Below, one piece after another: positions 1-64,000 of a DNA stretch of 64,000 nt. A program made the position numbers and the translations under genes. The notes beneath the pieces were generated by a model, which saw only the letters and a program-made list of their open reading frames with translations, was not told the DNA's origin and ran no database searches. Origin of the DNA: Planctomycetota bacterium. Lineage in GTDB: Bacteria > Planctomycetota > Planctomycetia > Pirellulales > Lacipirellulaceae. Where the stretch lies: assembly GCA_013152205.1 (NCBI GenBank), contig JAADGV010000002.1, forward strand, positions 21,898 through 85,897, read 5' to 3'. Within the stretch, counting starts at the first letter, position 1; the number at the start of each line of letters is the position of its first letter.

Positions 1-174
1 CCCTCCAAGGGCGAAATCGCCATTCAAAGAGATCTGGCCGGGGCGTTCTTAGAAAAAGGCGTTATTCGCCGCTTGCGTGTTCGTGGTGCGTTTGTGCCGC
101 GGGCGGACGACTTGCAACTTGCCGGGAAGTTGTTGAACGAGCTTGCTGCTGGTGCGCCGCCGTTGACGGCTTAG
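1..174 (+). CDS. C-terminal end of an unidentified protein (5' truncated by window)
   Basis: An open frame runs from the first base to a TAG at 172-174 and gives the last 57 residues of a protein. The residues are rich in Leu, Ala, Arg and Gly (for example AFLEKGVIRRLRVRG), with no transmembrane segment or recognisable motif. Codon use resembles the neighbouring genes, so it is probably a real gene end. I do not recognise the family. The start lies outside the window. Confidence 0.5.
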   Translation, partial: PSKGEIAIQRDLAGAFLEKGVIRRLRVRGAFVPRADDLQLAGKLLNELAAGAPPLTA

Positions 175-559
175 TTTGTGTTGCGGTTGTTTGCTTTGGT
201 GGTTTCGGCCAGGATGGCCGGGCCAAAGGCAAAGCGGAAAGGGGATGTTTTTGGCTAAGCCGCGAGTGGCTGGGGTGACTTTATTGGACAAAAGTGTGGT
301 GGTTGGTGCTGGTATCGTAGTGTTTGGGGGGTTAGTTTTGGCACGGATTGCTGGGGGGCCCCATTGGGGTGGACAAAAGGGAGTGCGGAATGCTTAATTT
401 GGAGTGCAGAATGGAAAAATATTGTCCATTTGGGGCTTGGGAATGACGAAATCCGAATGTCGAATGTCGAATGTCGAAAAGCTGATCGCTAACGGCTAAA
501 AGCTAATCGCTATTCTCCCAGATGTGGTGGCACAATTTCAACACAAAAATTTTTAGTTC
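175..559. other. Intergenic region with a short palindromic repeat
   Basis: No convincing gene. It holds one copy of a dispersed palindrome around 207-224 (core GGCCAGGATGGCCGGGC). It also has short GAATGTCGAATGTCGAA tandem text near 455-480 and GCTAATCGCTA-like text near 500. Both flanking genes end here (1-174 on plus, 560-2362 on minus), so a bidirectional terminator is possible, but no clear hairpin with a T-run is seen. Confidence 0.5.
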
Positions 560-2362
560 CTAATTCGCGTCGGTTGCCAGTGGCAGTCGATAGCAGGCTG
601 CTTCCTGAGCGTTACGGATGTAAAGCCGATCGCCGACGACGACCGGGTGGTTCCATGTCTTGCCCTCAAGGACTCGAAACTTTGCGAGTTCCTGACGTTC
701 TGACGGGTCGGCTTTAAGCAGCACGGCGTCGCCGTGTTCACTCGCCACCAGCAGAAGACCGGAATCTGCCAGCAGCAACACTTGACCTTTGCCGTAACGG
801 CCGCCCTTCCACTTGCGTTTTCCCGATGCGAGGTCAATACATGTGAAGATCGCTCCATCGAATCCGTAGCCGTGATCCCGATAGACGACGAAGTCGTTGA
901 AGTCCGGCTTGAGATGTCGCGATGTCCACAATTCTTCGACGGACAGCACGGTGTCGAGCTTTGAAATCTGAAGGCGTCGCGTGCCCACTCCCCTTCCTGT
1001 TGGAATCAGGATGGAATCGCCATCGACGATCTGCGGCTGCAAGGCTCGATAGCCCTGATACTGCCATTCATAGGCCAGACGTTCGGCGCCCGTTTGCGGA
1101 TTGAGCAGGTCTAGTCCGGTATTGGTCAGCATGAATACGAGGTCTTCGTCGGCAATCGTGCAAAGTTGAGGCGAACTGTAGGAATGATCGCCAGCGGCAG
1201 CCGACCAATTGAGTTTTCCGGTTTCTACGTCAAACGCCAGGGTCCCTTTGTCGCCCTTACCGCCGGCGTGAACGATTACGTTGGAGTCGACCACTAATGG
1301 GGACGAGCTAAATCCCCACTCCGGCGGAGTACGTTTTGCGACTTCTTGAAGATCTACCTGCCAGCGGATGTCGCCGGTTTTTGGATCGAGTCGCATCAAA
1401 TGACCATTCGCTCCCATTGCGAACAAATTTCCGTTGGCCAAAGTCGGCGTTGCTCGCGGTCCTGGCCCTCCTATCGACTCATAGAAACGTGTTTCGACTG
1501 CTTGCGTCCAGACTTCGCGTCCCGACTCGGCCGCGTAGCACACGATTACTTCCAGCGGTCCACGTTGTTCTTGAGTGAACAGCAGGTTGCCGGCCACCGC
1601 AAACGATGACCAACCGGGGCCAACAGCAATCTTCCAGATTTGCTCGGGTGGCGTGATCGACCAGTCTGTGGAGATCAGTGGGCCATGCTGGCGGCTCGTT
1701 CGATCGGCGCCGCGGAACCCGGGCCATTCTGGATTGGTCAGCCACTGGTCTGCTTCCTCGTTCGATAGCTCCGCGCGTTGGCGCACCGGTCGATCCTGCC
1801 GCTGCGCCAACATTTGCTCTTCGTGAGACGGCTGCCAGCGCCATTTCAATTCAAGCGTGGCAAACTCGCTCCACATGCCTTCACTCCGCAGGAGATCTGA
1901 GAAGCCGAAACCGCACACAGCTGCCAGCACAACCACAAAGGTTCGTTTGAAGGAGAGCACTCTGGAAAAAAGAATCGCTCCGATAGCAAATGCTGCCGTC
2001 CCCATGGGAATGGTGAGAAGGAGAGTTCCCGGCATAACCATTGATTTGTCGATAAGCAACAAAGTCACGGCGAACGCAACACCCGCGCCGAGAAAACCGA
2101 CACAGCGTTCTAGCGCCGTTGCTCGACTCAGCAGCAGCCACCACAGCATGATCAGAATCCCACACACGCCTGGGCCCAGCGCTGCTATTATTTGCAAAAC
2201 TTCTGGAGCTTCGGCAATCGCCCGTGGAATCAACCATAAGGCGACCATACCGACAAGCAGTAGCAAGGGCGGCCAGATCCGCAAGGGCTTGAACTTTCCT
2301 TGCACCCCCGGATCGGACGAGTCGTCTGTTTGGTCATTTGATTCGATTTGAACGTCGCTCAT
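560..2362 (-). CDS. Membrane-anchored PQQ-like beta-propeller protein
   Basis: 600 residues. After a polar N-terminus, about five hydrophobic segments (roughly residues 30-50, 57-78, 87-104, 111-132, 141-158) form a membrane domain. From about residue 212 the protein becomes a repeat domain opening with WPGFRGADRT, the usual entry of planctomycete PQQ_2-type beta-propellers (outer-membrane assembly BamB-like fold). Repeats carrying G-x-W or G-x-L-N-W strand motifs continue to the C-terminus. The propeller probably lies outside the cytoplasm and binds a protein or small ligand. Proteins of this group usually lack proof of bound PQQ, so no enzyme activity is claimed. The ATG at 2362 is chosen because the polar leader and the first membrane segment follow directly. 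Confidence 0.8.
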   Translation of the reverse strand: MSDVQIESNDQTDDSSDPGVQGKFKPLRIWPPLLLLVGMVALWLIPRAIAEAPEVLQIIAALGPGVCGILIMLWWLLLSRATALERCVGFLGAGVAFAVTLLLIDKSMVMPGTLLLTIPMGTAAFAIGAILFSRVLSFKRTFVVVLAAVCGFGFSDLLRSEGMWSEFATLELKWRWQPSHEEQMLAQRQDRPVRQRAELSNEEADQWLTNPEWPGFRGADRTSRQHGPLISTDWSITPPEQIWKIAVGPGWSSFAVAGNLLFTQEQRGPLEVIVCYAAESGREVWTQAVETRFYESIGGPGPRATPTLANGNLFAMGANGHLMRLDPKTGDIRWQVDLQEVAKRTPPEWGFSSSPLVVDSNVIVHAGGKGDKGTLAFDVETGKLNWSAAAGDHSYSSPQLCTIADEDLVFMLTNTGLDLLNPQTGAERLAYEWQYQGYRALQPQIVDGDSILIPTGRGVGTRRLQISKLDTVLSVEELWTSRHLKPDFNDFVVYRDHGYGFDGAIFTCIDLASGKRKWKGGRYGKGQVLLLADSGLLLVASEHGDAVLLKADPSERQELAKFRVLEGKTWNHPVVVGDRLYIRNAQEAACYRLPLATDAN

Positions 2363-2818
2363 GAGGGTTTTCCTATGTTCGCTCGATTATTCTGGGGCAA
2401 CGCAACCGTCCGACCGGGCGGCTGCTACTGAATGACGCTGAACATGCCGGACATGCCGAGACGAAAGTTCAGAGTTCCGACTTCCAGGTTTCCACGCATC
2501 GGCCCTGACTTACCCCTGATGGAGGATCTAGCCTCTATTCATTCGATCCATCTGTGAATTTATTGGAGTGGTGATAAAGGGATGTTTATCGAATCTACTT
2601 CGGCATAAGCCAACAAAATAGCAGGTCTCGGTCTTGCTGCAAACTATCTCGATGTGATGCAGGGCCTTTCAGTTTTTCACAATGCGAGCATAGTGAATTC
2701 ACTAGCCCAACGCGCTAGCGTCGGGTTTTTCGGTAAATCACCCGCGGCTAGCGCCGGCGGCTCAATCAATACCCCAAATTTTTGATCGTGACAAACCTTG
2801 CAGCAAGATACTCGGTAT
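2363..2818. other. Intergenic region with CTAGC palindromes
   Basis: No gene seen. Around 2699-2765 there are repeated CTAGC/GCTAG palindromic blocks (ACTAGCCCAACGCGCTAGCG at 2701-2720, then GCGGCTAGCGCC). They match repeats at 17403-17423 and 50131-50194. Confidence 0.5.
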
Positions 2819-3235
2819 ATGCTGATCGGCATGACGATGCCTGCCGTCGACTTCGCTGTTTTCAATGTGCAACGAAAGCTTGGGCAGTGCGATGGCGTGC
2901 TTATTGGGATTGCGCTGGAGCTTTATCGTCGGGAGTTTGGTGAGTGGCCTGGATCGCTGAAGCGACTCTCGCCGGGGCGGTTGCCTGGGGTGCCGGTTGA
3001 TCGGCTTAGTGGCGGACCGTTGGGTTATCGGATTGTTGAGGGGCAGCCGATTGTTTATAGCGTTGGGGTCGATGGCGATGATGACCAGGGGCGACCGCCG
3101 ATGGTTTTTGGCACGCCCACGCCGTTGAATGCTGCCCCGAACGATGTGCTTTCGATAAATCGCCCCCTTCGCACGAACCCTCATTACGATGGCGATTGGG
3201 TGATTTGGTCGACGGTGAAGGGGGATGTGGAATGA
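2819..3235 (+). CDS. Pilin/GspG-like C-terminal fragment, probably a decayed or truncated gene
   Basis: 138 residues from the ATG at 2819; a TTG at 2798 would add seven. The block from the hydrophobic LIGMTMPAV stretch through IALELYRREFGEWPGSL and on to a proline-rich VPVDRLSGGPLGYR and YSVGVDGDDDQGR is characteristic of the C-terminal domain of large planctomycete membrane proteins related to type II secretion pseudopilins. Those proteins normally have several hundred residues before this block. Here an in-frame TGA at 2789-2791 lies immediately upstream, and no long N-terminal part is present. It is therefore either a stand-alone short version or the remnant of a larger gene. No ribosome-binding site is obvious. 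Confidence 0.45.
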   Translation: MLIGMTMPAVDFAVFNVQRKLGQCDGVLIGIALELYRREFGEWPGSLKRLSPGRLPGVPVDRLSGGPLGYRIVEGQPIVYSVGVDGDDDQGRPPMVFGTPTPLNAAPNDVLSINRPLRTNPHYDGDWVIWSTVKGDVE

Positions 3236-3245
3236 GGCGCTGCTG

Positions 3246-3848
3246 TTAGGGTGCTTTTCGGAGCTTTGGTTTTTTTACGCCTCTTATGGCCTCGCTGTTG
3301 CTGCTGGGGGTCATGATTCCGTTTGCGCTGGTGAGGTCGGCTGCGGAAATTAGTTCGGCTAACCCGGCGCCGGCTAATTCGGAACCTGAGATGTAGCGTC
3401 CTGGGTTAATCCAGCCTGACATCACTTCGCGCGATACGCCAAAGAGATCGGCTAGCAGGGCGTCCATGTCTTTTTCTAGTTGGCCGAAATGTCGTGCCCA
3501 CTCGGCTGCTTCCGAGAGGCCCACATTCTCTTCGCTTTGCCATTTCATGGGATGGAATAACAGAATGCTGTAGGCGGTGACCATCCGACGTTCGCAGGCG
3601 GCGAATGGCCACAGTGCGGCTGAGGAGCATTCGCCGGTCACGATGCCGGTTGCGCGCAGCCCACGCAGACGAATCAGCGTCATCAGCGACATGGCGCAGT
3701 AGGGGCTTCCGCCCGGAGAATCGAAGTAGAGCGTGCATTCGCCGCCGGGCTCTACGTCTAGCAACTGTTGAGTTAGTTCGACTTCGTGTTCGGTAAGATC
3801 GCCAGCGACCGCGATTTCTGGGACTCGTTCTTCTTGTTCTTCATTCAT
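3246..3848 (-). CDS. ClpP-like serine protease family protein
   Basis: 200 residues, the length of a ClpP subunit. The ClpP/crotonase fold is shown by YFDSPGGS (residues 41-48, equivalent to the SPGG oxyanion loop), GECSSAAL with the likely nucleophile Ser76, and LLFHP with the likely catalytic His99. A helical region with acidic residues follows. Sequence around the motifs departs from housekeeping ClpP (a WPFAACERR segment in place of the usual LLxAG), so it is probably a paralogue rather than the main ClpP. No signal peptide is visible and a cytoplasmic location is likely. The third triad residue cannot be fixed by eye. It is convergent with the pilin-like fragment, 10 bases away. Confidence 0.75.
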
Positions 3849-4431
3849 ATCAGCTTGGTGCCCTTATTTTTTAGCCCGTTTTTTCTTACGCGAACAGTGC
3901 CTTGCGTGTTGTCTCTAGCCTCCATTGTAGAGAGATATTGAAGGTGCCACCAGTTTTTGGTTTGAATTGTTGCCAGAAAACTTGCCGGCATAATCGTTAC
4001 CAGCGGACGATTTCGGTGCTACAGCGTAGGGTCAAGTTAACCACAACGGCACAACGGGCACGACGTGAATCTAGCATGGAGCATTCTAATTGCCCCCGGT
4101 CAATTCAAGTGGAAGACATTTCCTACGGAAACAACCTTTACGGCATTTTGGTAGGTCGCAGCCGGGGAAAACACCTAAAATTCGACCTTCTTTCGTCGTG
4201 TTCGTTGTGTCGTCGTGGTTCAGCTTTGCGCAGTAGCAGCGTCCGGTTTTGGCTCTTGGTGGGAGAGAATTTTTGGAAATATTGCTAGCATGGTCCTTTG
4301 GACACGCTATTGGAAGCCCAGGGGGGCCGAGGTTCTGTCTTAGCCGCAAGCGGAAGCTGCGGTTTTTCAGATTCGCTCGCGGCTAGTAGGACTTTCGTAA
4401 TTTTTTCGCCTTTTGCCTTTGAGTCTGCCGT
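3849..4431. other. Intergenic region holding two repeat families
   Basis: No gene is supported. It contains a gene-less inverted-repeat pair (4039-4220, described separately). At 4342-4395 there is a dispersed repeat running from AGCCGCAAGCGGAAGCTGCG to GCTAGTAGGACTTT, which recurs near 52943-52985. Promoters of the divergent flanking genes must lie here. Confidence 0.55.
4039..4220. repeat. Gene-less inverted-repeat pair, type A (CAC iterons)
   Basis: The left arm at 4039-4065 begins AACCACAACGGCACAACG. The right arm at 4194-4220 is its inverted copy, ending CGTCGTGGTT. 23 of 27 positions match. Each arm is three near-tandem units of about nine bases starting with CAC. The 128 bases between the arms hold no gene. 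The arms resemble those around the GxxExxY gene at 60302-60769. Confidence 0.7.
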
Positions 4432-6315
4432 ATGGGATATCCTAGCCTTCAACATTGCGTCGAAGATTTGCAGCGTAATGGCGAGCTGATTCGTATTTCG
4501 GAGCCCGTTGATGCCAACCTCGAAGTGGCGACTATCCACCGTCGCGTGTTTGCTGCGGGTGGGCCGGCATTGTTGTTTACCAATGTTGTCGGCTGCAAGT
4601 TTCCGATGGTCAGCAACCTGTTTGGAACCATGGATCGGGTTCGGCTGATGTTTCGCGATGGCCTGGGAGCAGTTAGGCAACTGGTCGAACTTCGTTCGGA
4701 GCCAAAGAATTTTCTTAAGCGGCCCTGGCGATATCTTGGTACTCCTCGTAGTGCGCTGACCATGCTGCCTGCAAGCGTAAGGCGCGGGCTGGTAACTGCC
4801 AATCAAACCACGATTAGCGAGTTGCCGCAGCTCAAGAGTTGGCCCCGCGATGGTGGCGCTTTTGTGACTTTGCCGCAAGTCTATAGCGAAGATCCTCGTG
4901 AGCCGAGCCTTCGGCGATCGAATCTTGGCATGTATCGAGTGCAGCTTTCGGGCGGCTCGTACGTGGCCGATCAAGAGATCGGGTTGCATTATCAAATTCA
5001 CCGTTCGATTGGTGTGCATCATGCGGCGGCAATTCGCTCGGGAAAACCGTTTCGCGTCAACGTCTTTGTCGGTGGTCCTCCGTCGATGGCGGTTGCGGCG
5101 GTGATGCCTTTGCCCGAGGGGATGAGCGAGCTGACTTTTGCCGGGGCGCTTGGTCGACGTCGTATTCGGATGATTCGTCGGCCTGGCGAGTTGCCTATCC
5201 ATGCGGATACGGATTTCTGCATAAGCGGCGTTGTCGAGCCTGACCGTCTTGCCCCGGAAGGCCCGTTTGGCGATCACCTTGGTTATTACAGTTTGGCTCA
5301 TCCTTTTCCGGTGCTGCGGGTTGAGCATGTTTTTCATCGTACTGGCGCTATTTGGCCGTTCACTGTTGTTGGCAGGCCTCCGCAGGAAGACTCGATGCTT
5401 GGCCAGTTGATTCACGAAATCACCGGGCCGCTGATTCCCGAGGTGTTGCCCGGCGTGCATGGTGTTCACGCGGTCGACGCGGCGGGTGTTCACCCCTTGC
5501 TGTTGGCTTTTGGTAGCGAGCGGTATATGCCGTTCCTTGATGTCGATCGTCCGCAAGAGTTGCTTACCCAGGCGAATGCGATTTTGGGGCAAGGGCAACT
5601 GTCGTTGGCCAAGTTTTTGCTTATCGCTGCTAAGCACGATGCTCCGGACCTCGACCTCTATGATGAACGAGCTTTTATTGGCCATGTTCTGGAGCGGGCG
5701 GATTGGACTCGCGACCTTCATTTTCACACCCACGCGACCGTCGATACGCTCGACTACTCTGGGGCAGGTTTGAATGCCGGTTCAAAGGTTGTTGTTGCTG
5801 CGGTCGGTCGACGACGGTTTGAACTCGCTACGACCATTCCGGCTGACTTGCAGTTGCCTGATGGCTTTCGGAATCCTCGGATTGTTATGCCTGGGATCTT
5901 GGCGATCGAAGGACCGCGTTGCGCGGCTCCTTCGTTTGATCACGATGTTTCGGTTGAAGCGCGCAGTTCTTCGCGCGATGAGGTTGCCAGCCCGATGCGT
6001 CGCTTTGCGGCAAGCTTCGACCGGTCGAGTTCGATTAACAACTTTCGTTGGGTTATAGTGGTCGACGATAGCCAGTTTTTTGCGGAGTCGCTGGGCAATT
6101 TTCTTTGGGCTACTTTTACGCGTACCAATCCGGCCAGCGATCTTTATGGGATCGAATCTTTTGTTGAAGAGAAGCACTGGGGGTGTCGTGGTGCGATTGT
6201 CATTGATGCTCGCATCAAGCCGCATCATGCGCCGCTGTTGGAAGAAGATCCGGAGATCACTCGCCGGGTTGAGGCTTTGGCAGCCCGGGGTGGGCCTCTT
6301 CATGGTGTTTATTAG
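4432..6315 (+). CDS. UbiD-family prenylated-FMN decarboxylase
   Basis: 627 residues. UbiD-family enzymes reversibly decarboxylate aromatic or alpha,beta-unsaturated acids using prenylated FMN made by UbiX. The start MGYPSLQHCVEDLQRNGELIRI matches the N-terminal helix of the family. The signature EGPFGDHLGYY lies near residue 276, followed by RPPQEDS; these regions carry the Glu and Arg residues used for cofactor and catalysis. It is longer than E. coli UbiD (about 500 residues), which is common in this wider family (menaquinone/UbiD-like proteins). No ubiX lies in this window, and the substrate cannot be deduced. A role in quinone biosynthesis is possible but not shown. The ATG at 4432 fits the family start. 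Confidence 0.85.
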   Translation: MGYPSLQHCVEDLQRNGELIRISEPVDANLEVATIHRRVFAAGGPALLFTNVVGCKFPMVSNLFGTMDRVRLMFRDGLGAVRQLVELRSEPKNFLKRPWRYLGTPRSALTMLPASVRRGLVTANQTTISELPQLKSWPRDGGAFVTLPQVYSEDPREPSLRRSNLGMYRVQLSGGSYVADQEIGLHYQIHRSIGVHHAAAIRSGKPFRVNVFVGGPPSMAVAAVMPLPEGMSELTFAGALGRRRIRMIRRPGELPIHADTDFCISGVVEPDRLAPEGPFGDHLGYYSLAHPFPVLRVEHVFHRTGAIWPFTVVGRPPQEDSMLGQLIHEITGPLIPEVLPGVHGVHAVDAAGVHPLLLAFGSERYMPFLDVDRPQELLTQANAILGQGQLSLAKFLLIAAKHDAPDLDLYDERAFIGHVLERADWTRDLHFHTHATVDTLDYSGAGLNAGSKVVVAAVGRRRFELATTIPADLQLPDGFRNPRIVMPGILAIEGPRCAAPSFDHDVSVEARSSSRDEVASPMRRFAASFDRSSSINNFRWVIVVDDSQFFAESLGNFLWATFTRTNPASDLYGIESFVEEKHWGCRGAIVIDARIKPHHAPLLEEDPEITRRVEALAARGGPLHGVY

Positions 6316-6639
6316 TTTATAGGAAACCGCTAATCAGCGCTAATAGACGCTAATAAGGAAAGGAGTTGATATCCCAAAACTAGAGCAACTTCCCAAAATG
6401 TACGATCGTGATTTCCCGAGATGCGTACAGATTATTCTCAACATTAGTGTTTATTAGCGCTGATTTGCGGTTCACTATTTTGAGACTCGTGAACGGTTAC
6501 ATTAGTTTTGAGAGGTTGTTTTTTTGTATTCCGGCCAGGATGGCCGGGCTATGGGGCTTTGGCGATTCACGCTATCTTTGTGGTTGGTACGAGCGACTTT
6601 GACGACCGTCAGCATCCTTGAGACTTGAAAAATCACGCC
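6316..6639. other. Intergenic region with type C inverted pair and a palindrome
   Basis: It contains the gene-less pair 6325-6472 (described separately) and a CCGGCCAGGATGGCCGGGCTAT palindromic repeat around 6531-6552. No gene is supported; the start of the next gene is at 6640. Confidence 0.55.
6325..6472. repeat. Gene-less inverted-repeat pair, type C (GCTAAT iterons)
   Basis: The left arm 6325-6354 begins AACCGCTAATCAGCGCTAAT. The right arm 6443-6472 is its inverted copy. 27 of 30 positions match. Each arm contains three GCTAAT-type units ten bases apart. The 88 bases between the arms have no gene. A solitary copy of the left arm lies at 45123-45152 (29 of 30 identical). Confidence 0.75.
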
Positions 6640-8025
6640 ATGGCTAGAATTACCTTTCACGGTGCGGCACGAACCGTTACCGGCTCGAAGTATCTTCTTG
6701 AGGCTGACGGCGCTAGCGTGCTGGTGGATTGCGGCATGTTTCAGGGGCTTAAGGAGCTTCGCCTAAAAAACTGGGAGCCAACGCCCTTTGACGCCAAGTC
6801 GCTTGATGCCGTGGTGCTTACCCATGCGCATCTCGACCATACGGGGTTTTTGCCGCGTGTGGTCAAGCAAGGTTTTAGGGGCAAGGTCTACTGCTCGCCG
6901 GCGACAGCCAAACTTGCCGAGTTGATTTTGCTCGATTCGGCGAAGATTCAAGGGTACGACGCTAAGTACGCCAACAAAAAGGGGTTCTCGAAACACAAGC
7001 CGGCCTTGCCGCTTTACGATAGCCAAGATGTTGAAACGACGGTCAAGCAATTTCGAGAGACGCCGCGTGGCAAGTGGTTTTGCCCAGCAGAGCCAATTTG
7101 GATGCGCTACCATGATGCGGGGCATCTGCTCGGTTCGAACATGATCGAAGTCGAAATACGCAACCAAGATCCGCCGCTTAGGGTTTTGTTTTCGGGCGAT
7201 GTTGGTCGTTACGATGGTCCGCTGTATCACGACCCGTCTGCGCCGCCGGACTGCGATTACCTAATCTGTGAAAGCACGTATGGGAATCGCGATCATCCGG
7301 AGGTCGACTTGCTCGGCACCTTGGCTGAAGTGGTTGGCCGTTCGGTCGAGCGGGGCGGGGTGATGCTCATGGCTTCGTTTGCCATAGGGCGCGCTCAGCA
7401 GTTAATTTACTTGTTGCAAGTCTTGAAAAAAGAAAACCGTATTCCTGACTTGCCAATCTACCTCGACAGCCCGATGTCGTGTAACGCGACGAGTATTTAT
7501 AAAGAACATCGCGAAGATCACGATCTTAGCGAAGGCGAACTCGACGACGAGCACCCGATCTTGGCTGGCCCTAGGGTGCATCTTTGTCGTTCGACCGACG
7601 AATCGAAGGCGCTTAACCGGCTCAAGGGACCGGCCATCATTATTTCGAGCAGTGGGATGATGACCGGGGGGCGTATTGTTCATCATCTGAAAAGACGTCT
7701 TCCTCACGCAGAAAACACGGTTGTCTTGGGTGGTTACATGGCCCGAGGTACGCGGGGACGGCGGATGCAAGAGGGGGCTGAGACCATTCGGATGCACGGG
7801 ATCGACGTGCCGGTTCGGGCGGCGGTCGAAATGGTCTCGGGCCTTAGCGGTCACGCCGACCGTAGCGATTTGCTACGCTGGCTACAGCCGATTTCGAACC
7901 CGAAGCAAGTTTTTCTTACGCATGGCGAATCTGATAGTGCGGATGCCCTGGCTGAGGAGCTACGTACCACTCGCAACTGGAAAGTTCGCGTCCCCGATCT
8001 TGGCGAGACTCACGAATTGACCTGA
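6640..8025 (+). CDS. Metallo-beta-lactamase / beta-CASP hydrolase (RNA-processing type)
   Basis: 461 residues from the ATG at 6640 (MARITFHGAARTVTGS). Motif 2 is THAHLDHTGF (His62, His64, Asp66, His67), the two-zinc site of the fold. Later metal ligands are probably in YHDAGHLLGS and FSGDVGR. The SSGMMTGGRIVHHLKR and SGHADRSDL blocks are the beta-CASP and C-terminal motifs of the YSH1/CPSF73-like group. Members cut RNA, most often as nucleases; the closest bacterial relatives are usually annotated as MBL-fold metallo-hydrolases or exonucleases. A TTG at 6625 would add five residues, but the ATG is preferred. Cytoplasmic. Confidence 0.85.
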   Translation: MARITFHGAARTVTGSKYLLEADGASVLVDCGMFQGLKELRLKNWEPTPFDAKSLDAVVLTHAHLDHTGFLPRVVKQGFRGKVYCSPATAKLAELILLDSAKIQGYDAKYANKKGFSKHKPALPLYDSQDVETTVKQFRETPRGKWFCPAEPIWMRYHDAGHLLGSNMIEVEIRNQDPPLRVLFSGDVGRYDGPLYHDPSAPPDCDYLICESTYGNRDHPEVDLLGTLAEVVGRSVERGGVMLMASFAIGRAQQLIYLLQVLKKENRIPDLPIYLDSPMSCNATSIYKEHREDHDLSEGELDDEHPILAGPRVHLCRSTDESKALNRLKGPAIIISSSGMMTGGRIVHHLKRRLPHAENTVVLGGYMARGTRGRRMQEGAETIRMHGIDVPVRAAVEMVSGLSGHADRSDLLRWLQPISNPKQVFLTHGESDSADALAEELRTTRNWKVRVPDLGETHELT

Positions 8026-8036
8026 GAACGTCTTGC

Positions 8037-8122
8037 CTTTTTCTGTTCGCAAGCGTGTTCTGCGGGAGGATGTCGTGGCCGACACCGCTAACGAATTTAC
8101 TTTGGGATCAAGTGATTCTCGG
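8037..8122. repeat. Dispersed repeat around GTCGTGGCCGACAC, copy 1
   Basis: About 85 bases, including GGGAGGATGTCGTGGCCGAC at 8064-8083 followed by ACCGCTAACGAATTT and TTGGGATCAAGTGA. It is repeated at about 28879-28963 in the same orientation with roughly 85 percent identity by eye. TGTCGTGGCCGACA is a near-palindrome at its centre. It lies 80 bases upstream of hemL. Confidence 0.7.
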
Positions 8123-8203
8123 AGCGACAAAATGCGCTGAAGGGGTTGTACAATAAAAAACTACCAAGAGAACACGACACATCCATTTAAGGATAGCCAA
8201 CTG

Positions 8204-9514
8204 ATGAAAAGTGAGACACCAGCTCTCCCAACAAAACGTCCTGCCAGCACAGCTGCGTTTGAGCGAGCGCTGCGGCTAATGCCTGGGGGGGTGAACAGCC
8301 CGGCACGCGCTTTTGGGGCCGTGGGAGGCTCGCCCGTGTTTATTGATCGTGCCGACGGGGCCTATCTCTTCGATCTCGATGGCAATCGCTACCTCGACTA
8401 CATCGGTTCTTGGGGTCCGCAGATTCTTGGGCATCGACCACCGGCTGTGGTAGAAGCCCTGGAACGCGCACTTTCGCGTGGCACCAGTTACGGTGCGCCG
8501 ACGGAAGCCGAGAGCGAGCTGGCTGAGCAGATTATCGATGCAGTTGCTTCGATAGAAAAGGTGCGATTGGTGAGTTCTGGCACCGAAGCAACGATGAGCG
8601 CCGTACGATTGGCGAGAGGCTTTACCGGCCGCGATTTGATCATCAAGTTTTCTGGCAACTATCACGGGCACGTTGATAGTTTGCTGGTAGCGGCTGGGAG
8701 TTCTGCGGCGACCCTCGGGGCACCCAGCTCGCCGGGCGTAACCTCGGGGACGACCAAAGACACTCTGGTTCTTGAATACAACGACGTTGCCGAACTTGCA
8801 CAAGCATTTTCAGTCCATGGCTCTCAGATCGCAGGCGTAATTTTTGAGCCTGTGGTTGGCAACATGGGGGTAGTCAAACCGAGCGAAGAGTTTTGCCAAT
8901 CGCTCCGCCAGCTAACACGCGAACATGGCGCACTGCTAATTTGCGACGAAGTCATGACGGGGTTCCGCGTTGCGTTTGGTGGAGCGCAAAGTCTGTTGGG
9001 GCTTGAACCCGATCTGACGACGCTCGGTAAAATCGTTGGCGGTGGCTTGCCGGTTGGCGCCTATGGCGGGCGGGCTGATGTGATGGATCATATTTTACCC
9101 GTTGGGCAAGTCTTTCAGGCAGGCACCCTAAGCGGCAACCCGCTGGCAACGGCCGCCGGGTGTGCGACGCTCAAACAGTTGAAAGAAACGCCACCCTACG
9201 AGCGTTTAGAAAAGCTTTCAGCACGACTGGAGGCCGGTCTGCGCAAAGCAGCCGAAGCGGCTGGCGTGCCTCACACGCTTGCGCGAGTCGGCAGCATGAT
9301 GACGCTGTTTTTCAATCCCGAACCGATCGTAAGCTGGCGCGAAGCGAGCCAGTGCGACACGGATCGTTTTGCTCGCTACTTTTGTCACTTATTAGATCGT
9401 GGCATCTACATGCCATGCAGTCAGTACGAAGCGTTATTTGTCTCGGCAGCGCATTGCGAAGACGACATCGACGAAACCATTGCAGCCGCAGGCGAGGCGA
9501 TGCAAACGCTGTAA
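8204..9514 (+). CDS. hemL: Glutamate-1-semialdehyde 2,1-aminomutase
   Basis: 436 residues, the usual length. The PLP enzyme converts glutamate-1-semialdehyde to 5-aminolevulinate in the C5 route to haem. Recognised from the N-terminal LMPGGVNSPARAFGAVGG and IDRADGAYLFDLDGN, then NYHGHVDSLLVAAGS, ICDEVMTGFRV and TLGKIVGGGLPVGAYGG. The last carries the PLP-binding lysine at about residue 276. The C-terminal region MPCSQYEALFVSAAH is also typical. It is a single gene, convergent with tsaB and only six bases from it. Cytoplasmic, and essential for tetrapyrroles when no ALA synthase is present. Confidence 0.96.
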   Translation: MKSETPALPTKRPASTAAFERALRLMPGGVNSPARAFGAVGGSPVFIDRADGAYLFDLDGNRYLDYIGSWGPQILGHRPPAVVEALERALSRGTSYGAPTEAESELAEQIIDAVASIEKVRLVSSGTEATMSAVRLARGFTGRDLIIKFSGNYHGHVDSLLVAAGSSAATLGAPSSPGVTSGTTKDTLVLEYNDVAELAQAFSVHGSQIAGVIFEPVVGNMGVVKPSEEFCQSLRQLTREHGALLICDEVMTGFRVAFGGAQSLLGLEPDLTTLGKIVGGGLPVGAYGGRADVMDHILPVGQVFQAGTLSGNPLATAAGCATLKQLKETPPYERLEKLSARLEAGLRKAAEAAGVPHTLARVGSMMTLFFNPEPIVSWREASQCDTDRFARYFCHLLDRGIYMPCSQYEALFVSAAHCEDDIDETIAAAGEAMQTL

Positions 9515-9520
9515 CTCGCT

Positions 9521-10219
9521 CTAGCAAGATTTAGCAGCATCCGCTTTTTCTTCAGCGGCACTTTGCCGGTAATAGTTTGGGACGAGTTGCAGTGGGTCGT
9601 CGGTTTTACCTTCTTGATGGGTGGCGATGCCCAATCGCCCTACCAATACTGCTTGTGGAGCCCAGGAGGATTCCTCCGCTACGTTGACGCCAGCGGGCAA
9701 TCGCTCGGATAGTTTTTTCAGCGGTGGTCCCACAACCGTATCGCCCTCTCGTAATTGCCGCATCCATTGATCAATGCCCACGATCGATACCTCGGGAGCA
9801 GACATCGCTGCCACCTGTCCCCCCTCGGCGAAACAGGCAGCAAAAAGTTCCTGACGTTGTGCATCCAAAATGGCCCACAGCCGTTGTTGCGCAGGCGGTA
9901 TGCTTGCTGCCATTGCTGACAGGGTCGGTACGCCGATCAATTTTGCGCCGGTGGCGTAGGCCAGTGTCTTAGCAACGGTGACACCAATCCTCAGCCCCGT
10001 AAACGATCCGGGGCCTGTGGTGACACAAATCAAATCCAGATCGTCCGCTCGCCAATCGCACGCGGCAAGTATTTCGCGCAAAGCTGGCAACAACGATTGG
10101 GCGGAACGCTGATCGCCCGGGAGCGTGGCGGAATGAATAAGGTCTACCCTATCCTTTTGGGCGTTCAGCATCGCCACCGACCCAATCCGCTCGCTAGTTT
10201 CAAGGGCTAAAACACGCAC
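9521..10219 (-). CDS. tsaB: tRNA threonylcarbamoyladenosine biosynthesis protein TsaB
   Basis: 232 residues if the GTG at 10219 is used (VRVLALETSERIGSVAM). This places the start at the conserved ILAIDTS-like opening of the TsaB actin/ASKHA fold. The open frame extends to an ATG at 10321, but the extra 34 residues are not family-like. Conserved blocks are ICVTTGPGSFTGLRIGVTVAKTLAYA and GVPTLSAMA. TsaB is the scaffold partner of TsaD and TsaE in transfer of the threonylcarbamoyl group to A37 of ANN-reading tRNAs. A TsaC/Sua5-type partner is encoded in this window at 43234-44358. Confidence 0.9.
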   Translation of the reverse strand: MRVLALETSERIGSVAMLNAQKDRVDLIHSATLPGDQRSAQSLLPALREILAACDWRADDLDLICVTTGPGSFTGLRIGVTVAKTLAYATGAKLIGVPTLSAMAASIPPAQQRLWAILDAQRQELFAACFAEGGQVAAMSAPEVSIVGIDQWMRQLREGDTVVGPPLKKLSERLPAGVNVAEESSWAPQAVLVGRLGIATHQEGKTDDPLQLVPNYYRQSAAEEKADAAKSC

Positions 10220-10650
10220 GACTAAACCTATAAGTACTCGGGAAGCTACCTCGGAAAACAGCCGTGAACCTACCAAGCTCGGGGTTCGGTTCCTAGGCGT
10301 GTTGCTGTTGTTGTATCCCATTGTTTGGGGGTCGTAGCGAGAAAATTGCTCGTCTAGCAGCCCCCCCGGCTATTTTTGGGGGGAGCCGCTTCTGTTGTGA
10401 CTGTAGGCGGAAGCCACGGCTTTTTTAGGGGCGACCGCGGCTTCCGCCTGCGGCTACTACAGAATCAGTGACTTTGCGATCCTCCTGTGCAGAGTCGACG
10501 TGTCCTTGACCCCCCAGTTAAGGCAACTTAAACTGACAGATTGGCATCGGCGGGCGGCAGCTCGCTTCCCGTAGCCTCGACATATTCGGGGCGGTGCCTG
10601 CGCATCTGCTGCCCACCTTCAGTGCTCAATAGCTACAGGTCAATTTCCCG
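10220..10650. other. Divergent promoter region with an inverted repeat
   Basis: It separates minus-strand tsaB from the plus-strand phosphatase. It contains GTAGGCGGAAGCCACGGC at 10403-10420, facing GCGACCGCGGCTTCCGCC from 10431. Together they form a hairpin of the dispersed GCGGCTTCCG family. No small gene is supported. Confidence 0.5.
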
Positions 10651-11403
10651 GTGAAACGAGCGATAATCAGCGATATCCATGGCAATCTTGAGGCTCTTAA
10701 CGGGGTTCTCGCGCATATTGCTGAACAGAACGTTGACGAGACCTTTTGTCTTGGCGATGTGATCGGTTATGGCCCGAACCCCTGTGAATGCCTCGACTTG
10801 ATTATCGACCAGACGAAGGTCACTTTGCTGGGCAATCACGATCAAGGGGCGATGTTCGATCCCGAAGGATTTAACAGCGGTGCGGAACGGGCAATTTTCT
10901 GGACTCGCGAACAATTAGAAAACTCGGGGGGTAGCCGAGAGCAAATCGATCGCCGTTGGGACTTTCTCGGCACGGCTGCTCGCTTGCATCGCGACGACCC
11001 TTGGCTATACGTTCATGGCTCGGCGCGCAATCCCGTGAACGAATATGTATTTCCTGAAGATATCTACAACCAAAAGAAGATGGAGAAGCTCTTTGGGCTG
11101 ATCACCAAGGGTTGCTTTCAAGGGCATACGCATGTGCCGGGTGTCTTTTTAGAAAGCGCTGAGTTCATCACCCCCGATCAAACGAACCATGTGTATCACA
11201 TCCGTGATGAGAAGTTCATGATCAACGTCGGTTCGGTTGGGCAACCTCGCGATGGCGATTCTCGGTCGTGTTATGTCATCCAGGAAGATGATCAGATAAC
11301 TTTCCACCGAGTGGAATACGATATCAACGTGACCGCCGATAAAATCTACCAGACGTCCGACTTGGACAACTTTTTGGGAGACCGCATCAAGGAAGGGCGG
11401 TAG
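10651..11403 (+). CDS. Calcineurin-type metallophosphoesterase
   Basis: 250 residues with a GTG start. The two-metal phosphoesterase motifs occur in order: SDIHGN (residues 7-12), GDVIGYGPNP, LGNHDQGA, and GHTHVPG in the C-terminal half. This matches the YfcE/MJ0936-like protein phosphatase or diadenosine-type group. The FCLGDVIGYGPNPCECLDLI variant is frequent in planctomycetes and myxobacteria. The substrate cannot be deduced. It is cytoplasmic (no signal peptide) and is followed 135 bases later by yidC. Confidence 0.85.
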   Translation: MKRAIISDIHGNLEALNGVLAHIAEQNVDETFCLGDVIGYGPNPCECLDLIIDQTKVTLLGNHDQGAMFDPEGFNSGAERAIFWTREQLENSGGSREQIDRRWDFLGTAARLHRDDPWLYVHGSARNPVNEYVFPEDIYNQKKMEKLFGLITKGCFQGHTHVPGVFLESAEFITPDQTNHVYHIRDEKFMINVGSVGQPRDGDSRSCYVIQEDDQITFHRVEYDINVTADKIYQTSDLDNFLGDRIKEGR

Positions 11404-11538
11404 CGAATTAGCGATACTGACCACTCTGTGTCACGCGAGCTAGGCCACCTGCACTAGCTATAGCGAATTGCTACCATCACAACTGCCAAACGTCTGCGCT
11501 CCCCGCTTTAAGAATTCAATACCGAAGGATCATCCCAA

Positions 11539-13866
11539 GTGGACCAACGTCGCGTCGTCGCCTTTCTGGCTATCTCTTTTCTTGTCCTGATACTGTTTAC
11601 GCCAAAGCAGCCTGACAAGAAAGACAAAAAGCTTCCTCCCGCTGGTGCCGAACAAGCCCAAGTGGAACAGCCGGGAGAAGTGCCCGCCGAAGAACTGGCC
11701 GTATCAGCCGATTCGCCCGCACCTCCAGCGGATGTCGTAGAACTGGCTGTGGAAGTTGCGGAGCCGGCTGCGGATGTCGATTTAGAATACGTTTCGATAG
11801 GCTCGGTAGCCGACGATTCTCCTTACCGACTCTTGGCAACGCTTACCAGCCAAGGTGCTGGCGTTCGAAGGGTTGAATTAGCCAGTCCGAGATTTCGAGA
11901 CTTGCACGACCGGGGTGGCTATCTGGGGCATCTGGAGCTTGCCGCCGATACGGACGAGGGCTTACTCGTACAATCCGTGGGCACCGGGACTCCTGCTGCC
12001 ACGTCGGGTATTCAGCTTGGCGACCGGCTACTCTCGGCAGCGTCGGCCACTAGCGAGCCGACAGACCTTAACCAACCACAAGATCTTGTCGAAGTGCTCG
12101 CCAAGCACAAACCTGGCAGCGAATTGAAGCTGAAGGTGGTACGGGGTGACGAGCAACTCGACATTGCAGTCGCGCTACGGCGTCGGCCATTGGAAGTCCT
12201 CCGCCCCGAAGCCGAGAATGTGCTGATGCGAGACGACAAACTCCCTGCCGGCTCCATAAGTCCGCCTTCGTTTCAATTTACGTTTGCCCAAATAGGGAAC
12301 GCAAAAATTGGCGTCGATGCGAGCGAGATCGTTGGCCTCAAATTGCGTGACGACAACTGGAAAATCGTCGATCACGACGAAACGAGCGTTACTTTCAGAA
12401 AACAGCTACCCAAGTATCGCGTCGAAGTGCTCAAGCGATTTTCGATCGAACCCGTACCCGCCGAGAAGCTGGCCGAAACCAACTATCCCGGCTACGGCCT
12501 GAAGCTGGATATCGAAGTTCGGAACCTTGGGCAAGAGGTTTTGGAAGTTGTCTATCAGTTGGATGGCCCCAATGGCCTGCCTATGGAAGGTTGGTGGTAT
12601 GCCCACAAGATAGGTCGCAACTGGGGGAGTACCGGAATTCGCGATGTCGTGGCTCGGTACGACGGGAGCAAGACGGTGCAGTTTGGCCCTGCTGATATTG
12701 CCGAAGGCGATGTCGAACCGCTGCAAGGCAACTCGCTTTCCTACATTGGCGTCGATGCCCAATATTTTTCGGCAGTGGTGATGCCGATGAAGACGGCACC
12801 CGGCGAAAAATGGATCGACAAAGCAGAAACCATCTCACTTAGCCCAGAGCCTGGGGCCAAAGAGAAGGCGATAGAAGGTCGCTATGTGAACGCGACTTTT
12901 CGACTAAGCAGCCTGCCCTCGCCAATCCTAGCCGGTAAATCGTTGCAACATTCCTACGAAATTTTTACCGGTCCGAAACGTCCGAAACTGCTCGCCAATT
13001 ATCAAACCTACGGGGGCTCGCCCCACACACTCGGCGACCTAATGTACTACGGCTGGTTTGGCGCGGTGGCCAAGGTCATGCTCGGGGTGCTTCACTTTTT
13101 TTATGCTATCACACGCAACTACGGCATCGCCATTATCTTGCTGACTGTGCTCGTGCGTAGCTGCATGTTTCCGATTAGCCGCAAGCAAGCACAAAGCATG
13201 GCTAAGATGCAATTGCTGAAGCCGGAGATGGACAGGCTCAAGGAAAAGTACAAAAACGACATGCAGAAGCAGTCGCAGGCGATGCAAGAGCTGTACCGCA
13301 AGCACAACATCAACCCGGTCGCGGGCTGTCTGCCGATGTTTATACAACTGCCAATCTTTTTAGGGCTTTATCGGGCATTGATGGTCGACGTGGAGTTGCG
13401 CCAAGCACCGCTCCTGGGGGATGCGATTCTCTGGTGTTCGAACCTTTCTGCCCCCGACATGTTCTTCGATTGGTCGCCTTGGATGCCCGATTTCATCAAC
13501 AGCGGCGAGGGAATTACGGGGCTGGGCCCCTATCTGAATGTCTTGCCACTGGTGACGGTCGTCATGTTTTTGTTGCAACAAAAAATGTTTATGCCGGAGC
13601 CAGCCAACGAGCAGGCAGCCATGCAGCAAAAAATCATGAAATTCATGATGCTCTTCATGGGTTTTATGTTCTTCAAAGTTGCTGCCGGTTTGTGCTTGTA
13701 CTTCATTGCTTCGAGTATCTGGGGAATCGCCGAACGAAAGCTCATCCCAGCGCCAACGGCCCCGCCCACAACGACCACAGACAGCCCGACGTTCACCTCC
13801 GATCGTGGAAATAAAAATGGTCAGCCGAAAAACAAACGGCCTACTAAGAAAAAGAAAAAACGTTAA
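11539..13866 (+). CDS. yidC: YidC membrane protein insertase with an embedded PDZ-like segment
   Basis: 775 residues, about 225 more than E. coli YidC. GTG start at 11539 with GAAGGA upstream. Residues 6-21 form the N-terminal membrane anchor, followed by a Pro/Glu/Ala-rich linker. The C-terminal insertase domain starts near residue 510 (FFYAITRNYGIAIILLTVLVRSCMFPISRKQ) and includes the cytoplasmic hairpin rich in Lys and Gln, the GCLPMFIQLPIFLGLYRAL block and a basic tail. Between the linker and the usual beta-sandwich, residues about 127-216 look like a PDZ fold (LLVQSVGTGTPAATSGIQLGDRLLS, then LKVVRGDEQLDIAVALRR). YidC inserts and folds membrane proteins. mnmE follows 34 bases downstream, a pairing common in bacteria. 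Confidence 0.93.
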   Translation: MDQRRVVAFLAISFLVLILFTPKQPDKKDKKLPPAGAEQAQVEQPGEVPAEELAVSADSPAPPADVVELAVEVAEPAADVDLEYVSIGSVADDSPYRLLATLTSQGAGVRRVELASPRFRDLHDRGGYLGHLELAADTDEGLLVQSVGTGTPAATSGIQLGDRLLSAASATSEPTDLNQPQDLVEVLAKHKPGSELKLKVVRGDEQLDIAVALRRRPLEVLRPEAENVLMRDDKLPAGSISPPSFQFTFAQIGNAKIGVDASEIVGLKLRDDNWKIVDHDETSVTFRKQLPKYRVEVLKRFSIEPVPAEKLAETNYPGYGLKLDIEVRNLGQEVLEVVYQLDGPNGLPMEGWWYAHKIGRNWGSTGIRDVVARYDGSKTVQFGPADIAEGDVEPLQGNSLSYIGVDAQYFSAVVMPMKTAPGEKWIDKAETISLSPEPGAKEKAIEGRYVNATFRLSSLPSPILAGKSLQHSYEIFTGPKRPKLLANYQTYGGSPHTLGDLMYYGWFGAVAKVMLGVLHFFYAITRNYGIAIILLTVLVRSCMFPISRKQAQSMAKMQLLKPEMDRLKEKYKNDMQKQSQAMQELYRKHNINPVAGCLPMFIQLPIFLGLYRALMVDVELRQAPLLGDAILWCSNLSAPDMFFDWSPWMPDFINSGEGITGLGPYLNVLPLVTVVMFLLQQKMFMPEPANEQAAMQQKIMKFMMLFMGFMFFKVAAGLCLYFIASSIWGIAERKLIPAPTAPPTTTTDSPTFTSDRGNKNGQPKNKRPTKKKKKR

Positions 13867-13900
13867 TTCTAGCCTGCTGCTTGCAGCTTAGCGTTGCCTC

Positions 13901-15307
13901 ATGCCATACGACCTCGACGACACGATTGCCGCGATTGGCACTGCCCCTGGCGGAGCGGTACGCGGCCTGGTTCGTATTACCGGCCCGCAAACGCTTGCCT
14001 GCCTCTCCGCATGTTTTTCATGCCACGACGACAACGACCTGAGTTTGAGTACGCTCAAAGCCCCCGTCGTCGTCCTCGGAACCATCCGTTGCGAAAGCCC
14101 GAACAGCCAAACGATTTCAGGATGCACACTAAAAATTCCCTGCGATCTTTTTCTTTGGCCTACCGATCGCAGTTACACACGTCAGCCAACGGCCGAATTG
14201 CATACGATTGGTTCGCCGCCGCTGTTAGATGCGGTGATGAACGAGGTTTGCAATCACGGCGCCCGGGCCGCAGAACCGGGGGAATTTACGCTGCGTGCGT
14301 TTCTTGCCGGACGGATGGATCTCACGCAAGCCGAGGCCGTATTGGGCGTGATCGACGCCAGAGACCAACCCTCGCTCGACACGGCCCTGGCCCAGCTAGC
14401 CGGCGGGCTTTCGCAGCCACTCACCGAACTCCGTGAAAGCCTACTGCAAATTCTGGCCGAGTTAGAAGCGGGGCTCGACTTTGTCGACGAAGATATCGAT
14501 TTCATTTCGCGTTCAGCACTCCACGACCGTCTCGCCGAAGCCAAGCAAACCGTAGCTGCAACCATCCAACAGATGGCCAACCGGGCCGATACTGTCGATT
14601 TGCCCCGGGTCGCGATAATTGGTGCGCCGAATGTAGGAAAGAGCAGTTTGTTCAATGCACTGATTTCCTCCGAACAACAGGAGGTTCGGGCACTTGTCTC
14701 GCCACAATCGGGAACCACTCGCGACTACGTCACCGCGGTAATTCAGATTGAGGGGATGCCCTGTGAAATTGTGGATACGGCCGGTCAAGAAGCAACGCTA
14801 GCCGGGGAGTCGATCGAGCAGGCCGCTCAGAAAATGACCGGCGAGCAATCTCGACAGGCCAACCTACGGCTGGTTTGCATCGATGGCATGGCTGCGGATT
14901 CTATCGAAGAGATCCGACGCATGTTTCCTGTCGACTCCTACCTAGTTGTAAGGACCAAAGCAGACTTGGCTACAGATTCTGCCCCCGACGACCAAGCTAT
15001 TTCGTGCAGCAGCGTCACGGGAGCCGGATTAGATACCCTACGTTCACGAATTCGCGAACAACTCATGAATACCTTGCAAAACGATAGTGGGACAGTTGCC
15101 ACCACGTCGGCTCGGTGCACCGATAGCCTCCGCCATGCGGACGAATCGCTGTTGCGATCGTTGCAGTTGGTCGAGCATTCGGGAGGCGACGAACTCATTG
15201 CCGCCGAAGTCCGTGGCGCATTGACGGAATTGGGCCGCGTCGTCGGTGCCGTTTATACCGACGACGTTTTGGACCGAATCTTTAGCCAATTTTGTATCGG
15301 CAAATAA
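13901..15307 (+). CDS. mnmE: tRNA modification GTPase MnmE
   Basis: 468 residues. With MnmG it installs the 5-carboxymethylaminomethyl group on U34 of certain tRNAs. The N-terminal folate-binding domain starts [21 protein letters not shown]. The G domain carries the P-loop GAPNVGKSS near residues 243-251, DTAGQE (usually DTAGLR), and TKAD in place of NKxD. The C-terminal FCIGK keeps the conserved Cys motif. The second half of the G domain diverges after DTAG, as is often seen in planctomycetes. It lies in an operon with yidC. Confidence 0.93.
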
Positions 15308-15738
15308 CCAATCGCATAGCCCGGCCATCCTGACCGGAAACACCCAGTGCGGCAGAGCCGTAGCCAAATAGATAAAATTTTCTCGCAAAGGCGCTAAGTC
15401 GCAAAGGAAAGTAAGAAAAGAGAGCGCCTTTGCGAGATCCAATTTGCAGGCCGATTATCCAAAGTTTTTGCTCGTTGCTCAAACGTTGACCGTTTGCAAC
15501 AAAAAGTGATCCACCAGAAACTTGAGTAATTCCTAAAAATACTTCTCCCTAAGGGTTGCTCCTTTTCTTGGTGTTGCTGAGCAATAAAACTGCCGACTTT
15601 CCTAGAGATAGCCGTCGCACTTCCCCTAGCACCGGGTAGGTTATAAGTAGATAGTTGCGCAGCGAAGGAACACCAATCGCTTTCGCTGAACCCGCCTTTG
15701 GCAACCCTCACTCCCCACCCTCCCGACCAACCTATACG
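15308..15738. other. Intergenic region with type D inverted pair and a palindrome
   Basis: It contains the palindrome ATAGCCCGGCCATCCTGACC near 15316-15338 and the type D inverted pair 15381-15437. No gene is supported. The stretch 15655-15738 is open in frame with the next gene but is rich in Pro and lacks an ATG, so it is left untranslated here. Confidence 0.5.
15381..15437. repeat. Inverted-repeat pair, type D (CGCAAAG iterons)
   Basis: TCTCGCAAAGGCGC at 15381-15394 is repeated exactly in inverted form at 15424-15437. The left arm continues as CGCTAAGTCGCAAAG, giving eight-base near-tandem units. Solitary copies occur at 30069-30098 and 52616-52641. Confidence 0.7.
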
Positions 15739-17385
15739 ATGCTCGATCAGCCGCCCGTTTTCTGGTTTCGGTCTACGCTCGCTCCGCGTGCGCAATCGAT
15801 CCGCTCGAAGACTCTGCGACTGTTTCTACAGCTAGTTGCCGTTAGTACCCTGGGACTGTGGGCAGCAAATCCGTTGCCTAGCCAAGCAGGCGAGGGCCTA
15901 TGGCTCGATGTTGCCCGATCATCAATCACCACCCACGAATTGCATAGTCATGTGAGCGTGCTCGCAGACGACATGCTGGAAGGTCGCGAAGCAGGCTCAC
16001 GCGGTGGTCGGGCAGCAGCCAAGTATATTCTCAAGAGCCTCGAATCTGCGGAGCTAAAGCCCGGCGGGCCTGGTGATCGTTTGACCCAGCCATTCAATCG
16101 GCGATCGCAAAACCTGCTGGCAATTCTCGAAGGCGAAGACCCCGAGCTGCGCGACGAGTATATCGTTGTCGGGGCCCATTATGATCACGTCGGCTACGGC
16201 TCGCGGCGCACTAGTCTTGGGCCGATTGGCTATATCCACAATGGTGCCGACGACAATGCCAGCGGCGTAGCAGCTTTGCTGGAGGTGATCGACGGGATTA
16301 CTCGATCGGGGCATCGACCCAAGCGCTCGATCCTGTTTGCTTTCTGGGATGGTGAAGAAAAAGGGCTGCTAGGTTCAAAACACTGGCTGAACAATCCTAC
16401 GATTCCCCTGGACGCTGTGAAGCTAACGATCAACGTCGACATGGTCGGGCGGCTTACCGATGGGCGAATCGAGCTGATGGGAGCACGCACGGCCCCTGGG
16501 CTCCGCCAGTTGATGAGCACCACGTCGCTGAGCGAAGGGACTTGGGTCGATTTCACTTGGAATCTAAAAGACAATAGCGACCACTTCCCGTTTTACCAAC
16601 GCGGAATTCCCTGTCTCTGTGTTCACACCGGTTTGCACGACGACTACCATCGTCCGACGGACGACATCGAGAAGCTCAACATCGAAGGAATGCGAGAAGT
16701 TAGCCGTTATCTGCTCCAACAGCTCTGCGATCTGGCCGATACCGAGCAACTGCCTGATTTTCGATCCGCATCGCGTGGCGAAAACCTCCAATCTCAAAAA
16801 CGAGTCGAAGCGCCGTTGCCAGCAATTCCCTCGCGGCTTGGTTTTACGTGGGAATATATCGACGGCGAACCTAGTGCGATACTTATCCAGCAGGTCGATC
16901 AAGCCGGAGCGTCCGACGAGACCGGCCTACGATCGGGCGACCAAATCCTGGCGGTCAACGGTTTGCCAATCACCAACGAATCGCTGCTGACGGCGGTTGC
17001 TTTGCGTAGTGAATCGGAACTCGAACTAAAAGTTCTGCGACCGGGAACCGAATCAACAGAAACGGTCAAAATTCTTTTGCAAGGCTCAGCCGTGCGACTG
17101 GGGCTTTCGTGGCGCGAGAACGAGGCCGAGCCGGAAGCTGTTTACATTACCCGGGTGGTGCCCCACTCCCCCGCTGCACTGGCAGGCATCGAGCTATACG
17201 ATCGCATCTACTCGTTGGATGGGCAGCCAATCGCGGGACAGGACGACTTACTTGCCCGCGTAAAATTGCTTTTGGACGCAAATACTGAAGAATTTCATCT
17301 AGAAGTTGAATCCCGCGGGTTGGTCCGGGAAGTCGTTGTTTCGTTGCGACTGCCGATCGCTGAGACAGGCGACGCAACGCTTTGA
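15739..17385 (+). CDS. Secreted M28 zinc aminopeptidase with two PDZ domains
   Basis: 548 residues from the ATG at 15739, which gives a basic N-terminus and a hydrophobic segment ending LPSQAG, a plausible signal peptide. M28 ligands are visible in order: GAHYDHVG (His), ADDNASG (bridging Asp), DGEEKGLLGS (catalytic Glu plus ligand), NVDMVG (Asp) and DDYHRPTDD (His). Two PDZ domains follow, about residues 375-455 (LGFTWEYIDGEPSAI, LRSGDQILAVNG) and 460-540 (YDRIYSLDGQPIAGQDDLL). The protein probably degrades peptides in the periplasm or outside the cell, with the PDZ domains binding substrate ends. No partner gene is adjacent. Confidence 0.88.
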   Translation: MLDQPPVFWFRSTLAPRAQSIRSKTLRLFLQLVAVSTLGLWAANPLPSQAGEGLWLDVARSSITTHELHSHVSVLADDMLEGREAGSRGGRAAAKYILKSLESAELKPGGPGDRLTQPFNRRSQNLLAILEGEDPELRDEYIVVGAHYDHVGYGSRRTSLGPIGYIHNGADDNASGVAALLEVIDGITRSGHRPKRSILFAFWDGEEKGLLGSKHWLNNPTIPLDAVKLTINVDMVGRLTDGRIELMGARTAPGLRQLMSTTSLSEGTWVDFTWNLKDNSDHFPFYQRGIPCLCVHTGLHDDYHRPTDDIEKLNIEGMREVSRYLLQQLCDLADTEQLPDFRSASRGENLQSQKRVEAPLPAIPSRLGFTWEYIDGEPSAILIQQVDQAGASDETGLRSGDQILAVNGLPITNESLLTAVALRSESELELKVLRPGTESTETVKILLQGSAVRLGLSWRENEAEPEAVYITRVVPHSPAALAGIELYDRIYSLDGQPIAGQDDLLARVKLLLDANTEEFHLEVESRGLVREVVVSLRLPIAETGDATL

Positions 17386-17402
17386 CCGACTGAGTCAAGC
17401 AA

Positions 17403-17423
17403 CACTAGCCCGACGCGCTAGTG
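17403..17423. repeat. CTAGCCCGACGCGCTAG palindrome
   Basis: CACTAGCCCGACGCGCTAGTG is a palindromic repeat between the M28 peptidase and the Gfo/Idh gene. Related copies are at 2701-2720 and, as an inverted pair, at 50131-50194. Confidence 0.6.
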
Positions 17424-17542
17424 TCAGTTTTGAAACAAAGCCTAAGTTTGCAGTCCTCGATGCGGTTTCTCCCCTCGAATTTGTTCTCAGCGTCGCTGCT
17501 GCTCTATACTGTGGGCTCCACCAACTGGCTTCCGGAGGACGT

Positions 17543-18628
17543 ATGAGTACAACCAATCGACGCGACGCCTTACGAGCAATTGGAGGCACTTTGGCTTTGC
17601 CGCTGCTGCCTGGAATTGCGTTAAGCATTGCTGCCGAAGGCGACGTCATCAAAAAACCCATTAAGGTGGGGCAAATCGGAGTAGGTCACGCACACGCCAA
17701 CAAGCTGGCCGTCTTTCGCGATTCGCCCGATTTTGAAGTGGTTGGCATTGTCGAAACCGACGAGGCCTTGCGAAACAAAGCTAGATCTCAGGCAGCCTAT
17801 CGAGATTTGCCTTGGATGACCGAGGAGCAATTGCTCAACGTCTCGGGGCTTGAACTGGTGCTTGTCGAGACTCAGGTACGCGATCTATTGAATACCGCCG
17901 AGACTTGTGTGGCGGCTGGCAAGCATATCCATCTCGACAAACCAGCGGGCGCATCGTTGTCGCAGTTCCGCCGCATCTTAGACCGTGCCGCCCAACAGAA
18001 GCTGTTGGTGCAAATGGGTTATATGTACCGCTACAACCCTGCCATTGTGCTACTGCGTGAAGTGCTCAAGCAAGGCTGGTTGGGTGATCCCTTCGAAGTA
18101 CACGCCGTGATGAGTAAAGTCATCAACCCCGATCGTCGCCGTCAGTTGGCGGAGTATCCCGGGGGAGTCATGTTCGAGTTGGGCTGCCATCTAATCGATC
18201 TCGTCGTGGGCGTCCTCGGAGCCCCCCAGAAAGTAACGCCCTATCCGCAGCAAATTGGCGGAGACGACCGGCTGGTCAACAATATGTTGGCCGTCTTCGA
18301 GTACCCAAAGGCCCTAGCAACCGTGAAATCGAGTGCTTTAGAAGTCGAGGGTTTCAAGCGACGGCATTTTGTTGTTTGCGGAACCGAAGGGACTTTCCAT
18401 ATTCAACCGTTAGACGCCCCGACAGTACGTGTGGCGTTTTCTTCCCCCCACGCGAAATACAAAAAGGGCTACCAGGACATCGCTTTGCCCAAATACAAAC
18501 GCTATGTCGACGATGCCGCGGATATAGCAAGCATCCTTCGCGGCAAAAAGACAGTCGATTTTTCGTACGAACACGATCTGGCAGTACAAACAGCCGTTTT
18601 GCAAGCGAGCGCATTACCACTTAACTAG
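17543..18628 (+). CDS. Gfo/Idh/MocA-family oxidoreductase with Tat signal
   Basis: 361 residues from the ATG at 17543, preceded by GGAGG at a good distance. The N-terminus TNRRDALRAIGGTLALPLLPG has a twin-arginine followed by a hydrophobic segment, so export in folded form is likely. The Rossmann entry IKVGQIGVGHAHANKLAVF is followed by VGIVETDEALRN. LDKPAG matches the EKP/DKP motif, and GGVMFELGCHLIDLVVGVLG supplies the active-site His region. The family uses NAD(P) to oxidise or reduce sugars, inositols and similar compounds. The substrate is unknown. Planctomycetes carry many such exported paralogues. Confidence 0.88.
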   Translation: MSTTNRRDALRAIGGTLALPLLPGIALSIAAEGDVIKKPIKVGQIGVGHAHANKLAVFRDSPDFEVVGIVETDEALRNKARSQAAYRDLPWMTEEQLLNVSGLELVLVETQVRDLLNTAETCVAAGKHIHLDKPAGASLSQFRRILDRAAQQKLLVQMGYMYRYNPAIVLLREVLKQGWLGDPFEVHAVMSKVINPDRRRQLAEYPGGVMFELGCHLIDLVVGVLGAPQKVTPYPQQIGGDDRLVNNMLAVFEYPKALATVKSSALEVEGFKRRHFVVCGTEGTFHIQPLDAPTVRVAFSSPHAKYKKGYQDIALPKYKRYVDDAADIASILRGKKTVDFSYEHDLAVQTAVLQASALPLN

Positions 18629-18630
18629 AC

Positions 18631-18655
18631 GAGGGAATTTCAAAACACGTTCTAA
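18631..18655. repeat. Solitary end of the MITE-like element
   Basis: Identical over 25 bases to 32221-32245 (core AATTTCAAAACACGTTCTAA). The partner arm is not found nearby, so this is an isolated end or a remnant. Confidence 0.65.
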
Positions 18656-18900
18656 CCCAAAAAAAGAGCCCCTTCGATCGTGCCGTCCTTTTTGGTTCGC
18701 AGGCTCTCGAGTTGCGCTGCGAGTAAACTGAGTCTTCGGTCCAGTTAGCCGACGGCATCCCTTGTCGAAAGGGCCCTTACACTTGAAGTCTATGCCCGTA
18801 CAGCAAACGAGGCAAGAAAAACCTTTTTCGCCCGAGAAAAGCCCATGTGGGCAAGGGTGGCTAGAGCGCTATCGCCTTTTCTGTTTGCTAGAGCATTTGT

Positions 18901-18947
18901 CACTTGAGTGCTGCGCTCCACCGAGACGGTGGGGCTATATAGCCCGG
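18901..18947. repeat. Hairpin repeat CCACCGAGACGGTGG, copy 1
   Basis: CCACCGAGACGGTGG forms a six-base stem and is followed by GGCTATATAGCC, itself a palindrome. The inverted copy is at 57834-57880, with only a few mismatches across the core. Confidence 0.65.
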
Positions 18948-18988
18948 TCGTTGGCTACTTCCCCGCCGTACTCTGGGATGGGCTCTTA

Positions 18989-19903
18989 TCAAAAACTACC
19001 TAGATACGACTCTAGGCGGACGATTCGATTGAGGGTCCACCAATCGAGAAATTCGGCCCGCAATCGCTCAGCCGACTCATGCTCTGTAACAATACAACGT
19101 GCCAGTTCGGCGGCGTGCCCATCGCTGGGCATTTGCGCAAGCCAACGTTGAAACATTGCCTGGGCCGTGGCATGGTCGTTAAGCTTACCAAGGCGACTTT
19201 GTAGCTTCTCGACCAACGGATAGAACTCGGTACGCAACTCGGTCGGAAATACGCTGTGGAATAGTTCGATCGAGTATCGCAACCGCTTGCCTGCCAGACG
19301 AAGCTCATGAAGCTGCTCGAGAGAGGGCTGCTCGTTGGCTCCGCAAGGGGCCATAAGGGCGGTTAACTCCATTACCGATTGGCTTGATTTCCGTAGAGCC
19401 ACTTTTGCAAATGGGCCAATCGTTCGCTTCTTTTTTTGATTCTCTTTACCTAGTGTGGCCAAACATTGCTTCAAGCTACGTTCGATCTTGCCGTGTTTTG
19501 CTCGCTTCTCTACCGCGACAAGCTGTTGTTGAACATCCACCCGTTGCTGTTGAAGACGTGCAACTACGTATTCTGAAAACGGTTTGGCTTGAGATTCATG
19601 CTGGATACGCCCTAGCAGGACATCGGTATCTCTTGCCGCCCCGGCAGCTTGCCGAATACGCCGTAGCCAACGGCGAAGCAAAGTTGGCTTTTCGCTCATC
19701 AGCGGACGAAACGCTTGTAAAGCGGCTCCTGCGCGTCGGCAGGCGACACGCAGTTGGTGGACGTGCTCAACATCCTCGGCATACTCCCAGGCTGCCAATG
19801 GCAACATCTTTTGCACATGCTGCACGCGCAGCGTCAACACCTGCTCAGCCACTTTTGTAGCCGGCAGGCGATTCGACGAAATATCAATCCATTTGCCAGC
19901 CAT
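18989..19903 (-). CDS. CHAD domain protein
   Basis: 304 residues forming essentially one CHAD domain. This is an all-helical fold with conserved His, Arg and Lys that binds inorganic polyphosphate. Signature segments are DVEHVHQLRVACRRAGAAL near residue 45, then RRIRQAAGAARDTDVLL and HELRLAGKRLRYSIELF near residue 205, together with RLGKLNDHATA. No CYTH/VTC triphosphatase domain is fused or adjacent. Likely cytoplasmic and associated with polyphosphate granules. The ATG at 19903 is the only reasonable start. Confidence 0.88.
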   Translation of the reverse strand: MAGKWIDISSNRLPATKVAEQVLTLRVQHVQKMLPLAAWEYAEDVEHVHQLRVACRRAGAALQAFRPLMSEKPTLLRRWLRRIRQAAGAARDTDVLLGRIQHESQAKPFSEYVVARLQQQRVDVQQQLVAVEKRAKHGKIERSLKQCLATLGKENQKKKRTIGPFAKVALRKSSQSVMELTALMAPCGANEQPSLEQLHELRLAGKRLRYSIELFHSVFPTELRTEFYPLVEKLQSRLGKLNDHATAQAMFQRWLAQMPSDGHAAELARCIVTEHESAERLRAEFLDWWTLNRIVRLESYLGSF

Positions 19904-20114
19904 CCAACTAGATTAACTTGCCGGCAGCCTCAGGGCAACTTTCAGCCGTTTGCAGGTATCCAGGCAAGGAAACCGCTCATCAACGCTGATGAACCGCAAA
20001 TTATTTCTAGCTTCTACCGATGTACCGTTGTTGTTCAATCCAGTATCGTAGAATTATTGATGTATGCGCCAGAAACTTTACTTGCTTCACAAGCTTCTGA
20101 CAACGAGAACTGCC

Positions 20115-21569
20115 ATGATTCGACGTACTGCTTTGTTTTCTCTACTGAGTTTCTTCCTCCTTACGTTGCCATCGTCGGTATTGGCCAAGGGCGATACTCG
20201 ACCGCCAAACATTGTCGTCATTTTTATCGACGACATGGGGTATGCAGACATTGGGCCCTTTGGCGCCAAGGGCTATGAGACGCCGCATTTAGATCGAATG
20301 GCCAAAGAAGGACGCATCTTTACAGATTTCCATTCGGCGACGGCGGTCTGCTCGGCTTCGCGGGCTGCCTTGCTGACCGGATGTTACCCTGAGCGCATTA
20401 GCATCCGTGGTGCGTTACCGCCAAGCGCCAAGCATGGCCTTAATCCCGACGAAACCACGATTGCCGAGCTATGTAAACAACAAGGTTACGCAACTGCGGT
20501 CTATGGAAAATGGCACTTGGGACACCTCCAACCCTTTTTGCCCCTGCAGCATGGATTTGACGAATACTTTGGTTTGCCCTATTCCAACGACATGTGGCCG
20601 CAGCCTGATGTGCAAGGCGATCCGGTCCCAAAAGGACGTCTTCGCTATCCTAATCTACCTTTGTACGAAGGTGATCGAATTGTTAGCGAGGAGGTGACGG
20701 CCGAGGATCAGGCTCAGTTGACCACTTGGTACACTGAGCGAGCCGTGCATTTCATCGACCGAAACAGCGAGCGACCGTTTTTTCTTTATCTGCCACACAC
20801 GATGGTGCATGTGCCGATTTTTGTTTCTAGCAAATTTAAGGGCAAAAGCGAGCAAGGGCTGTACGGCGATGTCGTGATGGAGTTGGATTGGTCGGTTGGG
20901 CAGGTACTCGAAGCATTGAAACGCAATGGCATCGACGACCAAACCCTTGTTGTGTTTACCTCGGACAATGGGCCTTGGCTCAACTACGGCAATCATGCTG
21001 GTTCGGCAGAGCCGTTGCGCGAAGGCAAAGGCACGATGTTTGAAGGTGGGTACCGCGAACCGTGCGTGATGCGTTGGCCGAAAAAAATACCGGCTGGCAC
21101 CAAGTGCGATGAGTTTGCAACCACGATGGACCTGCTGCCGACGATTGCGAAGTTGATTGGCGGCAAACTTTCGACAGATCGCCCCATCGATGGCAAAGAC
21201 ATTTGGCCGCTGATGGCTGGCGAGGCTGATGCAAAAAGTCCTTATGACGCTTTCTTCTGTTACTACAGCGGCGAACTACGTGCCGTTCGCGACCGACGTT
21301 GGAAGCTCCATTTCCCCCACCGCTATCGCACGTTGGCTGGCAAGAAGCCTGGGCAAGATGGCTATCGTGTTTCCTATAGCCATACCAAGATCGGCCATGA
21401 ATTGTTCGACCTGAAGAACGACGTTGGCGAAACCACCAATGTGGCGGATGCGCACCCCGAAATTGTTGCTCGGCTTAAAAAACAGGCAGAGCAGATGCGG
21501 GGCGAGCTTGGCGACCGTTTGACCAAACGCACAGGAAGCCAAGTCAGGCCAGCGGGGGCACTAGAATAA
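20115..21569 (+). CDS. Secreted formylglycine-dependent sulfatase
   Basis: 484 residues from the ATG at 20115 ([20 protein letters not shown]), which gives a clear signal peptide ending near VLAKG. An upstream start at 20064 would put polar residues before it. [22 protein letters not shown] holds the metal-binding Asp pair. The sulfatase signature [11 protein letters not shown] has Cys79 as the residue converted to formylglycine. GKWHLGHL and [16 protein letters not shown] complete the site. This is an arylsulfatase-A-like enzyme that removes sulfate esters, probably from algal or animal polysaccharide. No anaerobic or aerobic maturase gene lies in the window. Confidence 0.92.
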
Positions 21570-21633
21570 TTCCTCGCCCAACGGTCCTACTCAAGTCCGG
21601 ATTTTGGCATACACAAACCCAAGAAACGAATTT

Positions 21634-22968
21634 ATGAAGACGCTCATAAAAAATGCACAAGTCGTAACGCCCACTGGCATCGAAAGTGTCTCGGTGTTGG
21701 TGGAGGGTGATAAAATTGCCGCGATTGATGCTGCCGTCCAGACCACCGCGGATGAAATTGTCGACGCCGCGGGATTGTTCCTGCTGCCTGGGGTGGTGGA
21801 CGATCAAGTTCACTTTCGCGAGCCGGGCTTGACCCATAAGGAAGACCTGACCGCAGCAAGTCGGGCTTGTGCGAAGGGTGGGGTGACAACCTTCCTGGAG
21901 ATGCCTAATACGGTGCCTGCGGCGAAGACGCAAGCGTTGGTTGATGCAAAATTGGCACTTGCAGCAGAAAAATCGTTGGTCAACTATGGGTTCTATATTG
22001 GCGCAACACCCGATAATATCGACGATCTTGCTACCGCGAAAAACACGCCCGGGATAAAAATATTTATCGGCTCGAGCACGGGCGACTTGCTGGTTGACCG
22101 TCAAGATTCGCTGGAACGGATTTTTGCGGAGACCACGCTCCCGCTTACGGCCCACTGCGAGGATGAGTCGACGATTCGGGCCAATGCCGAAAAATATCGA
22201 GACAGCAGCGATGTGGCAGACCATTCGCGGGTTCGCAACCACGAGGCGGCAATCATCGCCACCCGTCGAGCGCTCGATCTTGCTTATCGGCATAATCATC
22301 GTTTTCATGTCTTGCATGTCTCGACCGGCGCAGAGACCGAGTTGTTGGCCGACCATCGTGGGCTGATTACTGCGGAAGCTTGCCCCCACCACCTGCTGTT
22401 TAACGTCGACGACTATCCGCGGCTGGGGACACTGATCCAGGCAAATCCATCCATCAAAACGGCAGCCGACAACAGCCAACTTTGGCAGGCTTTGCTGGAC
22501 GGAAGAATTCAAGTCGTAGCAACGGACCACGCACCGCATACTTTAGAAGAAAAACAGCAGCCCTACCCTCACGCTCCTTCGGGCATGCCTTGCATCGAAA
22601 ACTGTTTGGCATTGATGCTCAACGAAGTGAACCGAGGCCGCTGCACTTTGGAGCAGGTGGTCCAGTGGATGTGCGACGCCCCGGCACGGGTATGGGACAT
22701 TGTGGACAAAGGCCGAATAGCGGAAGGCTACGATGCGGATTTGGTATTGGTCGATTTAGGGCGAACTTGTCGAGTTCGGAACGAAGATCAGATATCCAAA
22801 TGCGGCTGGAGTGCCTGGGATGGCGAGGAACTTACCGGCTGGGCTGTACGAACCTGGGTGATGGGGCAGGAAGTCTATCGCGAGGGGAAGTTCGATACCA
22901 GCCGCCTGGGGCAGGCCGCAGAATTTGACCATGCCCGCGGCGGATATTGGGCCACCGTCACCAGCTAG
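21634..22968 (+). CDS. pyrC: Dihydroorotase
   Basis: 444 residues from the ATG at 21634 ([13 protein letters not shown]), 65 bases after the sulfatase stop. The amidohydrolase metal motif is [19 protein letters not shown], with the D-x-H and R-E-P-G of class I dihydroorotases. MPNTVPA, the His-rich [16 protein letters not shown] and [12 protein letters not shown] follow. The enzyme closes carbamoyl aspartate to dihydroorotate in pyrimidine synthesis. Allantoinase is a close relative, but FREPG and TLEEK favour dihydroorotase. Some members are non-catalytic partners, yet all metal ligands seem present here. Cytoplasmic. Confidence 0.9.
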
Positions 22969-23111
22969 ACGGTCAGATTGGCTAAATGGACGTTGGCCTC
23001 GTGCTCTGCCAACGGTAGAATGCACGTCGACCCAGCTGATACCAAAATGCAAGCAGCATCTCCCGCCCCGATTGTTTCATCTACTGCGTTCCGTAAGGAC
23101 ACGAGTCAATA

Positions 23112-23822
23112 ATGTCGGAACGACTTTGGTACTTGAAACGCTGTGATTTATTTCAGCGGCTCAGTCCCGAACAACTTGCTTCGGTCGAGTCTCGTAGCCG
23201 TATGCGGGAATGTCCTCGGGGTACGCCAATCTATCTACCCGCAGACTATGCCAATGGCGTGCTGTTGCTGGCCAAAGGGCGTGTGAAGATTGGTAGCTTT
23301 ACCGAAGAAGGCAAGCAGACGATTCTGACGTTCATCGAGCCGGGCGAGTTATTTGGCGAGTTGGCCCTGATGGGCACGGAAGAACGCGAAGAATATGCCG
23401 AAGCGGTCGAGAAATCGACGGTGCTTCTCATCCCCAACGAGGTGATGCAGCAACTGCTGGCAGAGAACCCCGCGGTTTCTCTGGGCATCACCAAATTGTT
23501 TGGTTTGCGACGGCAGCGAATTGAGCGACGGCTAAAATACCTGCTATTTCGCTCGAATCGCGAACGGCTGGTACATTTACTGCTGGAATTGGCCGAGCAG
23601 TATGGCCAAAGGACCGGTGCGGGCGTGGAACTTCGTATTAAACTCTCGCACCAAGACTTGGCGAGTATTGTAGGTAGCACACGAGAAACCGTGACGGTTG
23701 TGCTGGGCGAACTGCAATCCGAGGGACGTTTGCAGCTAGGACGAAGGAAAATCATATTAACGGACATAGCCCAATTGGCCGAGAGCGTGAGTATACCCGT
23801 CCCCCGACTTCGAGGGGCTTGA
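23112..23822 (+). CDS. Crp/Fnr-family transcriptional regulator
   Basis: 236 residues. The N-terminal cyclic-nucleotide-binding-like beta barrel (residues about 10-125) contains GRVKIGSFTEEGKQTILTFIEPGELFGELALMG. The C-terminal winged helix has LSHQDLASIVGSTRETVTVVLGELQSEGRL (about residues 180-210), the recognition helix of the family. The N-terminus has no Fnr-type cysteine cluster (only Cys at about 10 and 36), so oxygen sensing by Fe-S is not supported. No binding site can be assigned. The next gene starts 116 bases downstream. Confidence 0.9.
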   Translation: MSERLWYLKRCDLFQRLSPEQLASVESRSRMRECPRGTPIYLPADYANGVLLLAKGRVKIGSFTEEGKQTILTFIEPGELFGELALMGTEEREEYAEAVEKSTVLLIPNEVMQQLLAENPAVSLGITKLFGLRRQRIERRLKYLLFRSNRERLVHLLLELAEQYGQRTGAGVELRIKLSHQDLASIVGSTRETVTVVLGELQSEGRLQLGRRKIILTDIAQLAESVSIPVPRLRGA

Positions 23823-23938
23823 TGGCGGTATTGTGAGGTGTTTCACAGACAAATTGGCCGCATTAGACGACTATTGGCATAGAGGGATCCGCAGAAGCCG
23901 CTGGACTCTGCGTGCGGCATACTGAGAAGGCTAGAAGA

Positions 23939-24361
23939 ATGTCAACTAACCAACAACATGACGACTGGCGTGACTGCCCCATTGGCGAATTGAGCCAGAT
24001 GGTGGGGCGATTGAATGCTGCTCAGCGGCAGGCGCGGATGAAGCAGCTTTATGGCAAGGCTGCGGCTTGTGTGCTGCTGGTGGCGGTTGGAGTTTTTGCG
24101 GTAGGTACGGTCCTTTCTTCTCGGTATGGAGGGATTACATGCCCCGAGTGCCAAGAGCATTTTGTGGCATTCTACGACCATCAGACCAAAGCGACGGCCA
24201 TGGATGATGCCCTAGCCTCGAGCATGACGAAGCATCTTGAGAACTGCGGTAGTTGCCGTAGTGCTTTTGAAAAAAGTTACCCTGGCGTTCTACCAGCCGA
24301 GCTGTCTGATCAGCTCGCGGTTCCTATTTTCGCTGTCGCCAATTTTGCGACGCTCTACTGA
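23939..24361 (+). CDS. Small membrane protein with zinc-type CxxC and HxxxCxxC motifs
   Basis: 140 residues from the ATG at 23939. There is a polar N-terminal 40 residues, one membrane helix at about 42-60, then a C-terminal domain with CPECQEHF (Cys68, Cys71) and HLENCGSCRSAF (His99, Cys103, Cys106). The second motif matches the zinc-binding anti-sigma (ZAS) signature H-x3-C-x2-C, but here it lies after the membrane helix rather than before it. No sigma factor gene is adjacent. It could be an anti-sigma-like sensor or simply a zinc-ribbon membrane protein. It overlaps the stop of the convergent YHS gene by seven bases. Confidence 0.6.
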   Translation: MSTNQQHDDWRDCPIGELSQMVGRLNAAQRQARMKQLYGKAAACVLLVAVGVFAVGTVLSSRYGGITCPECQEHFVAFYDHQTKATAMDDALASSMTKHLENCGSCRSAFEKSYPGVLPAELSDQLAVPIFAVANFATLY

Positions 24362-25623
24362 GCCGGTGTTGCTTCGGTCTTAGCAGCCTCAAGATATGCG
24401 GTCGGGTTGGCCTCGAACGAACGTTTTTCTTTGGCGCCGGCAAAAAGGAAAAGTTGGCCTTTGTCTTTGGATTGCTTCGAGTAGAAAACGCTGCCTGCGA
24501 TACGTTGCTCTTTTTCTACGAGTGAGACAATGCAGTCGCCCCCGAGTATGGGTAAATAGAGTTTTGGGTTGTTCTCGAACTTCTCCTTTTGCTCCTCGCC
24601 TGCTAACAAATAGATTTTGTTGTTAAGCTCGACTGGGAAATTCAATTTGCCTCGCACCCAGATCCCTTGCTCTTTGATCGAAACAGGGCAGTATCCCTCC
24701 ATCGCTAGCTTGCCGTCGGGTATCGCCTCTTTTTCGTCGTTAGCTGCCTCGTCAGCCAACGGCTTGGCATCGGCCAAGGCCTGTTGGTCTTTCGCATTTG
24801 CTGCAGGAATCATCTTCTGCTGGCCGTCGCCCTTCTGCGGTGGGGCTTTGTTGGCGACAGCAGGCGAGCCGCTACCTTGAGCGTGGCCCATAGCCATTGC
24901 TCCATAGCGGCTTGGATTGGCTCCGAAGGTCGCTCGCTGGTGCGATCCAGCGAAATAATATCGCAGTCCCCCGACGGTGGCGACCGTGGCGGGCAGACCT
25001 TGAATCTCTTTCTGTAGATCGACTTTACAGACGATGCAATTGCCATTGTGGGCAATGTCTTCGCTGGTGTATCGCTCGGTGTTATTCTGAAAACGCTCTC
25101 GCAACAACTCGCTGGCGAATAAATAAATTCGCCCCCGATGGACTACCCCAAAGCGCGGGTCGCCAGGAATTCGCTTGCCTGTTTCTGAATAGGAAACAAG
25201 ACAGTCTCCTCCTAAGACAGGGGCGTACTTTTCTGGCGCTGCGATAAAGATGTCTTTTTCGCGTTGGTTGGCAAACCAATAGATCTGTCCATCAAAAAAA
25301 ACGTGTCGGGTTGCGAGCCCTTCAATCCACTTTTGTTGGTCTCTTAACGCAACCACCGAGTAACCCTTTGCAGCAACTGGCAACTTGGTGTGGGAGTGCG
25401 AAAAAGGCAGGTACGGATTTGTGTCCGTGAGATTTGGTTCGGTGTAGACGCGTTGCGAAGCACCTGGGGCAGGTTGCGTCTGGGATGGTGGCTCTCGCGT
25501 ACCGCTCTCAGCCCATGCACTCCCGGCAAAGGCAACCAGCAAGACCACCGTGACTACCTGGGCGGCCAAGCAAGTAAGTTGCCTGAGACATTGCGTCAGT
25601 GAATAGATCGCCTGCATAAACAT
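24355..25623 (-). CDS. Secreted protein built of YHS-like repeats
   Basis: 422 residues with a membrane or signal segment at about 20-38, cleaved near SAWA. The rest is five imperfect repeats in which a Lys/Gly-rich start (KGYSVVALRDQQKWIEGL; EGYCPVSIKEQGIWVRG) is followed by a YHS-like core (FDGQIYWFANQREKDIF, HRGRIYLFASELLRERF, GLRYYFAGSHQRATFGA, NNKIYLLAGEEQKEKF, GQLFLFAGAKEKRSF). A low-complexity Ala/Lys linker separates repeats three and four. YHS domains are small metal-associated modules found near copper and heavy-metal transporters. Only some repeats keep a Cys (GGDCLVSY, GNCIVCK, GGDCIVSL). Function unknown; probably periplasmic. Confidence 0.7.
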   Translation of the reverse strand: MFMQAIYSLTQCLRQLTCLAAQVVTVVLLVAFAGSAWAESGTREPPSQTQPAPGASQRVYTEPNLTDTNPYLPFSHSHTKLPVAAKGYSVVALRDQQKWIEGLATRHVFFDGQIYWFANQREKDIFIAAPEKYAPVLGGDCLVSYSETGKRIPGDPRFGVVHRGRIYLFASELLRERFQNNTERYTSEDIAHNGNCIVCKVDLQKEIQGLPATVATVGGLRYYFAGSHQRATFGANPSRYGAMAMGHAQGSGSPAVANKAPPQKGDGQQKMIPAANAKDQQALADAKPLADEAANDEKEAIPDGKLAMEGYCPVSIKEQGIWVRGKLNFPVELNNKIYLLAGEEQKEKFENNPKLYLPILGGDCIVSLVEKEQRIAGSVFYSKQSKDKGQLFLFAGAKEKRSFEANPTAYLEAAKTEATPAQ

Positions 25624-25962
25624 AAGGAAACGCTAACTAGGACCAGTTGCTTCCAACTCGAGGGAGGAGTCTAGCGTTTTCGTCGAGTAGCGACGACGTC
25701 TTTTGCACCCGTTTTGAGACGTCAGGATGTTAAAACAGGGGAACTGGGGGCGACAGTAAAGAGGGGGTCGCATGGAATGCAACCAAGAACCGTGCAAACG
25801 CCAAGATGCGCAGCTGGCGGCTTCAGTCTCACGGCCGCGCAAACCTGAGACCTAGTTGGGGTTTGGGGTCGCCGCCAGCCACTGCATCTTGTTTCTTTGG
25901 CGTATCGCATTCGTCACAGCTAGATTTTAGGCCGTGGCCACATTGGTGGTCTGTGAGATGGT
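25624..25962. other. Intergenic region with a large imperfect hairpin
   Basis: At 25802-25891, CAAGATGC and GCTGGCGG on the left pair with CCGCCAGC and GCATCTTG on the right, with an inner GTCTCA/TGAGAC pair. This is a long imperfect stem. It lies downstream of the minus-strand mannosyltransferase and upstream of the YHS gene, so it may be a terminator or a leader RNA. No gene is supported. Confidence 0.5.
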
Positions 25963-27774
25963 TCACATTCGAGAAACTATTTGATTGGTAGGCGAGAACC
26001 GTGAACTTTTTCGGCCCGCTAGAAACCACTCAAGGCCTAATAACAGCAAACAAGGCGCGAATTCGATCCATACGACAACAAAGTAAAAAAAGTACTCTCC
26101 ATTGTACCGGGTGCCTAAAACCGGCGGGTCGGGATAGTGGGCACTCAACCAGAAACGCAGGTAGTAAAGCAACGAACAGCCAGCCACGAGGTACCAGGTG
26201 CGATACTTGGCAAATGGCAAGAGCGGGAGTACCCAGCACCAGTACCACGGATTTTGGGTAGGGCAGGTCATCCAGAACCACGCCAACGTCAACATGGCAG
26301 CCCGGCACCAAGCATGGGGATCGGGCACACCGGCTGCACGCCATGCTAACCAACAAGCAAGACAAGCCAAAAAACCGCCTGTGATAACTCTCGTCAAGAG
26401 AAAAGAATCGCCGGTTAGATCTGAAATCTCCTCCAGTTCCAAATTTTCCGGCGGCGGAGCTTCGTCCCCGAAAAGCGTTTGAACCCAACTCCCCAACGAT
26501 GCGAAGCGCAATACGGTCGCTCTCGACCATGCATCGGGCACCGCCACAAACCAAGGCTTGATCTCAGGTGCTACGTCGGCTTGAGGGCCTAAGTTTTCTA
26601 GCACAACCATGAAGAGCAGATCGTTCATTTCCCATCTCTTAAAAAATGCTTGGAGACCAGCGGGCGGCTCGGCGCTTGGATCGAGATGAGGGAGGGCAGT
26701 CGGGAGACTGGCGCTGTCTTGCACTAGTTCGGCTGTGGGCGGACGGTCGTGAGCGACAAAGGTTAGCATTGGCGCGAGCAAGATAGTTGCGGGAATGGTC
26801 GCCGCTATGGCTCCTGAAAAAGTGGCGCCAACGCCGCAACGCCGCCACCAGACGGCAACAAACAGTGGGAGGAGAACCACCGGGTAGATTTTGGCCGCGA
26901 TCGCTAAGGCCAACACCACGCCCGACAACGTAGCCGCCCGAATCGGTGCGTCTGTCTTATCGCTACAACTGCGGACTAGCAGCCAAATAGCAAGTGTGGT
27001 CAGAAAAATGGCAATCGAATCGAGATGCCCCCCGTTGGCAATTTCTTTCAAAACCAACGGGCACCAACCATAGGCGATACTCAAACCAGGATGGAGTTTT
27101 ACTTCGCGCAGCAAGGCAATAACAACCAAGAGCGTTGCCAAATCGAAGAGCACCAGCAGTAATTTCATCACGACAAGGCGAGTGTGCAACGATACTTTCT
27201 CTGGGGTCACCAGGGCCGCCCATGCAAAAACCGCCTGGCTAACCAGCGGATAAGGCGAAGAGAGTTCACCGTAGTGAATCTGCTTGAGGCTAGCTGCAAG
27301 CGATGCGTTACGAGCCTGCAATGCCACTAGCTTTTGCAGGTCTTCCTTTTGAAATTTGGCTGGATTTTCGACGGCCTCTCGTACCTGTTGGGGCGAGTAA
27401 CGATAGGGGTTCACTCCATCTGCCAGCACGGCACCATCCCAGATATAACGATAGATATCAATTTCGTGCATCGGCACCGAGGGCAGCAAGATCGCTCGAA
27501 AGAGACAGGCGACGCCTACGATTCCGCAAAGAAGCATCTTGGTGGGTTGGATGCGAACCACGAGACCTAAGGCCGCCCCGTAGCAGAGAAACTCCAGAGC
27601 AAAGATCGTCAACATCCAGAGGGTAGGCTTCTCGGCGTCGGGCACGTCGCCCGCAAATTGCCGGCCCAACCACAACAGGGCAGCATATCCGCAAGCACTA
27701 AAAAGGGCGAGGAAGAAGAGCGTACGAGTTGATCGACAATTTTTGCCGAAGATCTCTGAGATGCTACCCATCAC
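25963..27774 (-). CDS. GT-C type polytopic mannosyltransferase-like protein
   Basis: 603 residues with roughly 10-12 hydrophobic segments. The first loop carries HEIDIYRYIWDGAVLADGVNPYRY, the acidic-loop motif of polyprenyl-phosphate-sugar-using GT-C enzymes related to PIG-M/DUF2029 mannosyltransferases. Later features are GHLDSIAIFLTTLAIW and KIYPVVLLPLFVAVW. It would transfer a sugar from a lipid-linked donor on the outer face of the membrane. Its stop-start overlap of four bases with the GT2 gene upstream (27771-27774) suggests that the GT2 makes the polyprenyl-phosphate-mannose donor it uses. Confidence 0.8.
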   Translation of the reverse strand: MMGSISEIFGKNCRSTRTLFFLALFSACGYAALLWLGRQFAGDVPDAEKPTLWMLTIFALEFLCYGAALGLVVRIQPTKMLLCGIVGVACLFRAILLPSVPMHEIDIYRYIWDGAVLADGVNPYRYSPQQVREAVENPAKFQKEDLQKLVALQARNASLAASLKQIHYGELSSPYPLVSQAVFAWAALVTPEKVSLHTRLVVMKLLLVLFDLATLLVVIALLREVKLHPGLSIAYGWCPLVLKEIANGGHLDSIAIFLTTLAIWLLVRSCSDKTDAPIRAATLSGVVLALAIAAKIYPVVLLPLFVAVWWRRCGVGATFSGAIAATIPATILLAPMLTFVAHDRPPTAELVQDSASLPTALPHLDPSAEPPAGLQAFFKRWEMNDLLFMVVLENLGPQADVAPEIKPWFVAVPDAWSRATVLRFASLGSWVQTLFGDEAPPPENLELEEISDLTGDSFLLTRVITGGFLACLACWLAWRAAGVPDPHAWCRAAMLTLAWFWMTCPTQNPWYWCWVLPLLPFAKYRTWYLVAGCSLLYYLRFWLSAHYPDPPVLGTRYNGEYFFYFVVVWIEFAPCLLLLGLEWFLAGRKSSRFSPTNQIVSRM

Positions 27775-28535
27775 TTTGCCTCATCGGCTCGGTTGGATGG
27801 CGGCCTACGAGCTGGTTTCATACTAGATTTCCGCCAGAAGCCGTACTTCGCAATCGTGTACAAAATCTTTGTGCCAGCCAAGATCGTCCCGCGCAGGGTG
27901 CCGCTGATTTTGCTAGTCCCGATACGTTTGCGATAACTGACGGGCACTTCGAGCGTGCGTAGCTCTGCTTTCACGGCTTTGATTTGCATTTCTACCGTCC
28001 AGCCAAAATTGGTGTCTTCCATCCCCAGCCGACACAGATGTGGGTAGGCGATGGCCCGAAATGGCCCTAGGTCGGTGTAATTCGCCCCGAACAACCGGCG
28101 CATCAGCCAACATGCCAAGCGATTTCCATAGAGGCTTTGGGGAGGCATGGCCCCCTGCTCGCGATCGCCGGCAATTCGCGATCCCAGCACAAAATCGGCC
28201 TGATCGGCAAAAATTGGTGCGGTTAGTTCCGACAATTGATCGGGGTGATCGCTGTAGTCTGCGTCGACAAACACAACCACGGCCGGGGCGCATTCGCCGT
28301 GCTTCACCCGATCTTCAATCTTGGCCAGCCCAGCTAAACATGCCGAACCGTAGCCACGCCGAGGCTCATACACAACTATTGCCCCAGCAGATCGGGCCAC
28401 TTCGGCAGTTTGGTCGGTAGAAGCGTTGTCGACAACGATCACGGCTCCGACCGCTGGCAAATCGCGCAGCACTAAGGGCAACGCCTCTTGCTCGTTATAG
28501 GCGGGAATAACAACGATGACTTCGGAAAGCGGCAT
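27771..28535 (-). CDS. GT2 family glycosyltransferase, dolichyl-phosphate-mannose-synthase-like
   Basis: 254 residues. The GT-A fold is shown by VVIPAYNEQEALPLVLRDLP at the start, VIVVDNASTDQTAEVA, and VVFVDADYSDHPD with the metal-binding D-x-D. FVLGSRIAGDREQGAMPPQS and FRAIAYPHL follow. Only a weak C-terminal hydrophobic patch exists, so it is likely membrane-associated rather than spanning. It is translationally coupled to the downstream GT-C gene (ATGA overlap), and together they make a lipid-linked sugar and use it. Confidence 0.87.
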   Translation of the reverse strand: MPLSEVIVVIPAYNEQEALPLVLRDLPAVGAVIVVDNASTDQTAEVARSAGAIVVYEPRRGYGSACLAGLAKIEDRVKHGECAPAVVVFVDADYSDHPDQLSELTAPIFADQADFVLGSRIAGDREQGAMPPQSLYGNRLACWLMRRLFGANYTDLGPFRAIAYPHLCRLGMEDTNFGWTVEMQIKAVKAELRTLEVPVSYRKRIGTSKISGTLRGTILAGTKILYTIAKYGFWRKSSMKPARRPPSNRADEAK

Positions 28536-28612
28536 CTAGCTGGCTGCGGAGTGAAGGAGACGACCTTTTCTCTCACAGCGTACAAGCCATTTACCCGCAA
28601 GGCAAACTCAGT

Positions 28613-28813
28613 CTATCTCGAGCCACTCCCGCCGCCCGCGGTCGGAGTGCTAGGGACATAGCCACCCGTTTGGGGTTGGTAAGGCACATAGGTCGCTGTG
28701 GGAGCGGCGCACGAACCATTGCTACAACCTCCACCACCATAAGGTGTCTGACAGCCACTGAATGTCGCAGCCGCTAGCGCGGCAACCGCCAATAAGAAAA
28801 ATTTGTACACCAT
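28613..28813 (-). CDS. Small Gly/Pro/Ser-rich lipoprotein
   Basis: 66 residues. It has a short basic start, a hydrophobic stretch and the lipobox-like TFSGCQ with Cys at about 21, then GGGGCSNGSCAAP and a Pro/Tyr/Gly-rich tail. This is the pattern of tiny planctomycete lipoproteins of unknown function. Two more Cys (CSNGSC) could bind metal or form a disulfide. Single gene; the upstream spacer 28814-28860 must hold its promoter. Confidence 0.65.
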   Translation of the reverse strand: MVYKFFLLAVAALAAATFSGCQTPYGGGGCSNGSCAAPTATYVPYQPQTGGYVPSTPTAGGGSGSR

Positions 28814-28878
28814 TTTTTGAGTTCCTTTCCAATGATTCCGTATTTCCGTTTACAGAAATATGCGTGGGTGATCTTATC

Positions 28879-28963
28879 CTTTTCTAATTGCAAGAGTGTT
28901 TTGTGGGAGGATGTCGTGGCCGACACCGCTAACGAATTTGGCTTGGGATCAAGTGACTCTTGG
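28879..28963. repeat. Dispersed repeat around GTCGTGGCCGACAC, copy 2
   Basis: About 85 bases matching 8037-8122 in the same orientation, from TTTTCTAATTGCAAGAG through GGGAGGATGTCGTGG to TTGGGATCAAGTGACTCT. It lies between the lipoprotein gene and the end of the DUF547 gene. Confidence 0.7.
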
Positions 28964-28995
28964 GAACGTCAATTGGTAAGTTGCTCTAGCCGTCA

Positions 28996-29817
28996 CTACT
29001 TTCGGCGGGCCTGATCGTTCAGTCCCCAGTCGTAATCAAGATAGCTAACACTTACCCGACCGCTGGATGCCAGGGTCTGAGCACCTCGGTCGGGTAATAA
29101 TGGAGCTACGCGGCGCATTTGAGTCGCTTGGTCTGAGCCGAAGTCTTCGGCAAACCATTTCAGAATTGGGGAGATCGCGATGCGACGTTTGGCCGCATCG
29201 TAAGAGAATTTTGATCGGTCGGCAAAAAACCGTTTAGAATTGAAGGTCAGTTGGCTATCAATTTTCTCTGCCGTGTACGCACTATTTAGCAACGGCGGAC
29301 AGCCAATCGAGGCGCAGACGATTGCAAAGTGAATACGAGGATCACCCATTTTGCGCAGCACGTCGTGCTCCATCTGGTTCAACGAATACGTGCGTCCCTC
29401 CACCGGCAACAGGAGATCGTCCCAAATGTTGTAGCCAAAGACTTTGGCTGTGTGATTGCGAATGCTGGTGGTAGGGTATTCGCGCAGGATGCCTTTGATC
29501 GTGACCGCGTTGTAGGCGTTGATCCAAAATGCAAACTGACTTTCGCGGGAAGAACTCTTGTTGGGGTCTGCTTGCGAAAGATGGGCGAGGTACTGATCGA
29601 GCATTGCCTGATCTTGCGGCGATCGTTGCCACGCTTGATAGTTGACAAACCCTGCCGAGTCGCAGTACTTGCGAAGCAGTGCATCCCACGAACTATGATC
29701 TACCTGCTCGAAAGAAACTTGTTGGTTTGCCGACACAGCTTTGCCCAATGTTGCCGCTCCGCCTGCCCATGCAATCGATGCCTGCATTGAAAGTGCTAGG
29801 AATATCAGGTGTTTCAT
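28996..29817 (-). CDS. Secreted DUF547 protein
   Basis: 273 residues from the ATG at 29817 (MKHLIFLALSMQASIAWAGG), which begins with a clear signal peptide. An ATG at 29916 would add 33 unlikely residues. The DUF547 core is FAFWINAYNAVTIKGIL near residue 95, then FGYNIWDDLLLPVEGRTYSLNQMEHDVLR, HFAIVCASIGCPPL with two Cys, and LKWFAEDF. The family is widespread, probably extracytoplasmic, and of unknown activity. Confidence 0.85.
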   Translation of the reverse strand: MKHLIFLALSMQASIAWAGGAATLGKAVSANQQVSFEQVDHSSWDALLRKYCDSAGFVNYQAWQRSPQDQAMLDQYLAHLSQADPNKSSSRESQFAFWINAYNAVTIKGILREYPTTSIRNHTAKVFGYNIWDDLLLPVEGRTYSLNQMEHDVLRKMGDPRIHFAIVCASIGCPPLLNSAYTAEKIDSQLTFNSKRFFADRSKFSYDAAKRRIAISPILKWFAEDFGSDQATQMRRVAPLLPDRGAQTLASSGRVSVSYLDYDWGLNDQARRK

Positions 29818-30433
29818 CGTTACGGTCTCCACCGCGAATTTTTTGGTATCAGTGCAAGGTGCAAACCCATGCGGTCGCAATTTTTCTGCTTTCTCAGCCG
29901 TTTCGTGGGAAAACACGATCTCGTATTCTGGAACATCGCTTGAAGTTCTACTGCGGATTATGACTAGTACGCAAAAGTGTGTCTGTGGGATCGATTACTT
30001 CTACGAACTATTTTTCTGTAACCGTTCACTTGATGACAGCATTCGCAGACTGATAAATAGAAACGGGATTTCACGCAAAGGCGCAAAGACGCCAAGAGCT
30101 TGCGGCTGAATAGATGCGAAACGCCAACCTTGTTGGTTGCGAAAGGAGCGAAACTGCTGAAAAATGGAAAAACGTGCCCCAGGACGAGGAGGACTGCAAA
30201 GCCGCTTAGTTCAAAAATAGATAAGCCACAGAGAACACCGAGGACACGGAGAATCCCGTATTTCAGTACTCTGAGTTCTCGGTGTTCTCTGTGGCTAGCT
30301 CCTTATCGGGCCGAATTTTTTACTTTCAATCCTCTATGATCATGACCGCATGGGTTTGCACCTTGCACGAGTGTGGCTACAATCGGGGGTTTGTTAACAG
30401 TCTTCTTCCCTTAACCTAGTGGACAACAAATCG
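29818..30433. other. Long intergenic region with type D and type A repeats
   Basis: Holds a solitary type D end at 30069-30098 (CACGCAAAGGCGCAAAGACG) and the type A inverted pair 30224-30296. The rest shows no gene. Divergent promoters for DUF547 and the leuB-like gene are expected. Confidence 0.55.
30224..30296. repeat. Gene-less inverted-repeat pair, type A
   Basis: AGCCACAGAGAACACCGAG at 30224-30242 is repeated exactly in inverted form at 30278-30296. Similarity continues for about nine further bases on the inside of each arm. The spacer is only about 35 bases, so the unit could fold into one hairpin. Confidence 0.8.
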
Positions 30434-31495
30434 ATGAAGCTCGCAGTTATTGGTGGCGATGGAACAGGCCCAGAAGTCGCAGCCGAAGGAGTCAAGGTAC
30501 TTGAATCGGTCGCAAAAATCGAAGAATTCGACTATGAACTCACCCACCTCGACTGGGGGGGCGATAGATACCTCAAAACGGGTGAAGCTCTCCCCGCAGA
30601 CGGCCTCGAACAGCTAAAGCAATTCGACGCGATCCTACTCGGTGCCGTCGGCCACCCCGATGTCGCTCCTGGCATTCTCGAACGTAAGCTGTTGCTCGAT
30701 GTTCGCTTTGGTCTCGACCAGTACATCAATCTACGACCAGTGAAGCTGTTTCCCGGCGTTGAAACTCCTCTGAAAGACAAAGGGCCCGAGGACATCGACT
30801 TTGTTGTTGTGCGGGAAAACACCGAAGATCTGTACTGCGGTGCAGGTGGTTTTATGCACAAGGGGACACCTAACGAAGTTGCCACTCAAACGGCAATTTA
30901 CACCCGGAAGGGCTGCGAACGCTGTATTCGCTACGCGTTCGAATACACACAAAAGCGTAATAACCCCAAAGGCAAACGGCTGACGCTTGTTGCAAAAACC
31001 AATGTTCTTACCACGGGACATGATCTTTGGTGGCGGACTTTCCAAGAAGTTGCTGGCGACTATCCTGACGTCGAGACCGATTACAACCACGTCGACGCTT
31101 GCTGCATGTGGATCGTAAAAAACCCTGAGTACTACGATGTCATTGTCACGACCAACATGTTCGGCGATATCATCACCGATCTTTCGGGCATGATCCAAGG
31201 TGGCATGGGGGTTGCGGCGGGTGGCAACATTAACCCCGAACCAGGGGGGGTTAGCATGTTCGAACCTATGGGTGGCAGTGCACCCAAGTACACCGGTACG
31301 GGCAAAATCAATCCGATCGCAACGATCAATGCCGTAAGCATGTTGCTCGATCAAGTGGGCCAATCGGACGCGGCACAACGAGTGATGAGCGCCATTATGC
31401 ACGTCACCGCAACGAAGATGAAAAGCCAAAGTGCGGGGAAAATGGGGTATAGCACTAGCGAAGTCGGTGACCTAGTTTTAGATGCATTGGCCTAG
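30434..31495 (+). CDS. Isocitrate/isopropylmalate dehydrogenase family protein (probable 3-isopropylmalate dehydrogenase)
   Basis: 353 residues from the ATG at 30434; a GTG at 30419 would add five. The opening [23 protein letters not shown] is the dinucleotide-binding start of the beta-decarboxylating dehydrogenases. [17 protein letters not shown] and [27 protein letters not shown] carry the metal and substrate Asp residues. The length and GxGGF loop fit the LeuB/tartrate dehydrogenase branch rather than the longer NADP isocitrate enzyme. LeuB oxidises 3-isopropylmalate in leucine synthesis. No other leu gene is present in the window, so the exact substrate stays open. Two hairpins follow the gene. 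Confidence 0.8.
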
Positions 31496-31593
31496 CACTC
31501 CTCTTGGCTGAGTACGCCTATCCGCACAGATAGGGCTTTAAGTAAATACTTGTGTACTTCGCGCGATCAATCGCGGTTATAGCGGCTCTACCT

Positions 31594-31626
31594 CAGTACC
31601 TTTTTTCGAAACGAAAAAAGGTACTG
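31594..31626. terminator. Perfect 15-base hairpin after the leuB-like gene
   Basis: CAGTACCTTTTTTCG at 31594-31608 pairs exactly with 31612-31626 around a three-base loop. It lacks a T-run after the stem, but the stem itself contains TTTTTT. It may act with the terminator immediately downstream, or on the opposite strand. Confidence 0.6.
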
Positions 31627-31639
31627 ATCGGAAAAAAAC

Positions 31640-31684
31640 AATCTGCTCTGACTGTGGCTAACCACCACGAGAGCAGATTTTTTT
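31640..31684 (+). terminator. Intrinsic terminator of the leuB-like gene
   Basis: ATCTGCTCT (31641-31649) pairs with AGAGCAGAT (31670-31678), followed by a run of Ts through 31684. The loop contains a further GTGG/CCAC pair. Position and T-run fit a Rho-independent terminator for the gene ending at 31495. Confidence 0.75.
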
Positions 31685-31767
31685 GTACTAAGTCCGACCT
31701 AGTCCTACACAACAATCGCCAGACTGTGTACCCTGGTGTTTTCCTACTAATGTGTTTTTAATTTGGG

Positions 31768-32040
31768 ATGAATAAGATGAAACCTCACCTAACCCCACGG
31801 CAGGTCGAAGTGATCCGCCTAGTGAGCCTTGGTTGCACCAATGACGAGTCGGCTGCGATCCTTGGCCTTTCTCCAGCTACGGTTGACAATCACAAGACGC
31901 GCGCCATGCGTGCCCTCGGCACCGACAAAGCCGTTCTCGTTACTCGCCTTGCATTGAAGTACCGCATTACCTCGATGAAGGACCAACTGACGCGATCTGA
32001 AAAGCGCAAGAGTGGCCGAAAAAACGATGGCTGGAACTAG
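31768..32040 (+). CDS. Stand-alone LuxR-type helix-turn-helix protein
   Basis: 90 residues, almost entirely one GerE/LuxR DNA-binding domain: LTPRQVEVIRLVSLGCTNDESAAILGLSPATVDNHKTRAMRALG, then a basic C-terminal tail (EKRKSGRKNDGWN). There is no receiver or ligand domain. It would bind DNA as a dimer, as in the NarL group, but its signal is unknown. ATG at 31768, with a second ATG four codons on. Ribosome-binding site is weak. The terminator upstream isolates it from the leuB-like gene, so it has its own promoter in 31690-31767. Confidence 0.8.
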   Translation: MNKMKPHLTPRQVEVIRLVSLGCTNDESAAILGLSPATVDNHKTRAMRALGTDKAVLVTRLALKYRITSMKDQLTRSEKRKSGRKNDGWN

Positions 32041-32544
32041 TCCTCGTTTTTTTGAGTTCGTCTACAATAGCCGGACCGCCACGCGGTCTAAGAACGTGTT
32101 TTGAAATTGAAAAAGGGATTCGGGGCCAGGGGCTGGGGACTAGGGAAATGGGTCGTTTCACTCCCTAGTCCCCAGATCCTAGCTCCTCTCATGCTCAGCC
32201 GGTTTTCCAATTTACGAGGCGAGGGAATTTCAAAACACGTTCTAAGGGGCCCGGAGGCAAGTGTGCCTCCGTCTGCCCGACAACTCGCAATTTCCAATGC
32301 AACGGGGACTGGCCTAACACAGTTACGGTCGGCTTGTCAGTTCTCTGGATATTGCCACGCTATTGCTTCACGGCTCGCCTTCAGGTGCTGCTGAGACGAA
32401 CGTCTTGTTCGTCGCGGTGGCGCCCCTACGGCAAAGCCTGGAATATGGTATTGTATGGCACTGCCTTCGCAAAGATTTCTAGTGCAGCGAGCGCACTAGT
32501 AACGGGGTTGGTAGCCACTCTTTCAGACCTTATTCTTTCAGACC
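32041..32544. other. Intergenic region with a MITE-like element and hairpins
   Basis: Contains the MITE-like element 32091-32243. Two further perfect hairpins follow: CGGAGGCA/TGCCTCCG at 32252-32271 and GACGAAC/GTTCGTC at 32395-32413. No gene is supported. Confidence 0.6.
32091..32243. mobile_element. MITE-like element with nested inverted repeats
   Basis: Outer perfect 18-base inverted repeats AGAACGTGTTTTGAAATT (32091-32108) and its inverse (32226-32243). Inside, a perfect 14-base inverted pair CTGGGGACTAGGGA (32133-32146) faces 32162-32175. No coding capacity. An isolated 25-base end recurs at 18631-18655. The pattern is that of a non-autonomous element, but its transposase is not in the window. 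Confidence 0.6.
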
Positions 32545-32973
32545 ATGCCTGCTAAAGAACCCAAGATGGCGCTGGGACCATTTCAGTTTCAGCCGGCTAA
32601 TGTCAAGGTTCAGGGGCGTCCGCCTCTTGCCGAATGGCAGGGGCCGTTGCAATTTGCTTTATGGTGCCAACGAGCAAGTCCTTGGTGGATTGGTGATATG
32701 ATCAACCGGGGCGAAGACCTTTTTGGCGAGGAATTTGGCGAAGTCTGTGGCGACACTTTATCGACCGAAATGGTAAGCCGTTATGCTTCGGTTGCCCGTC
32801 GAGTGCCTGCGCAGAATCGACGGCCAGTCCTTTCATGGTCGGCACACGCCGCCGTTGCTCGCTTGCCACATGCAGAGCAGCGTCGCCTGTTGGCGGAAGC
32901 CGAGCGTCAAGGCTGGAACAGCGACATGTTGCGCAAGAAGGTGCAGGAAATCGTTAAAGAGAATAAAAAATAA
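32545..32973 (+). CDS. Hypothetical protein with a ParB-like-associated H/W motif
   Basis: 142 residues, ATG at 32545. The second half, SWSAHAAVARLPHAEQRRLLAEAERQGWNSDMLRKKV, resembles a motif (S-x-S-H-H-x-x-V-A-x-L, then W-L-x-x-A-x-x-x-G-W) that I associate with ParB-like and phage or plasmid proteins. The first half has WQGPLQFALWCQRASPWWIGDMINRGEDLFG. No membrane segment. It is closely followed (40 bases) by the TauE/SafE gene on the same strand, but a functional link is doubtful. I do not know its role. Confidence 0.6.
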   Translation: MPAKEPKMALGPFQFQPANVKVQGRPPLAEWQGPLQFALWCQRASPWWIGDMINRGEDLFGEEFGEVCGDTLSTEMVSRYASVARRVPAQNRRPVLSWSAHAAVARLPHAEQRRLLAEAERQGWNSDMLRKKVQEIVKENKK

Positions 32974-33013
32974 TCCCGCCTTCTGCAACTCTCCTACTCT
33001 CCACGCCCCACCT

Positions 33014-33778
33014 ATGCTCTACTCACCAGCGGAAATTGCTCTGATCGGTTTGATCATGACGTTCGGCGGGGTAATCCAGGGCGCTGTTGGATTTGCGTCT
33101 GGGATGTTGGGGGTTCCCTTGCTGATACTCAGCGGCTTTTCCTTGCCCGAGGCGGCAACGATTAACCTTGTCTCAAGCGGCGTGCAAAACATTATTGGTG
33201 CGTGGAAACTACGGTCTCACCTTGAGCCGAGAGAACTTGTTTTTCCGGTCGTTCTGCGTTGGCTTGCAATTCCCGTTGGAACCTATGTTGCTTGGCTGAC
33301 TGATCAACATCTTTCCTCCGCACAGTCCAAGCAACTTATCGGCATGGTGCTGCTAGTGGTCGTGCTACTTCTATGGGTTTGCCGTGTGACACCGCGCGAG
33401 CATCTCAATGCATTCTGGCAGACTTTGGTTTTTTCTACCTCGGGGTTCATGCTCGGCTTTGCGACCATGGGCGGCTCTCCGATGGCAATTTACGTCAACT
33501 CGCTAACCTGGCCGGTCGCCAAATCGCGAGCATTTTTGTTCGCCTGCTCAGCTGCGGGGCTACCTATCGCAGTCGTTTTTTTTTCGTGGCAGTACGGCTC
33601 TAGGATTATTCCTGCTGCCGTGGCCGCATTGATTGTGATGCCAGGAATCCTTGCCGGACTCTGGCTCGGTTTACATTTGGGGCATCGTCTGCCTAAGCCC
33701 CTCTTCAGGAAAATCACTTTCGCGTTAATAGTCGCGATAGCGGCAATCGCGATTATGGCTCCATTCTTTTCAGAATAG
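33014..33778 (+). CDS. TauE/SafE-family permease
   Basis: 254 residues from the ATG at 33014 (MLYSPAEIALIGLIMTFGGVI). The family, also called DUF81, typically has about eight membrane helices in two repeats; here GGVIQGAVGFASGMLGVPLLIL in the first repeat and FSTSGFMLGFATMGGSPMAIYV in the second are the matching repeat cores. Members export or import sulfite, sulfoacetate, taurine and related organosulfur anions. The substrate is unknown. The upstream in-frame extension from 32783 overlaps the previous gene in another frame and is rejected. The neighbourhood has no sulfur-metabolism gene. Confidence 0.87.
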   Translation: MLYSPAEIALIGLIMTFGGVIQGAVGFASGMLGVPLLILSGFSLPEAATINLVSSGVQNIIGAWKLRSHLEPRELVFPVVLRWLAIPVGTYVAWLTDQHLSSAQSKQLIGMVLLVVVLLLWVCRVTPREHLNAFWQTLVFSTSGFMLGFATMGGSPMAIYVNSLTWPVAKSRAFLFACSAAGLPIAVVFFSWQYGSRIIPAAVAALIVMPGILAGLWLGLHLGHRLPKPLFRKITFALIVAIAAIAIMAPFFSE

Positions 33779-33851
33779 ACCGTGCCATCGGCTTAACTGC
33801 GGCTTCCGCTCGCAGCTAGTATAGAGGGGGAAGTGGAGAAATAGTATGCGA

Positions 33852-34616
33852 TCACACTTTTTGGATCTCGACGCAGATTCCGCCGGCGCGAAATGTTTTG
33901 TGCATTCGCGTAAACCAAAGCTCTTGCTTGCAGCGCAAACCGACGTTCTCGCAGAGCTGCATCAGTTCCTGCCGATTGAAGGTTCGGCAGCACCAAAGCC
34001 GGCTTGTCCATGCGCCTGAAAAGCTATCTTCGGTAGAAAGCAACAACGCTCGGCCACCTTTTGTTAGTACCCGTGCCATCTCGGCGAGGCCTGGCTCGGG
34101 GTCGGGCAGATGTTCTAGAACATATCCGCAAGTGATGCAGTCGAAGGATTCGTCGGCAAAGGGTAGGTTCGCGAGGTCCGCAGCAACGTAGTCCAGCTCG
34201 TCACTTTTCAGACGATTTTTCGCTCGACGCAACATCTGATGCGAGAGATCGATGCAGGTGATTTCGGTACCTTCGTCGGAATATTTGAGCAAGTGACGAG
34301 CGATTTGCCCTGCCCCGCTGCCGATGTCGAGAGCCGATCGTACGCCAGCGAGGTCGAATTTGCGAGTACGAAACAGACGTTCGCCCAATGGGATGTGCAA
34401 CGAGACCATGCTGCAAGCGGCAAGCATCGCACCTTTTGGCCCGCCATAAACTCGCTTTACCTTGCGGCGATACTCGTCGTCGCTTACTCGGCTGATGAGG
34501 TCGTCTTCAATCAGTCGGTGCAAAGCCGCACGGCGCTCGCTGCGTTTGGTTCGTCGTTGTTTTGTAGCATTCGAAATTTCGTGCATGGGTAGACTCGCCG
34601 ATTCCGATTTAACCAT
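33852..34616 (-). CDS. Class I SAM-dependent methyltransferase
   Basis: 254 residues. Motif I is ALDIGSGAGQIARHLL near residue 97, followed by ITCIDLSHQMLRRAKNRL, YVAADLANLPFADESFDCITCGYVLEHLPDPEPGLAEMARVLTKGG. This is the Methyltransf_11 (UbiE/COQ5-like) set. The N-terminal 90 residues are basic and polar (RRTKRSERRAALHRLIEDDLISRV) and could be a partner or substrate domain. The acceptor substrate cannot be inferred. The ATG at 34616 is used; an ATG ten codons later is possible. It lies directly downstream of the BatA-like gene. Confidence 0.82.
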   Translation of the reverse strand: MVKSESASLPMHEISNATKQRRTKRSERRAALHRLIEDDLISRVSDDEYRRKVKRVYGGPKGAMLAACSMVSLHIPLGERLFRTRKFDLAGVRSALDIGSGAGQIARHLLKYSDEGTEITCIDLSHQMLRRAKNRLKSDELDYVAADLANLPFADESFDCITCGYVLEHLPDPEPGLAEMARVLTKGGRALLLSTEDSFSGAWTSRLWCCRTFNRQELMQLCENVGLRCKQELWFTRMHKTFRAGGICVEIQKV

Positions 34617-34663
34617 TCATTTATCCGAGAATGCCCTGCTACGAAGGCGCCAGACAAGCCTGC

Positions 34664-36700
34664 TTAAATATAGACTCGCCGATTATAGATATACCACTCT
34701 AGGACTAGCACAACCAGTGCCCCAACCAGCAATAGCTTCCAAAGCTCGCGTCTTACGGGCGAAGATAGCGATTGTGCGGAAACGTCGACGTAACCGATAG
34801 AAAGCGAATCGACGACTTTTACGCCATCTTCGTCTTCCTGCCGTACCCGCAGCCGGATGTCGCTTTCTGCACGATCGAAGAGGTTAACCGCAAACTGTTT
34901 TACAAGCTTGCCGCCCTCCCAGACCTTATAGACCCCCAATTGCCCTGTCTCGTGGAATGAGAGCCGCCCTGGGGTATCGATACGCAGTTCTCGGCGCGAG
35001 CCGTCTGGCAGCTCAACCTCGAATTTTTCTGTTTGGCTGTTCATGCGAAGCTCGACCAGTTTTTCGGGCTTGTTGTGTAGCGAGGATGTCCCACCAGTGT
35101 TAGAAAAATATCCCAACACATTCAACCAGAAACTGGGGAAACTATACTTTCGGGGCCAGTCGGTGTTGTAGGTGCGTTGCCCTTGTTCGTCGGTGCCAAC
35201 AATTTCGAAGCTGAGGACGGCATCTTCGTAGCGACCGCGTGGAGCGATCGAAAAAATCGGGCCTTTGGTCGAATCGATCAACACTCGCCCTCCGAGTGGA
35301 GGCTTTACCGTTTGTGCGTCGATAATCTGCACGTTGCCCAACTCTAGAAGATTAAGAAGCGGGTGGCTACGTTGCCAATCGATAATTTGCGGACCGTAGA
35401 CTGGCTCTTTTTTAGTTCCTTGCGTCCACTCGTTTGTCGGGGGTATGCGTCCAACAAAAACGGTATTTGCCAAAGGCATCGTCTTGGGTTGGCATTGGTC
35501 GAAAATAATTAGGTCGTATGTTTCTTCTTGCGATTGTTTAAGAAACTCATCTTTCTGAAGAACCTCGGGAGATACTTTCTCCACTTTGGCAAGACGCTTG
35601 GCACGCTCGGTCGACAGGGCGGATTCGAGCGCCATGTTGCCTGGCGTTACCAGCAGCACTCGGGCATCACGGCGGCTTTCGACGATGGCATACGCTTCGT
35701 TATCTATGGACAGCCGATCGCCAAAGTCGCTGGGGATGTCGAGCTTTGCCCGCAAGATGCCTTCGACCTCGACACCTAGGTTGAATGTTGTCGAACTGGT
35801 GCTGTCGGCTGCGACTTCAAGTCTTGCCGCGTCGAGTAGTCGCTCGTTGAGATAGAGTTCGACAATCGCCGTTTGCGTCTGGTCGCTAAAGTTGGCGACC
35901 TGGATAAATGCCTGTTGATGCTCGGGTCGCTCTTCGCCACGCCGCGTGTTGAGCGCCGTGATTGCCAAATTCTGCGCCTCGAAAGTACCGATCGGCAGAA
36001 ACAGAGGCTGAAGATTGCCGAGCGAAAAACCTTCGACCCCTCGAAATTTGCCGTCACTAAAGACATAGAGTTCGACATCTTGCTGCTCGGTGACTTCAAA
36101 CTCTCCGGCAGCATCGTCGACTGTGACACGCCCAGGGTTCGCAAATCCGTCAGCCAACTCCAATGCGCCAGTCAGGTCGGTTAGGCCTGCGGAGGGTTCA
36201 ATCCGTTCTAATGCTTCGCGCAGCAAGCGGCGATTATTCGTGAATTCCTGCACGACATTCGGTTGCTCGGCAAACGAAATGATCATGGCAGACATGCCCA
36301 ACTCGAATTGGTCGATGAGTGCCGCCACTCGCGATTTCGCATCCTCTAGCCGGGTAATTCCCGTTTTTGTATCGGTTGCCGACATGCTGGCTGAGTTATC
36401 GATCAGGAAAATAAACCGCCGCCCCTCGAGCGACTGCCCCTGCCACCCTGGTCGTAAGAGGGCCAATATTACCAAAGCAATGACAAGCAATTGAAGAAGC
36501 AAAAGCAAGCTTTTTCGCAGTCGCTGCCAAAGACTGTTTACGTGCAGATCTTCGATCACTCGATGCCAAAGATAGGTACTAGGAACCTCTAAGGGTTGGC
36601 GTTTCAGTTTCAGGAAATAGAGTGCAAAGATCGCGGGCGGGATCATCCCCATGATGATCCAACTGGTGGGCCCTAGCGAATTGCGAAATAAGCTATCCAT
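34664..36700 (-). CDS. BatA-like VWA membrane protein
   Basis: 678 residues. The N-terminal helices (about residues 10-32 and 62-82) match the BatA/BatB aerotolerance region, here with FALYFLKLKRQPLEVPSTYLWHRVIEDL. A VWA domain follows from about residue 93 with the MIDAS motif LIDNSASMS, then ARVLLVTPGNMALESAL and GRVLIDSTKGPIF in later segments. A C-terminal hydrophobic helix (KLLLVGALVVLVLEWYI) ends the protein. It fits the third gene of the MoxR-DUF58-BatA cluster, which assembles or regulates membrane-linked protein complexes. It starts five bases after the DUF58 stop, so coupling is likely. Confidence 0.88.
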   Translation of the reverse strand: MDSLFRNSLGPTSWIIMGMIPPAIFALYFLKLKRQPLEVPSTYLWHRVIEDLHVNSLWQRLRKSLLLLLQLLVIALVILALLRPGWQGQSLEGRRFIFLIDNSASMSATDTKTGITRLEDAKSRVAALIDQFELGMSAMIISFAEQPNVVQEFTNNRRLLREALERIEPSAGLTDLTGALELADGFANPGRVTVDDAAGEFEVTEQQDVELYVFSDGKFRGVEGFSLGNLQPLFLPIGTFEAQNLAITALNTRRGEERPEHQQAFIQVANFSDQTQTAIVELYLNERLLDAARLEVAADSTSSTTFNLGVEVEGILRAKLDIPSDFGDRLSIDNEAYAIVESRRDARVLLVTPGNMALESALSTERAKRLAKVEKVSPEVLQKDEFLKQSQEETYDLIIFDQCQPKTMPLANTVFVGRIPPTNEWTQGTKKEPVYGPQIIDWQRSHPLLNLLELGNVQIIDAQTVKPPLGGRVLIDSTKGPIFSIAPRGRYEDAVLSFEIVGTDEQGQRTYNTDWPRKYSFPSFWLNVLGYFSNTGGTSSLHNKPEKLVELRMNSQTEKFEVELPDGSRRELRIDTPGRLSFHETGQLGVYKVWEGGKLVKQFAVNLFDRAESDIRLRVRQEDEDGVKVVDSLSIGYVDVSAQSLSSPVRRELWKLLLVGALVVLVLEWYIYNRRVYI

Positions 36701-36705
36701 GGTGT

Positions 36706-37599
36706 TTAGCGAACAAGCCCTCGGCGTCGTAAGTGGCTAGCAACCAGCTCTTCTACTGGCAATTGGTTGTTGGCCATCAGATAGTGAATGCCGCGGCGCG
36801 AACAGAAATCTTGTGCTCCCTTCACAAATGAATCCAGCGTTTTTTGATACCGATTCAAGAGAGGGACGCTGACGGTAATCTCTGCTACGTCTTGATCTTC
36901 GCAATCGACCAATTTCAGGTCGCCTTTTACCTCGGGCTCTAGCTCTTCTTGAGAAAGCACGTGGATCACAAAGCAATCGACTTGATGAGAAACAAAATAC
37001 TTGAGCGCCGTTTCGTATCCCTCTTTGTCCATCAGGTCGCTAATGAAGACGACGACTCCACGACCAGCATTGCGAAGACAGAAATTCTTCACGCCTTCGG
37101 CAAGCGATATCGTTTCGCCAGACTGAATCGATTCGACGTGCTGCAACATTCGCCAAACGCTTTGCCGGCCACGAAGAATGGGGCTTCGCTCGCCTGGCCC
37201 TTGTGCAAGCGTTTCGATCCGCACTCGATCGGCCCGAATCAATCCCACAAACCCCAGTGCTGCCGCTAATTGTTTGGCATACTCCAACTTCGTCGGACTG
37301 CCAAAATCCATCGACATACTTGCGTCGATCAGCGTATAGAAATGCAGATCTTCTTCTTCCAAGAACAGTTTGATGATTAGTTTGTCGAGGCGGGCATAAA
37401 GATTCCAATCCAATAGCCGCAGATCGTCGCCCGGCACGTAGTTGCGAAAGTCGGCAAACTCGACGCTCTGCCCCTTGTGCTTGCTCCGCCGTTCGCCCTT
37501 CATGCGGCCACGAAATATTTTGCGAGTCACCAACTCCAGCCGTTCTAACTGGGCAAGCAACTCGGGCGACAACAATGGTGTTTCACTAACCTTAGCCAA
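36706..37599 (-). CDS. DUF58 domain protein
   Basis: 297 residues. The DUF58 signature is FRNYVPGDDLRLLDWNLYARLDKL around residues 51-74, then LEEEDLHFYTLIDASMSMDFG with a VWA-like D-x-S-x-S near residue 93. The C-terminal GVVVFISDLMDKEGYETAL and HVLSQEELEPEVKGDLKLVD belong to the same VWA-type fold. In the MoxR cluster it is thought to be a client or adaptor for the ATPase. It sits between moxR-like (37665-38684) and the BatA-like gene. Cytoplasmic; no membrane helix. Confidence 0.9.
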   Translation of the reverse strand: MAKVSETPLLSPELLAQLERLELVTRKIFRGRMKGERRSKHKGQSVEFADFRNYVPGDDLRLLDWNLYARLDKLIIKLFLEEEDLHFYTLIDASMSMDFGSPTKLEYAKQLAAALGFVGLIRADRVRIETLAQGPGERSPILRGRQSVWRMLQHVESIQSGETISLAEGVKNFCLRNAGRGVVVFISDLMDKEGYETALKYFVSHQVDCFVIHVLSQEELEPEVKGDLKLVDCEDQDVAEITVSVPLLNRYQKTLDSFVKGAQDFCSRRGIHYLMANNQLPVEELVASHLRRRGLVR

Positions 37600-37664
37600 T
37601 CGTCTGTTCCTGATGTTTGGTTGCTATCGAGGGTAATTCGCGGGCTTTTTTTCTGTTCGCGTAA

Positions 37665-38684
37665 CTACGACGCCTTCTTCGCTTCGTCCGCTTTTTCGGG
37701 AACGAGCTTGAGGATGTCGCGTAATACCTGATCGGGATCAATGCCTTCGGCTTCAGCCTCGAAATTGAGAATCACACGGTGTCTGAGCGCTGGTAAAAAT
37801 ACTCGACGGATATCCTCGAAACTCACATTGTATCGCCCCGCCAGCAAAGCTCTTACTTTGGCAGCAAGCGTGATTGTCTGTGCCCCGCGAGGGCTGCTTC
37901 CCCAACGCAGATATTTGTTTGTCGCCTCTTGAGCGAAAGGTCCGCCGGGATGCGTGGCCAAAGTGATACGCACGATGTAATCCTGCACATGCGGGGCAAC
38001 GATCACCTCTCGAACCAGTTGTTGCCATTTAAGAATTTCGGCCCCGTCCATCACTTTCTCTGGCTCCACGGTGATGCCGCGGGTTGTTCGATCGATGATC
38101 TCCGCCAGTTCTTCGCGGCTAGAATAGCCAACCACCAGCTTGAAGAAAAAACGGTCTAGCTGTGCTTCGGGCAGGGGGTAGGTACCTTCCTGTTCGAGCG
38201 GATTTTGCGTTGCCATGACAAAAAATGGCAACTGGAGCGGGAGCGTTTTGCCGGCGATGCTCACCTTTTGCTCTTGCATGGCTTCGAGCATTGCCGATTG
38301 CGTCTTGGGCGTAGCGCGGTTGATTTCGTCGGCAAGGCAAATTTGCGTAAAGATCGGGCCTTTCTGGAATTCGAAAGCGCGCCCACCCTCGGGCGTCTCC
38401 ACCACCATGTTCGTGCCCAAGATATCAGCCGGCATGAGGTCGGGCGTAAACTGGATTCTCGAAAAGTCTAAGTTGAGTGTTTGCGCTAGCGTTCGCACCA
38501 ACAGGGTCTTCCCCAATCCGGGCACACCTTCGAGCAGACAATGGCCGCCGACAAACAGGCATGTCAACACGCCATGCACAATCTCGTTGTGGCCAACAAT
38601 CACTCGGCCCAGTTGCTCGCTCACGGCTTTGTAACGAGTGGCAAATTCTTCGGCCCGTTGTTCGATTGACTCGCCTATGCTCAT
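37665..38684 (-). CDS. MoxR-family AAA ATPase
   Basis: 339 residues. Walker [17 protein letters not shown] near residue 53, a family [15 protein letters not shown] segment, Walker [27 protein letters not shown], sensor [23 protein letters not shown], and the C-terminal ATPase lid. MoxR ATPases chaperone VWA-domain proteins and metal-cofactor enzymes. Here the partner genes are the DUF58 gene and the BatA-like gene downstream and the large VWA gene upstream, all on the minus strand with gaps of 5-65 bases. Confidence 0.93.
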
Positions 38685-38730
38685 CGTGTTTCACTTTCGT
38701 AAGTAGCTTGGAGGTGATTCTTTCGGTCTA

Positions 38731-41700
38731 TCAGCGGCGTGGGCTGTCGCCTTTGCCGTCCTGGTCGCGGTCGTGCCAGACTTTTCGTTTTGCTTTGAGT
38801 AGCCGTTCGGTGTAAGACTCTTCGGTCGGCTGCTCTTCTGGTTCTACCGTCTTCTGCGGAGACGCACCGGGCTTCGTCGTTGTTGTGGCGATGGTCGAAG
38901 GGTCGGGGGCTTCTTCGGTTTCAGCACTCTCGAAACGGGTCGTGGCACGTCGGCTTTCTATCTGTTGGCTTATTTCTTGCTTGCGACTGCGTAGTCGACT
39001 CATGGTCTCGGGGATCGCGGCTTCACGCTGCCGGCGAAGTACGAAGTCTCGCCAGCGGCCCAACAGGGGTGCCAGCCAGAGAAAGTTTACCTGCACTCGC
39101 CGCACAAAAACATCGGCAAAAAACAAACAACTGCCCACAACCAAAATCCAGGGCCAGATCGATTGGTCGGAAATAGCCGGCTTGAGATCGCGGCGAAATG
39201 GATTGGTTGGCTCTGAACCCTCGAGCTGGGTGCTGTTGAGTCCTGCTTCGACAATGATCCCTGCTGGGCCTCCCTTTGCTTCCAATTCAGCAAAGGCTCG
39301 CAACAGAGCCATGTTGGTTTGGTGGTCTCGATACTCAGCCGAGTAACCCACATTCACCCCGCTACGAATTGGCGCCTGGCCCTCTCCTGGATTGACAACA
39401 AGCAAATAGCTGCCCGCGGCTTCCGAATCGAATTCCCCCACATAGCGACCTGGAGCCGTCTGTTCGATCCGCACAGGCACCGACGACATATCCGGGGCGA
39501 CGACCGTTGCCGTCATCGACTGGTCGTTCAAAAACTGGTCGTCCTTGTCGAGTGCGGTAACGATGATCGTTGTTTTGCCATCGCGAACATCGGTAGCAAT
39601 GCTGTAGTTGCCCGAGTCGTCGGTCGGCCGCATCGACCAGCGTACCATTTGGCTGAAGAACTTGTCGTAGTTCTCCCATTGGGTCCACTGGCTCGCCCAA
39701 CGGGCGCCAGCATCGGTGGTAAACGCCACCGCCTTGCCAGCCCCATAGGTCCAACTCGCAAGTATGGTGGAGTTCTTTTCGGTCGTGGGGAGAGGCGATC
39801 GGATGATTACTTCGACCAGTGGGTTTTGTTTGACCGAGGTGAGTACGAAGCCAGATATCGGCGGCAAGCCACCCTCAAGGCCCTGGATCAGTTCATGTTG
39901 CGACACAATGACTGGGGCAACTGGCGGCTTCGGCTCGTACGCCAGTGGACGGGCGATGCGTCGCGCTTCGCGTTGATAGATTCTTGGCAGGGCCTTGGCG
40001 TTTTTTACCACGTAATACTTGCCGCCGGTGACCGAAGCAATCTTTTGCATCTCTTGGCTACCAATGGTGCCATGCGAACCGACCGCCACCGTGCTGACCT
40101 TCACCCCCTGCTGTTTCAAACGCCGCAATACGGCTGGGGTCGCAGGCGTCGGGTCGCCATCGCTAATGATAATCATATGCTTCACCCCGACTTTTCCAAT
40201 CCCTGCAAACGCCTTGGCAGCCATCTTGAGTGCTGGATCGAAAGAAGGCATGTCGCCAATACTCATTTTGTCGACTCGCCCGAGCATCATCTTGCGGTTA
40301 GGGCCGACGCGAATCAGGCCCCCCTTGGACTGACCCCAGAGCCATTGGTCCGATCCATTCCATTGAACCAACCCGCAGAAATCGCGGCTGCCGAGCAGCT
40401 TGATCGATTCGAACGCGATTCGTTTTTGCCAGTAATTGCCCCGGGGCATCTCGCCCGCATGCATCATTAGCACCAATGCGCCGACGGGGGTCACCTTGAC
40501 GTTTTTGATTTCGAAATCGACCGGCATTGCCTTTTCAAGTTCGGTATTTGTCCAACCGCCGGCACCAAAGGTGTCTGGCCCCCCCATCATGATTAGCCCG
40601 CAACCCATTTCCCGAGTATTGCGCACCAACATATCGATTTGGTCGTCGCTAAAACTGCTGACATTGTCTGCATCGGTGCCCGTACTTCGCGATACGTTGG
40701 CTAGTATCACTGAATCGTAACGCTGAAGCTCGGCGAGCGAGGTAAACAACCGATCGCTGGGCGTGACCGTCACGGCAATATCTTCGCTTCGAAGTCGCTC
40801 GACCAGGTAGTCGGCTTCGCCCTTTTTGTCCCAATTCTCGATCAGTAGCACATGCCCCTTGCCACGTACCTGAGTAAAAGCAGACGCGATGTTGTTTTGT
40901 ACCATGCCATCCGCAGCAGGGTCGTTGGGGCTGAACCTAGCTTCGTAGGTGTAGAAGTCGGGCTGATCGATTTCTTCGGGAATGGTGTAAACACGCTTTC
41001 CGGGTGGAACCTCGACTTCCTGTTCGGTGAGAATCTCTTCTCGGTCGCCTGCCTTGCGAATGATGCGCAACTTTCCGGAAACCGTCTGCTCGCTACCCTC
41101 GGGGGCGTCGTTTCGCAGCACGACGCGCATCTCGAAGGGTTGCCCCCGCCGAGTGTTGGCTGGCACGTCTACTTTTTCTACAGCTACTTCGCTACGGGCC
41201 GACAAGATCACAGGCACAACATCAATACTCACCCCAGCCGCAGCGGTGGCGCGTGCATCGCGCCGAGCATCGCCGACGTTCTGGTTGCCATCGGTAATCA
41301 GCACGATTCGCTTGGCCGAATCATAAGGGAAGATGGCCTTGGCTCTCTGAATCGCGTTGGCCAGATCGGTGTACTCGGGATCGAGTATCGTTTCTAGCCG
41401 CGAACGCAGCGGAATGGCGACATTCACCAAGGGCATCTCGACCGCCGCATCTCGACCGAAAACAATCACCGCAAAGCGATCGTTCTTTGCTTCGTCGTGA
41501 TATTCTCCGATCGACGTATTGACGTACTCAACCATCGCTTGGCGTTGGTCGGTAGGGATGCTGAGCGATTGGTCCAGCAGGTAGACCACTGTCATCTGAT
41601 CGCTGCGCCGTTGGTATTTAATGTCGGCCAGCGAGAAAACAATGATTGCAAAGACTACCGAGCGCAAGGTAAGGGCCAACAGCCGGCGCCAACGTCCCAG

Positions 41701-41811
41701 GCCCGACAAGCTTTGAAAGCTCACCCACCACATCAGCGGCAATAGCAACAGCAATAGCAAATAGCTGGCGCTATCAAAGGCAATGCTGTGCTGAAACATA
41801 TGAGGGTCCAA
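38731..41811 (-). CDS. Large VWA / glutamine-amidotransferase-like membrane protein
   Basis: 1026 residues with a TTG start at 41811; an ATG at 41799 is equally likely. Two N-terminal helices (LLLLLLLPLMWW and LRSVVFAIIVFSL), then a VWA domain with VVYLLDQSLSIPTDQR (D-x-S-x-S). The middle has a class-I glutamine-amidotransferase-like fold region (DSVILANVSRST and GLIMMGGPDTFGAGGW), and later MIIISDGDPTPATP and a second membrane helix near 900. A charged tail with RQEISQQIESRR and DRDQDGKGDSPRR ends it. It is the usual companion of MoxR in planctomycetes, and transcribed just ahead of it. Amidotransferase activity is not claimed: I did not identify its catalytic Cys. Confidence 0.85.
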   Translation of the reverse strand: MDPHMFQHSIAFDSASYLLLLLLLPLMWWVSFQSLSGLGRWRRLLALTLRSVVFAIIVFSLADIKYQRRSDQMTVVYLLDQSLSIPTDQRQAMVEYVNTSIGEYHDEAKNDRFAVIVFGRDAAVEMPLVNVAIPLRSRLETILDPEYTDLANAIQRAKAIFPYDSAKRIVLITDGNQNVGDARRDARATAAAGVSIDVVPVILSARSEVAVEKVDVPANTRRGQPFEMRVVLRNDAPEGSEQTVSGKLRIIRKAGDREEILTEQEVEVPPGKRVYTIPEEIDQPDFYTYEARFSPNDPAADGMVQNNIASAFTQVRGKGHVLLIENWDKKGEADYLVERLRSEDIAVTVTPSDRLFTSLAELQRYDSVILANVSRSTGTDADNVSSFSDDQIDMLVRNTREMGCGLIMMGGPDTFGAGGWTNTELEKAMPVDFEIKNVKVTPVGALVLMMHAGEMPRGNYWQKRIAFESIKLLGSRDFCGLVQWNGSDQWLWGQSKGGLIRVGPNRKMMLGRVDKMSIGDMPSFDPALKMAAKAFAGIGKVGVKHMIIISDGDPTPATPAVLRRLKQQGVKVSTVAVGSHGTIGSQEMQKIASVTGGKYYVVKNAKALPRIYQREARRIARPLAYEPKPPVAPVIVSQHELIQGLEGGLPPISGFVLTSVKQNPLVEVIIRSPLPTTEKNSTILASWTYGAGKAVAFTTDAGARWASQWTQWENYDKFFSQMVRWSMRPTDDSGNYSIATDVRDGKTTIIVTALDKDDQFLNDQSMTATVVAPDMSSVPVRIEQTAPGRYVGEFDSEAAGSYLLVVNPGEGQAPIRSGVNVGYSAEYRDHQTNMALLRAFAELEAKGGPAGIIVEAGLNSTQLEGSEPTNPFRRDLKPAISDQSIWPWILVVGSCLFFADVFVRRVQVNFLWLAPLLGRWRDFVLRRQREAAIPETMSRLRSRKQEISQQIESRRATTRFESAETEEAPDPSTIATTTTKPGASPQKTVEPEEQPTEESYTERLLKAKRKVWHDRDQDGKGDSPRR

Positions 41812-41861
41812 CTAAAGAAGAGCGGGGTTTGAAATGATGTTTTTTTGGGTTCTGGCCGCTT

Positions 41862-41916
41862 CCTTACGGTCGCGGTTCTGTAGTTAATCCCTTACGGTCG
41901 TGGTTCTGTGGTTAAT
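41862..41916. repeat. 28-base tandem duplication
   Basis: CCTTACGGTCGCGGTTCTGT onward at 41862-41888 recurs at 41890-41916 with 25 of 27 positions identical. It lies between the VWA gene and the NHL gene on the minus strand. Confidence 0.7.
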
Positions 41917-41925
41917 GGCAATGGC

Positions 41926-42903
41926 TTAGAAAACGAATCTTTGGACGCGGTGGTTATTTGAGTCCAGAACGTGCAGCCGTCCTTTGCTATCTTGGACCAG
42001 CGCCCAAGGATTGTGCAACTGCCCGGGGCCTTTTCCGTTCGATCCCCAAACCCCTAACGATTTGCCATCTAAGGTAAATTTCTGTACCCGATGATTGCCG
42101 TACTCGCAAACGTATAAATGCCCCTGCCCGTCGAGTACCAGATCGTAGGGGTAATACAGCTTACCAATTTCGCTCCCCTCTTCGCCCCAATTTTTTAAGA
42201 GATTGCCCTCTTCATCGAAAACCTGGATGCGATGGTTGCAAGCATCGACAATCCAAAGATGATCTTCCGCATCGATCGCCATGTTCTGGGGCCGACGAAA
42301 TTGGCCTAACTCCGAGCCATGGCCTCCCCATTGCAGGAGAAACTGGCCCTTCGGCGAAAACTTCTGCACTCGATCGAAATCGCCATACTCGGCCACATAA
42401 AAATTGCCTTTCGAGTCTTCCACTGCGTCGGTCACAAACCCGAAATTCCCTGGCTCGTGCCCTTGCGTGCCGCCAATCGTGGCGGATTCGATCATTTTGC
42501 CAGCCGTATCGTAAACCAGCATTTGATAGTAATGGGTATCAGCCACCAGAAGTCGGCCTCGGCGGTCGAAACTTAGCCCCGAGGGCCGGCCGTTCTTGCT
42601 TACCGGCGTTCTCCAGCCCCGCAAGAAATTGCCATCCACGTCGAAAACCTGGATTCGGGCAGTCATATCAACCAGATAAAGCCGATCTTCGCCATCGATG
42701 GCAGCAGCACGGGGCTTTTGCAGGCGTCCCTCAGTAATCCCCCGTTTCCCCCAGATATACACGTCCGCCTCTTCTGAGGACTGATGGCCTAGGCAACCTA
42801 CGAAGGAAGTCAATATCACCGCTAGGCAAACAACCCCTGGCCAGCGCAGCGCGGTCGCCCGATTCGCTAACCACGGCAAAATAAGCTCCGATAGTGCCAC
42901 CAT
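41926..42903 (-). CDS. NHL-repeat beta-propeller lipoprotein
   Basis: 325 residues from the ATG at 42903; an upstream GTG at 42981 would add 26 residues with no signal-like feature. A hydrophobic segment ends in SFVGCLGH, a lipobox-like site. The rest is about six NHL-type repeats of roughly 45 residues, each with L-V-D or Y-V-E strand ends: RPSGLSFDRRGRLLVADTHYYQMLVYD, RRPQNMAIDAEDHLWIVDACNHRIQVFD, YYPYDLVLDGQGHLYVCEYGNHRVQKF, HNPWALVQDSKGRLHVLDSNNHRVQRF. Probably an extracytoplasmic protein-protein interaction platform. It precedes the VWA-MoxR cluster by 114 bases. Confidence 0.82.
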   Translation of the reverse strand: MVALSELILPWLANRATALRWPGVVCLAVILTSFVGCLGHQSSEEADVYIWGKRGITEGRLQKPRAAAIDGEDRLYLVDMTARIQVFDVDGNFLRGWRTPVSKNGRPSGLSFDRRGRLLVADTHYYQMLVYDTAGKMIESATIGGTQGHEPGNFGFVTDAVEDSKGNFYVAEYGDFDRVQKFSPKGQFLLQWGGHGSELGQFRRPQNMAIDAEDHLWIVDACNHRIQVFDEEGNLLKNWGEEGSEIGKLYYPYDLVLDGQGHLYVCEYGNHRVQKFTLDGKSLGVWGSNGKGPGQLHNPWALVQDSKGRLHVLDSNNHRVQRFVF

Positions 42904-43233
42904 AATTTCTAACGATCTCGGTAAAAAAGTGCGTCGGGCTTTGGACACTTCGTCCCCGCTCTTGCAGGGACTTTTGGCCACAGTCGCATGTCTGGCTGCT
43001 TGACCTCACGCGGCGTAAAACGCTATATTGCGCCATCTAATACACTGCCGCGAGGGCGAGTTGCCAGGGGGTATCTCGCTATCGCCCGGAATCATCATAA
43101 CTATAACGGGCGCCCGCGTGCATTAGCCCAAGCGAAGCCCAGACATTTTTGTTATGGCGGCGTGCGGGGAGGCCTTGCGCTGTGGCACGATCGTCCCCCA
43201 GGAACAGTGTGCGCAGCCCCGAGTTGAAGGCCT
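42904..43233. other. Divergent intergenic region
   Basis: Separates the minus-strand NHL gene from the plus-strand Sua5-phosphatase fusion. No gene, repeat of the families described, or clear operator was seen. Confidence 0.4.
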
Positions 43234-44358
43234 ATGCCGCCGATTGTCATTGACCTACGCCAAGCCGACGATCGTCGGGACGTTGTCCATCGGGCAGTGC
43301 AGACCCTCGCCGAAGGCCGATTGGTGGTTTTCCCGACAGAAACCGTCTACGGCGTAGGGGCCAGTGCGCGCAGCAGCATCGGTGTTGAGAAGCTATTTGA
43401 AGCCAAAGGGCGCTCGGTGGATGCGCCTTTTGCGCTTGCCATAAAGAGTGCTGAAGAGGCTCATGATTACGTACCCAATATGGGAAAAGTGGCCGAACGC
43501 CTAGCACGACGCTGCTGGCCTGGGCCGATTACGCTGGTTGTGGACTATGGCGAAGGCCGGGGGCTCGTTAGCCAACTGCCCAAAGAAGTACAGCAGGCCG
43601 TGGCTCCTCAGGGGACAGTCGGTCTGCGGGTGCCAGCCAACGACGTGGTACTCGAAGTGTTACGCATGTTGGCTGGGCCTATTGCTTTGACCAGTGCCAA
43701 TCGCACGGGCGAGCCAGCCGCGGTGACTGCCGAACAAGCTGTGGAAGCTTTGGGGGATCACGTAGGTTTGGTACTCGACGACGGCCCAAGCCGATATGGC
43801 CAGCCATCAACGGTTGTGTTGGCCTCGGACAAAGGGTGTCGCTGTTTGCGAGAGGGTGTGGTGGGGCAAAACGCATTGGATCGTCTTTCAAGTATGATTG
43901 TTTTACTAGTTTGCACAGGAAACACATGTCGCAGCCCGATGGCTGAGGTCATCATGCGGCAACTCATTGCGAAAAAACTTGGATGCACCGATGCCGAATT
44001 AGAACAGCGCAACGTCATTGTTGCCTCGGCTGGCATTGCAGCAGCTCCAGGTTGCAAACCAAGCCCCGAGGCAGTTGCTGTCGTCAAAGAAAAAGGCCTC
44101 GACTTAACCAACCACGAATCGCAACCATTAACCGAGAAACTGGTTCGCCACGCCGATTTAATACTGACGATGACCACCAGCCACCGTCATGCAATCCTGC
44201 GACGTTGGCCAGACGCTTCGGAGCGAATCCAAACCGTACGACCCGACGGAGCGGATATCAACGATCCGATCGGAGGGCCGGCTGCCGTTTATCGAGCGTG
44301 TGCAGCGGAAGTTGAAAATGCCCTCGAGCAACGAGTCGAGGAAATCGATTTTTGTTGA
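43234..44358 (+). CDS. Fused Sua5/YrdC threonylcarbamoyl-AMP synthase and low-molecular-weight protein phosphatase
   Basis: 374 residues in one open frame. Residues 1 to about 215 are a Sua5/YwlC domain: LAEGRLVVFPTETVYGVGASARS, ARRCWPGPITLVVDY, VGLRVPAND and LTSANRTGEPA. It makes L-threonylcarbamoyl-AMP from threonine, bicarbonate and ATP for t6A tRNA synthesis. From residue 221 (an internal Met) a low-molecular-weight phosphatase begins: IVLLVCTGNTCRSPMAEV with the C-x5-R-S loop, ending with HADLILTMTTSHRHAIL. In Bacillus the same two functions are neighbouring genes ywlC and ywlE, with rpiB next to them; here they are one polypeptide followed by rpiB. The phosphatase could act on phosphotyrosine or phosphoarginine; the target is unknown. 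Confidence 0.85.
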   Translation: MPPIVIDLRQADDRRDVVHRAVQTLAEGRLVVFPTETVYGVGASARSSIGVEKLFEAKGRSVDAPFALAIKSAEEAHDYVPNMGKVAERLARRCWPGPITLVVDYGEGRGLVSQLPKEVQQAVAPQGTVGLRVPANDVVLEVLRMLAGPIALTSANRTGEPAAVTAEQAVEALGDHVGLVLDDGPSRYGQPSTVVLASDKGCRCLREGVVGQNALDRLSSMIVLLVCTGNTCRSPMAEVIMRQLIAKKLGCTDAELEQRNVIVASAGIAAAPGCKPSPEAVAVVKEKGLDLTNHESQPLTEKLVRHADLILTMTTSHRHAILRRWPDASERIQTVRPDGADINDPIGGPAAVYRACAAEVENALEQRVEEIDFC

Positions 44359-44426
44359 CCGACGGGCGCGACCAGACGAGAAATAATTTACCTTGTTTTA
44401 TTGCAAACTCACAGTGAAAAGGAAAT

Positions 44427-44544
44427 AACCACTGAGTCACAGAGGACACTGAGAAAACAGATTCAAAGTCCAATTAGAAGTAGGGTATATGATTCGGTGT
44501 TCCTTCGATTCAAAATACTCCGTGTTCCCCGTGACTCCGTGGTG
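44427..44544. repeat. Gene-less inverted-repeat pair, type A variant
   Basis: The left arm 44427-44453 (AACCACTGAGTCACAGAGG onward) and the right arm 44518-44544 (inverted, ending CTCCGTGGTG) match at 21 of 27 positions. It lies between the Sua5 fusion and rpiB and has no gene inside. Confidence 0.65.
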
Positions 44545-44587
44545 AAATTTCCTTCTTGTTTTCAGTTTGAGTAACAAAGAAGATCGC

Positions 44588-45052
44588 ATGAATGCGAAAG
44601 GCAAAAAAATGCGTATTGCAATTGGAAGTGACCACCGCGGCTATCACCTCAAAGAGAAGCTAGCCGCGCTGCTCCGAACGAAGGGGCACGAGATCTTTGA
44701 TGAGGGCACCTCGGCCACCGAAGCGGTCGACTACCCAGATTTTGCGGCCTTGGTCGCGCGTAAGGTAAGCAACCAAACGGTCGATCGAGGCATCTTGATC
44801 TGTGGCACCGGTATCGGCATGGCGATAACCGCAAACAAATTCCCCGGGGTTCGTGCTGCCCCCTGTACGGACGAGGTGACCGCGGAGATCAGCCGCCGCC
44901 ACAACGACCTGAACATTTTGTGTTTGTCGGCAGACATGCTAAGCCCGCGCAGCGTCGAACGAATGGTGGAACTTTGGATCAAAACCGAATTCGAAGGAGG
45001 CCGCCACTCGCGCCGTGTCGAAAAAATTAGCGAACTCGAAAATAGCCTCTAA
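44588..45052 (+). CDS. rpiB: Ribose-5-phosphate isomerase B
   Basis: 154 residues from the ATG at 44588; an ATG 21 bases later is also possible. RIAIGSDHRGYHLKEKLAALL is the RpiB/LacAB start. GTSATEAVDYPDFA and ILICGTGIGMAITANKFPGVRAAPCTDEVTA cover the phosphate-binding and catalytic Cys regions, and SRRHNDLNILCLSADML follows. The enzyme interconverts ribose-5-phosphate and ribulose-5-phosphate. Its position downstream of the Sua5-phosphatase fusion mirrors ywlC-ywlE-ywlF(rpiB) in Bacillus. Confidence 0.93.
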   Translation: MNAKGKKMRIAIGSDHRGYHLKEKLAALLRTKGHEIFDEGTSATEAVDYPDFAALVARKVSNQTVDRGILICGTGIGMAITANKFPGVRAAPCTDEVTAEISRRHNDLNILCLSADMLSPRSVERMVELWIKTEFEGGRHSRRVEKISELENSL

Positions 45053-45122
45053 AGCCCTATTTCGACCGAAGCAAGCAAGGCCGTGGTTGTGTTTATTTTT
45101 GAGGCACTAAAGGAAAGAAGGG

Positions 45123-45152
45123 AACCGCTAATCAGCGCTAATACACGCTAAT
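45123..45152. repeat. Solitary type C arm
   Basis: Begins AACCGCTAATCAGCGCTAAT. Identical to the left arm at 6325-6354 except for one base out of 30. No inverted partner is found in the following 200 bases. Confidence 0.75.
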
Positions 45153-45203
45153 GGGCGAAAATAGGTTCAGCAGTTCCAAATATGAATCGTGGCAAACTTG
45201 GGT

Positions 45204-45365
45204 GGCTGGGGTCAGGTTGCCGGAGTAGGCCTGATTTTTTCCTCAACACATGACCGGCAACTGCCCCCAGGGCGTGACAATGGCAGAATGGAACGCACTG
45301 GGGGCAGATTGTCAGCAACGTTTCACCCGGAGTTTCAGCGTTGATGAGACAACCTGACCCCAGCC
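45204..45365. repeat. REPIN-like element with nested inverted repeats
   Basis: A perfect 16-base outer pair GGCTGGGGTCAGGTTG (45204-45219) and its inverse (45350-45365). Inside is a perfect 10-base pair CTGCCCCCAG (45261-45270) and CTGGGGGCAG (45298-45307). The GGGGTCAGGTT type end resembles sequences around REP-associated tyrosine transposases (RAYT). No such transposase is in the window. Confidence 0.6.
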
Positions 45366-45398
45366 CCCCCCGGTGCGTTTTTGAAACTACGGAGGTTT

Positions 45399-48300
45399 TT
45401 ACTTGGTGCCGGGTTCTTCTGCGGGCGGCGTTGCGGGGGTGAATATGACTTTTGGTTTTGGTTTTTTGTCGTCGGTTGATTCGTCATTGGCTGGCGAAGC
45501 ACGGCGAATTGTTCCGGTAAAACCGGTCGGTTCTTGCAATCGCATCCGTACGGAAATCTCAAGTAGCTCGCCATCATCTATTTCGTAAGTCGCTAGATCA
45601 TCGATGTCGTTTGTGAGGATGGAGGTTAACCTTCCGTTCTCTTTGTCGGGAATCGATACCGGAAAAGCGTAACGACCTGCTGGAATTTGAATCTCGCCGA
45701 CGCCGTCGGTGGTGAATTCGACAATGTTGTTTCTAAAGTAGAATATCACAGGCCGTCGCGACCGCTGCTGGGGATTGATGTAGCCCTTGGTTGGTTTTTC
45801 GAAGTGCAAAGGCTTGCCGGTTTTGTCGTCAACGAGTTGAACGCGGACACGGCCACCGGACATAAGCAGAATATCGGGCGCGGTTGCCGTTTTGCCACGA
45901 GCGACTTCTACGTTCTCGACTCCTTGGGTTACCCAACCTTCAACGTCTGCGGTGAGGTGGTATTTACCTGCAGGGAGCGATTCAAAGCGATAATGGCCCG
46001 TTTCGTCGAGTGGGATACTTTCCGTTTGAAAACTACGGGGGGGGATTGGCTGTTCGCCCGTTTTTGGCTGTGGTAACACTCGTTCTAGCCGGACGATACT
46101 GCCTGCGGGGAACTTCGTCGCGGTATTATCCGTGGGGAAAGCGACTCTACCCTCGATCACGCTGCCCGGTACGAGTTGGAGATCGACCTTGCTGGGAATG
46201 TCTTTGATGGTCGCGCGTTTGGCGGCAAACTTTGGATGTTTTACGAGCAACGATTTTTGAGGGTCAGCGTAGCTGTAACGAGTCATAGCGATATTTGGGT
46301 CGGCTTTCATTGCCTCAGCCATCTTGCGTTTCGCTTCGACAGCATTGTAGACGGCGAGGTCGGCAATGACGTATTCGCCGTTGGCGTTGGTCGTGGCCTG
46401 ATTGATGCCATAGTTGCCGCCCCAGATGCCGGCATAGCCCGTCGAGACCTGGGCGCCCGCGACAGGCTGACCCTGCTCATCCGTTATACGACCGCGCAGG
46501 GTCTGCGCGGGCTGCATCATCCAAAGCAGCGAATCGCCCTGCCGCGCAATCGTGGGCGCAACGTCAGCCTCAAATCCCGGCACACGGCCATCGGCTTGTC
46601 CGGTGATGATAAATACCTTTGTATTCTGAGGCTGAAAATGCTCCTCCGGGATTCCTTCGGGAAACTCCCGCTCGATGTCGATCACATCGACGAAACGAAA
46701 TTTTCCCTGTTTGTCTGACTTGGTCGTCAAAATTGGTTTTGCGTTTTGCTCCGGCCCGCGGACTCGTCTTGAAAAGACTTTGACCAACACGCCTGCCAAC
46801 GGCTGGCTGTTTTCGTCGATGCAGAGTCCGTGAATCATGTTGGGCTTGGTGGCGTCGTGTAGCTGCTTGTGAAGGGGCCGCAGTAACTTCCCTTTTCCCT
46901 TGTCGGATAGGGCCGTTGCGCCTGCTGCGGTTTCCGTTTCTGTTTCTGTTGTGCTACTGTCGTCGGTGTCGGCGACGGGGGAACTCGCGACGAGATCTAA
47001 AGTTCCGCCCGGTCGCTCCTCGTCAGAATCTGCCGGTGGGGTAGAGAGGACGAGTGTTCCGTTAGCGCTTGGTTTTTCTTCTTGCGAAGACGCTGGCGGG
47101 GTGGCTTCCGTGAGGTCCACAGTAAAAGTGGGCGTTCCTATTTCTTTTTGCCATTCTGCTTTTCGGGGCTTCGACGCGTCGTTGCTTTGGATGAAGAATT
47201 TGATTTCTGCTTTCACCGAAGGGTAAGGGAAGCTGCCAGGTTCACTCAGTTTGAGCACTCCGTGATTACCCTCGCGGGTTAGAAATAAATAAGGGTTCCC
47301 CTCGAAATTGCGATAAGGACCGGACATGCCAGGATCGCGCAATACTTCCATCCGCTGCACTTTTTTGTTCAGCGGGTAGGGCACTTCGCCTTGCATCGCC
47401 TTTGGCAGTTCTTTGAATTGGGTGTCGGTGATTTGCCATGCGCGCATACCGAGCATTCGTACCGCATACTTCTTGATCTCGCTGTCGTTTTCATTCTCCA
47501 AGACACCAAGTAGATCGAATCCCTCTTTCCTCGCCCATTCGATTACCTTGGGGGAGTTTTCATCAACGGTTCCCCAAGCAGGCAACTCGCTTGGCCAACC
47601 GGCTTGACGACCCGTATCGAGATCGTAGAAACAATCTCGTCGGGGGTTTTCAGCCGGTGAAATTGTAACGCCGCTTGTACCTTCGCTAAGTCGAACGTCA
47701 TCTCCCACGGGAAAATGAACAGATTTGTCAGCGATTTGCGACTGTCGAGAGGGGCTAGCGAGAGATGGCAGCCCAACTTTGGCGTAGTGGCTGTCTGCGA
47801 CGTAATCTTCCCAGTTTTCTTCCCACCAACGAGCCCAGCGAGTGGCTGCTTTTTCAAATAGTTTTTTTTGCAACGTCTGCTGACTGGGAGTGCCTTGTTT
47901 GTGAACGAAATTAAGCTCCATTTCGCTATGACTGACGCCATCGGTCATTTTTTGCAGAGTAAGAACGACTTCGCGAAAAGCCCGCCCGTAGGTTAAAAAT
48001 TTACTACCATCCACGGTATCGTATTGCCTGAGAAACTTCGAAAGGTCGTTGTCTTTTACTTCCAATCCGTAGTCGCTTGCCGGAGGCTGAAGAGTTCGTG
48101 GGATCGCCCGAATCAAGGCGGGTATCGCCCGTTTGTCGTTGATTGCACGCAGCGTGAACGCAATTTTGCGAATCGGATGATCGAGAACTTCCTCGTCCAA
48201 AGCTTCGATCAAAGAAGGCACTGCCGGCGGGCCGATTTCGACCAGGGTTTGCACCGCAGGGCCCCACTCTTCGACTGGGTCGACCAACCCTGGTTTTGAG

Positions 48301-49472
48301 AGGGTCTCGATAGCAAGACGTACTTGCACTTGTTGTTCTTCGGATAATTTCGCGATGGTAGAGCCATTGTCTGGTTTGCCCGAGGCTACGGTCGATGGCT
48401 GGAGAGTAATAAGCGATAGCCCGACTGCCGCAGTGGCTACGAATGCAGTACACAGATACCGCCAGCGGCGCGTGCAGGTGCGCAGTATGGTTAGCTTTTC
48501 GTCGAGCAGCATGGCTACGCGGTGTTTTAGTTGCGAGGGGCTTTCCCACAGACCTACTGACGAGGCGAGGCGGGGTGCGGGGGTATCGGTGGCGTTGCGT
48601 GCCCAGGCGACTAGTTGCTCGGCGTAGTCGGTGCGGTTGGTTACGTCGGCTGCGGCTGCGTCGGCGAGGGTTTCTTGGTCGAGACGTACTTGGCGGCGTA
48701 ACAGCCAATAGAGGGGCTGGGGCCAGAGCAGGATGGTTAGCAGCCGCGCTGCGGCGAGTGTTCGCAGGTCGCCGTGGCGGATGTGGGCTAATTCGTGGGC
48801 GAGAATCGGGCGGAGCGAGTCGCTTTGGTCCGACAACATCGCCTGCGGCAGTAAGATGGTCGGTTGAAATACGCCTAACGCCGCCGGGGCTTGGATGTCG
48901 TTGCTAACTAACAGGTTTGGCAATCGCTTAGCGTCTTCGCCGATTTCGACGAGCAACGATTGCACTTGCGGCGGAGCAGGGGTTGCATGACGTAAAAGGC
49001 GTCGGGCGAGGATGCTGCCGCTTGCTTGCCAGACGATGAACAGAAGGCAGCCGCCGAGGTAGATGCTGCTGAGCCAGACGGGCCAGGGGAACGGTTCTGA
49101 TGGGGGAGTGGGGCTGGCTTCGATTGTCGATTGGGTTTGGATGGGTGGGGTTTGCGGTAGGCGGTCGATGTCGATCGTGGGAATCAACTGAGTGGTTGGC
49201 GGTGTGATTGGCGCGGCGATTTGAATGTCGCTCAGTTCCAGCAAGCTGGTGGTGGGTTTTTCTTCGGTCATCAAATGCACCAGCGACCAGCCGGGCATCG
49301 CGCATAGTCCAGACAGCAAAAACAGCGCTGCCAACGTCGGTCGGGCGAGGACCAGGCGGCGGGCCGGTTGGTTGATAAGCCGAAACAGCACCAGCGCGAC
49401 CGTCAGCAAGAGCGTGGCTAACAAAAAATAGTCGGCGAGCCAGAGAGTCAATAGTTCGGTGAGGGCGTTCAT
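45399..49472 (-). CDS. Giant BlaR1-like M56 metallopeptidase with HEAT-like and carboxypeptidase-regulatory domains
   Basis: 1357 residues. The N-terminal half of the first 350 residues is BlaR1/MecR1-like: several membrane helices (about 10-32, 43-58, 131-150) and the zinc motif HELAH at residues 226-230, followed by a further helix near 345. From about residue 370 HEAT-like helices (VQTLVEIGPPAVPSLIEAL, LRAINDKRAIPALIRAI) replace the penicillin-sensor domain of BlaR1. Residues about 870-1340 hold repeated Ig-like carboxypeptidase-regulatory units (MIHGLCIDENSQPLAGVLVKVFS, LRGRITDEQGQPVAGAQVSTG). It overlaps the upstream BlaI gene by four bases, the arrangement used for signal-triggered cleavage of the repressor. 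The signal is unknown. Confidence 0.85.
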   Translation of the reverse strand: MNALTELLTLWLADYFLLATLLLTVALVLFRLINQPARRLVLARPTLAALFLLSGLCAMPGWSLVHLMTEEKPTTSLLELSDIQIAAPITPPTTQLIPTIDIDRLPQTPPIQTQSTIEASPTPPSEPFPWPVWLSSIYLGGCLLFIVWQASGSILARRLLRHATPAPPQVQSLLVEIGEDAKRLPNLLVSNDIQAPAALGVFQPTILLPQAMLSDQSDSLRPILAHELAHIRHGDLRTLAAARLLTILLWPQPLYWLLRRQVRLDQETLADAAAADVTNRTDYAEQLVAWARNATDTPAPRLASSVGLWESPSQLKHRVAMLLDEKLTILRTCTRRWRYLCTAFVATAAVGLSLITLQPSTVASGKPDNGSTIAKLSEEQQVQVRLAIETLSKPGLVDPVEEWGPAVQTLVEIGPPAVPSLIEALDEEVLDHPIRKIAFTLRAINDKRAIPALIRAIPRTLQPPASDYGLEVKDNDLSKFLRQYDTVDGSKFLTYGRAFREVVLTLQKMTDGVSHSEMELNFVHKQGTPSQQTLQKKLFEKAATRWARWWEENWEDYVADSHYAKVGLPSLASPSRQSQIADKSVHFPVGDDVRLSEGTSGVTISPAENPRRDCFYDLDTGRQAGWPSELPAWGTVDENSPKVIEWARKEGFDLLGVLENENDSEIKKYAVRMLGMRAWQITDTQFKELPKAMQGEVPYPLNKKVQRMEVLRDPGMSGPYRNFEGNPYLFLTREGNHGVLKLSEPGSFPYPSVKAEIKFFIQSNDASKPRKAEWQKEIGTPTFTVDLTEATPPASSQEEKPSANGTLVLSTPPADSDEERPGGTLDLVASSPVADTDDSSTTETETETAAGATALSDKGKGKLLRPLHKQLHDATKPNMIHGLCIDENSQPLAGVLVKVFSRRVRGPEQNAKPILTTKSDKQGKFRFVDVIDIEREFPEGIPEEHFQPQNTKVFIITGQADGRVPGFEADVAPTIARQGDSLLWMMQPAQTLRGRITDEQGQPVAGAQVSTGYAGIWGGNYGINQATTNANGEYVIADLAVYNAVEAKRKMAEAMKADPNIAMTRYSYADPQKSLLVKHPKFAAKRATIKDIPSKVDLQLVPGSVIEGRVAFPTDNTATKFPAGSIVRLERVLPQPKTGEQPIPPRSFQTESIPLDETGHYRFESLPAGKYHLTADVEGWVTQGVENVEVARGKTATAPDILLMSGGRVRVQLVDDKTGKPLHFEKPTKGYINPQQRSRRPVIFYFRNNIVEFTTDGVGEIQIPAGRYAFPVSIPDKENGRLTSILTNDIDDLATYEIDDGELLEISVRMRLQEPTGFTGTIRRASPANDESTDDKKPKPKVIFTPATPPAEEPGTK

Positions 49473-49897
49473 TGCTGCTCCCCTTTCTTCCGGCGCGCGG
49501 TGCGGGACGGCAATTTTTTGGACGGTGATTTGGCTTTGGAAAGCATCGACTCGAGTTGAGCGAGTTCGGCTTTGCTCACTTTGCGTGTGCCGAGGGCATG
49601 GACTAGGTATTCGTCGAGGCTGCCATCGAAAACTCGCTCTAAAAAACCGGTGGCTAAGCCGCGAAGCGTTTTTTCTCGCTCGACTCGCGGTAGATAGACG
49701 TAGGCCTTGCCCTGGCGTCGATGGGCGACCAACCCTTTTTGCTCCATCACTTGCAGCAGCGAAAGCACGGTGGTGTAGGCCAACTGTTCGTCATCGTCGT
49801 TCATCTGGTCGCACACTTCGCGAACCGTAGCCTCGCCCCGCTGCCAAAGCACTTTTAATGCTTCGAGTTCGCGTTCGGTGGGTGGGGTCAGAGTCAT
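49469..49897 (-). CDS. BlaI/MecI/CopY-type repressor
   Basis: 142 residues. A winged-helix domain (LTPPTERELEALKVLWQRGEATVREVCDQM and LAYTTVLSLLQVMEQKGLVAHRR) is followed by a dimerisation and cleavage region (LRGLATGFLERVFDGSLDEYLVHAL) and a basic C-terminus. Partner of the M56 protein downstream, with a four-base overlap. Two operator-like palindromes lie 90-139 bases upstream of the start. In the BlaR1-BlaI model the peptidase leads to repressor loss. The regulated genes beyond this pair are not visible. Confidence 0.9.
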   Translation of the reverse strand: MTLTPPTERELEALKVLWQRGEATVREVCDQMNDDDEQLAYTTVLSLLQVMEQKGLVAHRRQGKAYVYLPRVEREKTLRGLATGFLERVFDGSLDEYLVHALGTRKVSKAELAQLESMLSKAKSPSKKLPSRTARRKKGEQQ

Positions 49898-49986
49898 ATC
49901 GATCGCCTCCTGAACTGAAAAAATGAGCCACGAAAGAATGCTTCGAATTCGCGTTCGGTCAGTTGATAGTCGGCCACCACACTCTC

Positions 49987-50004
49987 CTACGGGTCGTCCA
50001 GTAG
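49987..50004. promoter_or_regulatory. BlaI-type operator 1
   Basis: CTACGGGTCGTCCAGTAG fits the dyad CTACNGG-N4-CCNGTAG. It is 32 bases from operator 2, about three helical turns, so repressor dimers could bind on one DNA face. It lies upstream of the BlaI gene on the minus strand. The symmetry is seen in the sequence; binding is inferred. Confidence 0.75.
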
Positions 50005-50018
50005 TAATACGTGTGATT

Positions 50019-50036
50019 CTACGGGTTGGCCAGTAG
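50019..50036. promoter_or_regulatory. BlaI-type operator 2
   Basis: CTACGGGTTGGCCAGTAG has the same CTACNGG-N4-CCNGTAG dyad as the first site, with different bases in the spacer. The surrounding region is conserved only in the dyad positions, as expected for an operator rather than a general repeat. Confidence 0.75.
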
Positions 50037-50078
50037 TTGTCAAGGTTTTTTTGAGATGTTTGCGCAGCGAGGGATTTT

Positions 50079-50098
50079 AGCCACAGAGAACACCGAGG
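50079..50098. repeat. Solitary type A arm
   Basis: AGCCACAGAGAACACCGAGG matches the left arm of the pair at 30224-30296 over 20 bases. No inverted partner nearby. Confidence 0.7.
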
Positions 50099-50130
50099 AA
50101 AGGAGAAAAAGTTGGGCGTGGACTATGCCA

Positions 50131-50194
50131 CACTAGCCCGACGCGCTAGCGAGGGAATTAGCGAAGAATCCCTTGCTAGCGCGTCGGGCTAGTG
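50131..50194. repeat. Inverted pair of CTAGCCCGACGCGCTAG repeats
   Basis: CACTAGCCCGACGCGCTAGC starts at 50131 and its inverse ends at 50194, with a short spacer. Each arm includes the same palindromic core as 17403-17423. A strong hairpin would form in RNA. Confidence 0.75.
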
Positions 50195-50226
50195 AATTTT
50201 CTGTGCAGGATGGTCCGGCTATGGGG

Positions 50227-51495
50227 TTACTCTAGGCAGTAGAGGAATTCTTGGCGGGTGCTGCCGTCGAGTGTGGCGGCTCGCATGTAGATTCTGCTGC
50301 CGCAGATGGTTGGGGTGGCGACGACCTGATCGGCTAATTTATTTTTGCCGAGTAGCTCAAAACCGCTGGGGTCTGCTTGGAAGATGAATGTGTTTCCGTC
50401 GTCGCTGGTGACGTAGATATTTTCGCCCACTAAGACTGGGGAAGAGGTGAAAGTGGCACCGTCGAGGCGATGCTTCCAAGCGATTTCGCCCGTTGCCATT
50501 TCGTAGCAGATCGCTACGCCGGCGTCGGTGATCGTGAAGAGGTGTTTGCCTTTGACGAGCATTGAGGGGACGTAAACGCGGGTGTTGTTTCGCCAGACGA
50601 CTTCGCCCGATCCGTCGGCACGGACGGCAGAGATGTGATTGTTGGGGTAGCCGCCGCTGGTGATGATTAGTTGGCCATCGGTAACGGTCGAGGTAACGCA
50701 TTCGGTGGTAGCGCCTTCGATTTCCCAAAGTTTTTTTCCGGTCAGTGGAGCGAAGCTAGAAACGAGATCGCAGCCAACGACGACTACTTGATCGCGGTCG
50801 TCGGCCTTCAAGATAATTGGCGAGGGGTAGTTGGGGAGTTCCGGGCGTTTGTGCTTCCAGACGACGTCGCCAGTCTCGCGGTCAAAAGCAGCGATGGCGC
50901 CGCCTGCTTTGCTATCGGCGGTGACGATTACCAAGGGTCCGTAGATAGCGGGAGACGAACCGTAGCTTTGATGCAACTGGTAGTCGGCGACTTTCTGTTG
51001 CCAAAGTTGCTGGCCGTCGAGGCTGAGGGCGGTGGTGTAGATGGCCCGGTCGTTTAGGAAATTGATGAACAGCCGTTGGCCATCGCAGGCAACGGTCGAC
51101 GAGGCCATCGAGCCTTTTCCGTTTGGCTTACGGTCAGGAAATTGGAGGCCCCCTTGATGGATATCGGTTTTCCAAAGTTGTTTGCCGGTGTTGCGATCGA
51201 AGCAAACAACGGATTGGATTTCATCCGCTTCGTCTGCCGTGGCCAGATAGATGCGATCGCCTACCACCGTTGGGGAACCATGGCCGCGACCTGAAATCGG
51301 AGTTTTCCAGAGGACGTTTTTTTCTTCGTTCCACTCTTGGGGCGGGGTTTGATTGTCGGTGGCCACCCCATTGCGATTTGGTCCGCGCCACCAAGGCCAG
51401 TCGTCGCTGGCTGTTTGGCTGCGATCTTCCGCAAGTGCGGCAAGTTGCGTGCATAGGGTTAGTAAAACAAGGATTAGCGAGAATTGGCGGGGCAT
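50227..51495 (-). CDS. Exported PQQ-like beta-propeller protein
   Basis: 422 residues from the ATG at 51495 (MPRQFSLILVLLTLCTQLAALA), a clean signal peptide. The upstream open frame to 51690 is not signal-like and is not used. The propeller starts WPWWRGPNRNGVATD and continues with repeats such as LWKTPISGRGHGSPTVVGDRIYLATADE, GKQLWKTDI, GDVVWKHKRPELPNYPSPI and GEIAWKHRLDGATFTSSPVLVGENIYVTS. Related to the protein at 560-2362 but without its membrane domain. Probably periplasmic; a PQQ cofactor is not proven. Confidence 0.85.
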   Translation of the reverse strand: MPRQFSLILVLLTLCTQLAALAEDRSQTASDDWPWWRGPNRNGVATDNQTPPQEWNEEKNVLWKTPISGRGHGSPTVVGDRIYLATADEADEIQSVVCFDRNTGKQLWKTDIHQGGLQFPDRKPNGKGSMASSTVACDGQRLFINFLNDRAIYTTALSLDGQQLWQQKVADYQLHQSYGSSPAIYGPLVIVTADSKAGGAIAAFDRETGDVVWKHKRPELPNYPSPIILKADDRDQVVVVGCDLVSSFAPLTGKKLWEIEGATTECVTSTVTDGQLIITSGGYPNNHISAVRADGSGEVVWRNNTRVYVPSMLVKGKHLFTITDAGVAICYEMATGEIAWKHRLDGATFTSSPVLVGENIYVTSDDGNTFIFQADPSGFELLGKNKLADQVVATPTICGSRIYMRAATLDGSTRQEFLYCLE

Positions 51496-51584
51496 GACAT
51501 TTCCGTTATCGAGAGGTGAATTTTTTTGTGTGTGAGGGGCAGGGGGGCTACAAGCAGCCTCAGGAAGATCGGGCCGAGAAAGCT

Positions 51585-52373
51585 TCAACCCAGGGGGATC
51601 CCCATCTTTTGCATGAGTAGTTTCATATCTTCCCATGTGTCTTTCTTGGCCGACGGATTTCGTAGTAAATAGGCCGGATGATAGGTACAAAGCACCTGAA
51701 TGCCCTGGTATTCGTGAAAGCGGCCTCGCAATCGGCCAATCGAAGTGGTCGTATCAAGCAGGTTCTGGGCTGCAACCGCGCCCAGACAGCATATAAACTC
51801 TGGCTGGATCAGTTGCAACTGTCGATCGAGAAATCGTCGGCAATGCTGTGATTCTTCTGGCGTGGGATTGCGATTCCCTGGTGGCCGACATTTCAGCACG
51901 TTCAGGATGTAGACGTCCTCGCGGGCGAGCTGGCAAGCCGCAAGGATGCGATTCAACAGTTGCCCGGCTTTCCCCACAAAAGGCTCGCCTAGCCGATCTT
52001 CATCCCCACCCGGTGCTTCGCCAAGAAAACAGAGCCGGGCTTTCGAGTTCCCTACGCCGAAAACCGTCTGCGTGCGCGTACTCGCCAATTCTGGGCAAAG
52101 CTGGCATTGGGCAACTTCGTCGCATAATACCTCCAGAGTAGCAGCCGAAGAAACTACCGATACCGTTTCCTTCTCTGGCATGACTGCTTCGGTGGCCATA
52201 GGGGCCACTGGAGAGGGCGGCGCAGCCTCATCACCAAGCTGCACAGGCTCAGCCAAACCCTCTGGCGACAGGCTCAGCGCCGGCTTCGGGAGTTGCTGAA
52301 CACCCGCTGCGGCTAGGCTTTCTATCGTCTGAAGTGCCCGGCGATGTAAGATGGCTCGGCGATTATCGTTCAT
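51585..52373 (-). CDS. Uracil-DNA glycosylase, family 4 type
   Basis: 262 residues. The N-terminal 80 residues are Pro/Ala/Ser-rich and variable. The catalytic core starts with [17 protein letters not shown] and [27 protein letters not shown]. Cys90, Cys93, Cys162 and Cys178 match the iron-sulfur ligands of family 4 enzymes. [23 protein letters not shown] supplies the C-terminal His motif. It removes uracil from DNA in base-excision repair. The family-4 versus family-5 distinction is made from the GEAPGxxED motif. ATG at 52373. Confidence 0.9.
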
Positions 52374-52615
52374 TATGTCCGTACTCCGAAATGGTCTGCA
52401 CTCTCTGAAAACTTATCGATCTTCGGCGGCCAAAGCCATGGGGCTTACTACGAGTTGGTCGATATTATTGTGGCAGAAATCACGCTGCGGTATTCGACAA
52501 GAATTCATAGCAGCACCCTGGAAGTCAAAACGTTTTTCATTTCTTCGTGCTACTAACAGTTCAAATTTGTGCGACGAGTAACGGTTTTGGGTGATTGGAC
52601 CTGTAAAAATAGGAC

Positions 52616-52641
52616 TCTCGCAAAGGCGCTAGGGCGCAAAG
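52616..52641. repeat. Solitary type D arm
   Basis: TCTCGCAAAGGCGCTAGGGC and the following CGCAAAG match the arm at 15381-15407 closely. No inverted partner nearby. Confidence 0.7.
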
Positions 52642-52686
52642 AAATCGCAACGGTTATCAATTTGAGTTGGAACACTAATCTTCTCT

Positions 52687-52725
52687 AATCGGCGCTAATC
52701 TGATTAGCGAAGATTAGCGCCGATT
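52687..52725. repeat. Type C hairpin
   Basis: AATCGGCGCTAATCT at 52687-52701 is repeated exactly in inverted form at 52711-52725 across a nine-base spacer. The GCGCTAAT unit relates it to the type C pair at 6325-6472. Confidence 0.7.
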
Positions 52726-52777
52726 CGTGTTCTTTCAATAAATTTTTGTGCTCGACGGGATGTCGCACATCTAGTTT

Positions 52778-52793
52778 ATCCTGTTATCCTGTC
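52778..52793. repeat. Solitary type B arm
   Basis: ATCCTGTTATCCTGTC is identical to the right arm of the GxxExxY cassette (55718-55733), and similarity continues upstream (CATCT, then a short gap). It looks like a stray end of the same kind of unit. Confidence 0.75.
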
Positions 52794-53154
52794 GAATTTT
52801 ACCTGCTTGGTTGCGGCTTTGCCTCGCTGGGCCCTTGTGGTGAGAAATCCGGACTAGGCCCTAGGGCTGGTATCCCTCGGCCCGGCCCTCAACGGCAAGG
52901 TTGAAGGTTCGGTTGTAGTCGCAGGCCGAAGGCTCGGTTTTTTCAGGCTCGACCGCGGCTTCCGGCTGCGGCTAATAGGACTTTGCTGGCTCCCCCCCTC
53001 GAACTAACTTTGATTGGCTTGAAAACTGGGAAATTGGGGCCGTTTTCTTATGCCACCTTTCGGCTACAATGGTTCGTTTGTGTCTATTTCTGCATCGTGC
53101 CTGGCAGGCTCCCCTCAACGAGCTTCCGCCGGGACGTGAACCGAGGAGAGTGGC

Positions 53155-54471
53155 GTGCCTGGAACCTGTGTCATTGGATTGCAATGGGGCGACGAAGCCA
53201 AGGGGAAGATTGTCGACCTGCTAACCCAGCAGCACGATATCGTAGTTCGCTACCAGGGCGGTGCCAACGCCGGCCATACCGTGGTTGTCGGCGAGGATGT
53301 CTACAAGCTCTCCCTGTTGCCCAGCGGTGTACTCACCCAAGGCGTGACCTGCGTCATCGCCGGCGGCGTAGTTTTTAACCCGGTCAAAGCGATTGAGGAA
53401 CTCGACGAGTTGCTAGCTCGTAACGTCGACGACTGCGACAATCTAAAACTCAGCGACCGCATCCATGTCATCTTTCCTTGGCATTTCGCCGAAGATCGGG
53501 TGTTCGACAGCAACACGTCGGATGGCGAAAACATCGGCACCACCCAACGCGGCATCGGTCCCTGCTATCGCGATAAAGTAGGACGATCGTACGCCATCCG
53601 CCTGGGCGACCTCTACCGCGACACCTTTCGCAAACAGGTGCAGCACAATACCGAAGCGAAAAACCAGGTTCTCGCTGCCATGGTTGCCGAGGGCCAGTTC
53701 GAGCCGCTCGATGCCGACGCGATTTACAAGCAATACTGCGAGTATGCCGAGCGACTCCGGCCCTACGTGGCCGACACGACCGAATACCTACTCTCGTCGG
53801 CTGAAGCGGGCAAACGCATTTTGTTCGAAGGGGCCCAAGGCGCATTGCTCGATGTCGACCACGGCACCTATCCGTTCGTCACCAGCAGCAACAGTTCGGG
53901 CGTCGGCGTTTCCAACGGCTCAGGCGTCCCGGCTCGCTATATCAACAAGGTGATCGGCATCGTCAAAGCCTACACGACCCGCGTTGGCGGTGGGCCTTTC
54001 CCCGTGGAACTAGACAACGAAATCGGCCAACAGATTCGCGACCAAGGCAACGAATACGGCACCGTCACCAAGCGGCCCCGACGTTGCGGTTGGCTCGACA
54101 CGGTCGCGGTTCGCTATACCTCGCGCCTTAGCGGCGTCGATTCGATTTGCGTCATGCTGCTCGACGTCCTCAGCGGCTTGCCCGAATTGAAAATTTGCAC
54201 CGCTTACGAAATCGACGGCAAACGAACCAACATCTTCCCCAGCCACGTCGACGACCTGCGCCGAGTAAAACCGATCTACGAAACCATGCCCAGTTGGCAA
54301 GAAGACCTCACCCAGGCCCAATCGCTCGACGACCTGCCGCAGGCGGCTCTCGACTATGTCGATCGCGTTAGCCAACTCGTTGGTGTGCCCGTCGAAATGG
54401 TCTCGGTCGGCCCTGCCCGCAGTCAAACCATTGCGGTCGGTTCTAGTCCTTTGGTTACGGCAAAATCTTAA
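53155..54471 (+). CDS. purA: Adenylosuccinate synthetase
   Basis: 438 residues with a GTG start. It joins IMP and aspartate with GTP to give adenylosuccinate, the first step to AMP. The N-terminal [20 protein letters not shown] is the GTP-binding P-loop region, followed by [52 protein letters not shown] and [13 protein letters not shown]. The last residues ([12 protein letters not shown]) match the family's C-terminal motif. It starts the plus-strand run; uppS begins seven bases after the stop. Confidence 0.96.
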
Positions 54472-54478
54472 TCCCCCG

Positions 54479-55234
54479 ATGCTGATGTCCCAGGTCCAGC
54501 CCTCCACCGTTCTCGACGACGTACCGCGTAGCCGCTGGCCGCGACATATTGCGATCATCATGGACGGCAACGGTCGCTGGGCTCAACGGCGCGAGCTACC
54601 TCGCCTCGAAGGCCATCGGCGCGGCGTCGATTCCGTACGCAAAACCACCGAAGAATGTACACGCCTCGGCATCGAGCAGCTCACGCTCTACTGCCTTTCG
54701 AGCGAAAATTGGAAGCGTCCGCAGCAGGAAATCGACTTCCTCATGCACTTGCTCGAACAGTACATGATCGAAGAACGAACGACGATCATGGACAACAATC
54801 TGCGTGTGCGAATGATTGGCCGTCGTGCGGACATCCCCGACCAAGTTTTGCGTGAACTCGACCAAACCGTCGAGATGAGCAGCACCAACACCGGCATGTG
54901 GCTCAACCTCGCCATCAACTACGGCAGCCGTGCCGAACTCGTCGACGCGATGCAAGCAATGGGCGAAAAAATTGCCGTCGGCGAACTCTCCGCCGACGAG
55001 ATCGACGAGCAGACAATCTCCGCTCATCTCTACACAGCCGGTGCAGACGACCCCGACTTACTCGTCCGCACAGCAGGCGAAATGAGAATCAGCAATTTTC
55101 TACTTTGGCAGATCAGTTACGCCGAGCTTTGGGTCACCGAAAAATGTTGGCCCGATTTTAATGAAGCCACTCTCCACGACGCAATTCGTAGCTTCGCCGC
55201 CCGAGATCGAAAGTTCGGCGGCCTTAAGAAATGA
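54479..55234 (+). CDS. uppS: Undecaprenyl diphosphate synthase
   Basis: 251 residues from the ATG at 54479; an ATG two codons later is possible. RHIAIIMDGNGRWAQRR is the cis-prenyltransferase signature with the catalytic Asp. EGHRRGVDSV, LYCLSSENWKRP, and the C-terminal LVRTAGEMRISNFLLWQISYAELW (the RxSxF/W motif) complete the fold. It makes C55-PP, the lipid carrier for cell-envelope glycans. Downstream of purA (seven-base gap). cdsA, usually the next gene, is separated by a GxxExxY cassette. Confidence 0.95.
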   Translation: MLMSQVQPSTVLDDVPRSRWPRHIAIIMDGNGRWAQRRELPRLEGHRRGVDSVRKTTEECTRLGIEQLTLYCLSSENWKRPQQEIDFLMHLLEQYMIEERTTIMDNNLRVRMIGRRADIPDQVLRELDQTVEMSSTNTGMWLNLAINYGSRAELVDAMQAMGEKIAVGELSADEIDEQTISAHLYTAGADDPDLLVRTAGEMRISNFLLWQISYAELWVTEKCWPDFNEATLHDAIRSFAARDRKFGGLKK

Positions 55235-55267
55235 ATTTCGATTGTTTGAGCTTCGAGAAAGCTATTG

Positions 55268-55733
55268 GACAGGATAACAGGATAGATTGAATGTCTCTCA
55301 CGAGAATGTATCTAGAATGCAGTATCAAGAGTTAACTGAAAAGATTATCGGATGCGCCTACCGTGTCCACAATGCAATGGGATTCGGGTTCTTAGAGTCT
55401 GTCTACGAGAAATGTCTGTTGATTGAGCTGCGAAAGCTCGGGCTAGAGGCGGAATCTCAGAAACCCCTTACCGTTCACTACGAAAATAATGTGGTCGGAC
55501 AATTTGTCGCTGATGTGGTGGTTGAAGATGCGGTCATCGTGGAACTCAAATCGGTCCGACAAATTGCAATATCGCATGAGGTGCAACTGGTCAACTATCT
55601 GGTTGCCACGGGGAAGCCGGTAGGGTTGCTTTTGAATTTCGCCGAAAAGAAAGTGGAAGTAAAACGAAAAGTCAAAGATCTACACGACTGATTCACAGGA
55701 GGTCTCTCATCTGGCCCATCCTGTTATCCTGTC
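55268..55733. mobile_element. GxxExxY cassette bounded by inverted repeats (type B)
   Basis: GACAGGATAACAGGAT at 55268-55283 and its exact inverse at 55718-55733 enclose one GxxExxY gene. The arm is two eight-base ACAGGATA-like units. Unit length 466 bases. It sits between uppS and cdsA, which are commonly adjacent. No transposase other than the GxxExxY protein is inside. Confidence 0.65.
55317..55691 (+). CDS. GxxExxY protein
   Basis: 124 residues from the ATG at 55317; a TTG at 55287 would start inside the left inverted repeat. The name-giving motif is GFLESVY (G-x-x-E-x-x-Y) in MGFGFLESVYEKCLLIEL. VADVVVEDAVIVELKSVRQIAISHEVQLVNYL resembles the D-x(n)-E-x-K core of a PD-(D/E)XK nuclease-like fold: Asp in VADVVV, Glu-Leu-Lys in VELKS. 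The family has no established function. It is enclosed by perfect inverted repeats and is probably carried by them. Confidence 0.85.
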   Translation: MQYQELTEKIIGCAYRVHNAMGFGFLESVYEKCLLIELRKLGLEAESQKPLTVHYENNVVGQFVADVVVEDAVIVELKSVRQIAISHEVQLVNYLVATGKPVGLLLNFAEKKVEVKRKVKDLHD

Positions 55734-55817
55734 AAAACTAGATTGCTCGATGTCAATCAAAGTCTAATTTTCAATCCCACACGTCACTGAACCCGCATCT
55801 ACAGGAAAAATACATCT

Positions 55818-56648
55818 GTGCTTCGTTGGCGAATAGCTCTTGGTATACCGTTGGTGGCGTTACTCGTAATGCTATTCTGGTTGGATGCGAATGCGTCTAG
55901 CCCCGGACTCTATCTCGCGCCACTTGTGATCGCCCTTTGCATACTCGCCACTCAAGAGTTGATCGGCCTCTTCCGCGCCGGAGGACACAACCCTCTAGGA
56001 TGGGCAATTTATGTTGGAACATTATTGCCTGTGCTGGCGACCTGCCTGCCAATCCCCAGGCCCGCTTGCGGCTTAGCGGCAGGACTCCTAGTCGCAATAA
56101 TCGGCGAAATGATCCGCTACAAAAAACCAGGCACCACGATCACCAACCTTTCGCTCGCCGCGTTTTCGATACTCTACGTCGGCGGGCTACTTAGCTTCCT
56201 CGTCCAGTTGCGTCTCTTGCCCGGCGATGGCTCCTCGCAAAATGGCATGTTGGCATTGATCTCCCTGTTTTTCGTCGTCAAAGTCAGCGACACAGGTCAA
56301 TACGCCTGTGGAAAACTTTTTGGCAAACACAAGCTCGCCCCTCGCCTTAGCCCTGGCAAAACTTGGGAAGGCACCCTGGGCGGCATCACAATTTCGGTGC
56401 TTCTTACCACCCTGGTTTTCCGCTCCTTCGTAGATAATACCGCCTCGTTGGCCCTATACGCTTTTATCCTTTGTGTCGCTGGTATTATTGGCGATTTGGC
56501 CGAATCTTTGCTCAAACGCGACGCCGGTGTCAAAGACTCCAGCAGTTGGATTCCCGGGCTAGGAGGCATCCTCGACATGCTCGACTCGCTCCTCGTTGCT
56601 GCGCCCGTTGCTTATGCCTGCTGGGCCACCGGGCTTCTCGGGCCGTGA
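55818..56648 (+). CDS. cdsA: Phosphatidate cytidylyltransferase
   Basis: 276 residues with a GTG start. About eight hydrophobic segments. The C-terminal region reads LAESLLKRDAGVKDSSSWIPGLGGILDMLDSLL, matching the CdsA signature S-x-x-K-R-x4-K-D up to the P-G and G-G, but the canonical H and R are Leu and Met (GLGGILDM rather than GHGGILDR). Converts phosphatidic acid and CTP to CDP-diacylglycerol. Starts 84 bases after the GxxExxY cassette; before the insertion it would have been near uppS. Confidence 0.88.
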   Translation: MLRWRIALGIPLVALLVMLFWLDANASSPGLYLAPLVIALCILATQELIGLFRAGGHNPLGWAIYVGTLLPVLATCLPIPRPACGLAAGLLVAIIGEMIRYKKPGTTITNLSLAAFSILYVGGLLSFLVQLRLLPGDGSSQNGMLALISLFFVVKVSDTGQYACGKLFGKHKLAPRLSPGKTWEGTLGGITISVLLTTLVFRSFVDNTASLALYAFILCVAGIIGDLAESLLKRDAGVKDSSSWIPGLGGILDMLDSLLVAAPVAYACWATGLLGP

Positions 56649-56846
56649 ACCGGCCCCAAGGTCACAGTGTCCAAGATGTCACCCCCCATTATGATCCTTA
56701 CAACCCACAAAAACCTTCTGTAACTAACTATTTAGGCTCCCTCTGGGTCGTTCGACTAGTTTTACCACGGTACGATTAGGTATAGTTGGTAGGAACTCAG
56801 GCAATTCAGGTTTTTAGCGGTCGCCAGTGTGCGGCCGCCTCACTGC

Positions 56847-57791
56847 ATGATTGAAGCAACTATCTCGGTCGGCGATGCCGAACAACTTGTGCTATTGCTA
56901 GGAACTCAAGACCAGCATCTCAAGCAGATTCGTAGCCTGATTCCCGCGAGAATCTCTGCCAGGGACGGTAACCTCGTTGTCCAAGGCGAAGAGTCAGACG
57001 TCGTCCACGCCACTGCGGTATTAGAAGAGCTGCGCACCCACCTTGGCCGCAACGGCTCGCTCGACTCCGACCTTGTTACTGAAGTCATTCGCCGGGTAAC
57101 GAACGGCGAAGAATCGCCGACCCCCGAACCAATCGCCGTACGCGGCGGCCGAGCAATTCATCCCCGCACCAAAGGCCAAGTGGCGTACGTCCAAGCGATC
57201 CGCAACAATGGTCTGGTCTTTTGCACCGGGCCTGCTGGCACGGGCAAAACTTACTTGGCGGTTGCCACCGCCGTCGAAGCTCTCCGCTTGCAGCAAATAC
57301 GCAAAATCGTACTCGTCCGCCCAGCGGTCGAAGCCGGCGAAAGCCTCGGCTACTTGCCCGGCGACCTGCAAGCAAAAATCAACCCCTACTTGCGTCCCTT
57401 GTTCGATGCGTTGCGCGAAATGATGGACTTCGACCAGATGCAGCGTTACATGGACGAAGATGTCATCGAAGTCGTTCCGCTCGCCTACATGCGAGGCCGA
57501 ACGCTCAACCGTGCATTCATTATCATGGACGAAGCACAAAACACGACCGTCTCGCAGATGAAAATGTTCCTCACCCGCATGGGCGAAGGCTCGCAGGTCG
57601 TTGTCTCTGGCGATACATCTCAATCCGATTTACCGCCGCATACCAAAAGCGGCCTGATCGACGCTGTGTCGAGATTAAAAAAAATCGATGGCTTTGCCCA
57701 CATCCTCCTCAAAGGATCAGACATTGTCCGCCATCGGCTAGTCCAAGAAATTGTCAGAGCTTACGAGGAAGGCCCAAAAAAGAAACGCTAA
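56847..57791 (+). CDS. phoH: PhoH-like ATPase
   Basis: 314 residues from the ATG at 56847; a GTG at 56829 is an alternative. N-terminal KH-like region, then the P-loop FCTGPAGTGKTYLAVATAVEAL near residue 130, and FIIMDEAQNTTVSQMKMFLTRMGEGSQVVVSGD with Walker B and sensor motifs. In this family it is an RNA-related ATPase that often neighbours ybeY and the HD phosphodiesterase, as here. Its exact role is uncertain. Confidence 0.92.
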   Translation: MIEATISVGDAEQLVLLLGTQDQHLKQIRSLIPARISARDGNLVVQGEESDVVHATAVLEELRTHLGRNGSLDSDLVTEVIRRVTNGEESPTPEPIAVRGGRAIHPRTKGQVAYVQAIRNNGLVFCTGPAGTGKTYLAVATAVEALRLQQIRKIVLVRPAVEAGESLGYLPGDLQAKINPYLRPLFDALREMMDFDQMQRYMDEDVIEVVPLAYMRGRTLNRAFIIMDEAQNTTVSQMKMFLTRMGEGSQVVVSGDTSQSDLPPHTKSGLIDAVSRLKKIDGFAHILLKGSDIVRHRLVQEIVRAYEEGPKKKR

Positions 57792-57833
57792 AGCGTATCA
57801 CGGTTAAATGTTCCGGCACTCCGACCCAGAGGG

Positions 57834-57880
57834 CCGGTCTATATAGCCCCACCGTCTCGGTGGGGCGGAACACTTAAAAG
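57834..57880. repeat. Hairpin repeat CCACCGTCTCGGTGG, copy 2
   Basis: Inverted copy of 18901-18947. It lies in the short gap between phoH and the pgpH-like gene and would form a stable hairpin, perhaps serving as an attenuator there. Confidence 0.65.
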
Positions 57881-57960
57881 TAGGGTGCGTGCAGCAAAGC
57901 GAAACGCACCATTTACCCAAACCCAAAAGCCCCTCCAGTTTTTTCACCGAGTCAAAAACC

Positions 57961-60237
57961 ATGTCCGAAGGCAATCAAAAACGAACCCGGCAGCAACGAG
58001 TTGCTTCCGTCGAGTTGCCGCCAGGACTTTGGGGCATCTTTCTCGGTCAACTCCGCCGCGGCAGTGTGCTGCTCCGCCTCGCTCTTTGCAGCCTTGTCGC
58101 GTTGTTCTTGTTGGTTTTCACCAAAGGCTGGGATCCTCCCTTTAATCATCGTTTAGGAGAGGTTCCTAAACGTGATATCGTTGCTAGTGTCGACTTCCAA
58201 CAGCCGGACGAAAAAGCAACCGAAGAAGCACGCGAAAAAGCACGCCAGGTAGCAATCGCCGTCTACGACCAAGATCCCAAGCCACTCACTCAACTCCGCG
58301 CCCAGCTAAAATTAGACGTCAGCAAATTGCTAGCGACAGAAAACTACGCCGACCTCGATTCTGGCCTCTGGCAACAATTCCAGCCGCCGCTAGCCGAAGG
58401 CACTCCCGATCCCACCGAAGAAGAACGACAAGAACAATTCCAGCGTTTCCGCGACGCCTTTACCGAAGACAACGGCTTCGAAAAATTTGGCGAACAACTC
58501 GACGCTGCCATGACCCCGCTCGAACAATGGGGATTACTCAAGGAACTCCCACCCGAACATGACGCCAACGTCGAAAAAATCTTTGTCCGTCTAATCGATG
58601 GCGAAAACATCGGCCCCCAAGCTGGACGCGATGTGGCTGAAGTCCTCATCACCAGTGCCGCTGCTCAACTTCAACAATCACTGAACGAAAAACTTTCGTC
58701 GGTTGAACTCGCGAGCCGTATCTTCGCCTGGATTCAACCACGCCTAGAACCCACCCTTTCGCTCAATAGCGAAGCAACCCACGAAGCCCAAACCCAAGCT
58801 GCCGAAGAAGTCCCCGTTCAAACCAAGTCATACCATGCGAGCGAGGATACTTTGGCCCGTGCTGACGAGCCGCTAACCAGCGAATCTCTCGATCTTCTGC
58901 AACTGGAATACCAGCAGCGCATCGAAGCCCAAGACCTTGGCGTGAGAATTCGCCGCGCTTTTGCCATCTTGGGCATGTACGTCGGTCTCTACATACTGTG
59001 TGGATTTTATATCTACACGCACGAGCCATCCGTACTCTCCGAACTCGTTCGTTATGTCTCTCTGCTCACACTAGTGCTACTTACCGTCATTCTGTCTTGC
59101 ATCATCAACCAATATCAATATCTTTGGGGAGCCGACCTCATCCCCTTGCTCCTTTTGGGTATGACCTTGGCAATCGCCTATCAACAAGAAATGGCGTTGC
59201 TACTTTCTGCCAGCGTCACGCTGATCATTGCCATTTCGATCGGCCACGATATGCCGCAGGCTCTCGTACTCATGGCAACCGTCGCCGGCGCAATCCTCGT
59301 ACTCAAGCAAGTACGCACTCGGGGTAAATTACTTCAAGTCGGGTTCGTCGCTGCGACCGTCGCGCTGCTTACCACCGTTGGAGTGGGCATCCTCTACGGC
59401 CAGCCTTGGACACTCCTCTGGCAAAACGGATTTACTCTCGCGCTCTGGTCGATCATCGCCGGTTCGCTTATGACCGTCTTGTTACCGGCGGTCGAAAACG
59501 TTTTCAATGTCCAAACCGACCTCAGCCTCATTGAACTCGGAGACCCTGCACATCCTTTGCTGCAAGAACTCATCCGCCGCGCACCAGGAACCTACAACCA
59601 TTCCATCACCGTCGCCTCGTTAGCCGAAGCCGCCGCCGAATCGATTGGCGCCCGCGGTTTGCTGGTCCGTGTCGGCGCATACTTCCACGACATCGGCAAG
59701 ATGCTCAAGCCTGGTTACTTCATCGAAAACCAAAGCCAAGGCGACAACCGTCACGATACGCTGGTCCCCGCGATGAGTACGCTGGTCATCATTGCCCATG
59801 TCAAAGACGGTGCCGACCTCGCCCGCCAAAACAAACTGCCCGAGCAAATCATCGATTTTATCCAGCAGCATCACGGCACCACGCTAGTCGAGTATTTCTA
59901 CCGACAGGCCAATCAACAAAAAAGCAAAGACCCCGAAGCGAGCGAGGTCGACGAAAGCACCTTCCGCTACCCCGGCCCCAAGCCACAAACCAAAGAGGCG
60001 GGCGTCCTTATGCTGGCTGACGCGGTCGAAAGCGCCACCCGAGCCCTCAAAGAGCCTACCCCCTCTCGAATCGAAAACATCGTCGAAGAACTTTCGCTGA
60101 AACGACTTCTCGACGGCCAATTCGACGAGTGTGGGCTAACTCTGGAAGAACTCCACAAAATCGGCGAAAGTCTGGTAAAATCGCTGACAGCCGTCTACCA
60201 CGGTCGCGTTAAATACCCCGGGCAAGAAACCGCATAG
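57961..60237 (+). CDS. 7TM-HD family phosphodiesterase (PgpH-like)
   Basis: 758 residues from the ATG at 57961. One N-terminal helix at about residues 36-56 leads to an extracellular 7TMR-HDED domain (FNHRLGEVPKRDIVASVDFQQPDEKATEEAREKARQVA). A block of about seven helices runs from about 330 to 535 (FAILGMYVGLYILCGFYIYTH and following). The HD domain at about 555-735 has AYFHDIGKMLKPGYFIENQ (H-D metal site) and QQHHGTTLVEYFYRQA. PgpH-type enzymes hydrolyse cyclic di-AMP. The substrate is inferred from the architecture. Located between phoH and ybeY, a classic order. Confidence 0.88.
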   Translation: MSEGNQKRTRQQRVASVELPPGLWGIFLGQLRRGSVLLRLALCSLVALFLLVFTKGWDPPFNHRLGEVPKRDIVASVDFQQPDEKATEEAREKARQVAIAVYDQDPKPLTQLRAQLKLDVSKLLATENYADLDSGLWQQFQPPLAEGTPDPTEEERQEQFQRFRDAFTEDNGFEKFGEQLDAAMTPLEQWGLLKELPPEHDANVEKIFVRLIDGENIGPQAGRDVAEVLITSAAAQLQQSLNEKLSSVELASRIFAWIQPRLEPTLSLNSEATHEAQTQAAEEVPVQTKSYHASEDTLARADEPLTSESLDLLQLEYQQRIEAQDLGVRIRRAFAILGMYVGLYILCGFYIYTHEPSVLSELVRYVSLLTLVLLTVILSCIINQYQYLWGADLIPLLLLGMTLAIAYQQEMALLLSASVTLIIAISIGHDMPQALVLMATVAGAILVLKQVRTRGKLLQVGFVAATVALLTTVGVGILYGQPWTLLWQNGFTLALWSIIAGSLMTVLLPAVENVFNVQTDLSLIELGDPAHPLLQELIRRAPGTYNHSITVASLAEAAAESIGARGLLVRVGAYFHDIGKMLKPGYFIENQSQGDNRHDTLVPAMSTLVIIAHVKDGADLARQNKLPEQIIDFIQQHHGTTLVEYFYRQANQQKSKDPEASEVDESTFRYPGPKPQTKEAGVLMLADAVESATRALKEPTPSRIENIVEELSLKRLLDGQFDECGLTLEELHKIGESLVKSLTAVYHGRVKYPGQETA

Positions 60238-60301
60238 TGAAAACAGTCCGTCGCAAAAAAAGTAAAACGCTCCAGCCCTAGGAAATGCCATAGGATTGAA
60301 G

Positions 60302-60769
60302 AACCACAAAGAGCACTAAGGACACGAAGAAAGAAAAAATAAGTGTGAGAGAATTTGCACCGATTCCCGAACAGGACGAAGCGTTGGCGAAGAAGGTCAT
60401 CGGAGCGGCGATCGAAGTGCATCGAGAACTTGGACCGGGATTTTTAGAGAGCGTTTATCGCAAGGCAATGGCGTATGAACTCTCTTCTCAAAAAATTCAA
60501 GTCGAAGAAGAGAAAGCCATCGTCGTCCCCTACAAAGATATTCAGATCGCCGGTCAGCGGCTGGATCTACGAGTGGGTGGTCGAATCATCGTTGAACTAA
60601 AATGTGTCGAAGAGTTCGCGCCAATCCACCAAGCCCAACTGATTTCCTACTTGAAAGCCACCGGCTTACGCCTTGGCCTACTGATAAACTTTAAGATCCA
60701 AAAGGTGAAAGATGGAATTAAGCGCGTCGTCCTCTAAATATCTTCGTGTTCTTGGTGCCCTTTGTGGTT
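60302..60769. mobile_element. GxxExxY cassette bounded by inverted repeats (type A)
   Basis: The left arm 60302-60330 starts AACCACAAAGAGCACTAAGG and the right arm 60741-60769 is its inverted copy. 26 of 29 positions match. Each arm is three nine-base CAC-x-AAG units. Unit length 468 bases, nearly the same as the type B cassette. It separates pgpH from ybeY. Confidence 0.65.
60345..60737 (+). CDS. GxxExxY protein
   Basis: 130 residues with a GTG start at 60345. The motif GFLESVY lies in LGPGFLESVYRKAMAYEL. RLDLRVGGRIIVELKCVEEFAPIHQAQLISYL parallels the other GxxExxY gene (Asp in RLDLRV, Glu-Leu-Lys in VELKC), again like a PD-(D/E)XK core. Sequence is only partly like the first copy (about one third identical), so they are paralogues rather than a recent duplication. 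Function unknown. The start lies 14 bases after the left inverted repeat and the stop three bases before the right one. Confidence 0.85.
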   Translation: MREFAPIPEQDEALAKKVIGAAIEVHRELGPGFLESVYRKAMAYELSSQKIQVEEEKAIVVPYKDIQIAGQRLDLRVGGRIIVELKCVEEFAPIHQAQLISYLKATGLRLGLLINFKIQKVKDGIKRVVL

Positions 60770-60820
60770 AATAGAATGCAACGTAAACCCTACCCGATAA
60801 GTAACTTTTGCGCCGTGCCA

Positions 60821-61306
60821 ATGGTATTTCAAACCCCCGTTGCCAACCAACAAACCGCTCTGACCGTTGACGAAGAGCGATTACAAGTGGCCGTTCAATC
60901 TGTACTCGAAGATTCCCACTATCAAACCGCAACGATTAGCATTGCGGTCGTCGACGACCCTGCCATCCACAAAATCAATCGCGAATACTTGCAGCACGAC
61001 TACCCGACCGACGTGATCAGTTTTGCTTTATCCACCGATGCAAACTGTCTCGAAGGCGAATTGGTAATTAGCGCCGAAACCGCCATTCGCAACGCAAACC
61101 AATATGGCTGGCCACCTGCCAACGAGTTGCTCCTCTACGTCATCCACGGCACGCTGCACTTAGTCGGTTTTCTCGACAAAGACCCGACCGACCAAGCCGC
61201 TATGGTCGCTGCCGAGGCGACTCACCTACAAAAGCTAGGCGTTACGTTACCCGTTGACCAGTCACGTTGGCAAAATGCCGATTGCGGTGAGGCAACCACA
61301 CCGTGA
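60821..61306 (+). CDS. ybeY: Endoribonuclease YbeY
   Basis: 161 residues from the ATG at 60821; an ATG at 60776 would add 15 residues. ANQQTALTVDEERLQVAVQSVL and REYLQHDYPTDVISFALS match the family. The zinc motif reads VIHGTLHLVGFLDKD: the first two His are kept, but the third position (His in E. coli, H-G-x-L-H-L-x-G-Y-D-H) is Asp. YbeY acts in 16S rRNA maturation and ribosome quality control. The stop overlaps the GTG of the next gene by four bases. Confidence 0.88.
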   Translation: MVFQTPVANQQTALTVDEERLQVAVQSVLEDSHYQTATISIAVVDDPAIHKINREYLQHDYPTDVISFALSTDANCLEGELVISAETAIRNANQYGWPPANELLLYVIHGTLHLVGFLDKDPTDQAAMVAAEATHLQKLGVTLPVDQSRWQNADCGEATTP

Positions 61307-62601
61307 GTTCGACAGCCCTATTCTGGACCAGTTTTTGCAGCTTGGCAGCAACAGCCATTGCTAGCCTGGGGTTTCGCGCTTTGCGAGAGTTCTCGCGTCA
61401 CGACCTCGAAGCTCTCTGTCGACACCGCGGCCATCCCAAACGCTTTAGCCAAGTCCTCCGTCATCACGAGACGGTTGCGATGGGCGTCGAAAGCCTCGCG
61501 ACTTTCACCACCGTCGTCGGTACCGTTTCCGGCTGGCTTTGGCTGAAGACCCGTTGGCAATTTTCTGACGAAATCACTTGGCTAGCATTCCTAGCTTCGT
61601 GCGTTACTTTAAGCCTGATACTAGCCGCGGTTACAACTTGGATACCTTGGGCATTCTCACGAATCTTCTCAGCCGGATTTCTGTTTTACACTTGGCCCTT
61701 ATGGAAAACACTCTCGGCCTTGGCCAGCCCGCTCGTCTGGGGAGCAAAAAGTGTCGATCTAATTTTACACCGCGTCGTTGGGCAAACCCCTCAGCAAGTC
61801 GACGAAGAAACGATCGAAGAAGAAATTCGCACCATTGTCACCGAAGGGCACCGTGAAGGCCTCTTGGAAGAGGACGCCCGCGAAATGATCGAAGGCGTCA
61901 TCGAACTCGGCGATGCCGATGTTTCCGAAATCATGACGCCGCGAACCGACATGCACATGATTCCGCTTAACATGCCCTGGGACGAATTAGTCGCCGATGT
62001 CATCGAAGCCACCCATACCCGAATTCCCGTGTTCGACAAAAACCGAGACGATGTCGTCGGCGTTCTCTACAGCAAAGACTTGCTCCCCGAGTTGGCCACC
62101 GGCGACCCCGCTTCGAGGACACCGATCCGCGACCTCGTTCGCAAACCGGTTTTCGTTCCCGAAACCAAGCCCGTCGACGACCTGCTGCAAATGTTCCAGC
62201 AGCTTCGAACCCATATCGCGGTCGTCCTCGACGAATACGGCGGAGTAGCCGGTTTGGTCACGATCGAAGACGTGCTCGAAGAAATCGTCGGCGAAATCGT
62301 TGATGAGTACGACAAAGAAGTCGCCCAAGAAATCGAACGGATCGACGACGATATTTACGAGGCCCTGGGCCGTACCCACATCGACGAGATCAACGACGCC
62401 ATGAAAATCGACCTGCCCGACGATGGTGATTTCGACACCATCGGCGGCTTTGTCTTCACTGAAATTGGCCGAGTCCCCATCGCCGGGGAATCTCTTGTCT
62501 GGCAAAACCAAATTCGTATCGAAGTGCTCGATGCCTCTGAGCGCCGCATCAACCGCGTACGAATCACCCGCCTCAGCGAAGCCGAGCGCGAAAGCGCCTA
62601 G
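61303..62601 (+). CDS. CNNM / CorC-type transporter-associated CBS protein
   Basis: 432 residues, GTG start overlapping ybeY. Hydrophobic segments up to about residue 150 form a reduced CNNM/DUF21 membrane domain. A linker (EETIEEEIRTIVTEGHREGLLEEDAREMIEGVIELGDADVSEIMTPRTDMHMIP) leads to two CBS domains (about 212-330, including FDKNRDDVVGVLYSKDLLP and DEYGGVAGLVTIEDVLEEIVGEIVDEYD). A C-terminal CorC_HlyC domain (about 345-425) follows. The family is linked to magnesium or cobalt export or resistance, formerly called hemolysin. Ends the plus-strand cluster. Confidence 0.9.
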   Translation: MSSTALFWTSFCSLAATAIASLGFRALREFSRHDLEALCRHRGHPKRFSQVLRHHETVAMGVESLATFTTVVGTVSGWLWLKTRWQFSDEITWLAFLASCVTLSLILAAVTTWIPWAFSRIFSAGFLFYTWPLWKTLSALASPLVWGAKSVDLILHRVVGQTPQQVDEETIEEEIRTIVTEGHREGLLEEDAREMIEGVIELGDADVSEIMTPRTDMHMIPLNMPWDELVADVIEATHTRIPVFDKNRDDVVGVLYSKDLLPELATGDPASRTPIRDLVRKPVFVPETKPVDDLLQMFQQLRTHIAVVLDEYGGVAGLVTIEDVLEEIVGEIVDEYDKEVAQEIERIDDDIYEALGRTHIDEINDAMKIDLPDDGDFDTIGGFVFTEIGRVPIAGESLVWQNQIRIEVLDASERRINRVRITRLSEAERESA

Positions 62602-63012
62602 CCCACATTTCTCGCCAGGGTTTTATCACCAAGGACACTAAGTTCGACTTCCACGTATGTCGCGGGCTATCTCGCCCAGCGGAAAAGTGCAAAAGCCAAG
62701 CTTATTGATGTGTGTATTAATAGAGGGGCCCCTATAAAAAACCACTTTCCACGCAAAGGGCAGGCTGCCCCGGCTTTGGAGGCCGGTCAATTGCCGCTTT
62801 TCGACGGCCAGGTTTGCCGATAGAATGGGCCAAGATGGCTCCTGCTGCTTTTATTGGCAAGGGGCTATTAGCCTCGCTCAGTGAATAAGACCGGCGAGGT
62901 AACTTTTTTACTACTTGGTAGTGCCATGGGTAGTATAGGAAAAGTAAAGCAGCTAAGTTTCTATCGCCAGATTGGCAAAAAACGCTATCAAGCAAAGAGA
63001 TACTAGAAACTT
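62602..63012. other. Intergenic region before the tRNA fragment
   Basis: No gene. A weak type A-like stretch (ATCACCAAGGACACTAAG, 62625-62642) is present, but no partner was found. A TTGGCA at 62972-62977 lies upstream of the tRNA-like sequence, but its spacing to any -10 is poor. Confidence 0.4.
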
Positions 63013-63058
63013 GGTCCGGTAGCTCAGTTGGTTAGAGCAGGGGACTCATAATCGGACC
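63013..63058 (+). pseudogene. tRNA-Met-like gene interrupted after the anticodon loop
   Basis: GGTCCGG (acceptor 5' strand), TA, a D-arm GCTC-AGTTGGTTA-GAGC, then GGGGA-CTCATAA with anticodon CAT at 63047-63049. Instead of the expected TCCCT stem and T-arm, the next seven bases TCGGACC (63052-63058) are complementary to the acceptor start (with one G-U). So it reads as if the 3' half between positions 41 and 65 is missing. It cannot give a normal tRNA as it stands. Confidence 0.65.
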
Positions 63059-63603
63059 TAGGGTGTTTTGGCTAACCCTTAAAAACTCGACTAATGCCTT
63101 TGCTTTCAGAGTGAAACGCCACACGACCAAAAAAAGTGAATACCCCAATTCACCACTATTACCCTTCGTTAGGGTGTCACTGACACCCCAAGCGTTATCA
63201 GCACGCTGACTTAGTACCAGATTTCAGCCGCCGATAGAATGCTCGCTCACCTTAGTCAGTTTGGTCGATCCAGGCTTGCTGCCGCGATTTCCGGACTGGA
63301 AACTGTCAGCGATGCCCCTCTGCAAGCCAAGCTCTCTAATGAGAGCGGCGTCTGCCCATTGCCAGCAGGAGTATCCACAAAGTTAGTTTAGGAGCTTTGT
63401 GAGTGCCTGTGCTTGGCAGGATGTAGTTTCTAACTGAAGTTTGTGTGTCACACACTCGGCAGTTAGTCAATTGCCGTTCGTGCGGTCGGTCAGATTCACC
63501 GACGACACTAAGGCCACAAGTCAGAACCTACGTCGAACGATGAATTCAAGGTGATTCGGGCACCTTTGTTCCGGCATCCGGCGTATCATGCCCAACGCTT
63601 TTT
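63059..63603. other. Gene-poor, palindrome-rich stretch
   Basis: No gene is supported. It has GGGTGTCAC-TGACACCC at 63172-63188, GTGAAT/ATTCAC at 63136-63153, GCTCTC-TAAT-GAGAGC at 63331-63346 and GTGTGTCACACAC near 63443-63455. This could be the edge of an integrated element with attachment or operator sites. Confidence 0.4.
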
Positions 63604-63798
63604 TTGCGGGATTTTGCTGCCGTGGGCGGCTTTTTCAAGAGCCTGATTGCAACTTGGAAACCAAGTGATGTCATTTTGGAAGCAGCTGTAGTCACGCACC
63701 AATTGACTCTTCCCAATTTTATTTTCAGCAGCGAAACCCAAAGCTTATCGATTGATATCCACAACGATTTGCCCTATGAGTTGATTCATGAATATTGA
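63604..63798 (+). CDS. Possible small protein (TTG start)
   Basis: 64 residues if a TTG start is used; the frame is open back to a TGA at 63541-63543 but has no ATG. Sequence LRDFAAVGGFFKSLIATWKPS is not recognised. Its last 11 bases overlap the next open frame. A minus-strand reading of the same region is also open, so it may be noise. Confidence 0.25.
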   Translation: MRDFAAVGGFFKSLIATWKPSDVILEAAVVTHQLTLPNFIFSSETQSLSIDIHNDLPYELIHEY

Positions 63799-63922
63799 CT
63801 GCGTCTATTTTCTACCGGCGATGGCGTTGATATTTCTGGTCCTGTTCGCCCTAATACTCTGGTCGCTCCAGGTTAAGTCCAGCCAAGACCGAGGCAAAAG
63901 TACTAAAGACAACCTCCGATAA
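63788..63922 (+). CDS. Possible small membrane protein
   Basis: 44 residues: a short polar start, one hydrophobic helix (residues about 7-26, FLPAMALIFLVLFALILW), then a basic, polar tail. It starts 11 bases before the previous stop, so coupling is possible. Too short for firm assignment; the fold is that of a single-pass membrane peptide. Confidence 0.35.
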   Translation: MNIDCVYFLPAMALIFLVLFALILWSLQVKSSQDRGKSTKDNLR

Positions 63923-64000
63923 TCCTTGTTTGAGAAGTCGGTCGTTCTGAATTGTTGATTTTTGGGTTCCTATTTGGTTTGGAACTATCATAGGTCGCCC

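Follow-up and report, generated by a model that had tools for sequence, protein, structure and literature searches.

Most of the GxxExxY genes compared in this study stand between inverted arms of short tandem iterons, and the type of arm follows the protein that the arms enclose. One letter of the iteron word and two residues of the protein change together across phyla, so the enzyme likely recognises its own arms; we infer, with good support from this covariation, that the GxxExxY protein recognises its own iterons as DNA. It seems to us reasonably probable that these genes form a REPIN/RAYT-like chromosomal system of nuclease plus repeat, in which the protein likely binds its own iterons and would thereby spread the arms in the manner of selfish DNA.

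The window unit and its protein

The unit under study lies in the window, i.e., the whole stretch of 64,000 nucleotides of Planctomycetota DNA that was analysed, and its features, together with those of a second unit used for comparison, are as follows (window coordinates):

60302..60769, plus strand: whole unit of arm, GxxExxY gene and arm, 468 bp, from the inverted repeat search
60302..60330, plus strand: left arm, three CACNAAG iterons (60305-60311, 60314-60320 and 60323-60329; period 9, 9)
60345..60737, plus strand: GxxExxY gene, 130 aa, predicted PD-(D/E)XK fold (TIGR04256, PF13366; AlphaFold2 pLDDT 93.7)
60387..60392, plus strand: codons for Ala15 and Lys16, the two residues that covary with iteron base 5 (an A in the window unit)
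60447..60449, plus strand: codon of Glu35 in the GxxExxY motif, the same residue in all 46 sequences compared
60564..60638, plus strand: Asp74, Glu84-x-Lys86 and Gln98, which form the PD-(D/E)XK active-site signature and are shared by all or at least 90% of 46 sequences
60741..60769, minus strand: right arm, three CACNAAG iterons (minus-strand iterons 60742-60748, 60751-60757 and 60760-60766)
55242..55760, plus strand: the window's first GxxExxY unit, of 519 bp, with GACAGGAT/AACAGGAT words in its arms, for comparison

The two arms of the unit at 60302..60769 are 29 nt each, are separated by 410 nt and are complementary at 26 of 29 positions (90%), the right arm being the mirror image of the three CACNAAG words of the left; the inverted repeat scored 43, whereas the best of 40 shuffles of that flank reached 28. 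A first-pass annotation had described a 468-base unit whose 29-base arms, with 26 matches, were built from nine-base CAC-x-AAG units, and the inverted-repeat search bore this out, each arm holding three CACNAAG words at a period of 9. Its statement that these repeats are the unit's own and differ from those of the other GxxExxY gene of the window is likewise correct, since the arms of that gene (55242-55283 and 55718-55760) carry words of the GACAGGAT/AACAGGAT kind, unlike those of the second unit. The position that it gave, between pgpH and ybeY, stands for ybeY (TIGR00043); in the other neighbour an HDIG domain alone was seen, and pgpH is used below as the name given by the annotation, the names ybeY, gatB and uppS having been checked. 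Directly upstream of the left arm, at 60273-60297, lies an imperfect palindrome, CAGCCCTAGG...CCATAGGATTG, and a string resembling it, CCCTAGGACTT, occurs near the locus L009.

The protein, whose open reading frame starts with GTG, is a member of the GxxExxY family (TIGR04256, 143.1 bits, the curated cut-off being 35, E = 4e-42; PF13366, E = 6e-41); domain searches with it returned these two families only, and no DDE or HUH transposase domain. It is predicted to be a PD-(D/E)XK nuclease: E35 and D74 are invariant and E84, K86 and Q98 at least 90% conserved among 46 sequences, and the E / D / ExK / Q set in an alpha-beta core that marks the superfamily is present in the residues, in the model and in the fold matches, comparison of the predicted model giving a nuclease-like fold. 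A search for sequence relatives in the PDB gave a single match, which is not credible (E = 0.48). The family is under purifying selection (dN/dS of 0.03-0.15 in the six unsaturated pairs out of ten). Two candidate roles were rejected, those of a defence gene (0 PADLOC families matched) and of a phage gene (no PHROGs match, and 0 of 50,697 phage records with the window protein as query); the same query matched 8 of 72,556 plasmid records, and a search of IMG/VR gave 5 distant loci. The open-access literature listed for GxxExxY, PDDEXK_3, PF13366 or TIGR04256 yielded no paper on the function of the family, one of the papers naming the domain in passing, and no title or abstract opening among those listed connected the family with repeats.

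Iteron arms and their correspondence with the protein

Loci were collected from the source genome and its relatives up to the order (118), from a GTDB species set (80) and from the remaining phylum (69), and arms were called by a fixed test, in which the best inverted repeat within 400 bases had to score more than 3 above the best of 40 shuffles. By this test, arms are present at 220 of 264 testable GxxExxY loci (106/117, 58/78 and 56/69 in the three sets), the other 44 being without callable arms, and three loci at contig edges were excluded (L095, L204 and L224). The same scoring at control placements called 0 of 116 random positions in pgpH-ybeY loci and 4 of 247 positions beside units. One locus of the second set, L199, duplicates L096 of the first; these arm counts include the two, and L199 was dropped from later ones. 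By record title, the hosts with arms include members of Planctomycetota, Chloroflexota, Bacteroidota, Acidobacteriota, Cyanobacteria, Verrucomicrobia, Spirochaetes and Proteobacteria, and one Thermoplasmata MAG. Within the phylum of the source genome, GxxExxY genes were found in 70 of 149 sampled genomes, and one congener (G013) is without them. Two GxxExxY proteins of a single genome (L128 and L130 in G006) are 96% alike and lie at different sites, neither with callable arms.

The arms share a common grammar. In the first two sets, arms are present at 164 of 195 testable loci, and in 157 of these four or more iterons allowed the unit to be typed; 114 of the 157 typed units hold six iterons, and 111 of the 114, with L199 left out, are arranged as three plus three. 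The general word C-R-C-N-R-A-G/T/A is found in most typed units (CACNGAG in 39, CGCNAAG in 26, CGCNGAG in 21, CACNAAG in 16 and CACNGAT in 14, plus others), repeated mainly at periods of 8, 9 or 10. Both arms have equal spacing in 102 of the 111 three-plus-three units, and in these 102 they agree at 96% of iteron positions, a figure that is partly a product of the typing itself, at 74% of N positions and at 65% of spacer positions. Arm mismatches that are G-U compatible show no excess in the same units (54 vs 74). Because the mismatches fall mainly at N and spacer positions and lack a G-U excess, each arm is probably read as DNA by the protein rather than through pairing of arm with arm, and an RNA stem was rejected as the main driver for want of a G-U bias. 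Folding gave 0 kcal/mol for each of the two arms of the window unit, which are not palindromes, and -0.3 and -3.8 kcal/mol (the latter for a CGC word) for two further arms, four having been folded altogether.

The first-pass annotation had proposed that arm type should correlate with the GxxExxY subfamily, and this holds by three measures. Across all three sets, 204 units were typed, and their protein and word distances are correlated (Mantel r of 0.40, at most 0.12 under permutation); in the 20 genomes with several typed units, the whole word is identical to that of the nearest protein of another genome in 51 of 86 units, versus a mean of 11% and a maximum of 31% when words are shuffled among the paralogues of a genome; and spacing tracks the protein beyond the word itself (concordance 0.63 vs 0.29 under a within-word shuffle, whose maximum was 0.44; n = 131). 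The whole word matches that of the nearest neighbour in 81 of 150 units, a set that omits 7 of the 157 typed units (L199, or protein not covered end to end), which indicates that words also drift. The idea of one gene per word per genome was set aside as weak: there were 8 same-word gene pairs within genomes against 14.6 expected (P = 0.035), and with spacing taken into account the deficit was not significant (P = 0.16).

The correspondence can be followed to single residues. Over the 150 units, the mutual information with iteron base 5 is 0.59 bit for residue 15 and 0.35 bit for residue 16, the next column having 0.18 bit. Thr15 goes with G (56/57), and Ala15 (32/33) and Cys15 (3/3) go with A; Ser15 is divided by residue 16, Glu, Gly and Ser at that position going with G (13/14) and other residues mostly with A (29/35). 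This rule was fixed in writing ahead of the analysis of 69 hold-out loci, of which 54 were typed; it was applicable to 52 units and correct in 47 (Fisher 2e-7), while a constant guess of G is correct in 41 of the 54, and the five misses include L290, a probable typing artefact (its word, CATGAAG, has no name in the typing code), and L297, which is ambiguous. Among 29 phylogenetically independent pairs that differ at base 5, column 15 reached a z of 8.5 and column 16 a z of 5.4, all others being at or below 3.3. The window protein, with Ala15-Lys16 and CACNAAG arms, obeys the rule; a counter-example is the gatB site of two congeners (L005 and L123), at which base 5 differs and residues 15 and 16 are Ser-Tyr in both. 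The covariation at base 5 and its success in the hold-out loci support the earlier proposal that the protein co-evolves with its own repeat. For base 2, which changed at least 42 times on the protein tree, no strong protein column emerged from 42 independent pairs (best z 3.4), and the contrasts at base 7 comprise only 4, 5 and 8 pairs and are confounded with deep clades.

Free arms, occupied sites and possible mechanism

The mechanism that we propose has four steps: (i) the protein would bind its iterons as double-stranded DNA, with residues 15 and 16 of helix 1 contacting base 5; (ii) it would nick or cut at the arms; (iii) arm pairs, whether gene-bearing or gene-less, would be copied into permissive intergenic sites; and (iv) the free arm pairs would then be the dispersed population of the gene-bearing unit. 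The reading of DNA is suggested by the covariation, the cutting by the conserved catalytic residues and the copying by the distribution of free arms; cutting and spreading by the GxxExxY protein are put forward here as what such a gene may do.

Arms were counted genome-wide for the words CACNAAG and CACNGAG, with strict three-word patterns, in 39 genomes. The source genome has 29 CACNAAG arms (including the two of the window unit) and 90 CACNGAG arms (including those of gene units); the reversed pattern, as a control, had no match in any of the 39 genomes, and with one mismatch allowed there were 33 three-word matches in the source genome versus 1 for the reversed pattern. No arm of either word was found in the 8 relatives without a GxxExxY match, among them the congener G013, whereas of the 31 genomes with such a match 12 have CACNAAG arms and 26 have CACNGAG arms (Fisher 0.04 and 2e-5 against the 8). 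The presence of a typed gene of a given word is associated with more arms of that word (P = 0.013 for CACNAAG and 0.003 for CACNGAG). Several genomes have arms of a word for which they lack a typed gene (CACNAAG in G010, 50 arms, and G023, 24; CACNGAG in G036, 71), and one genome with a CACNAAG gene (G009) has no strict-pattern arm. In G015, 11 of 20 arms have the (8,8) spacing of the gene, the prediction having been a shared spacing.

Counted from the lists under the strict patterns, the source genome holds 24 gene-less pairs of inward-facing arms (16 of CACNGAG and 8 of CACNAAG), the starts being at most 60 bases apart in 12 of the 16 CACNGAG pairs. Twenty free pairs, from G017 and G010, have conserved ends but share little sequence between them, which a simple copy mechanism leaves unexplained; these interiors are without trace of the GxxExxY gene, and the possibility that free arms are decayed GxxExxY genes was rejected.

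The same pairs bear on a reading of the arms as operators only, through which the GxxExxY protein would control its own gene, the free arms being relics or having spread otherwise. That the arms lie directly outside the open reading frame, that the evidence for recognition requires binding only and that arms exist without a matching typed gene would all suit an operator. We nevertheless hold this to be rather unlikely, as it does not readily account for (i) the likeness of the two arms, whose spacing is equal in 102 of 111 units; (ii) the conservation of an intact nuclease site; (iii) the 24 gene-less inward pairs; or (iv) the finding that the 8 relatives with no GxxExxY match have arms of neither word.

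As to the sites themselves, presence and absence of units at the same site was seen between congeners at pgpH-ybeY, gatB and uppS. In 30 pgpH-ybeY loci, obtained from 38 genomes with a match, the only GxxExxY gene is that of the window unit, and the pgpH stop and the HGxLHL motif of YbeY lie 907 bases apart in the source genome versus 324-755 in the 29 other loci of the bacterial family. The gaps between aligned flanks are in rough agreement with the length of the unit at gatB (L005, 578 vs 61 bp for a unit of 512) and at uppS (L006, 573 vs 32 for a unit of 519); exact empty-site joints could not be aligned at these two sites because the intergenic DNA of the congeners is too diverged. The gap before gatB (L005, L123/L359, L356-L358, L360) is a hot spot: arms of differing words are present in 5 of 6 genomes read, as GxxExxY units in the source genome and, with other letters, in G006, and as different arms in G008, G010 and G003, a single arm being among the occupants and G001 being listed without arms.

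Among close protein pairs, 6 of 11 align through their flanks (L002/L016, L003/L072, L103/L112, L027/L115, L005/L123 and L021/L078), which indicates that these six sites are old and vertically kept, and 5 of 11 do not; the gene-bearing unit thus appears often to be inherited vertically. This inheritance at orthologous sites, together with the purifying selection and the few plasmid and absent phage matches of the window protein, would also be in keeping with a site system adopted by the host, e.g., to repair DNA or organise the chromosome, a resident nuclease using the arms as its chromosomal sites. The patchy presence of the family (the 70 of 149 genomes of the phylum, with one congener lacking it) and the many different words per genome argue against such a role, and we regard it as unlikely.

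Concerning movement, the typed units of sets one and two were compared at offsets 0-19 and lengths 3-12 without any target-site duplication standing out, nor did a recent jump with exact ends come to light. A MITE of about 215 bp has GTAACCGTTCAC ends and CACNAAG arms inside (L046 1440-1665, L052 1440-1665, L041, L058 and L064); by eye, the copies L046 and L052 have 8-bp flanking duplications (AGGCTTGG and AAAACAGG), which are imperfect in others, and the GxxExxY unit of a congener (L026) is enclosed by GTAACCGTTCAC ends as in the MITE. The unit could on these grounds be the cargo of another transposon, whose unrelated transposase would read the outer ends and move it in trans, several gene-less CACNAAG pairs of the source genome lying in this same-ended MITE. 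We think this quite improbable, since the GTAACCGTTCAC ends occur as exact strings in only 1 of the 195 loci of the first two sets, no duplication is common to the units and the residue-to-base code would be left unexplained.

Comparison with known systems

The nuclease-plus-repeat reading invites comparison with REPIN-RAYT systems, in which REP repeats are associated with an HUH transposase, TnpA-REP, whose gene is flanked by its own inverted repeats (PMC2817692, PMC3116915, PMC8266576). As described there, both systems have a gene within its own inverted repeats, which coevolve with the protein, and many free copies, often as inward-facing doublets, and in both some orthologous genes stay in place. 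They differ in that (i) the GxxExxY protein belongs, by its residues and predicted fold, with the PD-(D/E)XK nucleases, whereas RAYT is an HUH (IS200/IS605-like) transposase; (ii) the window arms are three direct iterons that do not fold, whereas REPs are palindromes; and (iii) GxxExxY genes occur in many phyla, with several words per genome, the origin of RAYTs having been placed in gammaproteobacteria (PMC2817692). An enzyme that is not of the HUH type and window arms that are not palindromes point to a separate kind of system that would work like REPIN-RAYT.

Other systems share fewer features with the unit. Insertion sequences with MITEs likewise have inverted ends around a gene and gene-less pairs with similar ends, but the GxxExxY unit has no DDE or HUH domain and no shared target-site duplication, and its ends are iterons whose word differs between paralogues. 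Unlike Cas4 and lambda-exonuclease-like PD-(D/E)XK nucleases, the window protein is encoded beside an HDIG gene and ybeY rather than CRISPR or phage recombination genes, is only 130 aa long and has iteron arms of its own.

A closer structural parallel is found in genes of the S23/four-helix-bundle family (TIGR02436; L382-L410, L069 and L071), which have inverted arms of tandem iterons of about 7 nt at 22 of 30 loci, with words such as AGCNGTC, AGTAGGC, GGGGTGT, GAGTTGC and TGGACCG. Tandem heptamers upstream of an S23 gene are described for a published rRNA intervening sequence (PMC4990558); together with the arms seen here, they make S23 an apparent second protein family with the same architecture, in which short iterons in tandem form the inverted arms on either side of one small gene. 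The protein is unrelated to GxxExxY, the iterons are of about 7 nt with other letters, and the published S23 elements lie in rRNA. The least probable reading of the GxxExxY units, and a very improbable one, is an element that acts as RNA, as in the 23S rRNA intervening sequences, with arms that pair in the transcript into a processed hairpin. Transcription does yield complementary arms, and the architecture of S23 genes, known from such sequences (PMC4990558), is similar, but most mismatches fall at N and spacer positions with no G-U bias, single arms stand at the G001 and G003 sites, the window protein is not S23 and adjoins ybeY, and an Rfam search of the window gave nothing at gathering score.

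A wider reading, to which we give about an even chance, is that GxxExxY genes are a class of repeat-propagating nucleases with their own DNA address and a residue-to-base code, independent in origin of REPIN-RAYT, and that the structural parallel of S23 makes a gene between iteron arms a general kind of selfish DNA in bacteria that has been overlooked. The family gains a candidate target sequence, a partner population of repeats and a testable residue-to-base rule; if this holds, (i) a large class of intergenic repeats with CAC/CGC words would be explained, (ii) the REPIN-RAYT way of life would have a second type of enzyme and (iii) 130-aa nucleases would be available whose natural specificity variants could be read from their own arms. 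One relative of the source genome (G022) has 12 GxxExxY matches, those listed being partial, and 20 S23 matches, many of them partial, and looks as if a burst of GxxExxY and S23 units had decayed there.
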